NCBI GenBank assembly: GCA_947178125.1
Contig: CAMWXB010000001.1
Coordinates: 1-64,000 of the forward strand
Source: an uncultured Lachnospiraceae bacterium
GTDB taxonomy: Bacteria > Bacillota > Clostridia > Lachnospirales > Lachnospiraceae
Length of the DNA stretch: 64,000 nucleotides
Reading direction: 5' to 3'
The position numbers and the translations under genes are program-made. The notes beneath the pieces were generated by a model. It saw only the letters and a list, made by a program, of their open reading frames with translations, did not search any database and was not told the origin of the DNA. Positions 1 through 64,000 of the stretch are shown piece by piece. Position 1 is the first letter of the stretch, and every line of letters starts with the position of its first letter.

Positions 1-55
1 AGATATCTTTTTGGGGAAACGGGGCTAAAAAGTGCTATTTCCCGACAGCCCCTTC

Positions 56-141
56 AGGGTGAAGAAGACTTGCTATGCAAGTCGCAGAAGTTCTTGGCGA
101 AACAGCCCTTGCTGTGAGCCCTAGAACTTCTCTTCACCCTA
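56..141 (-). repeat. Family-1 structured intergenic element, copy A
   Basis: AGGGTGAAGA/TCTTCACCCT; GACTTGC-TAT-GCAAGTC; AGAAGTTCT/AGAACTTCT; ACAGC-CCTT-GCTGT; abuts the dnaJ stop. Confidence 0.9.
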
Positions 142-1299
142 TTTTCTGAATCTTTTCTTCGACTTCGGCTCTTCGCCGGAAGATGTCTGCTGTTTCGCAG
201 CATTTAATGTATTCCCTGTCTGCTCATCGAACTGTTTCAAAAGTTCTTTCGCCTCACGGGACAGCTTATCAGGTACCTGCACGACAAGCGTTACATAGTG
301 ATCTCCCCGTATGTCCTTATTGCGCAGGGATGGAACGCCTTTTCCTTTCAGGCGGACTTTCGTATCCGTCTGCGTCCCCGGCTTCACATCATAAATAACC
401 TTTCCGTCCACGGTATCGATCATGATCTCACCGCCGAGCGCCGCTACTGCAAAGGACATGGGAACTGTAGAATAGATATTCGTATCCTGTCTCTGGAAAA
501 TAGGATGACGGCCTACGATCACTTCCACCAGCAGATCGCCTCTCGGCCCGCCGTTCGTTCCCGGCTCTCCTTTATCTCTGATTCTGACACTCTGACCATT
601 ATCAATTCCGGCCGGAATGGATACCTGGATTTTTTTCTTATTGGCTATATATCCCGTTCCACGGCAATCCGGACATTTTTCCTTAATGACCTTACCGGTT
701 CCATGACAATCCGGACAGGTCTGCACATTTCTGACCGTTCCGAAGAAGGACTGCTGCGTAAATACGACCTGGCCTTTTCCACCGCACTTAGGACAGGTTT
801 CCGGGCTGGTTCCGGGCTTCGCACCGCTGCCCCGGCAAGTTGTACACTCATCCTTTAGTGTCAGTTCTATCTCTTTATCGACTCCAAAAATTGCTTCTTC
901 AAAAGTAATACGCACACTGGTGCGGATATTGGCACCCTTCATAGGGCCGTTGCTTCTGCTTCCCCGACGGCCGCCGCCGCCAAAGAAATCGCCAAAGATA
1001 TCGCCGAAGATATCGCCAAAATCCATGCTGTTGAAATCAAAACCGCCAAAGCCGCCGCCTGCTCCGCCTTCAAAGGCTGCATGACCGTACTGATCATACT
1101 GCCGCCTCTTTTCGGGGTCACTCAACACAGCGTAAGCTTCTGAGGCTTCTTTGAATTTCTTCTCAGCTTCCGCATCTCCCGGATTCATATCCGGATGATA
1201 TTTTTTTGCAAGTACTCTGTATGCTTTCTTAAGCGCCGCATCATCAGCATTCTTGTCAACGCCAAGAACTTCATAATAGTCTCTTTTTTGCTCTGCCAT
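139..1299 (-). CDS. dnaJ: Chaperone protein DnaJ
   Basis: J-domain with HPD, G/F-rich linker, four CxxCxGxG zinc repeats. Confidence 0.98.
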
Positions 1300-1403
1300 G
1301 TCCTTAATCCTCCAAGACTCCTCGTCTCAATCATCGTCAATAATAAATCTTCTCGTCCCAAACTCCTCAGTTCAAACCGCTTCTGCCCAAACCTCCTCAA
1401 CCC

Positions 1404-1555
1404 GGAAGAATGTCCTTCCAGGACATTCTTCCAAGCGAAACTTAGAAGTTCTTAGATGCCGTATTCCGGCATCTTAGAACTTCTTTTCGCTTTCGGCATT
1501 CTTAGAACTTCTTTTCGCTTTCGGCATTCCTCAGAACTTCTTTTCGCTTTTGACC

Positions 1556-1556
<1 letters not shown>
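1404..1556 (-). repeat. Family-1 structured intergenic element, copy F, with tandem duplication of its 5' half
   Basis: GGAAGAATGTCC/GGACATTCTTCC; AAGCGAAA/TTTCGCTT; AGAAGTTCTTAGATGCCG/CGGCATCTTAGAACTTCT; ~28-bp unit repeated. Confidence 0.9.
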
Positions 1557-3436
<1,880 letters not shown>

Positions 3437-3510
3437 CTATAAAATATATATCTTCATTAAATGTTTTAACAATAACCTGCTCATAAATGACTTCTTACCT
3501 GTCCACAACC

Positions 3511-3600
3511 CCGGAACAATGGCTGAAAGCCATTCTTTCAGCTAAAACCTGGAATTTCTTAGACATTGTTCTTTCATGTCTTAGAAATTCTTCTTAGCTT
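3511..3600 (-). repeat. Family-1 structured intergenic element, copy G
   Basis: AATGGC/GCCATT arm; AGCTAA/TTAGCT; GAATTTCTTAGACAT/ATGTCTTAGAAATTC; abuts the grpE stop. Confidence 0.8.
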
Positions 3601-4240
3601 AGTCTTTGACCACGGCTACCATACTATGCCGCACGACACTGCCGCGGTAAGTATATCCTTTCTGCAATTCCTGTGCAATAATGCCGGAACCGTATTCTTC
3701 ACTTTCTACCTGCATGACCGCATTGTGGAACTCCGGATCAAATTCCTGCCCAATCGCTTCAATCGGTTTCACATCGATCGCCTCTAACTCCGTCAAAAGC
3801 TGTTTGTAGATCATTTCCATTCCCTGTGCAAAAGCGCCGCCCTTATCGCTCTCCGGCACTGTCGCCAGACCTCTTTCGAAGTTATCCACGACGGGAAGGA
3901 TTTTCTCAATCACGCTTCTTGCTCCGGTTTCGAACATTGCTGATTTTTCTTTTTCCGTTCGTTTACGGAAATTATCAAATTCAGCCATCTGACGTTTTAC
4001 CCTGTCTTCCAGTTCGTCGATTTTCGTTTTCAACGCTTCCTGTTTCTTATCAACTTTTTCTTTTTTCTTTTTCTCTTTCTTTGCTGCCCTGGAATCCTCT
4101 TTCGCATCAGCGTTCTCTTCCGCTGCTTCTTCCACAGCCTCCGGAGAAGTTCCTTCCGCTTCCTCCTGCGCGTTCATTTCTTCCGTCTGCTCCTCTTTTT
4201 CCAGTTCCTTTTCCAATTCTCTCTCTGCCACAGTCTTCAT
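3599..4240 (-). CDS. grpE: Nucleotide exchange factor GrpE
   Basis: acidic N-terminus, coiled coil, GrpE C-terminal motif; operon position. Confidence 0.97.
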   Translation of the reverse strand: MKTVAERELEKELEKEEQTEEMNAQEEAEGTSPEAVEEAAEENADAKEDSRAAKKEKKKKEKVDKKQEALKTKIDELEDRVKRQMAEFDNFRKRTEKEKSAMFETGARSVIEKILPVVDNFERGLATVPESDKGGAFAQGMEMIYKQLLTELEAIDVKPIEAIGQEFDPEFHNAVMQVESEEYGSGIIAQELQKGYTYRGSVVRHSMVAVVKD

Positions 4241-4271
4241 TCCTTTCTTTCGCCATAATTACTATCAGCTT

Positions 4272-5318
4272 CTATTTCCTGTATAAGTCATCCAACTGGC
4301 TTTTCAGCATCTTCAGATTATGGACTACTTTCTCATAATCCATACGTTTCGGGCCAATGATTCCAATGGTCCCCTTCATTCCCTCATCCAATTCATAAGT
4401 CGCTGTCACAACGCTGCAATCCTTCATTCCCTGGATTGGTGTTTCGTTTCCGATATAGACTTGTATACCTGTATTCTCATCCGCAAGATTTTCCTGTACG
4501 AGTTCGCTCAGGAACTGTTTCTCTTCAAAAGTCGTGATCAACTCGCTGGCTCTTTGATGATCGGAAAGCTCCGGATACTTGAAAAAGTTCTTCGTGCCGC
4601 TCGTATAAATTTCCAAATCTTCATCAGCTTTGATCGCCTCCGCAACGGCATCAATGACATCCGCAACGATTTCACTGTGAATTCCTGCCTGCTGTTTCAT
4701 CGCCGCTATCATGCCAAGATTGATTTCTTCCAGAGACAGTCCGTTCAAATGAGTATTCAGCAAAATATTTAATTTTAATAATGTATCGTTATGCAGTTCC
4801 TCTGAAACAGTCAGTATGGAATTTTTGATCACATTTCCTTCCACGACGATAACTGCAAGAATCTGATTGGCATCCACGCGGGAAAGCTGGATAAATTTCA
4901 GCTTATTACGGCGATACTGCGGGGCCGAGATCATCGCTGCATATTCCGTATTATTCGCCAGAAGCTTTGCGGCCTGCTTCAGGAGATGTTCCATTTTATC
5001 TTCTTTCTCAAGAAGCATCTCCTTCATTTCTTCTACTTCCCGTTCCTTCTCTTCCATCATCCGATCGACATACAGCCTGTATCCTTTATCCGATGGAATG
5101 CGGCCGGCAGACGTATGCGGCTGAAGAATATAACCCAGTTCTTCCAAATCCGCCATTTCATTTCGAATGGTCGCGGAACTCAGATTCAAATCGGTATACT
5201 TGGAAATCGTTCTGCTTCCTACCGGTTCTCCCGTCTCCAGATAGTTCCGGATGATAGCTTGCAATATTTTATATTTTCTTTCATCCAGCTGCATACCATT
5301 CTCTCCTATTGTTAGCAC
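4272..5318 (-). CDS. hrcA: Heat-inducible transcription repressor HrcA
   Basis: wHTH N-terminus LDERKYKILQAIIRNYLETGEPVGSRTISKY; first gene after CIRCE. Start may be the internal Met at MQLDERKYK. Confidence 0.97.
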   Translation of the reverse strand: MLTIGENGMQLDERKYKILQAIIRNYLETGEPVGSRTISKYTDLNLSSATIRNEMADLEELGYILQPHTSAGRIPSDKGYRLYVDRMMEEKEREVEEMKEMLLEKEDKMEHLLKQAAKLLANNTEYAAMISAPQYRRNKLKFIQLSRVDANQILAVIVVEGNVIKNSILTVSEELHNDTLLKLNILLNTHLNGLSLEEINLGMIAAMKQQAGIHSEIVADVIDAVAEAIKADEDLEIYTSGTKNFFKYPELSDHQRASELITTFEEKQFLSELVQENLADENTGIQVYIGNETPIQGMKDCSVVTATYELDEGMKGTIGIIGPKRMDYEKVVHNLKMLKSQLDDLYRK

Positions 5319-5338
5319 TCAACCCGTTAGAGTGCTAA
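5312..5338. promoter_or_regulatory. CIRCE operator (HrcA binding site)
   Basis: TTAGCACTC-N9-GAGTGCTAA perfect inverted repeat upstream of hrcA. Confidence 0.97.
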
Positions 5339-5422
5339 CATCTTCTAGTGATAAGTTATCACTTCACTATTTAATTGTCAACACATACGGGAAAAAAATT
5401 TATGAAAAAAATATAAATCAAT

Positions 5423-5466
5423 AAAAAAGCAATCAGTTGAATTTCTTTCTCAAACTAATTGCTTTT
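5423..5466 (-). terminator. Intrinsic terminator downstream of the 5496-5942 gene
   Basis: AAAGCAATTAGTT...AACTGATTGCTTTTTT hairpin plus T-tract on the minus strand. Confidence 0.7.
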
Positions 5467-5495
5467 AGTATGCTGTATTTTCTTTAAATCAATGC

Positions 5496-5942
5496 TTAGA
5501 AGTTGAAACTGTCGCTCACTTCGTTCTCGCTGCCTTTGTTGATAACATAGTATACTTTGCCATCTTCAGGTTTTACATAAAGTTCAACCGTTTTAAAATC
5601 CGCAGGCGCTCTATGCAGATCATATTCCCAGATATCTTTCGTACTTTGTACCAATTCTTCCGGCGTATGCGTATTACCCGCGAACTGTATTTCAACAGTT
5701 GCCTTTACCGCCGGTTTTCTGCCTGCTGTTTTGACCGCTGTTTCTTTAACCTCTGTCGTCTTGGCAGCAGTCTTCTTCTCTACGGCTTTCTTTGTTCCCG
5801 GTTTTCTGCCCGGTTTCTTCTTTGTCGTCTCTGCCTTAGGCGCTTCTTTTACTTCCTTAACTTCTTCTTTTGCATCTGCAGCCGGAACTGCTGCCGACTT
5901 TGCTGCCGTCTTTTCGGCTGCCGCTTTCTTTACTTCTGCCAT
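5496..5942 (-). CDS. DUF6465-like protein with Lys/Ala/Pro-rich histone-like N-terminus
   Basis: low-complexity KKPGRKPGTKK tail plus a conserved C-terminal ~60 aa domain. Confidence 0.75.
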   Translation of the reverse strand: MAEVKKAAAEKTAAKSAAVPAADAKEEVKEVKEAPKAETTKKKPGRKPGTKKAVEKKTAAKTTEVKETAVKTAGRKPAVKATVEIQFAGNTHTPEELVQSTKDIWEYDLHRAPADFKTVELYVKPEDGKVYYVINKGSENEVSDSFNF

Positions 5943-6152
5943 GAATATTCTCCTCCCATGTACACATTCATACTTTTATTATGCAGCAATCATCTAGTTC
6001 AATATCTTATAATCTACTGATTTATATAATATTTATATACTATCACTTGATTACAGAGCAATTTTAACTCATAGTATTCAGCCTTGTCAACTAACAAACT
6101 GTCACAAATCCATTATTATTTCTATCCTTTTATATGCGAAATGCTGTAAAAA

Positions 6153-6977
6153 TCAAGAAAAAACAAAATACAGCAGGACTATGACGCCTAAAACAATGCG
6201 GTACCAGCCGAATACTTTGAAATCATGTTTCTTGATATAACCCATCAGAAAACGGATTACAATAACGGATACAAGAAATGCGACAAGCATACCGACAAAC
6301 AGAATGGTAAGCTCCATTCCCGTAAAAACAAATCCGAATTTAACGATTTTTAATAAACTTGCACCGAGCATGACTGGAATTGCCAGAAAGAAAGTAAATT
6401 CTGCAGCAACAGTCCTGGATACGCCGATCAACAGCGCTCCGACGATTGAAGCGCCCGAACGGGATGTCCCCGGAAAAATCGCGGCAATCAGCTGAAATAC
6501 CCCGATCAGCAGCGCTGTTTTATAAGTAATCTGTCCCAGGCTCGCAATGTGAGGCCGCATATTTTTATTGCGGTTCTCGATAATGATAAAAGCAATACCG
6601 AATACGATCAGCGCAGCCGCAACGCACCATGGATTATAAAAAAGCGCATCAAAGACATCATCAAACGCAAGACCGATCACCGCCGCCGGAATGCAGGCTA
6701 CAACAATTTTGATCCAAAGTATAAAAATATCCTTTTTGATAAATGGCTTCCTGCGGTCTTTTAATTCAAAGGGAAAAATTTTATTCCAGAAAAGCAGCAC
6801 GACCGCCAGAATCGCTCCCAACTGTATAACGACCAAAAACATTTCCCAAAATTCTTCCGATACGTCCAGCGTCACGAACTCGTTGAGCAAGATCATATGT
6901 CCCGTACTGCTGACGGGAAGCCATTCCGTAATACCCTCTACGATACCGAACAAGATTGCCTTTAAAATTTCTAACAT
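6153..6977 (-). CDS. uppP: Undecaprenyl-diphosphatase (BacA/UppP)
   Basis: GIVEGITEWLPVSSTGHM and PGTSRSGASI motifs. Confidence 0.97.
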   Translation of the reverse strand: MLEILKAILFGIVEGITEWLPVSSTGHMILLNEFVTLDVSEEFWEMFLVVIQLGAILAVVLLFWNKIFPFELKDRRKPFIKKDIFILWIKIVVACIPAAVIGLAFDDVFDALFYNPWCVAAALIVFGIAFIIIENRNKNMRPHIASLGQITYKTALLIGVFQLIAAIFPGTSRSGASIVGALLIGVSRTVAAEFTFFLAIPVMLGASLLKIVKFGFVFTGMELTILFVGMLVAFLVSVIVIRFLMGYIKKHDFKVFGWYRIVLGVIVLLYFVFS

Positions 6978-7834
6978 GACTCTTCCTCCAAATATTCCAA
7001 CAGTTCCATATAGCAGTTCTCGGCATCCTGATAGCCTTCTTTATAAAGAGCTTCCAGCTTTGCCCTGTCCTTCTCGACTCTCCCAACATTGCTCTTATGT
7101 TTCGGACGGATGACAAATACTTTTCCCTGCTTCTTCAATTCTTCTATATATTGTACCGTACCGTTATAGGCAATATGTCTCTCCCGCATACATTCATACA
7201 CTTTCGGATAACGTACATACCGCGCTTTGATCATAGCGAGTTCTGCCGCACCTGAAGCAGCTCTGACATAGCCTTCCTCTTTCGTCATGACAATGACATT
7301 CGTCCGGTTGCCATCCCGCATGGAACGTCTGATGGGAATCGAATCCGAAATGCCTCCGTCCAGATACAGCCCGTCACCAATCTTCACATTTCTGGAAACG
7401 AGCGGCATGGAACTTGACGCCCGGACTGCAACGATATCTCTGTGCATCTCTTCAAGCTGTATATATTCCGGCTCTCCCGTTCTGATATTGGTAACGACCG
7501 CATAAGCTTTTCCCGGATACCGTTCGAATGCCTCGTAATCATATGGATCCAGATAATCCGGTATCAACCCGTAACACATATCCGCCCCGAATAAGTCTCC
7601 GGTCGTTAACAGACTTTCCACACTGCAGTATGCTTTCTGGTCCAGATAATTGACATTCGTCCGATACGCCCTTTTTCGCTGCTTTGAGAGATAACTGCAC
7701 ATACAGCAGGCGCCTGCGGATACCCCGTAACAACTGGAAAACTCTATCTCCTTATCGAGAAAAAAGTCCAATACGCCGGCCGTATAGATTCCCTTCATAC
7801 CGCCGCCTTCCAAAACAAGTCCGGCCTGATACAC
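6971..7834 (-). CDS. Patatin-like phospholipase family protein
   Basis: GGGMKGIYTAG oxyanion hole, GVSAGA (GxSxG) and DGG motifs. Confidence 0.93.
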   Translation of the reverse strand: MYQAGLVLEGGGMKGIYTAGVLDFFLDKEIEFSSCYGVSAGACCMCSYLSKQRKRAYRTNVNYLDQKAYCSVESLLTTGDLFGADMCYGLIPDYLDPYDYEAFERYPGKAYAVVTNIRTGEPEYIQLEEMHRDIVAVRASSSMPLVSRNVKIGDGLYLDGGISDSIPIRRSMRDGNRTNVIVMTKEEGYVRAASGAAELAMIKARYVRYPKVYECMRERHIAYNGTVQYIEELKKQGKVFVIRPKHKSNVGRVEKDRAKLEALYKEGYQDAENCYMELLEYLEEESC

Positions 7835-7858
7835 CGTAATCCCCTCCTTTTTACTTTT

Positions 7859-10611
<2,753 letters not shown>

Positions 10612-10760
10612 TTATTCCCTAGTATATAATATTTTTTTTCTTCTGTTAAGCCTCTTCCTATTTTTTTTAAATGTGTTACAATACTGCTTGTGCGCAATCG
10701 CCCTGCGGCATATTCACGAACGTATCATAAATGTCTGATAAAACGGACAAAGGAGTCTTT

Positions 10761-11708
10761 ATGAGTATTACGGTTGTATTGGAACAAATGTTCATTATTA
10801 TAATCCTAATTTTTACAGGCGTATTTCTTTTCCGCCAAAAAATGCTGTCCGAAGATACCTCCAGACAGCTTTCCGGCCTGATCGTCAATATCACAAACCC
10901 CGCCGTCCTGATCTGCTCAGCTTTCGACGATTCTCCGAAAGTGCCGCTTCAGACACTGGGGCTTAGTCTGTGTGTTTTCATTATCTCTTATGGCATTTTA
11001 ATTTTATTCGCCTATCTGATTCCGCTTATATTAAGAGTTCCGAATCATGCACGTTATTCCTACCGGATGCTGACCGTTTTCGGCAATGTCGGCTTTATCG
11101 GCATCCCGTTAGTCTCCGCCGTATTGGGCTCCGGCTCGCTCATTTTCGTATCCATCAATAACCTGATTTATAATGTTCTCGTTTATACCTACGGCATTTC
11201 TACCCTGAAAAGAGCTTCCGTTGCACAGCATCCCGATGCCGCGCCCACGGAACCGGAGAGTATCCTGCACAAGCTGGTGAATGCCGGAACTATTTCCGCT
11301 GTCCTGACAATTGTTTTCTATCTTGGCGATTTTAACGTACCGACAATCATTTCCTCTTCTCTGACATACGCCGGCCGGACTACCACCTTTTTATCCATGC
11401 TGGTGCTCGGCGTTTCGGTCGCGCAAATGGCCCCGAAAGATATTTTTTCCCATCCGGAACTTTATATTTTCGCACTCATCCGGCAGATTCTGCTGCCTGT
11501 CGGCTTTACCTTACTGCTCGGCCTGTTTATCAAAGAACCGCTGATCCTGAATACGACCGCGCTGCTGTTGGCCGTTCCGGCAGGCAATATGCCGCTGATG
11601 CTCTCCAAGCAGCTTCATGTAGAAGAATCGACGATTTCACAGGGGATTATTCTGACGACACTTTTGAGTCTGGTGACGATTCCGGTGGTGACGTTTTTTA
11701 TTTCGTAA
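10761..11708 (+). CDS. AEC family transporter (auxin efflux carrier-like)
   Basis: multi-TM protein; RBS AAAGGAG upstream of the internal Met start. Confidence 0.9.
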   Translation: MSITVVLEQMFIIIILIFTGVFLFRQKMLSEDTSRQLSGLIVNITNPAVLICSAFDDSPKVPLQTLGLSLCVFIISYGILILFAYLIPLILRVPNHARYSYRMLTVFGNVGFIGIPLVSAVLGSGSLIFVSINNLIYNVLVYTYGISTLKRASVAQHPDAAPTEPESILHKLVNAGTISAVLTIVFYLGDFNVPTIISSSLTYAGRTTTFLSMLVLGVSVAQMAPKDIFSHPELYIFALIRQILLPVGFTLLLGLFIKEPLILNTTALLLAVPAGNMPLMLSKQLHVEESTISQGIILTTLLSLVTIPVVTFFIS

Positions 11709-11753
11709 TGACACTTTTTACGGCAGGCAATCGGCACCAATTGTCATATTGGG

Positions 11754-12066
11754 TCAGATACAAAATGCAGCATAAAGAGGAACCGTCTTTTTCCCGTCCT
11801 CAAAACCAAAGTTTTTCGCCGAAAGCTTAATGGCATAGGTTGGTTCTTCATTCCAAACCATTTTACCACCAGAGGACTTATAAGGTTTTCCATTCTCATC
11901 GGGAAAATCAAATTGTAAGAACCAATAATCGTAAATCGTTTTTTGCCATTGATTCTAATTCTACATTAATTTTATAATTATTTATAATTTTATCATATTC
12001 ATCATTTTTCATCACTTTTTCTTGATTTTCCCTGTATGCTTTAAGCTGTGAAGAATGACACGCTTT
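11754..12066 (-). pseudogene. Type I restriction-modification specificity subunit (HsdS) remnant
   Basis: minus-strand translation YDKIINNYKINVELESMAK / TIYDYWFLQFDFPDENGKPYKSSGGKMVWNEE, the HsdS central conserved region, split by a frameshift in a 6-A run. Confidence 0.8.
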
Positions 12067-12083
12067 AACTTGTTCTCTACGCT

Positions 12084-12197
12084 TTAGGTTCTTGTATCAG
12101 AAAAATGTACCTCGACAAAATAGGTCATCTTATCAATCTTCTTTTGCAAACAGGGCGTTAATCGCCCTGTGGTGTTGGTCTGAATGTTGCCGCCCAT
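12084..12197 (-). pseudogene. Truncated TnpW-like transposon-encoded protein
   Basis: minus strand MGGNIQTNTTGRLTPCLQKKIDKMTYFVEVHFSDTRT* resembles the N-terminal half of TnpW; preceded by an AGGAGG RBS. Confidence 0.65.
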
Positions 12198-12214
12198 TGC
12201 TCCTCCTTAATGGC

Positions 12215-12253
12215 AAAAAATAGAGCATATAGATTTCAGTTCCTATATGCTCT
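12215..12253 (-). terminator. Intrinsic terminator after the Rpn-family gene
   Basis: AGAGCATATAG-N10-CTATATGCTCT followed by T6 on the minus strand. Confidence 0.85.
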
Positions 12254-12292
12254 AACGCTATTACTATATTTGATTTTGATTGAGATGATTGA

Positions 12293-13201
12293 TTATGCTA
12301 ACTGCATAACTTCGGCTTCAATTTCCTTTAGTTCGCCCATAGATAAGGACGGTACATAACGTGCAATCTTTTCAAGAGAGAGTTCTCCGTCTTTAATCAT
12401 TCTTTCGGCTGTTTCTCTGTCTTTCTTATGAGCAAGAGTGTTTTCCATATCCTTCCAATAAGTTTTCATTATCTGCTCATCATCAAATAAACTCATCATA
12501 ATCGTCACAACCTCCTTTTCTCTGCTAATCAGATATTCTTTTAAGATATTCCTATCCTTGCAAATACGGATTGTTTCTTTAACCGTCTGCTCTGTCATTC
12601 CATACAGCTTTCTCTGTTCATCAAAAACCTTACAGAAAATAATGTATTGATTGATAATATCCTCTGTGTCGCTCTCAAAAATAATCCTTGCCTTCACCTC
12701 AATATCAATATCCGAACCGTCAAAAAACTCTTGCGATAAAGATATGTTTTCTGGCTTTCTGCCTTTATTACCCGTATAGATGATATACAATTCTGGTTTA
12801 GGCATTTTGACCTTTGTACTCTTATATAGGCTTTGTGATGTCCTCTCAAAATATTCATGGTAACTCTGTGCTAAATACAACAATATTCTGATTAAAATAT
12901 TTACCGTCCAACTGGCTTGTGCCTCCAAAAGCAGCAGTAATCTGTCGTTACCCACCATTATGCCCAAATCATTATAAAGATTATCTGTCAGAACATTGTC
13001 TATCGTTACAATATCCAGTGTGTCCTCTGTTGTGTCCGTATCCTCTGGGTGTAATGTTTTATACAGTTTCAACAAATTCTTTTTATCTTGAAAAAGGTCT
13101 AAAAACACACTGTTTTTTGCGGTACGCTTTGCCTTAACTTCCTGCGTCTGTTTTGTATCGTCCGACACCTTACCACCTCGATTTCTAAAAATCTGTGACA
13201 C
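12293..13201 (-). CDS. Rpn-family / PD-(D/E)XK nuclease-like protein
   Basis: LLLLLEAQASWTVNILIRILLYLAQSYHEYF...KMPKPELYIIYTGNK pattern typical of Rpn/transposase-31-like proteins. Confidence 0.8.
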   Translation of the reverse strand: MSQIFRNRGGKVSDDTKQTQEVKAKRTAKNSVFLDLFQDKKNLLKLYKTLHPEDTDTTEDTLDIVTIDNVLTDNLYNDLGIMVGNDRLLLLLEAQASWTVNILIRILLYLAQSYHEYFERTSQSLYKSTKVKMPKPELYIIYTGNKGRKPENISLSQEFFDGSDIDIEVKARIIFESDTEDIINQYIIFCKVFDEQRKLYGMTEQTVKETIRICKDRNILKEYLISREKEVVTIMMSLFDDEQIMKTYWKDMENTLAHKKDRETAERMIKDGELSLEKIARYVPSLSMGELKEIEAEVMQLA

Positions 13202-13282
13202 AAGATACGATATATCCTACTCCTGTCACACTTCAATTATACAAAAAAATGCCTGTCTATACAATAAAATTCACATTAAATT

Positions 13283-13750
13283 TCATCCATTCAATCCACG
13301 GTTTTTAAATTCCAGGCTGGTCTGCCTGAGCAAATCGATTCTGTCTACAATATGTATTTGACCGTATCATCAGACACCTCTTTGCATGGGTAATTCAGAT
13401 AGTACATCTCATCATCTTCTCTAAAAAAAGAAAAACCTGTATTCTGTCCATTGGGTGTCGTATAAAAAAACCCGTTTTTACATCCTCTGCGTCATCCGCG
13501 TCCTCATATTCCATATTGTTGCTAAAAGATATGAACTGCAGCATATGAAAAAATTTTTTGTATTCGGGATTCCGCAGCCTTTGGTTGATCATCCTTTCAA
13601 ATTTTCTAATGCCGGCTTGAACCTGTTCAAAAAAATTTTGGTCTGAAAATCGATATCTGCATCCTTGAAGGATTGATAATCATAACCCAATCTGAGAAAT
13701 TGTATTGTTGCCGGTATTTTCACTCTGGTATCTTCATTAAAAACAGCCAT
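13283..13750 (-). pseudogene. Type I restriction endonuclease subunit (HsdR) remnant, internally deleted and frameshifted
   Basis: minus-strand fragments MAVFNEDTRVKIPATIQFLRLGYDYQSFKDADIDFQTKIF; RMINQRLRNPEYKKFFHMLQFISFSNNMEYEDADDAEDVKTG; FYTTPNGQNTGFSFFREDDE; VDRIDLLRQTSLEFKNRGL. Confidence 0.82.
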
Positions 13751-13819
13751 CTTGATTCCCCATTTGTAAGACTTATAACTGCTCTGCAGGCACTGGCCGC
13801 TGGGCTTGCGTCTATTATA

Positions 13820-15043
13820 TCATCTCCCTAATAAATACTCTACAATATTCTTCTGCCGGATACCGCCTCTGTTAAAGCCCATTAGCGAATCCATCGAAAG
13901 CACCATCTTCTCATAATTATCCGCAATCCGTTCCAGCGGACCGAATTCCCGTTCCATATTGTCCTCTGTCAAAAGATAACAGACTTGAATATAAATGCGT
14001 TCATCTGCCTTATTCGCAACAAAATCAATTTCCGCCGCATTCTGTTTTCCGACCGTTACCTGATATCCCCGGCGAAGCAGTTCCAAGTAAACAATATTTT
14101 CCAGTACAGCCCCAATATCATTATGCCGATATCCAAGCACTGCATACCGCAGCCCCAAATCCGACAAATAGTATTTCTCCTGTGTCTCTAACAGCCTTTT
14201 CCCTTTTATATCAAATCTCGGAACTTTGTATATCAAAAATGCGCTTTCCAAAAGTTTCAGATAATTATACACTGTTTCCGTACCGAGTTTCCGCCTTTGA
14301 TTTTTCAGAAAATCCGAAATTGTTTTTGCTGAAAAAATATTCCCGATATTGTCCATCAGGTATTGCGCAATACTTTCCAGAAGAGCCGTGTCCCTGACCT
14401 GATTTCTTCTAATCACATCCCTTAACAAAACGGAATGATAAATATCCAGAAGATATTGCGAAATCCGAATATCTTCCCATTTCATTTGATGGATTCCCGG
14501 CAGACCGCCGTATTTCAAATAATTGATAAAATTCTCCTGCTCCGACAACCCTGCTTCTTCATCATTTGCTTTGGTAAAATCCAGATATTCCGCAAAAGAC
14601 AACGGATATACCCGTATCTCAACATATCTGCCTGCAAGCAGCGTTGCCAGTTCTCCCGAAAGCAATTTCGCATTGGAACCTGTTACATAAATATCACAGT
14701 CAAAATCAACCCGAAACGAATTGACCGCTTTCTCCCACATCTCTACTTCCTGAACTTCATCGATTAAAATATATAATCTTCCATCCGCTTCCTTTGCCGC
14801 ATTGGTAACAGTTCCATACAGCGCTTTGTAATCCTTCCATTCCTCATAACGGAGAGATTCAAAATTCACATAAAAAATCCGTTCTTTCGGAACGCCTCTA
14901 TCGACCAGTTCATCCTGTATCTGCTTTAAGATGACACTCTTTCCGCATCTGCGCATACCCGTAATAACCTTAACAACAGGCTTATCAATAAAATCCCGTA
15001 TTTGATTCATATACTGCCGACGTACGATCATAACAATATCCAT
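13820..15043 (-). CDS. AAA ATPase with DUF4143 domain
   Basis: Walker A GMRRCGKS, Walker B LYILIDEVQ, DUF4143-like C-terminus; start possibly 15031. Confidence 0.92.
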   Translation of the reverse strand: MDIVMIVRRQYMNQIRDFIDKPVVKVITGMRRCGKSVILKQIQDELVDRGVPKERIFYVNFESLRYEEWKDYKALYGTVTNAAKEADGRLYILIDEVQEVEMWEKAVNSFRVDFDCDIYVTGSNAKLLSGELATLLAGRYVEIRVYPLSFAEYLDFTKANDEEAGLSEQENFINYLKYGGLPGIHQMKWEDIRISQYLLDIYHSVLLRDVIRRNQVRDTALLESIAQYLMDNIGNIFSAKTISDFLKNQRRKLGTETVYNYLKLLESAFLIYKVPRFDIKGKRLLETQEKYYLSDLGLRYAVLGYRHNDIGAVLENIVYLELLRRGYQVTVGKQNAAEIDFVANKADERIYIQVCYLLTEDNMEREFGPLERIADNYEKMVLSMDSLMGFNRGGIRQKNIVEYLLGR

Positions 15044-15060
15044 GCCTTTCTCTTAGCCTG
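15041..15060 (-). repeat. Family-2 core (partial copy)
   Basis: minus strand CAGGCTAAGAGAAAGGCATG upstream of the DUF4143 ATPase. Confidence 0.6.
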
Positions 15061-15180
15061 TATCCTCTATTTCTTTTATATTAGAACTTCCAATAAAATA
15101 TGTCAATTATTTCTTGTATAATATAAATATTTTTTATATTTTTCAGTCATTTCTATTATATAAGAACAAATTCTATAATC

Positions 15181-15214
15181 AAAAAAAGTTTCTCTTATAA
15201 GAGAAACTTTTTTT
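15181..15214. terminator. Bidirectional terminator
   Basis: AAAAAAAGTTTCTCTTATAAGAGAAACTTTTTTT perfect palindrome. Confidence 0.85.
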
Positions 15215-15239
15215 GCAAAATGCTATTCATTCAAATACA

Positions 15240-16655
15240 CTATACAATCTGCACCTTGACCATATTAGTCGTACCAGACATCCCAATCGGCACGCCCGAT
15301 GTGATTACGGTCACATCACCTTTTTCCAGCAGCTGCATTTTCTCCGCCGCCGCAATCGCATTATTGAATAAATCAAAAACATCCTTTTCTTCTTTAATCA
15401 ATATGGGCGTCACACCCCAGGCCAGATTAATCTGACGGCATACCTTGTCAGAAGTCGCACAGCCTATGATATCGCTCGCCGGTCTGTATCCGGCAATCAT
15501 TCTCGCTGACCGCCCGGACTTGGTAACGGTAACGATTGCTTTCGCGTTCAGGTCATACGCCGTCGTACAGGTCGCATGGCAGATTGCATCGGTCACATCA
15601 GGATTTCCTTTTCTGTCATGATTAAAAAATCTTTTCTTGTAATCCACATCCTGTTCGGTGCGCTCCGCAATCCGCACCATCGTTTTGACCGCTTCGACCG
15701 GATAAGCGCCCGCTGCGGTTTCCCCGGAAAGCATGATCGCGCTCGTTCCATCGTAGACCGCATTAGCAATATCCGTTGCTTCCGCTCTTGTCGGTCTCGG
15801 ATTCTTGATCATGGACTCCAACATCTGCGTTGCCGTAATGACCTGCTTTCCCACCTGATAAACTTTCTTAATGATCATCTTCTGAATCACGGGCACTTCT
15901 TCATAAGGTATCTCAACACCCATATCGCCCCTCGCGATCATGATACCGTCAGAGACTTCGATAATTTCGTCAATATTCTCCACACCCTGTAAATTCTCAA
16001 TCTTGGAAATGATCTTAATGTCTCCTCCGCCGTTCTTATCGAGCAGCCTTCTTAACTGTAAGATATCATCTTTGCACTGTACAAAAGAAGCTGCTATAAA
16101 ATCCACATCCTGCTCGATTCCAAAAAGAATGTCCTCTCTGTCTTTATCACTTAAATACGGCATGGAGAGATTTACGTCCGGCACGTTGATTCCCTTGTTA
16201 TTGGAAACAACGCCGCCATTGATGACACGGCATATGATATTCGTTTTCTCTACTTTCTCGACTTTCATTTCGATCAGGCCATCATCGATCAGAACTTTCA
16301 TGCCCACTTCAAGGTCTTCATAAAGCCGCCCGTAAGTAACGGAAACTTTCTCTTCCGTTCCCTCTATTTCTTCGGATGTCAGCGTAAAAAGCTGCCCTTC
16401 CTGCAAACTTACCTTTCCATTCTTGAACTGTCTTACCCGCACTTCGGGGCCTTTGGTATCCAGCAGGATAGCGACCGGCTTTTTGACCTCCTTACGAAGT
16501 TTCTTCACCGTATCCATCCTTTTTTTATGTTCCTCGTATACGCCATGAGAAAAATTGCATCTCGCAACGTTCATACCCGCCAGCATTAACTGCCGCAGCA
16601 CTTCCTCATTATCCGTTGACGGTCCCAGTGTACATACGATTTTGGTTTTTCTCAA
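15240..16655 (-). CDS. pyk: Pyruvate kinase
   Basis: MRKTKIVCTLGPSTDN; IISKIENLQGVENIDEI; RGDMGVEIP. Confidence 0.98.
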   Translation of the reverse strand: MRKTKIVCTLGPSTDNEEVLRQLMLAGMNVARCNFSHGVYEEHKKRMDTVKKLRKEVKKPVAILLDTKGPEVRVRQFKNGKVSLQEGQLFTLTSEEIEGTEEKVSVTYGRLYEDLEVGMKVLIDDGLIEMKVEKVEKTNIICRVINGGVVSNNKGINVPDVNLSMPYLSDKDREDILFGIEQDVDFIAASFVQCKDDILQLRRLLDKNGGGDIKIISKIENLQGVENIDEIIEVSDGIMIARGDMGVEIPYEEVPVIQKMIIKKVYQVGKQVITATQMLESMIKNPRPTRAEATDIANAVYDGTSAIMLSGETAAGAYPVEAVKTMVRIAERTEQDVDYKKRFFNHDRKGNPDVTDAICHATCTTAYDLNAKAIVTVTKSGRSARMIAGYRPASDIIGCATSDKVCRQINLAWGVTPILIKEEKDVFDLFNNAIAAAEKMQLLEKGDVTVITSGVPIGMSGTTNMVKVQIV

Positions 16656-16864
16656 TTTTTTACCCTCCTGTGATTTTCCTCAATGATTTTATATATTTTT
16701 CCATTTCTATTATGATTCTATACTTTTATTATTGTATCATGAATTAAACAAGGTTCAATCTTCATTCTTCTTTATCACGTTTTAACCATTATAATACTTT
16801 TTTATCCATTTTAAATCCTTTTACTGATTTTATCTATATCAATGACGAACAAATTTTTTTCACG

Positions 16865-16899
16865 CCAAAACCCCCGGCGGTGGAAGCGCCAGGGGCTTT
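16865..16899 (-). terminator. Terminator downstream of amt
   Basis: GCCCCTGGCG...CGCCGGGGGTTTT hairpin on the minus strand. Confidence 0.6.
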
Positions 16900-16934
16900 G
16901 TTATATATACTAAGGGATTAAGTGGATAACTGTT

Positions 16935-18680
16935 TTATTCTACATCCTGTAGAGCGGCGAAATCCTCTTCACCGGTGCGCACTTTTACGACCTTCATGAC
17001 ATTGTAAACGAAAATCTTTCCGTCTCCGATATGTCCTGTATAAAGCGCTTTCTTCGCTGCCGCAATGACCGTATCGACCGGAATCTTGCTGACAATGACC
17101 TCAACTTTCACTTTCGGAAGTAAAGTCGCATCGATTTCAACGCCGCGGTATACATCGCCGGCGCCTTTCTGGACACCGCATCCCATGACCTGTGTTACCG
17201 TCATGCCGGTTACACCCAGATCATTCATCGCCTTCTTCAAATGGTCGTATCTGGACAGTTTTGCGATTACGACAACTTTATACATACCCGCTCCGGCCGC
17301 CGGATATTCCGCAATGACCGGAACTGCCGCATCTTTCTGTACACTGGAAGCTTCTTCATAATCATCTGTGCCAAGACTTGTATTTTCATTAACATCCATC
17401 GTCATCGTATTGGAAATATCCATAATGCTGAATCCCGAATATGCGGAAGCCAGACCGTGCTCGCAGGAATCCAGACCCACAATTTCCTCTTCTTCGGTAA
17501 CACGGAGCCCTAAAACTGCTTTGATGATAATAAATGTAATCGTAATCGTAACTGCGGTCCATGCCGCTACTGCTGCAAATCCGATCACCTGCAGACCGAG
17601 CTGATCCACCCCGCCGCCATAGAACAATCCCACGACACTGTCATTTCCGGGCGCGGATGTCGTTGCGAAAAGACCGACTGTGATCGTTCCCCAGATACCG
17701 TTCAGACAGTGTACCGCTACTGCGCCTACCGGATCGTCGATATGCAGCTTATAATCCAGGAACCAGACACCGAATACTACTAACAGGCCGGAAACCGCAC
17801 CGATAATCAACGCGCCTGTTACATCCGTCACGTCACAGGGGGCCGTAATTGCAACCAGACCCGCCAAAGACGCATTCAGACACATGGAAACATCCGGCTT
17901 TCCATATTTTATCCAGGTAAAGATCATACAAACGACCGTCGCAATTGCCGGCGCTACCGTAGTCGTTACAAAAACGGAGCCAAGCTGTTCTACGCTCGTA
18001 CATGCCGCGCCATTAAATCCGTACCAGCCGAGCCACAGAATAAATACGCCAAGGCATCCAAGCGGAAGGTTATGTCCGGGAAAAGCATTGACCTTTGTTG
18101 TTCCGTCTTTATCCTTCGTAAACTTACCGATACGGGGACCCAATATTTTAGCGCCAATCAGTGCGGAAATGCCGCCCACCATATGTATCGCACAAGAACC
18201 CGCAAAATCATGAAATCCCATCTGTGCCAGCCAGCCGCCGCCCCAAATCCAGTGCGCTTCAATCGGATAGATCAAAGCAGAGATCACTGCCGAATAGACA
18301 CAATAGGATAAGAACTTCGTCCGCTCTGCCATCGCACCAGAAACAATCGTCGCGGTCGTTGCACAGAAGACAAGATTGAATACGAAATTCGACCAGTCAA
18401 AATCCGCATAACCTGTGAAAATATCGAATCCGGGTTTTCCGATCAGTCCTGCCGCGTCCTCACCAAGTAACAGACCGAAACCGATCAGAATAAAAACTAC
18501 CGTACCAATGCAGAAATCCATCAGATTCTTCATCAGGATGTTTCCTGCATTTTTGGCTCTGGTAAAGCCGGTCTCCACCATCGCAAAACCTGCCTGCATC
18601 CAGAACACCAGCGCCGCGCCGACCAAAAACCAGACGCCGAACACTTCACCGTTCACAACACTCAAAATTTCTTCACTCAT
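16935..18680 (-). CDS. amt: Ammonium transporter fused to a C-terminal PII (GlnB-like) domain
   Basis: Amt core (GAMAERTKF, HWIWGGGWL) followed by a PII domain (YKVVVIAKLSRYDHLKKAMNDLGVTGMTVTQVMGCG...GDGKIFVYNVMKVVKVRTGE). Confidence 0.96.
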   Translation of the reverse strand: MSEEILSVVNGEVFGVWFLVGAALVFWMQAGFAMVETGFTRAKNAGNILMKNLMDFCIGTVVFILIGFGLLLGEDAAGLIGKPGFDIFTGYADFDWSNFVFNLVFCATTATIVSGAMAERTKFLSYCVYSAVISALIYPIEAHWIWGGGWLAQMGFHDFAGSCAIHMVGGISALIGAKILGPRIGKFTKDKDGTTKVNAFPGHNLPLGCLGVFILWLGWYGFNGAACTSVEQLGSVFVTTTVAPAIATVVCMIFTWIKYGKPDVSMCLNASLAGLVAITAPCDVTDVTGALIIGAVSGLLVVFGVWFLDYKLHIDDPVGAVAVHCLNGIWGTITVGLFATTSAPGNDSVVGLFYGGGVDQLGLQVIGFAAVAAWTAVTITITFIIIKAVLGLRVTEEEEIVGLDSCEHGLASAYSGFSIMDISNTMTMDVNENTSLGTDDYEEASSVQKDAAVPVIAEYPAAGAGMYKVVVIAKLSRYDHLKKAMNDLGVTGMTVTQVMGCGVQKGAGDVYRGVEIDATLLPKVKVEVIVSKIPVDTVIAAAKKALYTGHIGDGKIFVYNVMKVVKVRTGEEDFAALQDVE

Positions 18681-18698
18681 CGTTACTCCTCCTCACAT

Positions 18699-18817
18699 AA
18701 AAAAATGTGGATACAATATACGCCTCTTTTCAAAGCGCCTTTGCTCCACATCTTTTTACACATATTCTGTTAAGAAAAAAGTGCCATGAATTTCTTCACA
18801 GCACCTTTGCTCTTATG
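18699..18817 (-). promoter_or_regulatory. amt 5' leader with two tandem terminator-like attenuators and duplicated GAGCAAAGGYGCT cores
   Basis: 10-bp stem GTGCTGTGAA/TTCATGGCAC + T6, then ATGTGGA/TCCACAT + T7; AGCAAAGGTGCT at 18800-18811 and AGCAAAGGCGCT at 18734-18745. Confidence 0.7.
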
Positions 18818-18823
18818 AAAAGG

Positions 18824-18852
18824 ATTTTAGCACCAGGGATTTCGGATGTCAA
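18824..18852 (-). promoter_or_regulatory. sigma-A type promoter of amt
   Basis: TTGACA-N17-TAAAAT on the minus strand. Confidence 0.85.
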
Positions 18853-18888
18853 TATACTTTCTAAAATTTTTCTAAATTCTCTAAATTT

Positions 18889-19782
18889 TTAATTATTTAT
18901 AAAAACATTTTGTTCATAATGCAGAATCATCCGCATATACTCCACTCTATCCACCTCAACCGTCTCCTGATACACAAATCCCAGCTTTTCACACAATGCC
19001 TGGGATTTTTCATTGCCCTTCATGATCAGTGCCTGAAAATCGGTAAATCCAAGTTCTTCTTTTCCATAAGCAAGAATCGCCTGGCAGACTTCACAGGCAT
19101 AGCCCTGCCGCTGCCAGGGTACGCCGATCACGAAGCCGAGTTCCGGTATATCATATCCTTCCCGCCAGCTGATGCCCGCCCTGCCAATTACTTTTCCGTC
19201 GGTCTTCTCCAGAACCGTCCACATACCATATCCGTAGAAACGGTAGATATTTTTGATATAATCCTGAATATAAGCTGTTTCCGCCTCCTTATCCGCATAG
19301 AGACCTTCCATATATTCCGTAATGGATGGCTCCTGATAGATTTCATAAAAACTTTCGACATCGCCAATAGTAGTTTCTCTTATGACACATCTATTTGTTG
19401 TTAAAATTGTCCATGGCTGACCAGTCAGCCGCAAATAGGCCAGTTCCAGCGATTCCAGTTCAATTTCCGCAATCCGCTCTATGGCATACTCCGCCAGCAT
19501 AAAATTTTCTTCCCGATTCTCTTCATGCAGATAAATAATAACCGGCAGCTTATTCTCCCACAGACGTTTCTGCCACAGCGCATTATCCGTAATATACAGC
19601 GTTTCCGCGGAACCGTTCTCATTCGCCCAAGCTGTACTTCCTGCATTCAGGATAACACTCTCATCGCTTTCCGCGTTTATCACGAACGCTTCCACATGCT
19701 TCTCTTCCAGTTCCCGCAGAAGTGCCGTCATATCCTTAATAATCTCTTCTTTTCCCCAAATAAATACGACCCTTTTTAACAT
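18889..19782 (-). CDS. GNAT family N-acetyltransferase with extra N-terminal domain
   Basis: C-terminal GNAT (CVIRETTIGDVESFYEIY...GVPWQRQGYACE); ~125 aa N-terminal extension. Confidence 0.85.
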   Translation of the reverse strand: MLKRVVFIWGKEEIIKDMTALLRELEEKHVEAFVINAESDESVILNAGSTAWANENGSAETLYITDNALWQKRLWENKLPVIIYLHEENREENFMLAEYAIERIAEIELESLELAYLRLTGQPWTILTTNRCVIRETTIGDVESFYEIYQEPSITEYMEGLYADKEAETAYIQDYIKNIYRFYGYGMWTVLEKTDGKVIGRAGISWREGYDIPELGFVIGVPWQRQGYACEVCQAILAYGKEELGFTDFQALIMKGNEKSQALCEKLGFVYQETVEVDRVEYMRMILHYEQNVFINN

Positions 19783-19861
19783 CTCTTATGAATATCCCTC
19801 TTTACCTTCTTTCGATTATCCTCTATTATTATATTAAAAAATCAGAAAGGAATCAAAAAAT

Positions 19862-20383
19862 ATGGCACAAAATCCAATTGTTACTTTTACCATGAAGGGC
19901 GGAGACGTGATCAGGGCCGAATTATATCCCGAAATCGCACCGATATCCGTCAACAACTTTATCAGTCTGATTCAGAAAAATTTCTACGACGGATTGATTT
20001 TTCACAGAGTTATCAAAGGATTTATGATACAAGGCGGAGACCCGGAGGGAACCGGCATGGGCGGCCCGGGCTATTCTATCCGCGGCGAGTTTTCGCAGAA
20101 CGGTTTCCCCAATGATCTGAAGCATACCGAAGGCGTTCTTTCCATGGCAAGAAGCATGCATCCCGATTCAGCCGGCAGTCAGTTCTTCCTCATGCACAAG
20201 ACAAGTCCCCATCTGGACGGCGCTTATGCGGCATTTGGAAAAGTAACCGAAGGTATGGATGTGGTGAACAAAATTGCTGAAACGGCTACCGATTATAACG
20301 ACAGACCGCTGGAAGATCAGGTGATGGAGACTGTTACCGTTGAAACTTTTGGCGTGGAATATCCGGAACCTGAGAAACTTTAA
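19862..20383 (+). CDS. Peptidyl-prolyl cis-trans isomerase (cyclophilin type)
   Basis: FHRVIKGFMIQGGDPEGTGMGGPGY; SAGSQFFLM. Confidence 0.97.
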   Translation: MAQNPIVTFTMKGGDVIRAELYPEIAPISVNNFISLIQKNFYDGLIFHRVIKGFMIQGGDPEGTGMGGPGYSIRGEFSQNGFPNDLKHTEGVLSMARSMHPDSAGSQFFLMHKTSPHLDGAYAAFGKVTEGMDVVNKIAETATDYNDRPLEDQVMETVTVETFGVEYPEPEKL

Positions 20384-20525
20384 TAATTTGCAGACCCATT
20401 ATCTCCTGAATCACCCTGGTGGCAAATGGAATGAGGGATGATAATGGGTTCTCTGTTTTCTTCCTGTGCTTTTATTGGGTTTAATCGCAATAGGTCGTCA
20501 CAGAAAATTCTTAAATGCTGGCTTC

Positions 20526-21107
20526 CTAATCTCCTATATCCGTATGTCCCTGCTCAAATTCCCACTGAAGTCCATACTTATCAATAAAGTAAAAATATTT
20601 TGTATTTCCTAAAATATCTGCGGCTTTCTGCTTTGCTCCAGCATCACTTTCCTTCGTCTGATCAAAGTAATAAAAATCTGAAGGCTCTGTTTTGCTAATC
20701 TGATACACCTTGTAATCCTCCGTTGTATTAATCAGCGTCACGTCAGGCTGCGCTTTAATATATTCAAACGCTCCTTCAATATTAGCTATCTTCAGTGCAA
20801 CATGTCTGGCACCGCTGATATCATTCGCTTTGAAAAAGACCGGCTCTTTTCGTCCCTCGGGATAATGGTAGCACATTAGCTCAATCGTAAGCTTTGTTCC
20901 CGGCACATCCATGAACCCAATGGAAACGTCTCCCGCCTCTGCCTCCTTGATAAACCCTCCCGCCTGAAAAAAACCTTTGTTTTTCCAATGGGGAATATAC
21001 TGATTCGGAACTGCGCCTAAAATCCTCTCATAATACTTGAACGCCTCCTCCACATCATCCACAAAAATACATACATGCGATAATCCTGTAAAAATCGGTT
21101 TTTCCAT
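20526..21107 (-). CDS. VOC family protein (glyoxalase-like)
   Basis: LSHVCIFVDDVEEAFKYYERILG and C-terminal YFIDKYGLQWEFEQ. Confidence 0.88.
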   Translation of the reverse strand: MEKPIFTGLSHVCIFVDDVEEAFKYYERILGAVPNQYIPHWKNKGFFQAGGFIKEAEAGDVSIGFMDVPGTKLTIELMCYHYPEGRKEPVFFKANDISGARHVALKIANIEGAFEYIKAQPDVTLINTTEDYKVYQISKTEPSDFYYFDQTKESDAGAKQKAADILGNTKYFYFIDKYGLQWEFEQGHTDIGD

Positions 21108-21210
21108 CTCTCAACGCTCCTTGTCTTTTATTTCATTATTTCATAATCCTTCATTATTTTTCAACAGCGTAGGAACCATACGCACTTTTCGAGGCGCACT
21201 TTGCACTAAA

Positions 21211-21960
21211 TTATTCACTTCCCCCGCAATAATAACTGAAATACTGTTCTCTTAAACCTTTATAAGTGCCCCTTGGCAGATAAATCTTCATTCCGTTATC
21301 CATACAGATTTCTTTTGCGTTCAGACTGCCAATATATCCCAGATTGACGATAAAGGCAACCCCAAGTCTTACAAACTCCGGATATTGTGAGAGCTGCCCG
21401 TATATCTCTGTCATCGTCATCCTCAGAATACACTGCGTGCCATCCGCGAGATACAGGCATTGCATCTTTCCCTGCGCTTCGCAGTATACAATATCATCTA
21501 GCGATACCCTGACGAATCTTCCATCAATCCGCAGCAGAATATATCTTCTCCGTTCTTCTTCCCTATCTTGAAACAGACGGTCAAGTACCGAAAACAATTT
21601 ACTTTCCGCTACCGGCTTTACCATATATTGCAGTGCATCCACATCGAAAGCCTCCAATGCGTACTCTTTGGAAGTTGTAAGAAATATAATTTTCCCTTTG
21701 AAATCCATATGACGAAGTTCTCTCACCGCTTCAATGCCCAAAGGACAGGAATTTCTTTCTCCGTCCTGCATATAAATATCCATAAATATCAAATCCGGCA
21801 TATAATTTTCCTCTCTGACCAGATAGAGCAGTTCATCTGCATTGTCGAAACACCGAATCATAAACGCCGGACCGGAATAATTTTTCTCATATTCGTTCAA
21901 TAGTTTTTCTGTTTTCTCTAACTCCGCTGGCTCGTCATCACAGAGTGCTATCAGATACAT
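21211..21960 (-). CDS. LytTR family response regulator
   Basis: REC domain plus LytTR C-terminus (YILLRIDGRFVRVSLDDIVYCEAQGKM). Confidence 0.93.
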   Translation of the reverse strand: MYLIALCDDEPAELEKTEKLLNEYEKNYSGPAFMIRCFDNADELLYLVREENYMPDLIFMDIYMQDGERNSCPLGIEAVRELRHMDFKGKIIFLTTSKEYALEAFDVDALQYMVKPVAESKLFSVLDRLFQDREEERRRYILLRIDGRFVRVSLDDIVYCEAQGKMQCLYLADGTQCILRMTMTEIYGQLSQYPEFVRLGVAFIVNLGYIGSLNAKEICMDNGMKIYLPRGTYKGLREQYFSYYCGGSE

Positions 21961-23296
21961 TGTTTTTCTCCCTTCTGTCCGGCTGCAGGTCTGACGGAAT
22001 GTTCATGATCAGCCTGATGACAAACACTCCGTTATCATTTTTAAAATCGTATTCCCCGTCATACTTTTCTACTGTTTTGATAATGCTTGAGACTCCAATA
22101 CCACCCGTAAATTCCGCTTTCGGCTGTCCGTTCTTTAATTCGGTCTCCATTCTGCAGGTATTGCTGCAAAAGATGATCAGTTTATTTCTTCGTTTTCTGA
22201 TCATAAAATAAATAGAACATTCCCTCTCATTAGAATGCTTCTTCACTTCCATGCACGCATAAATCGCATTTTCATAAGCATTTGCAATGATTGCTACCAG
22301 ATCGATATTTGGTATCGCCAGATTTCTACCGATTTCAATATCAAGCTTGACCTTGATCTGCGCATTCCTCGCCTTTCTGGTATACGCCGAAAGAACATTA
22401 TTGACGGCGGTGTTGGCACATATCATCTCCACCATGCCCCGTTCCGTTTCCTTATCGTACTCCCTGAGGTATTGCAGCAGCTCCTCCTTTTGCCCACGGC
22501 GTGCGTACTCTGCTATGACCGCATTATGATGTCTTATATCATGACGGAGCCGCCTTCCCGATTCCACAGACTCTTCCAGAATCTCCATCTGACGCTCTAA
22601 AAGCCTGTGATTCATCTGTATCAACTGATTTTCTTTCTCATATTCTTTCTCTATGCCGATATGTAAATAGAAACGATACACTAAAAGCTGCAGAGTACCT
22701 GTCAGGACAAAATTCACAACAATCTGATAAATGCGGTATGGCGTCGCTTCCTTGATCGTCGGATTTAAGATAAACCCAATTCCAAAGAGAATGCTGATGA
22801 TCATAACGGCAACGCTGAACTTATCCACCTCCGTCTCCACATAATCACCAAATCCCTTAATGGAATTTTTCAGCTTTTTTTCTATAAAAAAAGTCATCAG
22901 CAAAATCAATATGACGCGTGTGATAATGTCTGCCCATATATTCCTGTTAAAAAAAATAATGGCAGTCTCCAATCCGCCAATCAGAAAAACTGCCAGCAGG
23001 TAAAATGTCAGCGCCAGCTTATAGATAGACAGATAAATGGAATCCTTGCTCATGATCATGGCAAATACCGCAAAACATATATACATCGCGAATGCCACAA
23101 TCCTCACGCAGCTTTCCCAGTCTGTCACATACCAGACAGACGCCAAAATAAGTGCAACTGCACTGAATCCGCCATAACAGATGATCGTCTTTTTTCTGCC
23201 AAACCGCGATTCACTCATTTCAGAAAACAATAAGATCACGCCTGCAAGGCTTATCGCAAACCGAATAAATGCTATATATACAGGACCTCCTAACAT
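21938..23296 (-). CDS. GHKL-domain sensor histidine kinase (AgrC/NatK-like)
   Basis: multi-TM N-terminus, SGRRLRHDIRHHNAVI, GHKL C-terminus; overlaps the RR gene. Confidence 0.9.
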   Translation of the reverse strand: MLGGPVYIAFIRFAISLAGVILLFSEMSESRFGRKKTIICYGGFSAVALILASVWYVTDWESCVRIVAFAMYICFAVFAMIMSKDSIYLSIYKLALTFYLLAVFLIGGLETAIIFFNRNIWADIITRVILILLMTFFIEKKLKNSIKGFGDYVETEVDKFSVAVMIISILFGIGFILNPTIKEATPYRIYQIVVNFVLTGTLQLLVYRFYLHIGIEKEYEKENQLIQMNHRLLERQMEILEESVESGRRLRHDIRHHNAVIAEYARRGQKEELLQYLREYDKETERGMVEMICANTAVNNVLSAYTRKARNAQIKVKLDIEIGRNLAIPNIDLVAIIANAYENAIYACMEVKKHSNERECSIYFMIRKRRNKLIIFCSNTCRMETELKNGQPKAEFTGGIGVSSIIKTVEKYDGEYDFKNDNGVFVIRLIMNIPSDLQPDRREKNNVSDSTL

Positions 23297-23545
23297 ACGA
23301 ATTATCTCTCCTTTTTGTATGCCATTCCATTCATAGCATTATTCTATAATATTTTTCAATTTAAAAAAGCATCCAACACCAATTGTTACCTGACGTTTAT
23401 TTTCGCGTTCATTTTTACTATAAAAAATAACTATTTGACAGACACTTTTATGCTATACTAGATTATAAAATCAGAGAATTTTCAATCGCAGGATTTCGTG
23501 CCGGGGCTCTTTTCAGTGCTGCACAAACCTGCAGGCGGAGTAAGA

Positions 23546-24235
23546 ATGAGTATGTACAAAATTTTAATGGTGGATGACGACCCAATGATATTAAAAGATA
23601 ATAAAACCTATTTTGACGCAATGGGATATGATGTCGTCTGTGCAGAAACAGCAGAAGAGGCAGAAAAAATCATTTTATCTAATGCGCTTGACTGTGTCAT
23701 TCTGGACGTGGACCTGCCCGATATGAACGGCTTCGCTTTGTGTGAAAAAATACGCGCAAAGACAGGTCTTCCTATTGTTTTCCTCTCCGGTTATACCGAA
23801 GAAGAAAACCGTATCCGTGGATTATCTATCGGCGGAGATGACTATGTGTGCAAACCTTACAGTCTAAGGGAACTGGAACTTCGGGTACTGGCACGCATCC
23901 GTTCCGGCAGAGCCGCCGAACCACCCAAAACGCTCACCTACGGACCGCTCTCCATCTGCCCTGCATCCTGCAGCGTAAGTTATGAGGCATGCTCTGTAGA
24001 TTTCTCTTCCTATGAATTTGATGTGTTGTATTTTCTTGCAAGGCATCCCAACGAAATTTATACACCGGAGCAGATTTATGATTCTGTCTGGAAAGCTCCG
24101 ATCAACAAAGGACAGAAATCCCTGCAGGTCATTATGGGGCGCATCCGCAAAAAGCTCTATGATATCTGCCCGGACCACGACTATATACAGACCAAACGCT
24201 ACAAGGGTTACTTGTTCGTTCCCGACCGGGAGTGA
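23546..24235 (+). CDS. OmpR-family response regulator transcription factor
   Basis: REC (DCVILDVDLPDMNGF) plus winged-helix C-terminus; RBS GGCGGAG before MSMYKILMVDDD. Confidence 0.93.
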   Translation: MSMYKILMVDDDPMILKDNKTYFDAMGYDVVCAETAEEAEKIILSNALDCVILDVDLPDMNGFALCEKIRAKTGLPIVFLSGYTEEENRIRGLSIGGDDYVCKPYSLRELELRVLARIRSGRAAEPPKTLTYGPLSICPASCSVSYEACSVDFSSYEFDVLYFLARHPNEIYTPEQIYDSVWKAPINKGQKSLQVIMGRIRKKLYDICPDHDYIQTKRYKGYLFVPDRE

Positions 24236-26082
24236 ACGCAGAAACCCACTATTCCGGCAAAGACTGACAACAACACAAATCCTGTTGCAGGAACAATATA
24301 ATTGTTCTTTTGGACGTCAGAACGCAACGGCTGCCCCCTCATCTGTTCTTTCTTTGAGGTACCGGAATTATCAGGGTCAATGTCTTCTTTATTGTCAGCG
24401 TCATTTATATTTCCGACATCGTTTTCTGCCTCTAAATAAGATGACTGCCCTGCATTAACAGCTTTTGACTCTGCATAAAACGATTGCTCCTCACGGGCAC
24501 CTGGAGGCTCTGAATAAAATGCCCCGCCTTCACTGGTATGTGTGGACTCTGAATGAGATGACATGCCCTCATTGGTATTGGCAGACTCTGAATGAGATGA
24601 CATACCCTCATTGGTATTGGCAGACTCTGAAAAGAATGACTCACCCTCATTTGCATTTGCGGCTTCTGTATTTGATGACTGCCCATCGCCAGCTGCGTCT
24701 GAGCCAATATCATCATCTCCATTTTTCGTCGGATTCATATCCGATGGAACCTTTGATTCGGCCTTGTCCAAATTGGTATTACCGTCTGCACCGGGAACCG
24801 GCCCTTCGTCTTCCAAAGGCGCATCATCGATGCTTTCCTGTGGCTTATCAGGCGGATTTGTAATGGAAGTTCCGCCGCCCCGGCTGCCGCCTATGTCAGC
24901 CACATACTCCAGGTTGTCCGCCGCATAGCAAAGCACATTGGAAAAATAACTGGTTCCGTTATCATTCCACTGCAGACGAATATATATATTCGAATATGTC
25001 ACCGCATCATACTGTTCAGATTTAACGGCAATAAAAAAGGTATCGCTGGTATCCGTTACGGTTTCTTCTTCGAACAGGAACCACCTTTCCCCATCGAAAG
25101 AATACTCTGTCATTACCGTAATCGGCAGATGTTCCTCCGGTTTCGTATACCAGCCCTGAAATGTATACAGGCTGCCGCATACCGACACCCTTACATCCGT
25201 AAAAGTCAGCGGATGATCATTATAAGCTACCGTACACAACGCCGGTTCTTTGGACGACGCATATAAAAAGGACCCCCGCACCTGAAAGCGCATCCTTTCC
25301 TCCTGCTGCATTTCAGTTCCTTCAAGGCTCCATGAGAGCGGAACCAACTCATTATGACTGACCTGCCCCTGACGATTGACCGTACAACTGATCTGCGATG
25401 GGAGTACATCATTTAACATTTGTCCTTTTTCCACAATAATGCAGATATGATTCTCATACATCACGAAGGGCGTATCTGCATAATGAATACTTCCTGTTAC
25501 GTGGCCGCCGCTGACGACCAGCCCTGCACCTTCTTCCTGCCATAATGCACATTGTCCGCTCTCCACTACAACACCCTGCATGGAAAGCATGCCTTTGTCT
25601 GCCACACAAAAGATACCTTTCTCATCAGGTTTTCCTGAAAAGATGAGATGATCATCACTCAAAAGGTCAATCTCCCCGGTTACAGTGATTGTATATTTAT
25701 CAGTATCAACAAAAACGGGAGGCATATTGATACCACTGGGACAAAAACTGTAATATCCTTCCAATACCACGTTATCCGTCAGCCTTACTGCACCGCCGAT
25801 GTTCTTATGTAATTCCAGCCATTCCAGCAGTTCTGTTCCGGTGGTCACAAAATCCGGTTCCGAAACAGTCTCTTCAGGCTCTTCCGGTTCCGATATAGTC
25901 TCTTCAGATTGTTCCGCTTCCGATGCAGACTCTTCAGACTGTTCCGCTTCCACATCGGTATCAGTTCTCACGTCAGATGTGTCAGGCTGTACATTAGCCA
26001 TTGCGGCAGCCGAATCGACTTTATACAATAAGAACACACTCAAAAACATCAGTGCAAATAAGAATTTACATTTATTTTTCAT
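24208..26082 (-). CDS. Exported/membrane-anchored repeat-rich protein of unknown function
   Basis: signal peptide, acidic Ser/Glu repeats, central beta-rich region, ~13-aa imperfect repeats, C-terminal TM helix. Confidence 0.8.
   Translation of the reverse strand: MKNKCKFLFALMFLSVFLLYKVDSAAAMANVQPDTSDVRTDTDVEAEQSEESASEAEQSEETISEPEEPEETVSEPDFVTTGTELLEWLELHKNIGGAVRLTDNVVLEGYYSFCPSGINMPPVFVDTDKYTITVTGEIDLLSDDHLIFSGKPDEKGIFCVADKGMLSMQGVVVESGQCALWQEEGAGLVVSGGHVTGSIHYADTPFVMYENHICIIVEKGQMLNDVLPSQISCTVNRQGQVSHNELVPLSWSLEGTEMQQEERMRFQVRGSFLYASSKEPALCTVAYNDHPLTFTDVRVSVCGSLYTFQGWYTKPEEHLPITVMTEYSFDGERWFLFEEETVTDTSDTFFIAVKSEQYDAVTYSNIYIRLQWNDNGTSYFSNVLCYAADNLEYVADIGGSRGGGTSITNPPDKPQESIDDAPLEDEGPVPGADGNTNLDKAESKVPSDMNPTKNGDDDIGSDAAGDGQSSNTEAANANEGESFFSESANTNEGMSSHSESANTNEGMSSHSESTHTSEGGAFYSEPPGAREEQSFYAESKAVNAGQSSYLEAENDVGNINDADNKEDIDPDNSGTSKKEQMRGQPLRSDVQKNNYIVPATGFVLLSVFAGIVGFCVHSRSGTNK
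24440..24690 (-). repeat. Imperfect 39-bp coding tandem repeats (13-aa SESANTNEGMSSH-type)
   Basis: repeated TGAGATGACATGCCCTCATTGGTATTGGCAGACTCTGAA-type units. Confidence 0.85.
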
Positions 26083-26117
26083 ACAACGATTCCTTTATTT
26101 TTATCGGGAGGATTATC

Positions 26118-28118
26118 ATGAAAGAGACCATACTTACGAAATCTGCATTACAAACAGTTCTGACAATCGCAGGCACAATTATTTTCAGTCTGCTTGGAAT
26201 GTCGGTAATTATCAATTATGATAATAAATATATAACAAAGGCGGTGCTTGTACAAGACAATCTTTGTGTAATTCCAGAAAAAGGATATTGCGCCCTTATA
26301 GACGGCTGGGAACTTTATCCGGATGTTCTGCTCTCTCCGGGCAATTTTTCTTCCGGAACACAGCCTTATTACAACACATGGGCAGGTGAATATCCAAACC
26401 TCGCCTTATTCCATGAAGATAAAAATCCATACGGAATCTCTACATGGCGTCTGCATCTGCAAGGCAGCGGCAATATTATGCTTTATCTGCAGGAGCCTCT
26501 ATGTGCTGCCAGAGTTTATGTAAATGGACTTTGTCTGGGTGAGACCGGCAATGTATCTCCTGAGCACTATACCCCTCTTATTAAAGACACCGCCTATTCC
26601 TTTTTGCTTGACGGTGAAGCAGAACTAATCATTCAGACATCCAATTATTCACACTACTATGGCGGTATCTGGTATGCACCCATAATCGGCGATGCGGACA
26701 GTGTCAGTCATCTCATCGCATTCCGTATGATCATCTATGGGCTGCTGTTTTTTTCATCACTTACGCTTTCTCTATTTTGTATCATCCTCTGGGCGCACGG
26801 AAAAGATGAGCGCAGAACTGTAACATTCTATTTCGGTCTGTTGAGCCTGTCTTTTGCCTTGCGAATATGCTATCCTTTCTTACGACTGTTCGGTATACCG
26901 CTCGTACGCACGCTTTATGTAGTAGAGGACGCTGCCGCTATATCCGGAATTTACTTTTCCATACGGATTGCCCTCCTGTTATTTTTACCGGACGGTTTTA
27001 AACGCCTGAAAAAAATACTCTGCATTCTTTCTTTCGGAATCTGTGGTATTGTTATCCTTGTCCCTTTATTTATATTTCCTGTCATTCCCAGTCTTGTACT
27101 GTGGTATGGGCCGCTTATTTCATGGTATAAAGTGGTGATGGCGTTCTTCCTTCTCAGTCTGACGGTTTATGGCGGTTTTATGGGGCTGCTTCACGCAGGA
27201 ACCATTCTTATTGCCGCCGTCGCAAACAGCATCTGTCTTTTTTACGGCGTCCTGACAATCGGAGCTTATGAACCGTTTGCCGGCGCTTATCTTGAAGAGT
27301 ATGGCGCATTTTGCATGGTTATTGCTTTCGCCGTCCTAATGGTGAAGCGCGACAGGGAAATAGTAAAAGAAAACATAAAACTGAATCTTCACCTGCAAGA
27401 GGAAGTCGAAGAAAAAACAGAGCATCTTCACAGGCTTCTCATGGAGAGAGGTCAATTAATCGCAGAATTGGGACACGATATGAAATCGCCCCTGACATCC
27501 CTCTCAAACATGGCGCAAATTATACGGCTGAATGACATCATGCTGGATGAGGACACTCGTAGAAGAATGTGCCACATAGAAGAACAGTGCAATATCTTAT
27601 CCGAACGCCTGAAATCCATTCAGGAAATAGCCGCCCAGACAAGCGCTCCTGCCAAAATGGAGCCGATGCTGCTGAATACCTTCCTTTCGAATTTTTATCA
27701 TAACTGCCGTCCTATCATAGAACTTTATGGACCCAATTTTCTTGAAAATATTACTTTACGCCCATGTCATATTATGGCAAATCAGGAACAGCTTTTTCGC
27801 GCATTGGAAAATCTCTTATACAATGCCGCCGACTTTACGCCTCCGGACGGTAAAATAACGCTTGCTCTTACAATGGATGAAGCCTTTGCCTATATCTCTG
27901 TTTCAGATACCGGCTGCGGCATCCCGGAAAAAGACCTCCCAAATATTTTTCACCGCTCCTACACCACCCGCAGCGACAAAGGCGGACAGGGATTGGGACT
28001 TGCCATTACCCGTGCCATTATTTTAGAGCACGCAGGCCAGATAGATGTAACTTCCAAAGAGGGAGACGGAACAACATTTACAATCCGCCTGCCTGTACTG
28101 GTTCCCAGACGTTCATAG
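26118..28118 (+). CDS. Sensor histidine kinase with extracellular sensor and multi-TM (7TMR-DISM-like) region
   Basis: extracellular domain, multiple TM, H-box ELGHDMKSPLTSLSN, N/G boxes (SDTGCGIPEKDLPNIFHR, GLGLAI). Confidence 0.9.
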   Translation: MKETILTKSALQTVLTIAGTIIFSLLGMSVIINYDNKYITKAVLVQDNLCVIPEKGYCALIDGWELYPDVLLSPGNFSSGTQPYYNTWAGEYPNLALFHEDKNPYGISTWRLHLQGSGNIMLYLQEPLCAARVYVNGLCLGETGNVSPEHYTPLIKDTAYSFLLDGEAELIIQTSNYSHYYGGIWYAPIIGDADSVSHLIAFRMIIYGLLFFSSLTLSLFCIILWAHGKDERRTVTFYFGLLSLSFALRICYPFLRLFGIPLVRTLYVVEDAAAISGIYFSIRIALLLFLPDGFKRLKKILCILSFGICGIVILVPLFIFPVIPSLVLWYGPLISWYKVVMAFFLLSLTVYGGFMGLLHAGTILIAAVANSICLFYGVLTIGAYEPFAGAYLEEYGAFCMVIAFAVLMVKRDREIVKENIKLNLHLQEEVEEKTEHLHRLLMERGQLIAELGHDMKSPLTSLSNMAQIIRLNDIMLDEDTRRRMCHIEEQCNILSERLKSIQEIAAQTSAPAKMEPMLLNTFLSNFYHNCRPIIELYGPNFLENITLRPCHIMANQEQLFRALENLLYNAADFTPPDGKITLALTMDEAFAYISVSDTGCGIPEKDLPNIFHRSYTTRSDKGGQGLGLAITRAIILEHAGQIDVTSKEGDGTTFTIRLPVLVPRRS

Positions 28119-28254
28119 TTTATTCATATTTAATTTAAAGAAACTTCACTTGCTTATCATTCTTTAGACATTTCTTCTGCATATACTAATATCATAAGAT
28201 AACAACAAAGCAGATACGAAGTAGACAGATTAATTAATACTTTTTCATAATAAA

Positions 28255-28281
28255 TGCCAGGTAAAGCTAGTTTACCTGGCA
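28255..28281. terminator. Bidirectional terminator-like hairpin
   Basis: TGCCAGGTAAA-GCTAG-TTTACCTGGCA. Confidence 0.75.
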
Positions 28282-28306
28282 TCCTCCCTTTTCCGGGACC
28301 GTTTTC

Positions 28307-28786
28307 TCAATACAGCAGCAGATACAAAATAGTCGCAGTGCCAATTACGACCGCATAGGTACCGATCAGGATTCCTATGTCGATCAGTATCCTCACCGCA
28401 ATGTTCATCTTCCGGTTCGCAGAAACCGAAGCCGTCGCAATCATGCCCATAGCCCCCATTGCACCGCCTACCGCACCATTTCTGAAATTAATAAAATGCA
28501 GTACGATAAAAAGCCAGGCCCACGCAGGCATTTTGAGCGGAACATATTCCTCACCCGTTTCACAATCCCTGTTATCTATGACAAGACATGGCTGGCCCAT
28601 GCTTCTGATGACCAGAAGCGCATTTCTATATCCAACCGGAATTTCATATTCCGTCTGAAGTGTTCCGGTCTTTTTTCTATACTCCTTCAAATTATATACA
28701 GCTCCATTTACGGCTGCCTGTTTATTATTTTTAAGTTCCACATAATATCCAACGCCATCGACTGTGACATTCCATGTTTTTCCCAT
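28307..28786 (-). CDS. Hypothetical membrane protein
   Basis: 480-nt ORF, two predicted TM segments, intergenic hairpins at its 3' side. Confidence 0.7.
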   Translation of the reverse strand: MGKTWNVTVDGVGYYVELKNNKQAAVNGAVYNLKEYRKKTGTLQTEYEIPVGYRNALLVIRSMGQPCLVIDNRDCETGEEYVPLKMPAWAWLFIVLHFINFRNGAVGGAMGAMGMIATASVSANRKMNIAVRILIDIGILIGTYAVVIGTATILYLLLY

Positions 28787-28915
28787 GACTTTTCCCTCTC
28801 ATTTTTATCATTACGCTATTTTAGCATATCATCTCTCTGCTGCAATTTCCTATAGAGCAAAAAAGAGCTGCCGCTATGGACAGCTCTTCTATCAAAATGT
28901 CTCCGCTTCTATTTC

Positions 28916-29779
28916 TCAAGCCTTGCCAACAGAACCGAACAGTTCCATTTTCTCTTTTACTTTTGCTTTGATTGCTTCAGTTCCCGGAGCAAGAAGCTTA
29001 CGAGGGTCAAATCCCTTACCTTCCTGATCCTTGCCTGCTTCAATATATTTACGGGTAGCTTCTGCAAATACGAGCTGGCACTCCGTATTAACATTGATCT
29101 TTGCAACACCGAGAGAAATTGCTTTCTTGATCATATCATCCGGAATACCTGTACCGCCGTGAAGAACTAACGGAAGTGTTCCTGTCTTCTCCTGAACGGA
29201 AGCGAGTACATCAAACTGTAATCCCTGCCAGTTCTCAGGATATTTTCCATGGATATTACCGATGCCTGCTGCCAGGAAGTCTACACCGAGATCAGCAATC
29301 TGCTTGCACTCTGCAGGATCTGCGCATTCACCCATACCTACAACGCCATCTTCTTCGCCGCCGATGGAACCAACTTCTGCTTCGATGGAAATTCCCTTAG
29401 CATGAGCAGCCGCAACCAGTTCTTTTGTCTTCTCGATATTCTCTTCGATAGAATATTTGGAACCGTCGAACATAACGGAAGGGAAACCGGCTTCCATACA
29501 TTTATAGCAGTGATCATAGGAACCGTGATCCAAATGCACTGCTACCGGAACGGTAATATTCTGGTCTTTGATCAGGCCGTTCACCATACCCATAACGACA
29601 TCATAGCCGCCCATATACTTGCCCGCACCTTCGGATACACCAAGGATGACCGGAGAATTGCACTCCTGTGCGGTAGCAAGAATTGCTTTGGTCCACTCAA
29701 GATTGTTGATATTGAACTGACCTACTGCATAATGGCCAGCTACTGCTTTTTGAAGCATTTCTGTTGCTGAAACTAACAT
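28916..29779 (-). CDS. fba: Class II fructose-1,6-bisphosphate aldolase
   Basis: HLDHGSYDHCYKCMEAGFPSVMFDGS; LHGGTGIPDDMIKKAI. Confidence 0.97.
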   Translation of the reverse strand: MLVSATEMLQKAVAGHYAVGQFNINNLEWTKAILATAQECNSPVILGVSEGAGKYMGGYDVVMGMVNGLIKDQNITVPVAVHLDHGSYDHCYKCMEAGFPSVMFDGSKYSIEENIEKTKELVAAAHAKGISIEAEVGSIGGEEDGVVGMGECADPAECKQIADLGVDFLAAGIGNIHGKYPENWQGLQFDVLASVQEKTGTLPLVLHGGTGIPDDMIKKAISLGVAKINVNTECQLVFAEATRKYIEAGKDQEGKGFDPRKLLAPGTEAIKAKVKEKMELFGSVGKA

Positions 29780-29909
29780 TTTATATTACCTCCATCTTCT
29801 ATTTTCTCACTCAGGCTGTCCACCCAATGTCTGATGTCATTATACAGCATTCCCCGAAAAAAGAAAACCTTTCCAATAGAATTTTCTGGAAATTATTACC
29901 GGAAAATTA

Positions 29910-30809
29910 TTACGGGATTCGGATCTCCAGTGCCCCGTTCTTATTCTCAATAACAGCCTTGTAATGGTCGCCTCCGAACTCTCCGTCCAATGTCCACGCG
30001 ACCTCCTGATCGGACTCTATCGTTATCCTGGAAGTCTTAAAACTCCGAAAGGCATCCGAATGCACCCTCTTGTCCACGAGCGCCTTTACGATATTATTCA
30101 TTTCCAGCAGATTCGCCGGCTTTTTAACGAGCGTCACTTCAAACAATCCATCGTTCAATTCTACATTTTTCCCGGTAATTCCCTTAAAGCCACCAACAGA
30201 GTTGGAATTTGTGATCATCCCATAAATATATTCGCCCTCCAGACAGACATCGTCATAGCTAATCTTCATCCAATACGATTTGATAGAAGAAAGCCGCTTT
30301 ACACCCTCCAACAGATAAGCCGTGTGCCCCAGCATATTTTTGATATCCTGCCTCGTTTCATAGGATACATCGGTAAAAAGACCAAAGGCCGCTACATAAA
30401 TGAAGGTATCATCATTAAAAGCACCAATATCACAGGCAAAATTCTGACCATTGACCACCGCATCGGCTGCCTTGACCATGCTTCTTGGAATACCCAGGCT
30501 GTTCGCAAAGTCATTTGTGCTTCCTGCAGGCACATAACCGATCGGCAGCTTTTTCTCACACTGCATCATTCCTGTGACCACCTCGTCCAGCGTGCCGTCT
30601 CCTCCGCTGCACACAATGATATCATAACCGTCCCTGTGCTGTTTCACTGCCCTGACCGCGTCTCCCGGCCCCTGCGTCGGATAGGCGGTCACTTCATATC
30701 CTGCCTTCACAAAAATATCAATGATATCGAGCAGATTACTCTTAATCTGCGCCTTGCCTGCTTTCGGATTATAAATGAAAAGCATATTTTTGCCCATGTT
30801 CACTCCCAT
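29910..30809 (-). CDS. YegS/DgkB-type diacylglycerol/lipid kinase
   Basis: NPKAGKAQ, GGDGTLDEVVTGM, GSTNDFANSLGIP motifs. Confidence 0.95.
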   Translation of the reverse strand: MGVNMGKNMLFIYNPKAGKAQIKSNLLDIIDIFVKAGYEVTAYPTQGPGDAVRAVKQHRDGYDIIVCSGGDGTLDEVVTGMMQCEKKLPIGYVPAGSTNDFANSLGIPRSMVKAADAVVNGQNFACDIGAFNDDTFIYVAAFGLFTDVSYETRQDIKNMLGHTAYLLEGVKRLSSIKSYWMKISYDDVCLEGEYIYGMITNSNSVGGFKGITGKNVELNDGLFEVTLVKKPANLLEMNNIVKALVDKRVHSDAFRSFKTSRITIESDQEVAWTLDGEFGGDHYKAVIENKNGALEIRIP

Positions 30810-30870
30810 CTGTCTGCTTCAACAGACACTCAAATCAATAGTTGAAAATGCTTTTCTTTCAACCTAATTA

Positions 30871-30947
30871 CCATGCCTTTCTCTCAACCTGCGATATTTG
30901 AGCCGCAGGCACAAATTCGCGGTTGAAAAATCTCTGATTTTTCAACC
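30871..30947 (-). repeat. Family-2 leader repeat (full copy)
   Basis: minus strand GGTTGAAAAATCAGAGATTTTTCAACCGCGAATTTGTGCCTGCGGCTCAAATATCGCAGGTTGAGAGAAAGGCATGG. Confidence 0.85.
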
Positions 30948-30989
30948 TATTCTCCTCCTGATTGCAGCAACTCCCGCCGAATGAAAAAA

Positions 30990-31014
30990 AGACTCCCACA
31001 ACCGGGAATCTCTT
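30990..31014 (-). terminator. Terminator of the HPr-like gene
   Basis: AGATTCCC-GGTTGT-GGGAGTCT + T-tract on the minus strand. Confidence 0.8.
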
Positions 31015-31026
31015 TTATATTCTGCC

Positions 31027-31284
31027 TTACTGACTGCCGCCTAAAAATTTTTCAATTCCCGCAACTGCTGCCTCTTCATCACTGCCATCCGCAATAACGG
31101 TCACAGCCTCGTCACGGTTGAGCCCGAGGCCCATCATGCCCATAATGCTTTTCGCATTTACTTTCTTGTTAGCCGACTCGATGTACACGCTGCTGTCATA
31201 CTGGCTCGCCACCTGTACGAGCATTGCAACGGGTCTTGCCTCCAAGCCGCCCTCCAATTTAATTTGGACAGATTTTTGAATCAT
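31027..31284 (-). CDS. HPr family protein, Crh-like (active-site His15 replaced by Glu)
   Basis: GLEARPVAMLVQ in place of GLHARPA; Ser46-type motif NAKSIMGMM retained. Confidence 0.93.
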   Translation of the reverse strand: MIQKSVQIKLEGGLEARPVAMLVQVASQYDSSVYIESANKKVNAKSIMGMMGLGLNRDEAVTVIADGSDEEAAVAGIEKFLGGSQ

Positions 31285-31301
31285 AACTTCTCCTCCTTTT
31301 A

Positions 31302-32177
31302 TCACCTCATATGTTCGGCAATCTCACTTAACTTTCGCAGCCGGTGGTTCACACCGGATTTTCCGACGGCCGGTTCCAGATATTCTCCCAGTTCTTTCAG
31401 AGGCGCATCCGGATGTTCCAGACGGATTTCGGCCATCTGCCGCAGGTTGTCCGGCAGATTTTCAAATCCATACTGCTTCTGAATCAACAAAATATCTTCT
31501 ATCTGTTTGGACGCCGCATTTACGGTCTTTGTGATATTCGCCGCCTCACAATTGACACGCCTGTTAATAGAATTACGCATTTCCTTAACAATACGGAGAT
31601 TCTCCAGATTCATTAATGATACATGTGCTCCGATTACATTGAGCAGGTCTACAATGCCGGAACCCTCTTTTAAGTACACAACATAATACTTTTTGCGCTT
31701 GATGATCTTCGCTTCTATCTGAAATTCCTGAATCATATCTTTCAGTTGTCCGGCCTGTTCCGGTGTTCCGCAGACAAATTCCAGATGATAGCTCTTCTCC
31801 GGGTCGCTCATGGAGCCTGCGCATAGAAACGCGCCTCTCAGGTAGGCTCTCGCGCAGCAGCTGTTCTTAACTAAAAGCGCGTTGACCGGAGTGTCCAGCG
31901 GGACAATATGATGCGCATCATCATACAAATGCAGCGCCTGAAGAACTTTCTCTTCATCCGCTTCCCGCATAACATTAATTATATTATATGTTTTTTGCAA
32001 TAATGTAAAGCATTTTCTGGCAATCGCATCATTTTCCATTTCCAGATTCAAGTGACAACCATCCTCTGTCAGCCGCCCGCCAAAGTGAAAAAGTGCCGCC
32101 AGTTCCGCTAACTGACAGTGTCTCGCCGGACTGATATATGCCGCCAGTTCTTCTTTTACCGTGCTGGAAAAAGACAT
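31302..32177 (-). CDS. whiA: DNA-binding protein WhiA
   Basis: SFSSTVKEELA N-terminus; C-terminal HTH; downstream of rapZ. Confidence 0.96.
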   Translation of the reverse strand: MSFSSTVKEELAAYISPARHCQLAELAALFHFGGRLTEDGCHLNLEMENDAIARKCFTLLQKTYNIINVMREADEEKVLQALHLYDDAHHIVPLDTPVNALLVKNSCCARAYLRGAFLCAGSMSDPEKSYHLEFVCGTPEQAGQLKDMIQEFQIEAKIIKRKKYYVVYLKEGSGIVDLLNVIGAHVSLMNLENLRIVKEMRNSINRRVNCEAANITKTVNAASKQIEDILLIQKQYGFENLPDNLRQMAEIRLEHPDAPLKELGEYLEPAVGKSGVNHRLRKLSEIAEHMR

Positions 32178-32188
32178 TGCCATCACCT

Positions 32189-33049
32189 CTATTTTTCACC
32201 GCAGTCCCTGTGATACAGTTTCAGTCCGTAGTTTCCACGGTCTTTCATATGCCCATATAATTCATTGGCAAGCGTAACGCTCCGATGTCTGCCTCCCGTA
32301 CAGCCAATGCCGATTACCAGCTGGTATTTTCCCTCTCTGATATAATTGGGAATCAGAAAATCCAGCATATCCGTCAGCTTGTCCAGAAATTCCGATGCTT
32401 CCGGAAAAGACATGACATAATCCTGCACTTCTTTGTCGTTACCGGTCTTCTGTTTCAGTTCATCTATATAAAACGGATTTGGCAGGAATCTGACATCAAA
32501 TACCAGATCCGCATCCGCCGGTATCCCATTCTTGAACCCAAATGAAAGAATCGTTACCATCAGGGAATTATATTCCTCATTCAGCACAAAAATACGGTCC
32601 AGTTCTTCTTTCAGTTCCCTTGTCAGCAGATTGGAAGTGTCAATGACATAATCCGCCTTTTTCTTAATGCTTTCGAGAACTTTTCGCTCCTTTTCAACCC
32701 CTTCCGCAATCCTTCCTTCCGGTGAGAGCGGGTGCATCCTTCTCGTTTCTTTGTATCGTTTGATCAGCGTGGTATCATTGGCGTCCATGAACAGGATTTC
32801 AAACAGATAACCGTTCTCCCGCAGCTGGTCCAATACCTTCTGCGCATCATTAAAAGGCTGGTCAGCACGCACATCAAGTCCCAGCGCTACCTTGCTGATC
32901 TCACCGCCCGGCCTGATGATCAGCTCCACAAATTTTTCAATCAAAGGCACTGGAAGATTGTCTACGCAATAAAAGCCTACATCCTCCAACATTTTGAGCG
33001 CCGTTCTTTTACCGCCGCCGCTCATACCGGTCACAACTACAAATCGCAT
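32189..33049 (-). CDS. rapZ: RNase adapter RapZ / YvcJ nucleotide-binding protein
   Basis: VVTGMSGGGKRTALKMLEDVGFYCVDNLP; IGCTGGRHRSV. Confidence 0.97.
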   Translation of the reverse strand: MRFVVVTGMSGGGKRTALKMLEDVGFYCVDNLPVPLIEKFVELIIRPGGEISKVALGLDVRADQPFNDAQKVLDQLRENGYLFEILFMDANDTTLIKRYKETRRMHPLSPEGRIAEGVEKERKVLESIKKKADYVIDTSNLLTRELKEELDRIFVLNEEYNSLMVTILSFGFKNGIPADADLVFDVRFLPNPFYIDELKQKTGNDKEVQDYVMSFPEASEFLDKLTDMLDFLIPNYIREGKYQLVIGIGCTGGRHRSVTLANELYGHMKDRGNYGLKLYHRDCGEK

Positions 33050-33082
33050 GTCTTCTACATCTCTTTCTTATGCTGTCGTACT

Positions 33083-34009
33083 TTAAAACTCTCCCAGAAA
33101 AATAACTTCTGGCTCCAGATTTACATGAAAACGTTCTTTGACTCTCTCCTGTACTTCCTCGATAACTTCCTTCACATCCGCAGCACTCGCATTGCCGATA
33201 TTGACTACAAAGCCGCAGTGCTTATCCGAGACCTGTGCATCGCCGATGCGGTATCCCCGCATTCCGGCATCCATGATCAGCTTTCCTGCAAAATATCCCT
33301 CCGGACGCTTAAACGTACTCCCCGCACTCGGATAATTTAAAGGCTGCTTACTCTGCCGTTTGGCCATCAGTTCGTCCATCTTCGCCTGAATCTCATCCTT
33401 CCGGCCCGCCTGCATCCGCAGCACCACTTCCAATACAATAAAAGGTCTGTTCTTAATAATGCTGGTGCGATAACCAAATTCCATTGTATCGTTATCCAGT
33501 ACCAGGATCCTGCCTTCCTGATCCATCACTTTGACCGACTCCGTAATCTGCTTCATCTCGCCATCATATGCGCCCGCATTCATGACCACTCCCCCGCCGA
33601 TGCTTCCGGGAATCCCTGCAGCGAACTCCATACCGGAAAGTTCTGCATCTCTCGCAACAGCAGCAGTCTTGGATAAAAGAGCCCCCGCCTGCACATAAAT
33701 ATGGTCTCCCTCTACCGTGATGCGGTTCATTCCCTCGCCAAGCTTAATGACAATGCCCCGGTAGCCCTTATCGCCGACCAGCAGATTGCTTCCGTTTCCG
33801 AGAATAAAATAATCCTGCTCTATCTGGTTCAGATAGGGAACGAGTTTCAATAACTCTTCTTCCCGCTCTATCAGGACCATACATTCCGCTGCACCACCCA
33901 CTCTGAAAGTCGTATGCCTGCTCATGGGTTCGTCAAAAAGCATCCTCTCTTTTGGAATGATATTTTCAATATAACCATACATACCTGTATTCAAACTCAA
34001 TTTTCGCAC
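33083..34009 (-). CDS. murB: UDP-N-acetylenolpyruvoylglucosamine reductase
   Basis: MSRHTTFRVGGAA; GSNLLVGDKGYRG; GIPGSIGGGVVMNAGAY; PSAGSTFKRP. Confidence 0.98.
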   Translation of the reverse strand: MRKLSLNTGMYGYIENIIPKERMLFDEPMSRHTTFRVGGAAECMVLIEREEELLKLVPYLNQIEQDYFILGNGSNLLVGDKGYRGIVIKLGEGMNRITVEGDHIYVQAGALLSKTAAVARDAELSGMEFAAGIPGSIGGGVVMNAGAYDGEMKQITESVKVMDQEGRILVLDNDTMEFGYRTSIIKNRPFIVLEVVLRMQAGRKDEIQAKMDELMAKRQSKQPLNYPSAGSTFKRPEGYFAGKLIMDAGMRGYRIGDAQVSDKHCGFVVNIGNASAADVKEVIEEVQERVKERFHVNLEPEVIFLGEF

Positions 34010-34058
34010 CGTCTCATTTCTTAAATATATGATGTCTGTTTCATTATATGCCGTTTTT

Positions 34059-35000
34059 TCAATCTAATACCATTTTCGCAGCACCATATATTCCTGCGTC
34101 ATTTCCCAGTGTTGCCAGTGCAAAAACCGTATCCTTACATCCCTGGAATACTGTTTTTTCAAAAGGCGGCTTAATGTAATCGAACAGTACCTCCCCTGCC
34201 TTTGAAACGCCTCCGCCGATCACAAAGATTTCCGGATTGATAATGCCCGCAATAACGCCAAGTCCTTTACCCAAATATTCACCGAATTTCCGGGCAACTT
34301 CGATTGCCAGTTCATCCCCCGCCTTTACCGCATCAAAAACCGTTTTGGCAGAAACTTCACCATTTCTTAAAACACTGTCCCTATCGCTTGCCTGCAGGGC
34401 TCTGTTCGCCAGCCTTGTAATACCTGTCGCGGAAGCATATTCTTCCAGACAGCCGAAATTACCACAACCGCAGCTTTCCGTTTCATGGTCCTCCACATGG
34501 ATATGTCCGATTTCTCCGCCTGCTCCGGTCGAACCGGTCATGATTTCTCCATTGATGATAATGCCGCCGCCGACACCGGTTCCCAAAGTAACAGCGACCA
34601 GATTTTGATATCCCTGTCCGCCGCCTTTCCACATTTCTCCGAGCGCGGCTACGTTGGCATCATTACCGCCTTCTACACGCATTCCATGAAGCAGTCCGGT
34701 CAGTTCCTTCTTCAAATCGAATTGTCCCCATCCAAGGTTAACAGCCTTGTGCACGATACCGTTTCCGTCCACCGGCCCCGGCACGCCTACTCCTACACCC
34801 GCCACCTCTTCTGCTGCAATTTTTTTCTCTTCCATCTTCGCCTGAATACTCTCCGCAATATCGGGCAAAATCTTCTTCCCGCCATCCTCTGTCCTGGTCG
34901 GTATTTCCCATTTATCAATTACATTGCCGTCCGCATCGAACAGTCCCATTTTCACCGTAGTACCGCCTACATCCACACCAAACACATAATTCGTCATCAT
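34059..35000 (-). CDS. glcK: ROK family glucokinase
   Basis: FGVDVGGTTVKMGLFD; GGEIGHIHVEDHETESCGCGNFGCLEEYAS. Confidence 0.95.
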   Translation of the reverse strand: MMTNYVFGVDVGGTTVKMGLFDADGNVIDKWEIPTRTEDGGKKILPDIAESIQAKMEEKKIAAEEVAGVGVGVPGPVDGNGIVHKAVNLGWGQFDLKKELTGLLHGMRVEGGNDANVAALGEMWKGGGQGYQNLVAVTLGTGVGGGIIINGEIMTGSTGAGGEIGHIHVEDHETESCGCGNFGCLEEYASATGITRLANRALQASDRDSVLRNGEVSAKTVFDAVKAGDELAIEVARKFGEYLGKGLGVIAGIINPEIFVIGGGVSKAGEVLFDYIKPPFEKTVFQGCKDTVFALATLGNDAGIYGAAKMVLD

Positions 35001-35069
35001 TCCGCTTTCCTTTCTCTCACTATTCTTACATACTCCTATATCATATCCATCATAACCCCCGGGAGAATG

Positions 35070-35176
35070 CCGCTTTTTAGGCATTTTCCAGCGTGAGAAA
35101 GACTTGCTTCACAAGTCGTAGAACTTCTTAGCGAAACAGTCTTTGCTGTGAGCCTTAGAACTTCTCTTCACACTAA
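35070..35176 (-). repeat. Family-1 structured intergenic element, copy B
   Basis: GAGAATGCC arm, AGCGTGAGAA/TCTTCACACT outer arms, GACTTG/CAAGTC hairpin, AGAACTTCT repeats. Confidence 0.8.
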
Positions 35177-35180
35177 TAAT

Positions 35181-35257
35181 CATGCCTTTCCCACAACCTG
35201 CGATATTTGCGCCGCAGGCACAAATTCGCGATTGAAAAATCTCTGATTTTTCAATCT
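35181..35257 (-). repeat. Family-2 leader repeat (full copy)
   Basis: minus strand ATTGAAAAATCAGAGATTTTTCAATCGCGAATTTGTGCCTGCGGCGCAAATATCGCAGGTTGTGGGAAAGGCATG. Confidence 0.85.
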
Positions 35258-36191
35258 AGTCTTCTTCCCGTTTCTGCGCAAGAGATTTCTGTACGCGCTG
35301 GTACAGTTCCTGTGCCGCATTATAGCCCATCTTTTTCTGACGGTGATTGACTGCCGCAGATTCACAGATGATCGCCAGGTTACGGCCCGGTCTGATCGGA
35401 ATATTATGACAGACTACTTTATTGCCAAGATATTCTATATACTCTTCTTCCATTCCAAGACGGTCATATTCTCTATCTTTATCCCAATCTTCAAGATGAA
35501 TCACAAGGTCAATATTCTGCGTATCTCTGACACAGGATGCTCCGAAAAGCGCCTTGACATCGACAATACCGATACCGCGCAGTTCGATAAAATGCTTCGT
35601 AATATTCGGTGCAGTACCGATCAGCGTATCGGCGCTGACTCTTCTTATTTCCACCACATCATCCGTCACAAGACGATGCCCCCTTTTGATCAGTTCAAGC
35701 GCCGCCTCCGATTTACCGATACCGCTTTCACCGGTGATCAATACGCCTTCACCGTAAACATCTACCAATACGCCGTGGATGGAGATACAGGGTGCAAGCT
35801 GTACATTCAGCCATCTGATGATTTCGGCCATACATGCGGAAGTAGCTTTATTGCTCATCAGAAGCGGTACGCCATATTTAATGGCAGTCTCCCGGAACAG
35901 TTCATTCGGATGCAGCTCTCTACAGAAAACAATGCCGGGAATCGGATTATTCAGCAATTTCTCATATACTTCTATCTGCTTTTCTTCCTCCAGACCATTC
36001 ATATAGGAATATTCCACAAATCCGACCACCTGTAAACGCGTTGCCTCGAAATGTTCAAAATATCCCGCAAGCTGCAATGCCGGACGGTTAATATCCGGCT
36101 GCGTTATTTTAATCTTGGAAATATCGATTTCCGGTGTCAAATTCTCCCATTTCCATTTCTCAATTACCTTCGTCAGACTGATACTTGCCAT
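35256..36191 (-). CDS. hprK: HPr kinase/phosphorylase
   Basis: GESGIGKSEAALELIKRGHRLVTDD Walker A; HprK signature region. Confidence 0.97.
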   Translation of the reverse strand: MASISLTKVIEKWKWENLTPEIDISKIKITQPDINRPALQLAGYFEHFEATRLQVVGFVEYSYMNGLEEEKQIEVYEKLLNNPIPGIVFCRELHPNELFRETAIKYGVPLLMSNKATSACMAEIIRWLNVQLAPCISIHGVLVDVYGEGVLITGESGIGKSEAALELIKRGHRLVTDDVVEIRRVSADTLIGTAPNITKHFIELRGIGIVDVKALFGASCVRDTQNIDLVIHLEDWDKDREYDRLGMEEEYIEYLGNKVVCHNIPIRPGRNLAIICESAAVNHRQKKMGYNAAQELYQRVQKSLAQKREED

Positions 36192-36341
36192 AACCCCTCT
36201 CCTTTATCCACACGTTTCTATCAATCATCTACTATATCTGCAAGAATTACTTTGTAATTCTCGCGACGCAAGCCTGACGGCTTGCGTGACGCTGGTTGCT
36301 AAACCTGCGTCTATTGTACCATACCAACGCCCTAATGGCAA

Positions 36342-38210
36342 TCAATCCACTGCCTTGTGAAAAAAATCATAAATCTGTTCAGCGATATGTTCCGGTATTT
36401 CAGGGACTTCGCATAACCGCGCCGTTTCGGCATTTTTAATCTCCTCGATGGATTTAAAGTGCCGCATCAGCGCTTTTCTGCGCGTCGGACCGACACCCGG
36501 TATATCATCCAGGACGGATTTGACCTGCGCTTTGGATCGCAGCGAACGATGATATTCAATCGCAAAACGATGTGCCTCATCCTGGATTCTCGTGATCAGC
36601 TTAAACCCTTCCGAATGCGTATCGATGGGAATTTCTACATTCTGGTAATATAGTCCCCTTGTCCTGTGGTTATCGTCCTTGACCATCCCGCATACCGGGA
36701 TATCGATATGCAGTTCCTCCAATACCTGCAGCGCGATATTTACCTGCCCTTTTCCACCGTCCATCAAAAGCAGGTCAGGAAATTTTGTAAAACTGCCAAA
36801 TTCCTTGTCTATTTCTTTTCTGTCGAGTTCCGCCCGCTCTTCCATGCCGTGCACAAACCGTCTTGTAAGCACCTCTTTCATGCAGGCATAGTCGTCCGGC
36901 CCGGATACTGACTGTATTTTAAATTTCCGGTAATCGCTCCGCTTTGGCTTTCCTTTTTCATAGACCACCATAGAGCCAACATTCACAAAACCACTGATAT
37001 TAGAGATATCGAAAGCCTCCATGCGATGAATGCTTTCCAGTTCAAGCAGCGCGGCGATTTCGCGGACCGCGCCGATAGTGCGCCCTTCCTCTCTTTTAAT
37101 GCGTTCCTTATCCTGGCTCAGTACAAGCTGTGCATTCTGCGCCGCAAGTTCCACCAGTTTCTCTTTATAACCTTTTCTTGGAACACGCAGATAAACTCTG
37201 CTTCCTTTCCGCGTTCCGAGCCATTTCTCCAGAATCTCAATATCTTCTATCTGTTCCTGGAGCATCAGTTCTTTTGGTATATAAGGTGTTCCCGCATAGA
37301 ACTGTTTCACAAAATCGAGTAAGATCTGCGCATTGTCGTAACCCGCCACATGCGTCATATAAAAATGCTCCCGCCCAATCAGTTTTCCGTCACGCACAAA
37401 AAAGACCTGTACCACCGCATCACTTTCATCTTTAGCGAGCGCAATGATATCCTTATCTTCACCGTCGCTGTCCGTTATCTTCTGCTTCTGTGCAACGCTC
37501 TTGACACTGTTGTACAAATCCCGATAGCGGATAGCATCTTCAAAGGCAAGCTGCTCAGAGGCGTTCTGCATCTTCTGCTCCAAATCCTTCAGAATCGGCT
37601 TATAATTCCCGTTCAAAAAATCCAAAGCCTGTTCGACGCGCTCCCTGTATTCTTCCTTCCCGATATATTCCTGACAGGGCGCGAGACACTGTTTGATATG
37701 ATAGTTCAGACAGGGCCGTTCCAGCCCGATGTCTCTCGGAAGTTTCCGATTACATGTCCGAAGCTGATACAGTTTATTCATCAGTTCTATCGTATCTTTG
37801 ACCGCAGCCGCGCTCGTATACGGGCCAAAATACTTGGAACGGTCTTTCTTCATCTCTCTGGAAAACAAAATACGCGGATATTCTTCACCGACCGTCACTT
37901 TAATATAAGGATAGGTCTTATCATCCTTTAACATCGTATTGTATTTCGGGCTGTGCTCTTTGATCAGATTATTCTCCAGCACGAGCGCTTCTAACTCCGA
38001 ATCCGTTACAATATACTCAAACCGGGCGATCTGTTCCACCATTTTGTCAATCTGCGGGCCGCGTCCGACAATCTTCCGGAAATAAGAGCGCACACGGTTA
38101 TGCAGATTGACCGCTTTCCCAACATAGATGATCGCGTCATCCGCATCGTGCATAATATAGACTCCCGGACTATTCGGGAGTTTCTTCAGTTCTTCCGCTA
38201 TATCAAACAT
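36342..38210 (-). CDS. uvrC: Excinuclease ABC subunit C
   Basis: GIY-YIG N-terminus ([19 protein letters not shown]), UVR motif, HhH C-terminus. Confidence 0.98.
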
Positions 38211-38303
38211 ATCTTTCTCCACTCCGCGGGTGCGTCTGCCCGCCTCATTACACACGGAAATAAGGCAAAGCCCTTTTTCTGTTTCCAGGCTTTGCCTTTG
38301 TTA

Positions 38304-40874
38304 TTACTGCTGCTGTTCATTTTCTGTGCCGCCTGCCGCTGCACCGTTCTGCCTCTCCGCCGCTTCCGGCTGCCAGAACTGCTGTGCCTGCTCTATTGGC
38401 GGCTGCTGATACTGCTGCGTCTGTTCTGTCGATGACTGCTTGTACTGCTGCGTCTGTTCTGTCGGCGGCTGCACGATCTGCCCTGTCTTCTCCGCCAACG
38501 CCTGTGAAAAGTCTGCTCCCGGCATGGGATTCGGATTCAGGCTGGAATGAGAGAAAAGTCCCACATTCGTGCCATCCGCCCGCGCGCTCTCCTGATAATA
38601 GCCCGATGGAATCCCCTGATTCCCCGGGGCGCTCCAGCCTGTTTGCCCGTTTGGGTTTACCGGTGCCGTCCAGCCTGCGGAGCCATTCTGGTTCGCCGGT
38701 GCATTCTGTCCTGTCGGGCCGTTCGGGTTCGCCGATGCATTCTGTCCTGTCGAGCCGTTCGGGTTCGCCGGTGCATTCTGTCCTGTCGGGCTGTTCGGGT
38801 TCACTGGTGCATTCTGCCCTGTCGAGCCGTCTGGGTCTACGGGCATATTGGGATTCGCCGGCGTATTTTGTGTTTCCGCCTTCTTCGCCGCTTCTTTTTT
38901 GTTCTTTTCTTCTTCCTCCGGCTCGGGTTCCGGTATTCCCTTTTCCTTCCGGTAAATCTTCATAAATTCTTTACCGGTGATCGTCTCTTTTTCAATCAGG
39001 TAATCAGCCAGCTTATCCATAATCTCACGGTTGGCCTTCAAAAGCTTCTTCGCCTGTTTATAACTGTCATGCAGCATCTTCATGACTTCCGAATCAATAT
39101 CCGCCGCCGTCACATCCGAACAGGTGAGCGATGCGCCGCCGTCAAGATACTGGCTCTCTACGGTCGCAAGGCCCATCAGGCCGAATTTCTTGCTCATACC
39201 AAATCTTGTTACCATGTTGCGGGCAAGATTCGTCGCCTGCTCAATATCATTCGCCGCTCCCGTCGTCACCGTATCGAATACGATTTCTTCCGCCGCACGG
39301 CCTCCGAGAAGTCCTACCAGTCTGTCACGCAGCTCCGCCTCGGTATCCAGATACTTCTCTTCCTCCGGGACATGCATAACATAACCGAGCGCCCCCATCG
39401 TCCTGGGTACGATCGTAATCTTCTGTACCGGCTCCGAATTTTTCTGCAGCGCGCTGACAAGCGCATGGCCGACCTCATGATAAGAAACAATCTTACGTTC
39501 CTCTTTGCTCATGATCCGGTCTTTCTTTTCTTTTCCTACCAACACCTGTTCTACCGCGTCGAACAAATCTTTTTGGCTGACAAATTCTCTTCCCATTTTG
39601 ACCGCATTGATAGCGGCCTCGTTGATCATATTGGCAAGATCGGAACCGACTGCACCGGATGTCGCGAGCGCGATTTCATCCAAATCGACCGTTTCATCCA
39701 TGAGAACATCCTTCGCATGGACTTTCAAAATTTCAACACGGCCTTTTAAATCCGGCTTGTCTACAATAATTCTTCTATCAAAACGGCCCGGACGCAGCAA
39801 TGCCTTATCCAGAATTTCCGGCCGGTTCGTCGCAGCCAGAATAATAATGCCGTTCTTACCGTCGAAACCATCCATTTCGGAAAGCAGCTGGTTCAGCGTC
39901 TGCTCCCGCTCTTCATTTCCGCCGCCGTACTTGGAATCACGGCTTCTTCCGATGGCATCAATTTCATCGATGAACACGATACAGGGCGCGTTTTTTTCCG
40001 CTTCTTTGAACAGGTCGCGGACACGGGAAGCGCCGACACCGACATATAATTCAATAAAATCCGAACCGGACAATGAGAAAAAGGGAACATGAGCCTCTCC
40101 TGCCACCGCTTTTGCCAACAGTGTCTTACCGGTTCCAGGCGGCCCCACCAGCAACGCCCCTTTCGGCAGTCTCGCGCCTATTTTGGAATATTTCCCCGGA
40201 TTGTGCAGGAAATCCACCACCTCTACAAGAGATTCTTTGGCTTCATCCTCGCCTGCCACATCCTGGAACGTAATCCCCGTTTCCTTCTGCACATAAACTT
40301 TGGCATTGCTCTTTCCAACGCCCATCGGGCCGCCCTTTCCCATTTTCCGGAATAAAAGGCTCAGAAGGCCCCACATGAGCAGAATCGGCAGGATATAGTA
40401 TACCAGCACCGTAATAATGATACTGGAACTGTCTGCAACCTGCTTCTTTGAAACAATATTGTGTTCCAAAAGCCTTGCGGCGAGCGTATCGTCATCTTCC
40501 ATCTTTCCTGTATAGTAGGTCGTACCGCTCCCGTACAGGTACAGAAACGGATTATTATTTTCAGCCTGCCTGGGCTGGATAGTGATTCGGTCGGAATCCA
40601 CTACAACGCTTTCAATCTCATTTTTCTCTATCATTTCGATGAACTCGTTATAACTGATTTCCTGATTGGTCGAGCCAGTCATAAATTTCATGAACATGCT
40701 GATGCTGAACAAAGTGATCAATGCCGCAATGGCCAGAATGATCAGACTCTGCTTTTTAGGGTCTCCCCCGCTGCCCCCCGGTTCTCCCGGACCGCCTTTG
40801 TTATCCTGTCCTCTATTCTGGTTATTGCCGCCGTTATTAAAATTACCGTCGTACTGGTTAAGATTTTGGTCCAT
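38304..40874 (-). CDS. ftsH: ATP-dependent zinc metalloprotease FtsH with repeat-rich C-terminal extension
   Basis: GPPGTGKTLLAKAVAGEA, SRH, HEVGHAL; C-terminus with NPNGSTGQNAPA repeats. Confidence 0.97.
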   Translation of the reverse strand: MDQNLNQYDGNFNNGGNNQNRGQDNKGGPGEPGGSGGDPKKQSLIILAIAALITLFSISMFMKFMTGSTNQEISYNEFIEMIEKNEIESVVVDSDRITIQPRQAENNNPFLYLYGSGTTYYTGKMEDDDTLAARLLEHNIVSKKQVADSSSIIITVLVYYILPILLMWGLLSLLFRKMGKGGPMGVGKSNAKVYVQKETGITFQDVAGEDEAKESLVEVVDFLHNPGKYSKIGARLPKGALLVGPPGTGKTLLAKAVAGEAHVPFFSLSGSDFIELYVGVGASRVRDLFKEAEKNAPCIVFIDEIDAIGRSRDSKYGGGNEEREQTLNQLLSEMDGFDGKNGIIILAATNRPEILDKALLRPGRFDRRIIVDKPDLKGRVEILKVHAKDVLMDETVDLDEIALATSGAVGSDLANMINEAAINAVKMGREFVSQKDLFDAVEQVLVGKEKKDRIMSKEERKIVSYHEVGHALVSALQKNSEPVQKITIVPRTMGALGYVMHVPEEEKYLDTEAELRDRLVGLLGGRAAEEIVFDTVTTGAANDIEQATNLARNMVTRFGMSKKFGLMGLATVESQYLDGGASLTCSDVTAADIDSEVMKMLHDSYKQAKKLLKANREIMDKLADYLIEKETITGKEFMKIYRKEKGIPEPEPEEEEKNKKEAAKKAETQNTPANPNMPVDPDGSTGQNAPVNPNSPTGQNAPANPNGSTGQNASANPNGPTGQNAPANQNGSAGWTAPVNPNGQTGWSAPGNQGIPSGYYQESARADGTNVGLFSHSSLNPNPMPGADFSQALAEKTGQIVQPPTEQTQQYKQSSTEQTQQYQQPPIEQAQQFWQPEAAERQNGAAAGGTENEQQQ
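38632..38850 (-). repeat. 36-bp coding tandem repeat in the ftsH C-terminus
   Basis: 12-aa units [NP]NG[SP]TGQNAPA; DNA CCTGTCGGGCCGTTCGGGTTCGCCGATGCATTCTGT-like. Confidence 0.9.
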
Positions 40875-41184
40875 GCTATGAGGTGCCCTCACTTTCAACT
40901 TTTCATCTATCGAGATATTTTTATCTATCCTTATTATATGGAACACTTTTTTATAAATCAATAAGGGAATTATGAATTTATGAACACAAGTATTAAAGAT
41001 TTCTAAAGTTTTTTCACAAAATTTACTTTTATGGTAGATTTTTTACATATCTCCATTGTATAATAGACTGAAAGAAATTTGTTTTACAAATTTCTTTCAC
41101 CCCAAAGAATCGCTTATAGCGATTCTTCGTAGTTTAGACAAATTTTATACAATATCGATCACACAACATAAAAGAAAGAAGACA

Positions 41185-41261
41185 GATTGAAAAATCCGTA
41201 ATCTTTCAATCGCGATCTGCGTCGGCAGCGCAGGTATCGCAGGCTAAGAGAAAGGCATAGG
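41185..41261 (+). repeat. Family-2 leader repeat (pyrG copy)
   Basis: GATTGAAAAATCCGTAATCTTTCAATCGCGATCTGCGTCGGCAGCGCAGGTATCGCAGGCTAAGAGAAAGGCATAGG directly before pyrG. Confidence 0.8.
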
Positions 41262-41268
41262 TATTCAT

Positions 41269-42876
41269 ATGGCTGTTAAATATGTATTCGTAACCGGCGG
41301 TGTCGTTTCCGGGTTGGGAAAAGGAATTACCGCCGCTTCTTTAGGCAGATTATTAAAAGCACGCGGTTATAAAGTGACCATGCAGAAATTTGACCCTTAT
41401 ATCAATATCGATCCGGGTACGATGAATCCAATTCAGCACGGTGAAGTCTTTGTTACGGAGGACGGCACGGAAACCGATTTGGATCTCGGACATTACGAAC
41501 GGTTCATTGATGAAAATCTGGATAAAAATTCCAACGTTACAACGGGTAAAGTATACTGGTCCGTTCTTCAGAAAGAGCGCCGTGGTGATTATGGCGGTGG
41601 AACCGTTCAGGTCATCCCGCATATCACCAATGAGATCAAGAGCCGTTTTTACCGGAATTTTACGGATGAGGAGACAAGAATTGCCATCATCGAAGTCGGC
41701 GGCACGGTCGGCGATATCGAAAGCCAGCCATTCCTGGAGTCCATCCGTCAGTTCCAGCATGAAATCGGCAAAGAAAACGCAATCCTGATTCATGTCACCC
41801 TGATTCCATATCTGAGAGCCTCTCAGGAAATGAAGACCAAGCCGACACAGGCAAGCGTCAAGGAATTACAGGGAATGGGAATCTGGCCCGATATTATTGT
41901 ATGTCGCAGCGAATATCCGTTAGATCAGGGATTGAAAGATAAGATCGCTCTGTTCTGTAATGTTCCGAACAACCATGTATTACAAAATCTCGACGTAGAA
42001 TATTTATATGAAGCCCCTCTTGCCATGGAGAAGGAACACTTGGCTCAGGTTGCCTGTGAATGTCTGAATCTGGAATGTCCTGAACCCGACCTGACCGATT
42101 GGAAGGCCATGGTAGAATCTTTGAGAACACCTACTGACGAGATCACGATTGCGCTTGTAGGCAAATATACGCAGCTTCACGACGCCTATATCAGCGTTGT
42201 AGAAGCCCTGAAACACGGCGGCATTTCCAACCGCTGCATCGTTGACCTGAAATGGGTTGATTCCGAAACCGTTACGGCGGACAATGTCGCAGAACAATTG
42301 GGAGATGTCAACGGCATTCTTGTTCCCGGCGGCTTTGGTGACAGAGGCATCGACGGAATGCTCCATGCCATCCGCTATGCACGGGAGAATAAAGTCCCCT
42401 ATCTGGGGCTCTGCCTCGGCATGCAGTTGTCCATTGTGGAATTTGCGAGAAATGTTGTCGGCTATAACGATGCCCACAGCATCGAATTGAATCCTTCCAC
42501 AACACATCCTGTTATCGCACTGATGCCTGACCAGAGCGACGTGGAAGATATCGGCGGCACTTTGCGTCTCGGCTCTTATCCATGCGTTTTGGACAAAAAT
42601 TCGAAAGCATTCCAGTTATACGGGGAAGAGACGATACATGAAAGGCATAGACACCGTTATGAAGTCAATAACGACTACCGCACCGTTTTAACGGAGCACG
42701 GCATGAAATTATCCGGTCTTTCACCGGACGGCCGCATCGTTGAAATGTGTGAGCTGCCTGAGCATCCATTCTTCGTTGCGACACAGGCGCACCCGGAACT
42801 GAAATCCAGACCGAACAGGCCGCATCCTCTGTTCAGAGGCTTTATTGCCGCCTCTCTGGAACATAAAAAGAACTGA
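41269..42876 (+). CDS. pyrG: CTP synthase
   Basis: [30 protein letters not shown]; GATase domain. Confidence 0.99.
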
Positions 42877-42903
42877 ATCAGAATGTGTGCCTCCGTGCAC
42901 ACC

Positions 42904-42949
42904 AAAAAAACGGACACCGACGCATTTTCAGCCGTCGTGTCCGTTTTTT
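42904..42949. terminator. Bidirectional intrinsic terminator
   Basis: AAAAAAACGGACACCGACG...CCGTCGTGTCCGTTTTTT. Confidence 0.9.
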
Positions 42950-42957
42950 CCCACACT

Positions 42958-44031
42958 CTATAATGTATTGTCTACCTTAGCGCCCTTGATGTCTTCTTCC
43001 AAAAGTTTCATTTTCTGGAGCATCTCCTTGATCTCCGTCTGCACTTTGGAAGGAAGCGTTGACTGGTTGGTGGAGTAAATCTGTGCATCCTCTATCAGGT
43101 CAGCCTGCTCTCTGGCATTCTCACGCTGCTCCTTTTTGATCTCTTCCACTTCCTGATTCTCTTCCTGTCTGATCTCTATTTTTTCCTGAAGCTCTTCTTT
43201 CTCTTCTTTCCGCTCTTCGATCTTTTCTTCCTGTTCTTCTTTCTCTTCTGCTTTTTTCTCCGCTTCTTCCTTCTTCTTTTCCAGCTCTTCTTCGATATGT
43301 TCCTGCCCTTCTCCTATCATCATACTGAACGCTTCCTTGCTGGCCGCTTCCTTTATCTTCTCCGCTTCCTGCTGTGCATCCAGCATGGCATGATGTTTCA
43401 GGTTTTCGATTCTGACCGCGCGGATTGAAGCGTTTTCTCCTATGATTCCGCCTTCTGCTTTATCCAATTCAATCTGATGCACATCAATCGCATCATCAAG
43501 CGCTTTCGCCCGCTCCTGATACTCGTTGAGCTGTGCCAGCCGTTCCTGCTCTTCGGCCGTCATAACAACATTCGGGTCTTCCAACGCCTGTTTCTGTTTT
43601 TCGAGCAGTGCAGCCCTCTCATCGCTGCCTTCTTCAACGCCGTATTCTTCCATGAGCTGTGCTTTTTTCTCCTTCAGCCCCATGATAGCATCTCTTTCTT
43701 CCGATGCAATATTCTGATATTCCTGAATACTGGCCTTACTCTCATCAATGCCCATCTGAATCTTTTTATCACCTATCCAGGCATCGGTAACTACTTTCAT
43801 TGCACGTGCCTGCGCACGCTGTTTGCGCTTCAAAACGGAATCCATTTTCCCGTTCAGGTCATTCATATTGATGGAGCCGTTCTTCATGCCCTTTTTCTGA
43901 CTGCTCCCATGTCCTCTCGCTTCTCTGCGGGCCTGTGCGTTTTCATTCTGATGCACCATCAGATTATTTTTGGTTCCTGTCAACTGCATCGCCATTGTAT
44001 CAACCTCCCTGTTTTCTATTTTTGATAGCAA
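42958..44031 (-). CDS. Hypothetical coiled-coil protein, Glu/Lys-rich
   Basis: long uninterrupted ORF; central/C-terminal EEKEEQEEKIEERKEEKEELQ heptads; likely start MAMQLTGTKNN. Confidence 0.75.
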   Translation of the reverse strand: MLSKIENREVDTMAMQLTGTKNNLMVHQNENAQARREARGHGSSQKKGMKNGSINMNDLNGKMDSVLKRKQRAQARAMKVVTDAWIGDKKIQMGIDESKASIQEYQNIASEERDAIMGLKEKKAQLMEEYGVEEGSDERAALLEKQKQALEDPNVVMTAEEQERLAQLNEYQERAKALDDAIDVHQIELDKAEGGIIGENASIRAVRIENLKHHAMLDAQQEAEKIKEAASKEAFSMMIGEGQEHIEEELEKKKEEAEKKAEEKEEQEEKIEERKEEKEELQEKIEIRQEENQEVEEIKKEQRENAREQADLIEDAQIYSTNQSTLPSKVQTEIKEMLQKMKLLEEDIKGAKVDNTL

Positions 44032-44161
44032 AATCCTTTTTGCCAGATAAAATTCATTTTATCCTGTAACGCCTGTTTTACTGTATCTGTCTAACGTATA
44101 TATCGACTGCCGCACTCCAATTCTTTATACGGAAGAAAAAAGATGTTGTGAAACGGTCATT

Positions 44162-44683
44162 TTATGATATGAACGCGAGTGTCTCCTCCATCGAAATACA
44201 GTCGGCATACCTTCCCTTCCATAAGAACTCATTGTAATACCTGTAAGTGACTTCCGCAGACAGATATTGATTGTCAAAAGTAGAATTTGTCCCCTCCGGC
44301 ACGATCATATGGAAGCCATGCTCAAAACCGCATTTGACCGCAGCATCCATACAATAATCCGTCTGCAGACCGACGACAATGATCTGTCTGGTCTGTTTTT
44401 CGGTAAGATACTCCAATAATCCCGTATCTTTGAAAGGACTGTTCACCGTTTTATCAAAAATCTTTTCCCCTTTAGCCGGTTCAAATTCCCCGTATATTTC
44501 AAATCCGGCCGTTCCCTTTGTCAATTCCTGGCCGGGGCCGTCGTCGTGCCGGACATATATGACTTCGACATGATTTTCTCTTGCCGCTTTGATCAGTTTT
44601 TTTACATTCGATACAAACAGATCGAAGTTGTACAGTGCAGTATTGGTTATTTGTTTCTGCGCATCGATGACTAATAATACCAT
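44162..44683 (-). CDS. Cysteine hydrolase (isochorismatase family)
   Basis: MVLLVIDAQKQ...VIYVRHDDG...IIVVGLQTDYCMDAAVKCGFEHG. Confidence 0.95.
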   Translation of the reverse strand: MVLLVIDAQKQITNTALYNFDLFVSNVKKLIKAARENHVEVIYVRHDDGPGQELTKGTAGFEIYGEFEPAKGEKIFDKTVNSPFKDTGLLEYLTEKQTRQIIVVGLQTDYCMDAAVKCGFEHGFHMIVPEGTNSTFDNQYLSAEVTYRYYNEFLWKGRYADCISMEETLAFIS

Positions 44684-44751
44684 ATGCAATAGTCTCCTTC
44701 TTAATCTTCTCACGGGTCGTTCGTGCCGCCGCAAGCGGCATGACAGTTCTC

Positions 44752-46338
44752 TTACAGCAGCGGCGCAACCGCCTTCATCAAACATCCCAGCAGTTTCAGA
44801 TACCATTTTTCTTTCCGTATTGTTTCTTTCGTGACCTGTCTGCATTTTGTGAGCGTGGCCTGAAAATCCGCTTCGATTTCCGGAACGCAGTCCGTATCGT
44901 ACAGATATGCGGCGCATTCAAAATGATGATACAGGCTGCGGTAATCCAGATTGATCGTGCCGACGACCGCTTCTAACGTATCGCTGACACACACCTTTGC
45001 ATGAACAAATCCAGGCGTGTACTCATAAATCTTCACCCCGGATTCCAGCAACGACGCATAATGCGTCTTAGCCAGTGAATAGGGAACGATTTTGTCCGGA
45101 ATGCCAGGCAGTATCAACGCCACTTCCACGCCTCTCTCCGCGGCAAATTTAAGCGCCGCTTCTATTTCTCCATCCAGAATCAGATACGGCGTCATGATAT
45201 GTACATATTCCAGAGCCCTGTTCAAAATATCCATATAGACCCGCTCACCGAGTTTATCATCGTCCAACGGCCGGTCGCCATAAGGGATGACATAGCCTTT
45301 TGCCGTTTCTACGGGCATTGCCGGAAAAGAAAGAAAACGCGCATGGTCAATTTCCTTTTCACTGATTCCCCATGTCTGCAAGAACATTAGAGTAAAGCTC
45401 CGTACCGCCTCGCCTTTTAACATGACGGCCGTATCTTTCCAATGGCCGAACTTCGATTTCACGTTAATATATTCATCCGACAGATTCACGCCGCCGGTGA
45501 ATGCCGTATGTCCGTCGATTACCAGAATCTTTCTGTGGTCTCTGTAATTATAATGTGTAGAAATAAAAGGCGTCACAGGAGAAAAGACTTTACACTTTAT
45601 CCCCAAAGCTTTCAGGCGTTTCGGATAATCGCGGGGCAGCAGGGCAAACTCGCAGGTTCCGTCATACATGACGCGGACTTCCACGCCCTCGGCCGCTTTT
45701 CTGGCAAGTATCTCCAGAATTTTCCCCCACATGAGGCCCTCATCCACAATAAAATATTCCATAAAGATAAAGTGTTCCGCCGCTTCCAGCTGTTTTAACA
45801 TTTCTTCAAACTTCTTTTCTCCCACCGGAAAATAAGTGACGGCCGTTTTTTCATAGACCGGATGACAGCCGCTTCTCTGCATATAATGTGCCAGCGCTGC
45901 AGCGCCCCGGCTTTCTTCGGAAAACTTCTGTATGACTTCCGGGGATTGCGGAATGCTCTCTTTCGTATTCTTTATGATCTGGTCAATGCGCATTTTCAGC
46001 GCCCTGTGTCCGATCTCGCTCTGCGTATATGCAAACAAAAGTACTCCGAATACGGGCAGAAGCATAATGACGATCAGCCAGGTGATCTTCGCCGTCGGGT
46101 CGAGCTTGCTGTTCAGAAGGTAAATCACCATGACAAATGTCAGCAGCACCGTTCCGCTCCAAATATGAGGCAGAAACTCTCCAAACCACTGAAGAATGCT
46201 AAACAAGATCAAAACCTGCACCACAAGCATCAGCAGAACCAGCCCAAAACGGCTGAATATGGCATGAATAATACCCTTCTGGCCTCTCTTCAAGAGATTG
46301 AGCCCTTTATCTTTATAGTCCGTCGGCACAATCAACAT
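44752..46338 (-). CDS. cls: Cardiolipin synthase
   Basis: two PLD HxKxxxxD motifs (HRKILVIDGHTAFTGG; HAKVCVSDTLEAVVGT), N-terminal TM. Confidence 0.96.
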   Translation of the reverse strand: MLIVPTDYKDKGLNLLKRGQKGIIHAIFSRFGLVLLMLVVQVLILFSILQWFGEFLPHIWSGTVLLTFVMVIYLLNSKLDPTAKITWLIVIMLLPVFGVLLFAYTQSEIGHRALKMRIDQIIKNTKESIPQSPEVIQKFSEESRGAAALAHYMQRSGCHPVYEKTAVTYFPVGEKKFEEMLKQLEAAEHFIFMEYFIVDEGLMWGKILEILARKAAEGVEVRVMYDGTCEFALLPRDYPKRLKALGIKCKVFSPVTPFISTHYNYRDHRKILVIDGHTAFTGGVNLSDEYINVKSKFGHWKDTAVMLKGEAVRSFTLMFLQTWGISEKEIDHARFLSFPAMPVETAKGYVIPYGDRPLDDDKLGERVYMDILNRALEYVHIMTPYLILDGEIEAALKFAAERGVEVALILPGIPDKIVPYSLAKTHYASLLESGVKIYEYTPGFVHAKVCVSDTLEAVVGTINLDYRSLYHHFECAAYLYDTDCVPEIEADFQATLTKCRQVTKETIRKEKWYLKLLGCLMKAVAPLL

Positions 46339-46482
46339 CTCCTTTGTAAAACCTTTTCTTCATTATAAACCGTACAGTGACAGCACGGTCAAGAGAAAAG
46401 CTTTCTTATAATTTCCGATAAGGTAAAAATCCCTTCCGCATTCTGCCCCGGAAGGGATTTCTACCGTTTTTATCCTCTGTAT

Positions 46483-48765
46483 TTATTCCAGAGAGTTCAA
46501 TTTATCAACAAGTTTCTGGATATCCCGCATGGATACGTTGCCGCCAAAGCTGACCGGTCCGCGGAGCGGCATATACTTCATCATCGCCGCATTCATCTCA
46601 TCGGAAATTGCCTCCGCCGCAGCATCGCCGTCTTCCTCTTTCTTCTCACTGCCAAAAATTCCCTTTTCCATCAGCGGTTTAACGATTTCCCATGCCTTCG
46701 GATCCGCCATCACATCGCCCATCGTTGTATCCGTCGTATAGACGAATGGAATTTTTACAGTCGATTCCACAGTGACCGTCTTGCCAAGAACGATATCTCT
46801 GGAGGATTTACCGACCAGAATATCAAATTCGCCCGTCTCAACATGCCAGTCGTGAATCCTGACACTATAATAAGCAAATGCCCTTTTATCTAATGTAAAG
46901 GTAACGGTCTTTGTCTCTCCCGGCGCCAGTTCCACTTTTGCAAAATCGCGCAGTTCTTTTACCGGACGGATGACCGTGCTTTCCTTATCCGCAACATAGA
47001 GCTGTACCACTTCTTTTCCGGCCATACTGCCCGTATTGGTCACATCTACCGTAACGGTCAGCGTATCCGTATCCTTCATACTTTCCTTATCGACCGTCAG
47101 ATTAGCATATTCGAAAGTCGTATAGGACAACCCATAACCGAACGGGAAAAGAACATCCATCTTTTTCTTATCATAATAGCGGTATCCTACGAAAATGCCT
47201 TCCCGGTATTCCACCATATCGCCCTCGCCAAAATAGGAGAGATAGGACGGATTGTCTTCCAGTCTGAGCGGGAACGTCTCGGGAAGCTTCGCGCTCGGAT
47301 TGACTTTACCGAACAGGATATCGCATACCGCACCGCCTACTGCCTGGCCGCCCAGATAAGCTTCGACAATGCCTTTCACCTGATCTGCCCAGGGCATTTC
47401 CACCGGGGAACCGTTATGCAGTACAACAATGGTATTCGGCTGTACCGCCGCTACTTTTTCAATCAATTCATTCTGGCAGTTCGGCATACGCATATGTTGT
47501 CTGTCAAAACCTTCAGACTCAAACGCATCAGGAAGACCCGCAAAAATGACTGCTGCCTTTGCCTTCTTAGCCGCTTCTACCGCTTCCTCTAACAGCTTTG
47601 TATCCGTCTCGTCCACATCATCACGATAGCCCTGCGCATATACGATATTGGACATTCCCTCTGCCGCGTCCATCGCAGAAGTTATCTTATGGCTATTGAT
47701 ATGGGAACTTCCGCCGCCCTGATATCTCGGCTGCTTCGCATATTTACCGATAAACGCGATATCATCCTTTTCATTCAGCGGAAGGACTCCTTCGTTTTTC
47801 AGCAGAACGATTGTCTCCTCAGCTACTTTTCTTGCCATCTCATGGTCTTTATCTTTATCCCAGACAGCATTTTTATCCCGGTTCTCTTCATAGCGGAACA
47901 CAATATTCAAAATACGCTCTACCGCTGCGTCCACAACGCATTCTTTCAGATTGCCGCTCTGTACCGCACCGACGATGAGTTTGTCATTTGCGCCGAGAGA
48001 AGTCGGCATTTCCAAATCGAGGCCTGCCTTTAAGTCTTCCACTCTGTTATTGACAGCGCCCCAGTCACTCATCACATATCCGTCAAATCCCCACTGTTCG
48101 CGCAGGGTATCCGTCAGATATTTACGGTTTTCCGCCGCATAGACACCGTTGATTTTATTATAGGAACACATGACAGCCCATGGTTTCTGTTTTCTCACTG
48201 CGCCCTCAAAAGCCGCCAGATAAATTTCGTTCAAAGTCCTTTCATCCACGCGGGAATCCCCGGACATTCTTCTTGTTTCCTGATTGTTCGCCAGAAAATG
48301 CTTGATGCTTGTACCCACGTTCTTGCTTTGTACGCCTTTGATCAGGGCGCCTGCCATTTCCGACGCAACGAGCGGGTCTTCCGAATAGTACTCAAAATTA
48401 CGGCCGCACAACGGAGAACGCTTGATGTTCACCGCAGGCCCCAAAATAACGCTGACACCTTCTGCCTGACATTCATTACCGAGAACCTCGCCCATCTGTG
48501 TCAGAAGTTCCCTGTTAAAAGAAGCTGCCGTTCCGCATCCTGCCGGAAAACAGACTGCCTTGATGCTGTCATTGACGCCAAGGTGGTCGCCTTCCTGGTC
48601 CTGTTTTCTAAGACCGTGCGGTCCGTCTGAGACCATGCTGGCCGGAATCCCCAGTCTTGCCACGGCTTCCGTATGCCAGAAATCCGCGCCGGAACACATA
48701 GCCGCCTTTTCCTCCAAAGTCATCTGCGCTACCAGCTTCTTGATTTTTTCTGCTGTCATCCCCAT
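46483..48765 (-). CDS. Glycoside hydrolase family 3 beta-glucosidase
   Basis: GH3 fold (VMSDWGAVNNRVEDLKAGLDLEMP), fibronectin III-like C-terminus. Confidence 0.96.
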   Translation of the reverse strand: MGMTAEKIKKLVAQMTLEEKAAMCSGADFWHTEAVARLGIPASMVSDGPHGLRKQDQEGDHLGVNDSIKAVCFPAGCGTAASFNRELLTQMGEVLGNECQAEGVSVILGPAVNIKRSPLCGRNFEYYSEDPLVASEMAGALIKGVQSKNVGTSIKHFLANNQETRRMSGDSRVDERTLNEIYLAAFEGAVRKQKPWAVMCSYNKINGVYAAENRKYLTDTLREQWGFDGYVMSDWGAVNNRVEDLKAGLDLEMPTSLGANDKLIVGAVQSGNLKECVVDAAVERILNIVFRYEENRDKNAVWDKDKDHEMARKVAEETIVLLKNEGVLPLNEKDDIAFIGKYAKQPRYQGGGSSHINSHKITSAMDAAEGMSNIVYAQGYRDDVDETDTKLLEEAVEAAKKAKAAVIFAGLPDAFESEGFDRQHMRMPNCQNELIEKVAAVQPNTIVVLHNGSPVEMPWADQVKGIVEAYLGGQAVGGAVCDILFGKVNPSAKLPETFPLRLEDNPSYLSYFGEGDMVEYREGIFVGYRYYDKKKMDVLFPFGYGLSYTTFEYANLTVDKESMKDTDTLTVTVDVTNTGSMAGKEVVQLYVADKESTVIRPVKELRDFAKVELAPGETKTVTFTLDKRAFAYYSVRIHDWHVETGEFDILVGKSSRDIVLGKTVTVESTVKIPFVYTTDTTMGDVMADPKAWEIVKPLMEKGIFGSEKKEEDGDAAAEAISDEMNAAMMKYMPLRGPVSFGGNVSMRDIQKLVDKLNSLE

Positions 48766-48769
48766 TAAC

Positions 48770-48844
48770 CATTCCTTTCTCTCAACCTGCGACATTTGCT
48801 GCCGCAAGGCACAAATTCACCTGTGAAAAATTTATTTTTCACAG
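48770..48844 (-). repeat. Family-2 leader repeat (copy before the GH3 gene)
   Basis: minus strand CTGTGAAAAATAAATTTTTCACAGGTGAATTTGTGCCTTGCGGCAGCAAATGTCGCAGGTTGAGAGAAAGGAATGG. Confidence 0.85.
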
Positions 48845-48900
48845 TATATACCTCCTTATGATATCCTGCATTCCTACCCTTGCAACATCCCATCCATAAC

Positions 48901-48990
48901 TAGCGTGAGAAAGATTTGCCTTCGGCAAATCGTAGAACTTCTTCACGAAACAGCCCTTGCTGTGAGTGATTAGAAGTTCTTCTCACGCTA
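48901..48990 (-). repeat. Family-1 structured intergenic element, copy C
   Basis: outer arms TAGCGTGAGAA/TTCTCACGCTA; GATTTGCC-TTC-GGCAAATC; AGAACTTCT/AGAAGTTCT; ACAGC-CCTT-GCTGT. Confidence 0.9.
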
Positions 48991-49194
48991 TTGTATGCGC
49001 TGTTTATCCAGAAGTTCTTTTAACGCCTCGTCGCTGACGCTGATCCAGACGTCCTCTTCTTCCGCATTCAAGCCGAGATATTCCCGCAGTGTCATAGAGT
49101 CATCATGAAGCCCCCATTCCTGACTGTAATCGTCTATTTCTTCAAACTCCACTTCACCAGCGATATACTTTTCTTTAAAGGTCTTTTCCACCAT
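48988..49194 (-). CDS. Small hypothetical protein (68 aa)
   Basis: MVEKTFKEKYIAGEVEFEEIDDYSQEWGLHDDSMTLREYLGLNAEEEDVWISVSDEALKELLDKQRIQ. Confidence 0.7.
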   Translation of the reverse strand: MVEKTFKEKYIAGEVEFEEIDDYSQEWGLHDDSMTLREYLGLNAEEEDVWISVSDEALKELLDKQRIQ

Positions 49195-49336
49195 ATGCCC
49201 CTCTCTAATTCCTTCTATCAAAGAATGGCCCGCCAGAGACATTCTTTTGTGCAAAGGGGATTTGCGTACAAATTCTCTTCGCACTGGGTAGGAATTTCCT
49301 GTTTGGGAAATCTAAGTTCATTATACAAAGAGCATC

Positions 49337-50518
49337 TTAGACTGTCAATGTCGCCGCCGCTTTTTTCAAACGTTCCAAAGCTTCTTTCAGCGTGGCGCGG
49401 GGACAGGCGATATTGACCCGTTCAAATCCTTCTCCGGCCTTTCCGAAAATAACGCCGTCATCCAGCCAGAGTTTCGCCTTCTGCGCAATAAACTGTTCCA
49501 GTTCTTTCTCACTCAGCCCAAGTTCCCGGCAGTCCAGCCAGACTAAGTATGTCCCTTCCGGCTCTATCAGTTTGATCTGCGGAATGTTCTCTTCTAAATA
49601 GTCTCTGACAAAATCGAGATTCCCTTTCAGATATTCTTTTAACTGCTCCAGCCATTCCCTGCCGCCCTCATAGGCCGCCTGACAGGCATGGAGTCCGAGC
49701 ATGTTGACCTCACTGTATCCGACCGCTGACATTTTTCGTTCAAATACCCGGCGTAATTCAGGATTCGGAATCCAGACATTGGAAACCTGGAGCCCCGCGA
49801 GATTGAACGTCTTGCTGGGTGCGGTGCAGACAATGCTGATATCCTGGAACCGCTCATCCACCGTTGTCAGCACATGATGCACAAATCCCGGATACACGAA
49901 ATCGTTATGAATCTCATCACTGACGATCTTGACATCATATTTCAGGCAGATTTCCCCGATACGCTGCAGTTCCTCCTTCGTCCATACCCGGCCGACAGGA
50001 TTATGCGGACTGCACAATATGAACAGCTTCACTTTTTCCTGCACGATTTTTTTCTCAAAATCCTCCAGGTCCATCTCATAATGCCCGTCTTTTAACACCA
50101 GTTCATTGTTAACGAGCTTCCTGTTATTGTCCCGGATGACCGCACTGAAAGGATAATAAACGGGCTGTTGGATCAGAACGCCGTCGCCTTCTTTCGTAAA
50201 TGCCGAAACCGCCGTCGCAATGGCAAAAACAATGCCCGGCGTTTTTACAAGCCAGTCTTTTTCTACCTTCCAGTCAAAATAAGTCTCATACCATTTCGAA
50301 AGCGCCTGGAAATAATCATCTTTACTATCCGTATAGCCAAAAATGCCAAAAGCCGCATCCTTCTGAATCCGTTCCGTAATACAGGATGCCGTCCTGAAAT
50401 CCATATCCGCTACCCACAAAGGCAGAATGTCCGCCGGCATTCCCCGCTCAACCGCAAAATCATATTTCAGGCAGTCACTGCCCCTTCTTTCTATCTGCTC
50501 ATCAAAATCGTATTTCAT
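49337..50518 (-). CDS. MalY/PatB family aminotransferase (cystathionine beta-lyase-like)
   Basis: LPLWVADMDFRTASCI; CSPHNPVGRVWTKEEL; SKTFNLAGLQVSN. Confidence 0.95.
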   Translation of the reverse strand: MKYDFDEQIERRGSDCLKYDFAVERGMPADILPLWVADMDFRTASCITERIQKDAAFGIFGYTDSKDDYFQALSKWYETYFDWKVEKDWLVKTPGIVFAIATAVSAFTKEGDGVLIQQPVYYPFSAVIRDNNRKLVNNELVLKDGHYEMDLEDFEKKIVQEKVKLFILCSPHNPVGRVWTKEELQRIGEICLKYDVKIVSDEIHNDFVYPGFVHHVLTTVDERFQDISIVCTAPSKTFNLAGLQVSNVWIPNPELRRVFERKMSAVGYSEVNMLGLHACQAAYEGGREWLEQLKEYLKGNLDFVRDYLEENIPQIKLIEPEGTYLVWLDCRELGLSEKELEQFIAQKAKLWLDDGVIFGKAGEGFERVNIACPRATLKEALERLKKAAATLTV

Positions 50519-50527
50519 AATAATGAC

Positions 50528-50633
50528 CATACCTTTCTCTCAACCTGTGAACTTTGTGCGACGCTGAAAACGTCTTGATGCCAATATTCGCAGGACAAAT
50601 AAATTCGTCTGCGAAAAATCTTTGATTTAACAA
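50528..50633 (-). repeat. Family-2 leader repeat (diverged copy)
   Basis: minus strand CGAATTTATTTGTCCTGCGAATATTGG...CACAGGTTGAGAGAAAGGTATGG before malY/patB. Confidence 0.7.
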
Positions 50634-50634
50634 T

Positions 50635-51780
50635 CTAACCAAATGCCTGCTGCAAGTCCGCAATGATATCCTGTACATCCTCCAGACCGACGGACATCCG
50701 GAGCAGCGTTTCATCAATTCCCCGCGCGCGCCGTTTCTCATCGGGTACATCCGCATGGGTCTGTGTCACCGGATAGGTGATCAGACTCTCCGTACCGCCG
50801 AGACTTTCCGCAAACCGTATCAGTTTCACCCGTTCCAGGACGTGATACACGGTTTCCCGCGAATCCACATGAAACGCCAGCATACCACCGAAGCCCCGGC
50901 TCTGCCGTTTCGTAATTTCCTGCCCCGGATGTCCATCCAATCCGATATACAGCACATCCCTCACTTCTTCCTGCGTTTGAAGCCATTTTGCGAGTGCCAG
51001 CGCATTTTCCTGATGCTTCTCCATACGAACGGCCAGCGTTTTCATGCCCCGCAAGATCAGCCAGCTGTCAAAAGGCGCCAGCCCTGAGCCAATCGTCTTA
51101 AAAATGGCCCGGAGTTCCTGCACAATATCTTCTCTGTTCATCACAAGAAACCCGCCCAACGTATCATTATGTCCTTCCAGATATTTCGTCGCGCTGTGAA
51201 TAACGATATCCGCGCCAAGATCAAGCGGGTTCTGGAAATACGGTGTCAAAAAAGTATTATCGACCGCGAGCAGGCAGCCCTTTTCCCGGGCGATTTTACT
51301 GACCGCCGCAATATCCGTCACCTGCATCATGGGGTTAGTCGGCGTTTCCAGATAAATAAGCTTCGTATTTTCCTGCAGGGCCGCTCTGATCTGCTCCAAA
51401 TCCGAAGTATCCACATATGTAACGCTAATGCCGTTTTTTTCATTGATCAGGCGAAACTGGCGGATGGTACCGCCATATAAATCATCCGTCGCCACGATAT
51501 GGTCTCCCGGCCTGAACAGTTCCATAAACGCACTGACCGCCGCCATTCCGGACGAAAATGCGAGTGCCTCCCGTCCGTGCTCCAAATCCGCCACGATACG
51601 CTCTGCCTCTTCTCTCGTAGGATTCTGCACTCTGGAATAATCATAGCCCGTGCTCCGGCCGACACCCGGATGTGCATATGCCGCTGTCTGATAAATCGGA
51701 AAACTGATGCTGCCCGTGTTGTCTATCTCTTTTCTCTGCCCGCTGCCGTGAATACACACGGTATCCAATTTGTACTCCAT
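50635..51780 (-). CDS. PLP-dependent trans-sulfuration enzyme (cystathionine gamma-synthase/lyase type)
   Basis: DYSRVQNPTREEAERIVADLEHG; YLETPTNPMMQV; SATKYLEGHNDTLGG. Confidence 0.95.
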   Translation of the reverse strand: MEYKLDTVCIHGSGQRKEIDNTGSISFPIYQTAAYAHPGVGRSTGYDYSRVQNPTREEAERIVADLEHGREALAFSSGMAAVSAFMELFRPGDHIVATDDLYGGTIRQFRLINEKNGISVTYVDTSDLEQIRAALQENTKLIYLETPTNPMMQVTDIAAVSKIAREKGCLLAVDNTFLTPYFQNPLDLGADIVIHSATKYLEGHNDTLGGFLVMNREDIVQELRAIFKTIGSGLAPFDSWLILRGMKTLAVRMEKHQENALALAKWLQTQEEVRDVLYIGLDGHPGQEITKRQSRGFGGMLAFHVDSRETVYHVLERVKLIRFAESLGGTESLITYPVTQTHADVPDEKRRARGIDETLLRMSVGLEDVQDIIADLQQAFG

Positions 51781-51855
51781 TGCTTTTCTCCACCCTTCCA
51801 ATTCATACTATTTATATATGATTTATATAAATTTTATATACTGTCGTATGTGGTG

Positions 51856-53169
51856 TCAAGCATTTTCTACTTCCATATCCTTCGGCAGCACAAGATTCAA
51901 AATAATAGAAACAAGGAAAACGACCGCAACACAGTTTTCCGCAAACACATTCTGTATGATCTGCGGGAAAATAGCAAATATTTCTGGAACCTGCGTAAAT
52001 CCGATACCGATACTGAGCGATAGAGCAACGATCGTAATATTTCGCTGTGTATAGCCGCATTTTCCTACCATCTGGATTCCGCTGACAACAATCGTACCGA
52101 ACATCATGATGGTACAGCCGCCCAGCACGGCATCGGGCAGCGTCGCAAGCAGCGCCCCGAAAATCGGGAAAATACCCGCCAGGATCATAATGACCGCACC
52201 CGTTGCGATCGCAAACCGGTTAACCACTTTCGTCATCGCCACCAGCCCGATGTTCTGGCTGAAAGAAGTAATCGGCAGACAGCCGAATACGGAAGACAGC
52301 GCACTGATAAAACCGTCACATGCGAGAGAACCGGATACTTCCTTTTTTGCCGCTTCCCTGTTCAGCCCGGCCGAAGCCAGTGCAGAAGTATCTCCAATCG
52401 TCTCTGTCGCGGAAACAAGAAAAATCAAAATAACGGGCAATATCGCGCCGATATGAAATTCCATGGGAAAAGGCATAATGCGCGGCAATGCGATAATGGA
52501 TGTTCCCGCAAGCGAAGAAAAATCCACCATATTCATACATATCGCGGTAAGGTATCCTACAATCAGACCAAACAGGACAGATAACTGTTTCCAGAAAGAT
52601 TTGGCAAAAACATGAAATAAAATACAGGCAAGCAGCGTGACCGTTCCCAGAATCCAGTTCGCGGCGGAACCGAAATCCTCAACGCCGCTGCCCCCGCCGA
52701 AAGAAGACGCGCCTACCGAGAGCAGGGAAAAACCAATCGCAGTAACGACGCTTGCCGAAACGACCGGGGTTATTATCTTTATCCAATATACTGCAAACAG
52801 ACCGAGAAGGCCTTCTACGATACCGCCAATCAGCACCGCTCCCAAAATTGCGAAATACCCATATGTCACACCGATATAGCAGAAAATCGATACAAAAGTA
52901 AAACTGATACCCATTACGATTGGAAGCCCGGAGCCTATCTTCCATAGCGGAAAAAGCTGTATCAGCGTACCGATACCCGCAATGATCATCGCGTTCTGTA
53001 TCAGCATCGCCGACTGCTCCGTAGACAGGCCGCTCGCACCCGCAACGATAATGATCGGAGCGATGTTGGCCACGAACATTGCAAGAATATGCTGTAATCC
53101 AAAAGGAACCGCTTTTAAAACAGGTACCTTCCCGTCAATCTGATAAATATTATTCAACTCGTTTTTCAT
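51856..53169 (-). CDS. NCS2 family uracil/xanthine permease
   Basis: GLQHILAMFVANIAPIIIVAGASGL; multi-TM; adjacent to xpt. Confidence 0.95.
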   Translation of the reverse strand: MKNELNNIYQIDGKVPVLKAVPFGLQHILAMFVANIAPIIIVAGASGLSTEQSAMLIQNAMIIAGIGTLIQLFPLWKIGSGLPIVMGISFTFVSIFCYIGVTYGYFAILGAVLIGGIVEGLLGLFAVYWIKIITPVVSASVVTAIGFSLLSVGASSFGGGSGVEDFGSAANWILGTVTLLACILFHVFAKSFWKQLSVLFGLIVGYLTAICMNMVDFSSLAGTSIIALPRIMPFPMEFHIGAILPVILIFLVSATETIGDTSALASAGLNREAAKKEVSGSLACDGFISALSSVFGCLPITSFSQNIGLVAMTKVVNRFAIATGAVIMILAGIFPIFGALLATLPDAVLGGCTIMMFGTIVVSGIQMVGKCGYTQRNITIVALSLSIGIGFTQVPEIFAIFPQIIQNVFAENCVAVVFLVSIILNLVLPKDMEVENA

Positions 53170-53177
53170 TTATCTTC

Positions 53178-53759
53178 TCACACTTCCCTAAAAGTAAATT
53201 TTCCGGTTGCCGCGTCCATCTCATCGATAATTGCGAGCGATTCCAGATGATATCCCAGATTGCGTATCATCCGGCCGCCGACCTGAAAGCCTTTCTCTAT
53301 GGCGATTCCGATACCAGCCACATTTGCACCGGCTTCCGTTACGATGGAAATCAGGCCCTGAAGCGCACAGCCATTCGCGAGGAAGTCATCGATAAGTAGA
53401 ATATTCTCGCCCGAAGACAGAAATTTTTTGGAAACAATGACCTGATTTTTCCGTTTATGGGTAAAAGATTCCACTTCCGCTATGTACATTTCCCCGTCGA
53501 TATTGACGCTTTCCGATTTTTTGGCAAAAACGACCGGCACCTGGAAATATCTTGCCACAACGCAGGCAATCCCGATGCCGGAAGCTTCAATCGTTAATAT
53601 TTTATCAATTTTCTCCTGTGAAAACCGACGTTTAAATTCTTCCCCAATCTGCTCAAACAAGGCAATGTCCATCTGGTGGTTCAGAAAACTGTCCACCTTC
53701 AGCACATTGCCTTCTTTTATGATTCCGTCCTTTACGATCCGTTCCTCTAAAAAGTTCAT
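53178..53759 (-). CDS. xpt: Xanthine phosphoribosyltransferase
   Basis: MNFLEERIVKDGIIKEGNVLKVDSFLNHQMD; PRPP motif ENILLIDDFLANGCAL. Confidence 0.96.
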   Translation of the reverse strand: MNFLEERIVKDGIIKEGNVLKVDSFLNHQMDIALFEQIGEEFKRRFSQEKIDKILTIEASGIGIACVVARYFQVPVVFAKKSESVNIDGEMYIAEVESFTHKRKNQVIVSKKFLSSGENILLIDDFLANGCALQGLISIVTEAGANVAGIGIAIEKGFQVGGRMIRNLGYHLESLAIIDEMDAATGKFTFREV

Positions 53760-53849
53760 TTGACCTCCATCCTTTGTAATCGTATCAATGCAATCATACC
53801 AGCTAAATATCTTCTCACTAACCTCCATGATTAATCTCAAAATCTCAAG

Positions 53850-53982
53850 ACAAACAAGTTTGTCAGGGAGAATGCCGTTTTTTAGGCATTCTCCAGGGTG
53901 AGAAAGATTTGCTCCGCAAATCGTAGAACTTCTTGGCGTTTCACCCTTTGGTGAAACGTCTTTAGAAGTTCTTCTCACCCTA
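53850..53982 (-). repeat. Family-1 structured intergenic element, copy D
   Basis: GACAAAC/GTTTGTC; GGAGAATGCC/GGCATTCTCC; AGGGTGAGAA/TTCTCACCCT; GATTTGC/GCAAATC; AGAACTTCT/AGAAGTTCT; CGTTTCACC/GGTGAAACG. Confidence 0.92.
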
Positions 53983-54675
53983 GTCGAGTCCTGCAATCTC
54001 ATCCACAGGCAGCGACATGACAACGCCCTGCGCCGGGCTCTGCATCCCGCATTTCTGACCGATTGCCTGCATGATCGCCAGCTTATCCTCTTTCTGCGCA
54101 AGGATGATAACGACTTCCCGTTCCTGCTGTACATGAATTTTCCAGAACTTCAACGATTCTTCATTCCCGACACGCCTGCTGTGAAATACCGTTCCGCCGG
54201 ATGCGCCCACAGGCCTTGCGGCATCCATGACTTCGGCGCTGTATCCCTGATTTACGATTGCCATGATCATACTGTATTGATATTCTTTCACTCTGACCTC
54301 ATTCCTTTCTTCAGGCGCCTGCCCGCTCTCTTCCCGCACTGCTTCCATCAACTGGACAATATGCCCGCTGCCGCCGGAAAGTGTAAGCGTAAAGGCTATT
54401 CCGGTATTGGGCATTCCAAGATGCAGTTTCTTCCGCATCTTTTTCAGTGTATCGTCCGCGCATGGCTTCGGCATCATGCTCATTAAAATCATCTTATCGA
54501 TACCGTCAAGGCCGAGCATATCCATTACTTCGCTGGTCGCCGTGCCCTGCGCATGAAAAAGGTGCTGCACGGCTATCTTTTCCTGTTTCAGCAAATCTTC
54601 CGCTTTCCTGACCAGTTTCGGTGTCGCAATGAGAAATAACATTCGGTAGGCCGACTTTTTACTATGACTCGTCAT
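53980..54675 (-). CDS. PII-like (GlnB/NRII-type) protein with two PII-like halves
   Basis: two repeats with MILMSMMPKP/GIAFTLTLSGGSG and YSMIMAIVNQGYSAEVMDAARPVGASGGTVFHSRR; adjacent to DUF1538. Confidence 0.82.
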   Translation of the reverse strand: MTSHSKKSAYRMLFLIATPKLVRKAEDLLKQEKIAVQHLFHAQGTATSEVMDMLGLDGIDKMILMSMMPKPCADDTLKKMRKKLHLGMPNTGIAFTLTLSGGSGHIVQLMEAVREESGQAPEERNEVRVKEYQYSMIMAIVNQGYSAEVMDAARPVGASGGTVFHSRRVGNEESLKFWKIHVQQEREVVIILAQKEDKLAIMQAIGQKCGMQSPAQGVVMSLPVDEIAGLD

Positions 54676-56206
54676 TTTCGTCCTCCTCCTCAAATTCAAA
54701 GATTTCATCCATAGCATCTAAGGAAACTGCTCCAGCTATTGCCGGCTGTGCCGCAGCCCTCATCTTGTACTGGTAGACAATACCCATAATCTGTACGGCA
54801 ATCAGCGGTGTGAGCGCAACCAACGCCACGACGCCGAAGGCATCCGTCATCACATTGCCGCCGACGGCATCACAGGCTCCGATGCAAAGCGGTAATAAGA
54901 AAGTCGTCGTCATCGGTCCGCTGGCAACCCCGCCGGAGTCAAAAGCAATACCGACGAACATCTTCGGAACAAATTTGGAGAAGACCAGTGCAATGATATA
55001 ACCGGGTATAATGATCCAATAAATCGGCAGCCCCGTCAGCACCCGCAGCATGGCCAGACCCACGCTGACAGATACGCCGATGGACAGACACCGGTTCATC
55101 TCTCTTGCCGATACCGCACCGTTTGTTACATCCTCGACTTGATGATTCAATACCTGAATGGCCGGCTCTGCCTTGACGATGTAGTAGCCAATCAGCATAC
55201 CGATCGGTATCAACAGCCATCTCCAGTCAGCCGCCGCAATATCTTTCCCAAGCGAAGAACCGACCGGCGCAAATCCCACATTAACGCCGCACAGGAAAAG
55301 AACAAGACCGATATATGTATAGCCGAATCCGACCAGCACACGCTTCACCTGACGCTGCTGGTAACGACGGCTCAGCAGCTGGAAGATTGCAAACACCGCC
55401 GCAACGGGAAGAAGCGAAATCAGCACTTCACGGATATAAGGCGGTGTACTGGTAAAGAACTCCCATACCACATCCCGCGTCGTCACAACGCTTGCCACTG
55501 TAGACGATGAATAATTTGCCTGCGTCGGATTATAAAAAGACCCCAGTATCAATACCGCCAGCACCGGGCCGACACTGGAAAGCGCTACCAGGCCGAAACT
55601 ATCGCTGGAGGCATTTCTATCGCCTCTGACCGATGCAAGACCGACACCCATTGCCATAATAAAAGGTACTGTCATCGGTCCCGTCGTTACACCGCCGGAG
55701 TCAAAAGCAACGGCCAGAAAATCCTTTTCAATAAAAGCGGACATTCCAATCAGAATAATATAGAGCACGATCAATATCGTTGAAAGATTCACCTGAAACA
55801 AAATTCTGCAGATTGCCATCGCCAGAAAAATTCCGACACCGACCGCAACCGTCACGATCAGAACAAAATTCGGAATAGACGGAACCTGCCCCGCCAGTAC
55901 CTGCAAATCCGGTTCAGACAATGTAATGATCGTTCCCATCGAAAAACCAATCAGACATACTAAAACTATATTCCGCGTTTTTGATATCTGCACACCGATA
56001 CCTTCTCCCAAAGGCGTCATTGACATTTCAGCGCCGAGTTGGAAAAAACCCATGCCGACGACCAGCATCAGTGCACCGACAATGAACATGACCATAGTTC
56101 CAAGTTCCACCGGCACGAGCAGGATACTGATCAGAAGAACAATACCCGTTATCGGCAGAACGGCCGAAAGAGACTCATAAATTTTTTCTTTAAGCTTCGG
56201 ATTCAA
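54662..56206 (-). CDS. DUF1538 domain-containing membrane protein (duplicated domain)
   Basis: internal duplication with AFDSGGVTTGPMTVPF and AFDSGGVASGPMTTTF; many TM helices. Confidence 0.9.
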   Translation of the reverse strand: MNPKLKEKIYESLSAVLPITGIVLLISILLVPVELGTMVMFIVGALMLVVGMGFFQLGAEMSMTPLGEGIGVQISKTRNIVLVCLIGFSMGTIITLSEPDLQVLAGQVPSIPNFVLIVTVAVGVGIFLAMAICRILFQVNLSTILIVLYIILIGMSAFIEKDFLAVAFDSGGVTTGPMTVPFIMAMGVGLASVRGDRNASSDSFGLVALSSVGPVLAVLILGSFYNPTQANYSSSTVASVVTTRDVVWEFFTSTPPYIREVLISLLPVAAVFAIFQLLSRRYQQRQVKRVLVGFGYTYIGLVLFLCGVNVGFAPVGSSLGKDIAAADWRWLLIPIGMLIGYYIVKAEPAIQVLNHQVEDVTNGAVSAREMNRCLSIGVSVSVGLAMLRVLTGLPIYWIIIPGYIIALVFSKFVPKMFVGIAFDSGGVASGPMTTTFLLPLCIGACDAVGGNVMTDAFGVVALVALTPLIAVQIMGIVYQYKMRAAAQPAIAGAVSLDAMDEIFEFEEEDENDES

Positions 56207-56371
56207 CTTTACACCACCCCTTACCTTTTACACTCGTATTGTACCATAGAATTTCAATTTCGGATAGCATAATATCCTGCTAAATTAACGCTAAAAATCA
56301 ATTCCAGAATAGAAATATGTCCATATCAACTCTGCATAAAAAGTATGATGCGAAAACCTGTCTTCCTGTGG

Positions 56372-56410
56372 TATAATAGACACAAGCTGCTTCTATGAAT
56401 GTGGTATAAT
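56372..56410 (+). promoter_or_regulatory. Two tandem extended -10-like elements upstream of glnA
   Basis: TGTGGTATAAT (TATAAT 56372-56377) repeated as TGTGGTATAAT (TATAAT 56405-56410), 33 bp apart. Confidence 0.6.
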
Positions 56411-56469
56411 TTAATTATGCAGTCGTGGAAGGACTGTAAGATTCTTATGTCAAAAGAAAGGGGTTATGT

Positions 56470-57900
56470 ATGGACAGAAGTAAAGAAATCAGAAAGTTGT
56501 GTGAGGAACAGAATATCCGTATGATCGATTTTAAAATGACGGATATCGACGGCCGCTGGCGTCATATTACGATTCCGGTAGAACGGTTCAATGAGGACAC
56601 TTTTACCTATGGCATCGGTTTTGACGGTTCCAATTACGGGTATGCGCCTGTTGAAAAAAGCGATATGGTATTTTTACCGGACCCGGATACCGCTTATGTG
56701 GATCCTTTTGCGGATGTACCGACGCTGACAATGTGCGGTAATGTATGCACGATCGGAAAGGGTGAAAATAAACCTTTTGACCAGTATCCGAAAAATGTGA
56801 GCCTGCGGGCGGTAGAATATATGAAAGAGAGCGGTATCGCCGACCGGATGATCATCGGGCCGGAATTTGAGTTCTATCTGTTAGACCGCGTTCGTTTTGA
56901 AGTGACCCCGCGCAGATGCGGCTACTGGGTTGACACAAGACAGGCGGACTGGAACTGCAATCTGGAAGTTCCGGGAAACAACGGTTATGAAGTGCCGGCA
57001 AAAGGCGGTTATCATGTGGCAGCACCGCAGGATGTCGGATATGACCTGCGAAGCCGTATGTGTATGGCAATGGAGGACTGGGGTATCAAAGTAAAATACC
57101 ATCACCATGAAGTAGGCGGCCCCGGCCAGATGGAAATCGAGGTCGAACTTGCAGATATGCCGGAAATGGCCGACAATACGATGATCATCAAATATATCAT
57201 TAAAAATATGGCGGCGCAGGAAGGCAAGACAGCCACTTTCATGCCGAAGCCGATCTATCAGGAAGCCGGAAACGGCCTGCATGTACATATGCTGTTAATG
57301 AAAGACGGCAAGCCGCTGTTCTATGATGAGAACGGTTATTCCGGCCTCAGCCGCACGGCACATTATTTTATCGGCGGCCTGTTGAAACATATCGCATCCC
57401 TGTGTGCATTCACCAATCCGTCCACGAACTCTTTCAAACGTCTCGTACCGGGATATGAAGCGCCTGTCACAGTCGGCTACGCAACTTCCAACCGCAGTGC
57501 GGTCATCCGCATTCCGGCCTATGCGAAGTCCCCGGAAGCGAAAAGATTCGAACTGCGCAACCCTGACGCGACGGCTAATCCTTATTATGCTTATGCGGCA
57601 ATTCTGATGGCGGGACTGGATGGTATCGAGAATCAGATAGACCCTGCTGAGAATGGCTGGGGGCCTTATGATTTCAATCTTTATACACTTTCCGAAGAAG
57701 AACAGAAAAAAATCAAAGGACTGCCGAAATCGCTGGGCGAAGCGTTAGATGCACTGGAGGCCGACCACGATTATCTGACAAAAGGCGGCGTTTTCCCGCA
57801 GCGGCTCATTGATGTGTGGGTAGCGCGTAAACGCGAAGAGCTGAAAAAGATGGAACAGATTCCGAATCCGGCTGAATTTAAGGCGTATTATGATCTCTAA
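56470..57900 (+). CDS. glnA: Glutamine synthetase (type I)
   Basis: GFDGSNYGYAPVEKSDMVFLPD; NGLHVHMLL; RSAVIRIPA. Confidence 0.97.
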   Translation: MDRSKEIRKLCEEQNIRMIDFKMTDIDGRWRHITIPVERFNEDTFTYGIGFDGSNYGYAPVEKSDMVFLPDPDTAYVDPFADVPTLTMCGNVCTIGKGENKPFDQYPKNVSLRAVEYMKESGIADRMIIGPEFEFYLLDRVRFEVTPRRCGYWVDTRQADWNCNLEVPGNNGYEVPAKGGYHVAAPQDVGYDLRSRMCMAMEDWGIKVKYHHHEVGGPGQMEIEVELADMPEMADNTMIIKYIIKNMAAQEGKTATFMPKPIYQEAGNGLHVHMLLMKDGKPLFYDENGYSGLSRTAHYFIGGLLKHIASLCAFTNPSTNSFKRLVPGYEAPVTVGYATSNRSAVIRIPAYAKSPEAKRFELRNPDATANPYYAYAAILMAGLDGIENQIDPAENGWGPYDFNLYTLSEEEQKKIKGLPKSLGEALDALEADHDYLTKGGVFPQRLIDVWVARKREELKKMEQIPNPAEFKAYYDL

Positions 57901-58030
57901 AAGCGCGAGAAGAAGTTCTAAAGACGTCCCGCCATTGGACGGGACGTCAAGAACTTCTACGATTTGTTGTGCAAATTTTGCACAGCAAATCTTTCTCGCG
58001 CAGGAGAATGCCCGTCAGGGCATTCTCCAT
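57901..58030 (+). repeat. Family-1 structured intergenic element, copy E
   Basis: GCGCGAGAA/TTCTCGCGC; AGAAGTTCT/AGAACTTCT; GACGTCCCG/CGGGACGTC; GATTTG/CAAATC; GGAGAATGCCC/GGGCATTCTCC. Confidence 0.92.
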
Positions 58031-58043
58031 AATCTTTAGGAAA

Positions 58044-58775
58044 TCAGCCGAATCTCCGGATTCTCGACAATTCAACTTTTATAACCGCTAATACACTTCC
58101 ATAAGCCATTAAGATGAAAAAAGCTTCTATTACTTTTCCCATCTGAAAATATTCTTCTTTCATGAACCATCTCACCATGTCGGATACCGGCGGCATAATC
58201 CACAGGATATATTTTGATACCGGAAATTCATCCGCAATGCCTATCTTTACTAAGGATACCAGCGCACAGATGATCGTCAGCGCAGTCCCCGCTTTTCGCT
58301 CCCGTATGATTCTTGGCGAAAATATTCCACCCACCATACAGCCCACAAAGGAGCAGGCGGACATCAGCAAAAATCCCCCTATGATATCCGATGCCTGTAT
58401 ATTTCGTGTAAACAGCATTTTATTATGCCAATAATGAAACAGAATCGGATAGCAAAGGGTGAACACCGCGGCTGCAACACTAAGAATCCCTGAAAACAAA
58501 ACCTGTCCAATATAATATTTCCGCGCACTCTGCATGCGCAGAATAATAATCTGTTCCGACACCTCTGGTTCTATCTCCTGACAGGTCATTCCGATTCCAA
58601 TCATGAACATAAACAATACAAGACTCATGACCGCAAAATTGCTGACGACCGCAATCGGTGTTACGCTATACATAACGCCAAATACGGCAAACAGACCAAT
58701 GAAAGGCACTACATATTTTGCAGACAGAACATACTGTTTATATTGATATCTCACAAATTCATTTATGACCCTCAT
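58044..58775 (-). CDS. ABC transporter permease (ABC-2 like)
   Basis: six hydrophobic segments; next to ABC ATPase. Confidence 0.82.
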   Translation of the reverse strand: MRVINEFVRYQYKQYVLSAKYVVPFIGLFAVFGVMYSVTPIAVVSNFAVMSLVLFMFMIGIGMTCQEIEPEVSEQIIILRMQSARKYYIGQVLFSGILSVAAAVFTLCYPILFHYWHNKMLFTRNIQASDIIGGFLLMSACSFVGCMVGGIFSPRIIRERKAGTALTIICALVSLVKIGIADEFPVSKYILWIMPPVSDMVRWFMKEEYFQMGKVIEAFFILMAYGSVLAVIKVELSRIRRFG

Positions 58776-58781
58776 TGTAAA

Positions 58782-58822
58782 CTTCCTTTCCTGCTCAACC
58801 CGTGGAAAATTTATTTTTCACA
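58782..58822 (-). repeat. Family-2 leader repeat (minimal copy)
   Basis: minus strand CTGTGAAAAATAAATTTTCCACGGGTTGAGCAGGAAAGG before the permease. Confidence 0.6.
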
Positions 58823-59623
58823 GCGCATGCCTCTCAAATTCCATCCGGCTTCCAGCATCTCGACTATGGCACGGTCGCACTCACCATCCGCTGCTCTTAA
58901 TATACACCCCTGTTCTGTAAATTGCAGGTGCCCCTTCCACTTTTCCGGAATATCCGCCTTTTCTGTTCTTACAAAAAACATATGATACCATTGCACTTCC
59001 CCTGCCGGTTTATGGCTTTCTAAAACAATTTTTCCATCGGCAAACCGATACACCTCATCTGCGATGGCATCTACAAGATAAGGTTCATGGCAGGACATTA
59101 AAATTGTCACATGATGCTTTTGCAGTTCCTGTATTTTCTGAATAAATACCTGTTGGGACATCACATCCTGCCCGGACAACGGCTCATCCAGCAACAAAAT
59201 ATCCGGTTCTTTTAACAGAGCCTGTATTACGCCGATTTTCTGCAGACTTCCCTTTGACAGATATTTCATGGGAATATCCAGCATATTCGATACAAAAAAT
59301 TCTTCCGCCAGTTCGTGTAAGCATGTTTCTAATGCCGCATCTTCCAGATTATCCATCTTTCCCATATACGACAAATATCGCCTTGCCGTAAGATTCATTT
59401 TGGGAAAATGTTCGGGCACATAATGAATCAATTTCCCTTTCTCAAGACAGACGCATCCTTTCGTCGGTCTTACGAGTCCGGCAATTATTTTTAACAATGT
59501 GCTTTTCCCACAGCCGTTTTGTCCCGTAAAGGCCAGCGACTGCCCCTGTTCTATCGTGAAATGAATATCATTCAAAATAATTTTTTTGTCGTATTCTTTT
59601 ACAATGTGTTCCAATGCGATCAT
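58811..59623 (-). CDS. ABC transporter ATP-binding protein
   Basis: GQNGCGKSTLLKIIAGL, LSKGSLQKIGVIQALL, ILLLDEPLSG. Confidence 0.95.
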   Translation of the reverse strand: MIALEHIVKEYDKKIILNDIHFTIEQGQSLAFTGQNGCGKSTLLKIIAGLVRPTKGCVCLEKGKLIHYVPEHFPKMNLTARRYLSYMGKMDNLEDAALETCLHELAEEFFVSNMLDIPMKYLSKGSLQKIGVIQALLKEPDILLLDEPLSGQDVMSQQVFIQKIQELQKHHVTILMSCHEPYLVDAIADEVYRFADGKIVLESHKPAGEVQWYHMFFVRTEKADIPEKWKGHLQFTEQGCILRAADGECDRAIVEMLEAGWNLRGMRCEK

Positions 59624-59690
59624 GTGTTACTTCCTCATAACTTCCGGAAACTTCTTATCAGGCAGGCATTTTTCAATACAAGGCCGTACT

Positions 59691-60458
59691 TCATTTGTTC
59701 ATATCTTCTACAATTTCCTGCGGTTTTGCCGTCATTTCGGCCCATGCCGGAAGGAATCCGCTTTTCACCGCATTTCTGGCAGAACGCAGATTCGACCATG
59801 CCGAACAATAAAAAGGCACTTTTCCCCGTTCGATGATTTCCAGCGCAAGCCTGCTCGTAAGTGCCGATGCAATGCCTTTCCTGCGAAATTCAGGAAGCAC
59901 ATCCACACCAATCTGCCACATCATATCACAGTCTGCGGAACATCCGGCCAGACCTATCAGCCGCCCATGCTCATATGCACCGATTCCGAGAACATCCAGC
60001 TCTTTCCTGTCCGCACAGAGCGCATTGCTCCATGTATCAGTATACAGCCCCGCAAAGTCTTTCTGCTCTAACACTTGTAACTCATATGAACATTCCAAAG
60101 GCTTCAACAAAGCGATATCCGGCAGAAAATATTCCGCCATGAAACAGATTCTCTGCCCCGCCTTTTGCAATGCCTCATCCAGCACGAGCATATTCGGCGT
60201 TTCAAAATAGTGATAAAAAGAATAGCGGTCAATATAAGCTTTTACGATTTCTCTATATTCGTCTTTTACGGAAGCCACAATATTATTGCCGTAGGAAACC
60301 AGATTACAGGGAACAGGCTCTTTATAATACCGCCTTGCTTCCGGCCCGATATTCGATTTCACAATAACATTCTCAGAGCGCATAAAATCCTCTGCCCGGC
60401 AGTTCAAATCGCGGGCGGACTGCTCCATTGCTATCCGCATGATTTCCTGGTTTGTCAT
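59691..60458 (-). CDS. GNAT family N-acetyltransferase
   Basis: IGVDVLPEFRRKGIASALTSRLALEIIERG. Confidence 0.9.
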   Translation of the reverse strand: MTNQEIMRIAMEQSARDLNCRAEDFMRSENVIVKSNIGPEARRYYKEPVPCNLVSYGNNIVASVKDEYREIVKAYIDRYSFYHYFETPNMLVLDEALQKAGQRICFMAEYFLPDIALLKPLECSYELQVLEQKDFAGLYTDTWSNALCADRKELDVLGIGAYEHGRLIGLAGCSADCDMMWQIGVDVLPEFRRKGIASALTSRLALEIIERGKVPFYCSAWSNLRSARNAVKSGFLPAWAEMTAKPQEIVEDMNK

Positions 60459-61345
60459 ATCTTCTCGTGCCTTTCCTTTTGCTTATGACCACCGATGCAC
60501 ACGATCACTTTTCCACTGCACTCCATCGCCGCATCTTCCATAATAACTTCATCCACACTGTCCAAAATGATTCTTCCGGATCTTGGATTTTTGACCGACA
60601 TCACATTGCCGATGATATCCGCTTCCACATCGGAATACTCAAAAGCAAGGTCTGTTCCTTCCATCGTACAGTTTATCAGCTTCAGGTTTTTGCAATAGCA
60701 AAGCGGCTGTGTCCCAATGATCTTACATTCAATGAGCGTAAGCCCGTCGGAAAACCAGCCAAGATATTCACCCTTTACGAGACTGTTCGATACCGTTACA
60801 TTTTTACTGTGCCAGAAAGCATCTTTCGTATCCAGCGTACAGTTCTCAATCACAAGATTCTCCATATATTGAAAAGAATATTTTCCGGTTATCTTAATAT
60901 CCGACAGCGTGACGCCTTTACTGTCGAAAAAAAGATATTCCGAATTGACCGTACAATCTTTCATCGTGATACCCGTACATTTCCAGCCAAATTCCTGCGA
61001 ATCGATATCGCAATCGGTCAACAGGATATTATTACACTCCCGTACCGCCTTGATTCCATGCAACCTGCTCCCCGTAATCTCTCCATCGTCCGCATACCAG
61101 ATTGCTGCACGCGTCAGTTCATCCATGGTGGAATCTGCCAGGGAAAAGCCTTTCGCATGCCACAGCGGATAGCGGAGCGAAAAACTGCATTCCTCTACAG
61201 CGATATTGCGCGCTTCTTTCAAAACAGATTCGCCGTCGGCAGGGCCTGCAAAATTACACTTACTGACCCGGCTATTCTGTAAATGATAAAGCGCCCGCTC
61301 TTCATCGAACTGCCGTTCTGTAATAATCTTGTCGAATTGATTCAT
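60455..61345 (-). CDS. DUF3737 family protein (predicted right-handed beta-helix)
   Basis: repetitive NCTLDTKDAFWHSKNVTVSNS-type coils. Confidence 0.88.
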   Translation of the reverse strand: MNQFDKIITERQFDEERALYHLQNSRVSKCNFAGPADGESVLKEARNIAVEECSFSLRYPLWHAKGFSLADSTMDELTRAAIWYADDGEITGSRLHGIKAVRECNNILLTDCDIDSQEFGWKCTGITMKDCTVNSEYLFFDSKGVTLSDIKITGKYSFQYMENLVIENCTLDTKDAFWHSKNVTVSNSLVKGEYLGWFSDGLTLIECKIIGTQPLCYCKNLKLINCTMEGTDLAFEYSDVEADIIGNVMSVKNPRSGRIILDSVDEVIMEDAAMECSGKVIVCIGGHKQKERHEKI

Positions 61346-61357
61346 ATTATATTAATA

Positions 61358-61379
61358 CCATGCCTTTCTCTTAACCTGT
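61358..61379 (-). repeat. Family-2 core (partial copy)
   Basis: minus strand ACAGGTTAAGAGAAAGGCATGG upstream of the DUF3737 gene. Confidence 0.65.
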
Positions 61380-61542
61380 CTCCCTTTTTCCCAAAACTGC
61401 CAATATTATAATATGCGCCTGACACATTTTCAACATATCATTCCCCAAAAAGATGACAATCTGAAAATATGACAGACGCATATTCAATCTTATAAATCCT
61501 ATATACTCTTTCAAAAAACCATATTAATAATCAGGCCTGTGT

Positions 61543-63570
61543 TTACACTTTAAAAGATTCCACTGTCTGATTCAAAATTTCACTCAACCGGAACAATTCT
61601 TCCATCTGCATGAGAACATCTTTGGAACTCTCATCAGAGTTCTCCGCCGACTGCCTCATTCCCTGCATATATTCTGCAATCGTCCCTACAAGTTCCGCAA
61701 TCACCAGAATTGACTCATTGATACCTGCGATGCCGGCTCTCATTTCTGTCGAAGCCGAACCGAGGTCGCCGGATATGCTATTGTAAAATGCCGCATCTTC
61801 CTCGTACATTTCGGCCAGTTTCGTCATGTCATGGTAATCTTTCATAACCTTATCGTTCATAAACTCCAATAACTTACCGGAGCTTTGCGACAAAAAGGAC
61901 ACATTCTGCACAACTCCCTCCGTCACTTTCCGAATCTTATCGACCGCCACTTTAGAGTGGTCTGCTAACTGACGTATCTCATCCGCAACGACCGCAAAAC
62001 CTTTTCCGGCATCTCCGGCCCTCGCCGCCTCTATGGAAGCGTTCAGCGCGAGAAGGTTCGTCTGTGAACTGATAGAAAGAATTTCTTCTGTCAGCGTATC
62101 TATCTCCCGCACTTTCTGACTGTCCGCTATCGCCATTTCAAGTTCTTCTTTGGTTTCCTGATATAGCGCGACCGCCTCCTCGCTGGAAGTTTCCGAACTC
62201 TCATGCTGCTTCCCGGCCCGTTCCATAATATCTCCCGACTGCTCCGCGGCTTCTCCTGCTTTCTTTGCCACCGCCTCGACCTCCAGATACAGTTCCTGTC
62301 CGGTACTCTTTATTTTATCAGCCAGCTTTTTTGCCTCTGTCGTCTGATTCAATACCTGCAGCGTAGAGTCGGCGATTTCGGAAATATCCTTTGTCAGCAC
62401 CGTCATTTTCGCGGAAGTTTCCTCCGCTATCGTACCAATGCTTCCTGCCTCTTGTTTCGTGTTCAGAATAATGCCCCTGATTTGCTGCTTTACTTCCACG
62501 GTCGCCGTCTTAATCTGCTCTGTTTCGTTTTTATACTCTTTGGGAATACCCTTCTCACTGACAACATTTTCCGAAAAGTCGCCAGACGCAAATTGTTTCA
62601 ACATCTGCACCGGCTCTAACATTTTTCCAATCAGTCCCGCCATAATAGCTGCGACAATCACTGTAATAAAAAGAGCAATGATAACCGCTACCGTAATCAT
62701 GACGAGCAAAGAACTCCTGACGTTTGCCGTAGGCACGACCACGCCCATTTTCCACTGACTTCCGTCAATGCCCGCCGCTGCAAAATAGCATCTGCTGCCG
62801 TCATAATCAGTAAGTTCTATCACACTGCCGCTTGTGCCGGATATCAAATCCATGAGCCCGGGCATAATATCCGTTACGAGAACCGCATTGTCCGCCGAAG
62901 GTTCATATGCTTTATTTTTATGCGCCACATACTGCCCGCTGCTGTCTACCAGGAATCCATATACACCTTCCGCAAAGTCAATGCTCGCCGTCAGGTCTGT
63001 CACCGTGCCAAGCGTTACATCCAGTCCGATGACCGCCTCCAATTCATTATCTATATATACCGGCGATGCAATTGTCGTGCACATCTGATTCGTGATCACA
63101 TCCCAGTAAGGATCCGTTACAATAACCGTGCCTGCCGCGGCCGCCTGCTGAAACCAGCCGCGCTGTACAGGATCATATCCTTCCGGTATTTCCGCTTCTT
63201 TATTGGATTGAATGAACCTGCTGTCCTTTGTCCCGCAATATAAATTCAAAAGTTCTCCCCTGCCTGACGCAAAGGTATCCATGACGGACTGAATGAAATC
63301 GCTGTCCGTATTCTGCGCCGCTTCTATACTGTTTGCCGCTCCTTCTGCCAGCATCTTTTCATTTTCAATCCATGTATTAATTTCTTCCGCATACTTATCT
63401 GCATAAATCTGCAATGCCTCCGTCTGGTCTTTGATCAGGCGTCTTCCTGCTACGATAACAATGCCCATCGTAGTCAGTAAAATGCTCACCACAACCATAC
63501 AGATTACACTGATCGTCAATTTTCCTTTGATGGTTTTCCCCACGGTCCTGTACCTCGCTTCTATCATCAT
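61543..63570 (-). CDS. Methyl-accepting chemotaxis protein with Cache-type sensor
   Basis: dCache-like extracellular region, HAMP-like segment, MCP hairpin tip [41 protein letters not shown]. Confidence 0.96.
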
Positions 63571-63842
63571 TATCTTTTGAGTGCTTTTTCCAGTTTATCA
63601 GAAAAAAGGGGAAGGATGATATGTTTGGGTACACATCGCATTTTTTAGGGTATTGTTTGTATCTATTCACGCCCACGCGACGCACGACGGGATTTTTTCC
63701 TGTTCTTCGCTGCCCGCGCAAATTTGGATTGTACAAGCATATAAAACCCTATGGAGTATGCTCGCCTTTATCTTGACAGAACTATGCAGATGTGGATAGA
63801 TGCTGAGGATTCGTTGGAACTATGGCAAATAATTCTTAAGTC

Positions 63843-63887
63843 AAAACAAGCACTAAATGATTTATAATGTCATTTGGTGCTTGTTTT
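63843..63887. terminator. Inverted repeat / terminator-like hairpin
   Basis: AAAACAAGCACTAAATGA...TCATTTGGTGCTTGTTTT. Confidence 0.75.
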
Positions 63888-64000
63888 ATAGATTTCGTCC
63901 TTGATACTGTCAACCTGTCCTTTGGCATTTTCGGGAGCAAATTTCTCATTTGCAATATATTCGTAAATGTGGTCTAATTCACGGATTGCTCTGGGGTTGA
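63870..64000 (-). pseudogene. ParE/RelE-type toxin fragment (truncated C-terminus; N-terminus beyond window)
   Basis: minus strand NPRAIRELDHIYEYIANEKFAPENAKGQVDSIKDEIYKTSTK* resembles the ParE N-terminal half, then stops. Confidence 0.65.

Follow-up and report, generated by a model that had tools for sequence, protein, structure and literature searches.

A modular interspersed repeat of Lachnospiraceae whose 3' end may act as a portable ribosome-binding site

Promoters, attenuators, stop codons and RNase sites are among the signals known to arrive with interspersed repeats. Among described elements, the closest analogue of the repeat analyzed here appears to be the pneumococcal BOX element. 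BOX elements (boxA-boxB-boxC) of Streptococcus pneumoniae are modular, form hairpins and often supply stop codons (PMC3049150). Like our repeat, they are small intergenic interspersed repeats of a Bacillota genome, with copies that contain the upstream gene's stop codon; BOX copies can also affect downstream expression (PMC3049150), as ours would. By contrast, BOX ends resemble those of an IS, whereas our repeat lacks terminal inverted repeats (there is no complementarity between GRTTGAAAAATC at its 5' end and GGCATGGTTATTA at its 3' end). Moreover, the passages of that paper drawn on here do not describe BOX as a Shine-Dalgarno carrier and find no good Shine-Dalgarno candidates for BOX-encoded ORFs (PMC3049150), whereas the 3' end of our repeat reads as a ribosome-binding site (RBS) at fixed spacing. 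RUP is a MITE proposed to be mobilized by IS630-Spn1 (PMC3049150); RUP-type MITEs and our repeat are both short, non-autonomous and rich in strong secondary structure (PMC3049150), but the latter has no terminal inverted repeats and its TA duplication is only presumed. REP/BIME sequences with RAYT likewise join a hairpin to a short conserved tail and occur as tandem and dispersed copies, yet they lie mainly 3' of genes, whereas our repeat lies 5' of start codons in a genome devoid of a Y1 transposase. IS630/mariner-type insertion is specific for TA, of which the TA junction of our repeat is reminiscent. In Staphylococcus aureus the Shine-Dalgarno helix is extended toward the start codon, and the spacing exceeds that of E. 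coli by 2-3 nt (PMC13009471). Our motif can similarly be aligned to the 16S complement on the start-codon side and has a longer spacing, but its Shine-Dalgarno segment and GG are split by CAT, and the predicted duplex gain is small or absent. A description of the hairpin-box repeat was not found in the open literature searched, an absence that is no proof of novelty.

Copies and architecture of the repeat

The window, that is the whole 64,000-nt stretch of Lachnospiraceae DNA analyzed, contains seven matches to the core CAGGYTRAGAGAAAGGCATGG at ≤3 mismatches, with 0 expected by chance. The 4.14 Mb genome (G000) holds 113 core copies (57 forward, 56 reverse) and no match to a reversed control pattern; its copies are dispersed in the genome of this gut-type member of the Lachnospiraceae. 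Seven of the eight window sites named by the original prediction are matches, located correctly to within one base, and the eighth (58782), described there as degenerate, is a decayed copy in which the hairpin CTGTGAAAAATAAATTTTCCACGG is followed by GTTGAGCAGGAAAGG. As predicted, all seven matches face a co-directional gene. They lead to genes for a DUF4143 ATPase, a YegS-type lipid kinase, a ROK glucokinase, PyrG, a GH3 protein, a PatB-type lyase and a DUF3737 protein (Table 1). The hairpins said to precede full copies are likewise present, hairpin 1 as well as hairpin 2.

Table 1. Copies of the repeat, their parts and related features in the window
Feature	Position	Strand	Basis
Core/box CAGGTTGAGAGAAAGGCATGG of full copy; AGAAAGG is the Shine-Dalgarno segment	30871..30891	-	exact match
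Hairpin 2, GCGAATTTG-TGCCTGCGGCT-CAAATATCGC	30891..30920	-	family covariation
Hairpin 1, GGTTGAAAAATC-AGA-GATTTTTCAACC	30921..30947	-	sequence
TA junction and putative displaced native Shine-Dalgarno AGGAGGAGAATA, upstream of element	30948..30959	-	sequence
Second full copy: core 35180-35200, hairpin 2 35200-35229, hairpin 1 35230-35256	35180..35256	-	
Full copy before pyrG: hairpin 1 41185-41211, hairpin 2-like segment, core 41240-41260, ATG 41269	41185..41271	+	
Full copy before GH3 gene: box 48757-48789, hairpin 1 48821-48844, ATG 48757-48759	48757..48856	-	
Copy before PatB-family C-S lyase gene: box GAAAGGTATGGTCATTATTATG 50516-50537, longer hairpin 2 variant, decayed hairpin 1 50609-50635	50516..50635	-	
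Hairpin-free box before AAA_14/DUF4143 ATPase gene, GAAAGGCATGGATATTGTTATG	15029..15060	-	
Hairpin-free box before DUF3737 gene	61343..61378	-	
Decayed copy: hairpin 1 remnant, then GTTGAGCAGGAAAGG, before gene of unknown family	58798..58833	-	
Isolated decayed hairpin 1 with TA on its 5' side, TA/GATTATAAAATCAGAGAATTTTCAATC	23461..23487	+	
Second-family palindrome sites	55-141, 35089-35175, 48925-48990, 53894-53988, 57895-58012		

A full module consists of TA, hairpin 1 (GRTTGAAAAATC-AGA-GATTTTTCAAYC), hairpin 2 (GCGAATTTG-apex-CAAATATCGC) and AGGTTGAGAGAAAGGCATGGTTATTA, with a variable hairpin 2 apex that is either GCCTGCGGC or a longer inner hairpin. CAAAnnTCG, the 3' arm of hairpin 2, precedes most boxes in this genome, and hairpin 1 about a third. 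The arms covary. The covariation score of hairpin 2 is 0.128, above all shuffles (0.071; 0/500) and all slid versions (at most 0.061); across genera one of its pairs changes from GC to AU in nine sequences and another appears as AU, CG and GC. Hairpin 1 arms change together as well (GGTTG/CAACC, GATTG/CAATC, CTGTG/CACAG and GTGTG/CACAC), so that both hairpins carry the compensatory stem changes of a structured RNA or DNA element. The combination of hairpin and box also occurs in records of other Lachnospiraceae, namely Herbinix, Roseburia and Anaerocolumna.

Close examination of the module ends reveals a TA directly 5' of hairpin 1 in 36/39 forward copies, counted with the palindrome's GC-flanked opposite-strand matches left out. 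The 3' end reads TTATTA. Eight modules abut the TAG that closes an upstream ORF of 80 or more codons, tandem modules start at TTATTA/G, and the base after TTATTA is G in 17/23 copies that are not start-proximal, which fits, but does not prove, a TA duplication at TAG. Module insertion may duplicate TA; no exact empty site was found. Since G is the first base of the element, a copy entering at a TAG would leave the stop intact. As to what might move it, the genome (93% complete) gave no match to PF01797, the Y1 (TnpA-REP) transposase family, and 5 control genomes did; a RAYT/REP origin was rejected on this ground. Spread by phages or plasmids was also rejected: the 20-base pattern occurs in only 2 viral contigs and matches no plasmid. 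Two partial matches lie in unannotated faecal phage records.

Start codons and native Shine-Dalgarno sequences

For 72 of 99 inspected copies an ORF start lies at most 25 nt downstream on the same strand; in the opposite orientation the figure is 12/99. A further 22/99 have an ORF start within 300 nt, and 5/99 have none. The usual layout is GAAAGG(C/T)ATGG, 8 nt and the start codon, with a modal gap of 8 nt after CATGG. AGAAAGG had been placed 8-11 nt from the start codon, but it most often stands 13 nt away (CATGG plus 8 nt; 44/72 start-proximal copies), as seen at pyrG, PatB and the AAA ATPase. That the repeat provides the RBS holds in part. It is an oriented element that supplies a Shine-Dalgarno-like sequence on the coding strand, at a constrained distance from starts; the copies at 30871 and 35180, however, lie 61 nt and about 95 nt from their gene starts and thus are not the immediate RBS of these genes. 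Copies lying away from starts, copies pointing in both directions and arms failing to covary had been named as observations that would speak against the element, and examination of each leaves it standing. Initiation at the ATG within CATGG, in place of the gene ATG, was also considered and rejected, since in-frame stops before the gene ATG are not depleted (10 observed, 6.5 expected) and the spacing varies between 7 and 8 nt among orthologs.

Directly upstream of the element we noticed what look like the genes' own Shine-Dalgarno sequences: AGGAGGAGAATA at the YegS-like kinase, AAGGAGGTATATA at the GH3 gene (a native AAGGAGG just upstream of the copy) and AAAGAGGAATAATA at rsmG. In the sister genomes G006 and G051, rsmG lacks the element and carries AAAAGAGGTATATAG in the matching position. 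At pyrG, AAAAGAAAGAAGACAG precedes the element in G000 and TTAAGAAAGAGGCGGAC stands directly before the ATG in G051; here, too, the native Shine-Dalgarno was probably displaced. The rsmG and pyrG comparisons are suggestive of empty sites, although not base-exact. A clean empty-site pair was not obtained from the nearest orthologs, which are too diverged for base-exact junctions (about 53% identical at degV). The hairpin repeat seems to have landed between original ribosome-binding sites and start codons, and, judging from sequence, many unrelated genes seem to have acquired a repeat as their translation signal.

These arrangements suggest how such a takeover could proceed. The element, laid out as TA, hairpin 1, hairpin 2 with its variable apex and CAGGYTGAGAGAAAGGCATGGTTATTA, would carry a complete ribosome-binding site at its 3' end. 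In a copy between a native Shine-Dalgarno and the start codon, the repeat's AGAAAGG would take over the Shine-Dalgarno role at a distance of 13 nt from that codon; the hairpins would decay afterwards while selection keeps the box. If this is true, a repeat end that is a full, fixed-spacing RBS has replaced the native one at housekeeping genes, a clear takeover of translation signals.

The box across the genus and its possible pairing with 16S rRNA

GAAAGGYATGG-N8-ATG occurs in 60/60 genomes of the genus, at 1 to 77 copies (control 0-1 per strand). An exact 20-base version is found in at least 116 stretches of the species collection, the majority of which carry the label Lachnospiraceae or that of one of its genera, and cultured Lachnospiraceae strains 10-1 and C-53 are among the matches. 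The 17-mer is present in 2/246 sampled genomes across the order. In low-copy genomes the box recurs at the same genes: pfkA, leuS, thrC, argS, uppP and glgB. Among orthologs chosen for diverged flanks, GAAAGG (-19 to -14) and TGG (-11 to -9) are kept in 14-16/16 pfkA leaders and 13-17/20 leuS leaders, with flanking columns mostly about 40-50% identical. Such retention is the pattern expected of selection on an initiation signal, one that would cover more than the Shine-Dalgarno hexamer. Some genus members carry GATGAGAGGAATG instead of the box at leuS (leaders L374, L375 and L379), so the box may be lacking at a usually boxed gene. Several sister species have AGAAAGGCATGGAC(A/G)(A/G)GCAG-ATG at pyrG (L276, L280 and L285), that is the box with a different, shared 8-mer. 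Hairpin-free boxes are found in many genes and genomes, including tight operon gaps. Two things are superimposed: a short bipartite box of putative ribosome-binding function and a lineage-expanded modular interspersed repeat. The box is taken to be an older, genus-wide bipartite RBS motif, which the repeat would either have captured or have been the source of. As a family-wide motif it could serve start-site annotation and expression work in gut Lachnospiraceae. It also raises the question of how the ribosome responds to the conserved TGG and to the longer spacing.

Bacillota 16S rRNA carries CCUUUCU at its 3' end, to which AGAAAGG is complementary; this general Bacillota sequence was used here, as a search of assemblies gave no 16S rRNA. 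Aligned to the full 16S complement, the box can be written AGAAAGG-(CAT)-GGTnAT, in which the conserved TGG may make a second 16S contact. The predicted pairing gain is 1.1 kcal/mol for repeat-type boxes, weak support for such a contact, and 0.24 for the conserved low-copy set, so that bulged extended pairing is unsupported as a full explanation of TGG in the latter. It is doubtful, if conceivable, that GAAAGGYATGG-N8-AUG is a distinct bipartite initiation signal in Lachnospiraceae, read by bulged extended pairing or a trans factor and spread by a mobile element.

Spreading repeat, regulatory leader or common consensus

Taking together copy number, orientation, spacing, TA junction, covariation and retention at orthologous genes, we consider it probable that the repeat is a small, modular, mobile-type interspersed repeat of Lachnospiraceae whose 3' end would work as a portable RBS. 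The original prediction instead proposed a dispersed leader module that could co-regulate unrelated genes. A true regulatory leader, in which hairpins and Shine-Dalgarno act together as an RNA switch or as an operator bound by a protein, hiding or exposing AGAAAGG across a regulon, would make sense of a hairpin 2 that covaries and adjoins the Shine-Dalgarno, and of an alternative helix, CCUGCG/CGCAGG, that is energetically preferred in some copies. That helix, however, lacks covariation beyond shuffles and was rejected as a Shine-Dalgarno-sequestering switch. Nor do the downstream genes cohere functionally: 60 downstream proteins fall into 75 Pfam families, none represented in more than three, and the genes include pyrG, ackA, dxs, apgM, recG, polA, cmk, thiD and scpB. 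Many boxes have no hairpin, and full copies also follow stop codons or stand in tandem arrays, which, with the TA junction, points to a mobile-type repeat rather than a dedicated leader. There is no Rfam family match either: no known cis-regulatory RNA or sRNA reached the gathering score in the window, and a scan of seven loci gave a tRNA and sub-threshold hits only. We regard regulation of this kind as unlikely. Few boxed genes are common to G000, G006 and G017, as expected from spread and turnover but also from repeated de novo origin. Along with the incoherent downstream genes, this small overlap suits a repeat that spreads and whose RBS is tolerated or retained better than it suits a regulon.

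Independent origin deserves weighing in its own right. Boxes might have arisen separately as a common RBS consensus, the hairpin repeat being another family that happens to end in a box, as would be in keeping with hairpin-free boxes in tight operon gaps, with box retention at orthologous genes and with the enrichment in Lachnospiraceae loci, also outside the searched pattern, of AGAAAGG followed by (C/T)ATGG. Against this, unrelated genes share an extended identity over CAGGYTGA...TTATTA, and most G000 boxes are preceded by CAAAnnTCG remnants of hairpin 2; both argue for common descent of most copies in this genome, and make an origin by consensus alone improbable. The box could also be the target of a trans-acting factor through which a regulon is controlled post-transcriptionally, for example an sRNA with CCAUGCCUUUC or a protein that binds RNA. 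Conservation does exceed the Shine-Dalgarno, with TGG at -11 to -9 kept at pfkA and leuS, and C and U at -13 would both pair with a G in an sRNA; but no candidate factor was found, position -13 is free to vary among leuS orthologs and -12 varies in part, and the genes are unrelated, which leaves this reading very unlikely.

Other repeats lie close by. A second dispersed family is a long imperfect palindrome, GTGTGAAGAGAAGTTCT...CACGCTGG, present in both orientations. A palindromic repeat separates the 35180..35256 copy from the ROK glucokinase gene, and the second-family palindrome at 35166 begins right after the TTATTA end of the first repeat; the palindrome family and the hairpin-box repeat may have common insertion sites. 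Finally, two short tandem arrays were seen in the window: a 28-nt unit, TCTTAGAACTTCTTTTCGCTTTCGGCAT, repeated three times at 1472-1556, between ORFs 139-1299 and 1556-3424, and a 30-nt repeat, also in three tandem copies, at 25853-25942 within a coding region (24208-26082, minus strand).

Follow-up and report, generated by a model that had tools for sequence, protein, structure and literature searches.

A dispersed branched-hairpin repeat inserted in sense at stop codons of a Lachnospiraceae genome, a candidate mobile boundary element of operon mRNAs

The 64,000-nt stretch of DNA analysed here (the window), which opens a contig of an uncultured Lachnospiraceae bacterium (genome G000), raises the question why the same branched hairpin recurs along it. 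An earlier note on this DNA had listed at least seven copies and had offered two readings, an RNA structure acting at 3' untranslated regions or operon junctions and a mobile element that keeps its fold. The repeat, termed family 1 in this study, is dispersed, measures approximately 95-140 nt and shows the same branched hairpin fold in each copy. Its core motif is found 14 times in the window, where 1.2 occurrences would be expected, and none of 100 shuffles contained as many. Six of the seven listed copies were matched by a covariance model (R1) built from an alignment of 32 copies of G000 (A1); the seventh (3511-3600) was not matched at E<=1e-5. The copy listed at 1404-1556 proved to be composite, with one element at 1404-1492 and a remainder of partial 28-nt tandem repeats of the 5' arm. 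One of the three 28-nt units, which together span 1472-1556, overlaps this element, and two stand without their partner strands. Tandem copies of the whole element are also found (L009 1507-1804, L195, L196, L117 and L103), and in L009 three of them follow each other with a 113-nt period. For the genome, a number of seven is strongly too low, as R1 detects at least 145 places in G000 at E<0.01 among 150 candidates scored. A BLAST search of the same genome gave 43 matches, and an exact core pattern was found at 88 places (one in the reversed control), including approximately ten sites absent from the model's list of at least 145. Searches of Rfam at gathering and relaxed thresholds returned nothing relevant to family 1, thus the match to an existing Rfam family that the earlier note had envisaged was not found. 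The copies in the window and the parts of the best-scoring one are listed in Table 1.

Table 1. Family 1 copies in the window, with the parts of the best-scoring copy
Feature	Position	Strand	Remark
Family 1, best-scoring copy	53866..53980	- (sense strand = minus)	R1 match, 131.8 bits
TAG stop of upstream gene 53980..54717	53980..53982	-	G is the element's first base
Outer stem, 5' strand GGGTGAGA	53973..53980	-	
Arm 1, 5' strand AGAACTTCT	53964..53972	-	
Inner hairpin at arm 1 end	53935..53960	-	
Arm 1, 3' strand AGAAGTTCT	53925..53933	-	
Side hairpin GATTTGC/GCAAATC	53906..53922	-	
Outer stem, 3' strand TCTCACCC	53896..53903	-	
Trailing hairpin GGAGAATGCC/GGCATTCTCC	53867..53894	-	Integral, significant covariation, no U-tract behind
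Extra short hairpin GACAAACTTGTTTGTC	53849..53864	-	Common to a subset of copies
Family 1 copy behind TAA (57898-57900) of plus-strand gene 56470..57900	57903..58029	+	
Family 1 copy without trailing hairpin, starts at TAG of gene 48988..49284	48897..48988	-	TA at both sides
Family 1 copy inserted behind second-family repeat (GGCATGATTATTA|GTG)	35061..35173	-	
Family 1 copy at TAG of gene 139..1299	27..139	-	
Family 1 copy without side hairpin	1404..1492	-	50 bits
Three tandem 28-nt units of 5' outer strand and arm 1, end at stop of gene 1556..3424	1472..1556	-	
Degenerate copy without side hairpin, at stop of gene 3599..4240	3511..3600	-	Similar fold, z -3.5; model match not significant

In the fold, an outer stem encloses an AGAASTTCT arm, which ends in an inner hairpin, and a side hairpin that is optional; the trailing hairpin is an integral part. 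The predicted energy of the fold is low (median -56 kcal/mol), and the copies in the window have folding z-scores of -2.5 to -13.3. The inner arm occurs in several types within A1, and the side hairpin is missing in some copies of G000 and in copies of several other genera. Copies of G409 and G399 (e.g. L194-L196 and L202) are approximately 95 nt long and lack the side hairpin, therefore some lineages may have acquired the three-way junction later. That the paired arms change together between copies, as had been noted from the window, was borne out in the larger alignment. In A1, 93.2% of the cells are paired and 28 pairs show double changes, values that none of 500 shuffles reached, and the pairing signal is lost when the partners are slid. 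An alignment of 59 distinct copies from other genomes (A3) gave 93.4% paired cells, with double changes in 40 of its 45 pairs. Covariation was also significant in a tree-aware test, an R-scape-like script of our own in which substitutions are redistributed on a FastTree phylogeny and scored by an APC-corrected G statistic: 19 of 44 pairs covaried significantly in G000 and 27 of 44 in the other genomes, against none of 6061 non-pairs. Unpaired junctions and internal loops are conserved among copies, and an A-C mismatch recurs in the inner arm.

The position of the copies is strongly tied to genes. In the gene calls around 138 copies of G000, elements between co-directional genes lie in sense in 114 cases and antisense in three, at least one of the antisense calls being doubtful. 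In other genomes the corresponding numbers are 41 and two; the random orientation to genes that the earlier note had considered is thus not what is found. Within the window, the copy at 57903-58029 is oriented with its plus-strand gene, though the region is mostly minus. Copies are oriented with the local gene, and both orientations occur on 11 of 35 contigs with multiple copies, which makes a replication-strand bias an unlikely cause of orientation. With genes placed by a codon-score script of our own, by which distances at single copies may be wrong (e.g. at C97:8896 and C19:36457), the element starts between -30 and +4 of the upstream gene's end in 92 of 124 copies that have an upstream gene on the same strand. 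The largest class of starts (46 copies) is TA|G, in which the first G of the element, right of the bar, completes the stop codon. In the other stop-linked copies the stop codon is part of the element (GGGTGA, TTCTAA), or the element begins 0-4 nt past TAA or TAG. TAG makes up 51 of 95 stops at family 1 copies against a background of 23%. Among the stops that precede the element, TGA accounts for 1 of 31. An A stands directly before the element in 134 of 137 copies, and in 89 of the 137 the preceding dinucleotide is TA; there is no constant TA at the 3' side, and a constant target duplication was not seen there.

A second class of copies starts approximately one base past a TATAAT -10 box. A perfect TATAAT at -7 to -2 was found in 8 of 43 copies not linked to a stop, against 4 of 1542 control positions. 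The placement at gene 3' ends that had been described for the window therefore holds for most copies, and a minority starts directly past a -10 box instead; of the listed copies, the one at 35061 adjoins another repeat and not a stop codon. The genes on both flanks are functionally mixed, hence no regulatory theme emerges, and no functional theme was found among the neighbours beyond nine permeases in 93 upstream genes. At L121 and L120 (C14:41399-50497), two bacterial microcompartment (BMC) shell genes each have a family 1 element behind them. In L190 of a related genome, a T-box leader below threshold (905-1159, 73.8 bits, cut-off 93) lies near a family 1 copy.

Stable hairpins right behind stop codons and in sense are also what intrinsic terminators or attenuators multiplied in the genome would look like. 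We consider this explanation quite improbable: the fraction of T in the first 8 nt past the trailing hairpin is 0.25, which agrees with the earlier remark that consistent U-tracts are lacking, most copies lie between co-directional genes whose spacer in element-free relatives is mostly just 19-61 nt, and some copies are found upstream of genes, behind a promoter.

Comparison with related genomes shows how the copies came to their sites. Approximately ten sites that are filled in G000 are empty in relatives (G006 and some other contigs), and one is filled only in the relative; the elements were consequently mobile. At the empty orthologous sites the intergenic spacers are short and the protein ends are in most cases the same, as with GAC TAG|GGC in G000 and GAC TAA in a relative. 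At the compared sites gene order is kept, and the element and other repeats account for most of the difference at filled sites. This speaks against an attC-like recombination site for gene capture. Sites of the attC type likewise form a fold, overlap a stop codon and have sense orientation, thus the position and orientation of family 1 resemble those of cassette-borne attC sites. However, the family 1 copies are dispersed and form no cassette arrays, and on inspection an R-box GTTRRRY is not apparent in the conserved stems. Such an origin is extremely improbable.

The distribution of the family is patchy. Copies occur in 29 of 36 other genomes of the same genus and, in a sample of the family, in 17 of 397 genomes from approximately 14 genera. 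None were found in 24 genomes of other families in the order, and in a sample of the phylum no genome matched apart from G000. The named GTDB contigs that match a strict pattern are MAGs. Most bear the title Lachnospiraceae, and the rest are labelled Clostridium, Ruminococcus, Roseburia, Bacillus or uncultured bacterium. Phage, plasmid and viral contigs contained no copies at the sensitivity used.

Which enzyme might have moved the element was addressed by domain searches. The Y1 transposase domain (PF01797) had no match in G000, which is 93% complete, nor in the relatives G002, G006 and G016 with more than 20 copies each, and the IS630-type transposase domain (DDE_3) is absent from G000. The possible membership in an insertion-sequence family raised by the earlier note was thus followed through the domains typical of IS200/IS605 and IS630 only, both of which are absent from G000. 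Two reverse transcriptases are present in G000 and none in the copy-rich relatives G002 and G006. Neither Y1, nor reverse transcriptase, nor an IS630-type transposase explains the copy number. The same searches bear on REP/BIME elements moved by a RAYT-type Y1 tyrosine transposase. These are likewise dispersed palindromic repeats near gene 3' ends and occur in tandem, but the transposase is missing in all four genomes, and a REP unit has 20-40 bp with a GTAG or CGTC end tag (PMC3733652) while family 1 has approximately 110 nt, begins at TA|G and is strongly oriented. That family 1 belongs to this group appears very improbable.

A more speculative route would make insertion itself depend on the termination of transcription or translation. 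Entry would always be in sense, either between bases 2 and 3 of the stop codon or into the strand exposed at a -10 box, and the element would spread as folded RNA or as a single-stranded DNA hairpin without a known transposase. It would then represent a new class of mobile elements, and no fewer than two repeat families of G000, unrelated in structure, would share this route. We regard this scenario as unlikely.

The reading towards which we lean, if only slightly, is that family 1 is a non-autonomous mobile element that is co-transcribed as a structure in the mRNA and forms a boundary between operon genes. The two readings offered at the outset would thereby hold together, supported by empty orthologous sites, sense orientation, stop anchoring and kept pairing. 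Since the element stands mostly at stop codons and nearly always in the direction of transcription, it probably acts within mRNAs as a gene boundary. In the proposed model, the element would spread in the chromosome by inserting in transcript orientation at the TA of a stop codon between operon genes or, alternatively, next to a -10 box at a transcript start. Each copy would be co-transcribed and would form a very stable branched structure, either at the boundary between two cistrons or at a leader's 5' end. There, the structure might block 3' exonucleases behind the upstream cistron and so protect the upstream 3' end, probably mark a processing site for a double-strand or structure-sensitive endonuclease, and shield the 5' end of the downstream RNA. 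Potentially, it might also loosen translational coupling, so that operon neighbours reach different levels. In a clostridial operon, intergenic stem-loops set RNA processing and stoichiometry (PMC10311766), and ERIC, NEMIS and possibly YPAL repeats act on mRNA (PMC2229807). Some points count against this reading. In the TATAAT class the expected transcription start would lie inside the outer stem, therefore the outer stem might not be fully transcribed there. The flanking genes show no regulatory theme, and as elements are readily gained and lost, few copies can be essential.

The chief rival of the mRNA-boundary reading is that family 1 is purely selfish DNA. Here, the hairpins would matter as folded single-stranded DNA in transposition, covariation would stem from recognition by a transposase and from correction of palindromes by template switching, and the sense orientation would result from insertion into single-stranded non-template DNA during transcription, with no RNA function at all. 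At four independent sites filled in both genomes compared, 28 pairs have changed on both sides and are still paired, three have changed on one side and are still paired, and approximately nine are broken. In one shared site linked to a promoter the -10 region is conserved, and half of the outer-stem pairs differ, each of them compensated. Together with sense orientation and stop anchoring, this kept pairing fits a co-transcribed RNA. However, G-U pairs are rare: in the outer stem, arm 1 and the side stem they make up approximately 1-2% of cells. In these stems pooled, they are just slightly more common than A-C (53 versus 31, p=0.02), and in all helices together A-C exceeds G-U. Low G-U, strict Watson-Crick pairing and few intermediates count against an mRNA boundary, and template switching at palindromic DNA would give the same picture. 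Published work names template switching among the possible origins of compensatory changes (PMC8794818). This mechanism would also suit one orthologous element pair that differs only by a single double change from C-G to T-A between flanks of 91-96% identity, and insertion at TA and at the -10 box fits an exposed non-template strand. On the other hand, indiscriminate correction would erase the conserved junctions and internal loops and the recurrent A-C mismatch described above, a single-strand (Y1) transposase was not found in G000, and the anchoring at stops looks tighter than TA targeting and avoidance of genes would predict. Taken together, selfish DNA is a serious explanation, and in our view a somewhat unlikely one. 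As template switching could yield the same covariation, an RNA function is no more than likely. It is sense placement at cistron boundaries and in leaders, kept pairing, the missing U-tract and the precedents named above from which we infer that family 1 may act as RNA.

Several known systems resemble family 1 in part. YPAL (RU-2) of Yersinia is said to be located downstream of stop codons, as De Gregorio reportedly found in 2006. With approximately 168 bp it is also mobile by empty-site comparison and may influence the stability of the upstream transcript; it differs by a target duplication of 3-26 bp and the lack of TA ends, and the consulted parts of the source describe no multi-branched covarying fold for it (PMC2229807). 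In the same source (PMC2229807), ERIC (IRU, RU-1) of enterobacteria comes close to family 1, being non-autonomous with approximately 127 bp, TA termini, a co-transcribed hairpin and an orientation-dependent effect on mRNA stability. However, ERIC as described there has terminal inverted repeats and a simpler stem-loop, whereas family 1 has a three-way junction and a trailing hairpin, variable covarying stems and a near-absolute sense orientation at the stop. Family 1 is set apart from ERIC and YPAL by these descriptions, as far as they extend. The NEMIS (Correia) repeats of Neisseria are dispersed and flanked by TA, and their RNA stem-loops are processed by RNase III; unlike family 1 they have terminal inverted repeats of 24 bp, and no stop-codon anchoring is described in the parts of the source at hand (PMC2229807). 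At the boundaries of the clostridial cip-cel operon of Ruminiclostridium, stem-loops mark the sites of endonuclease cleavage and make the products more stable (PMC10311766). Those are structures of a single operon, whereas family 1 is a dispersed mobile family. REP, REPIN and BIME sequences share the palindromic, dispersed nature and the location mostly downstream of genes, but they are short, mobilised by RAYT and tagged with GTAG or CGTC, while the family 1 unit starts with (A/C)TA|G. Finally, family 1 has empty and filled orthologous sites like the TA-target MITEs (ERIC, NEMIS, RUP), which possess fixed terminal inverted repeats shared with an autonomous IS of the IS630 type; the outer stems of family 1 vary, and its host G000 lacks DDE_3. 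We read family 1 as functionally similar to ERIC, YPAL and NEMIS but as a separate family. To our knowledge of the literature searched, the combination of a multi-branched covarying fold, a stop-codon register and near-absolute sense orientation is new.

Family 1 provides a natural replicated experiment, with more than 100 loci in one species and other sets in its relatives, most of them exactly at an operon stop codon. What a strong structure does at a cistron boundary can be measured directly in Firmicutes by setting operons that carry the element against their empty orthologues. Furthermore, an insertion that occurs in sense only and is anchored at stops raises the question of how such elements move.

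Apart from family 1, a second dispersed hairpin family was observed. It reads TA|G(A/G)TTGAAAAATCNNNGATTTTTCAA(C/T)C, then GCGAATTTGTGCC...GGTTGAGAGAAAGGCATGG...TTA, and is present in the window at 30921-30947 and 35230-35256 (minus sense). Its pattern was found at no fewer than 70 places in G000 and at none in the reversed control. Like family 1 it starts at TA|G, in several cases at a stop codon and in sense. It is unrelated to family 1 and occupies, in a relative, the orthologous stop codon where G000 has family 1, at C98:5688 (G000 versus G006) and at C41:31124 (G000 versus L078). A further motif, AGGTTGAGAGAAAGGCATGG (minus sense), occurs by itself or makes up the 3' part of a second-family repeat, and its occurrences in the window at 15040, 30871, 48769, 50527 and 61358 lie at or just upstream of predicted gene starts.
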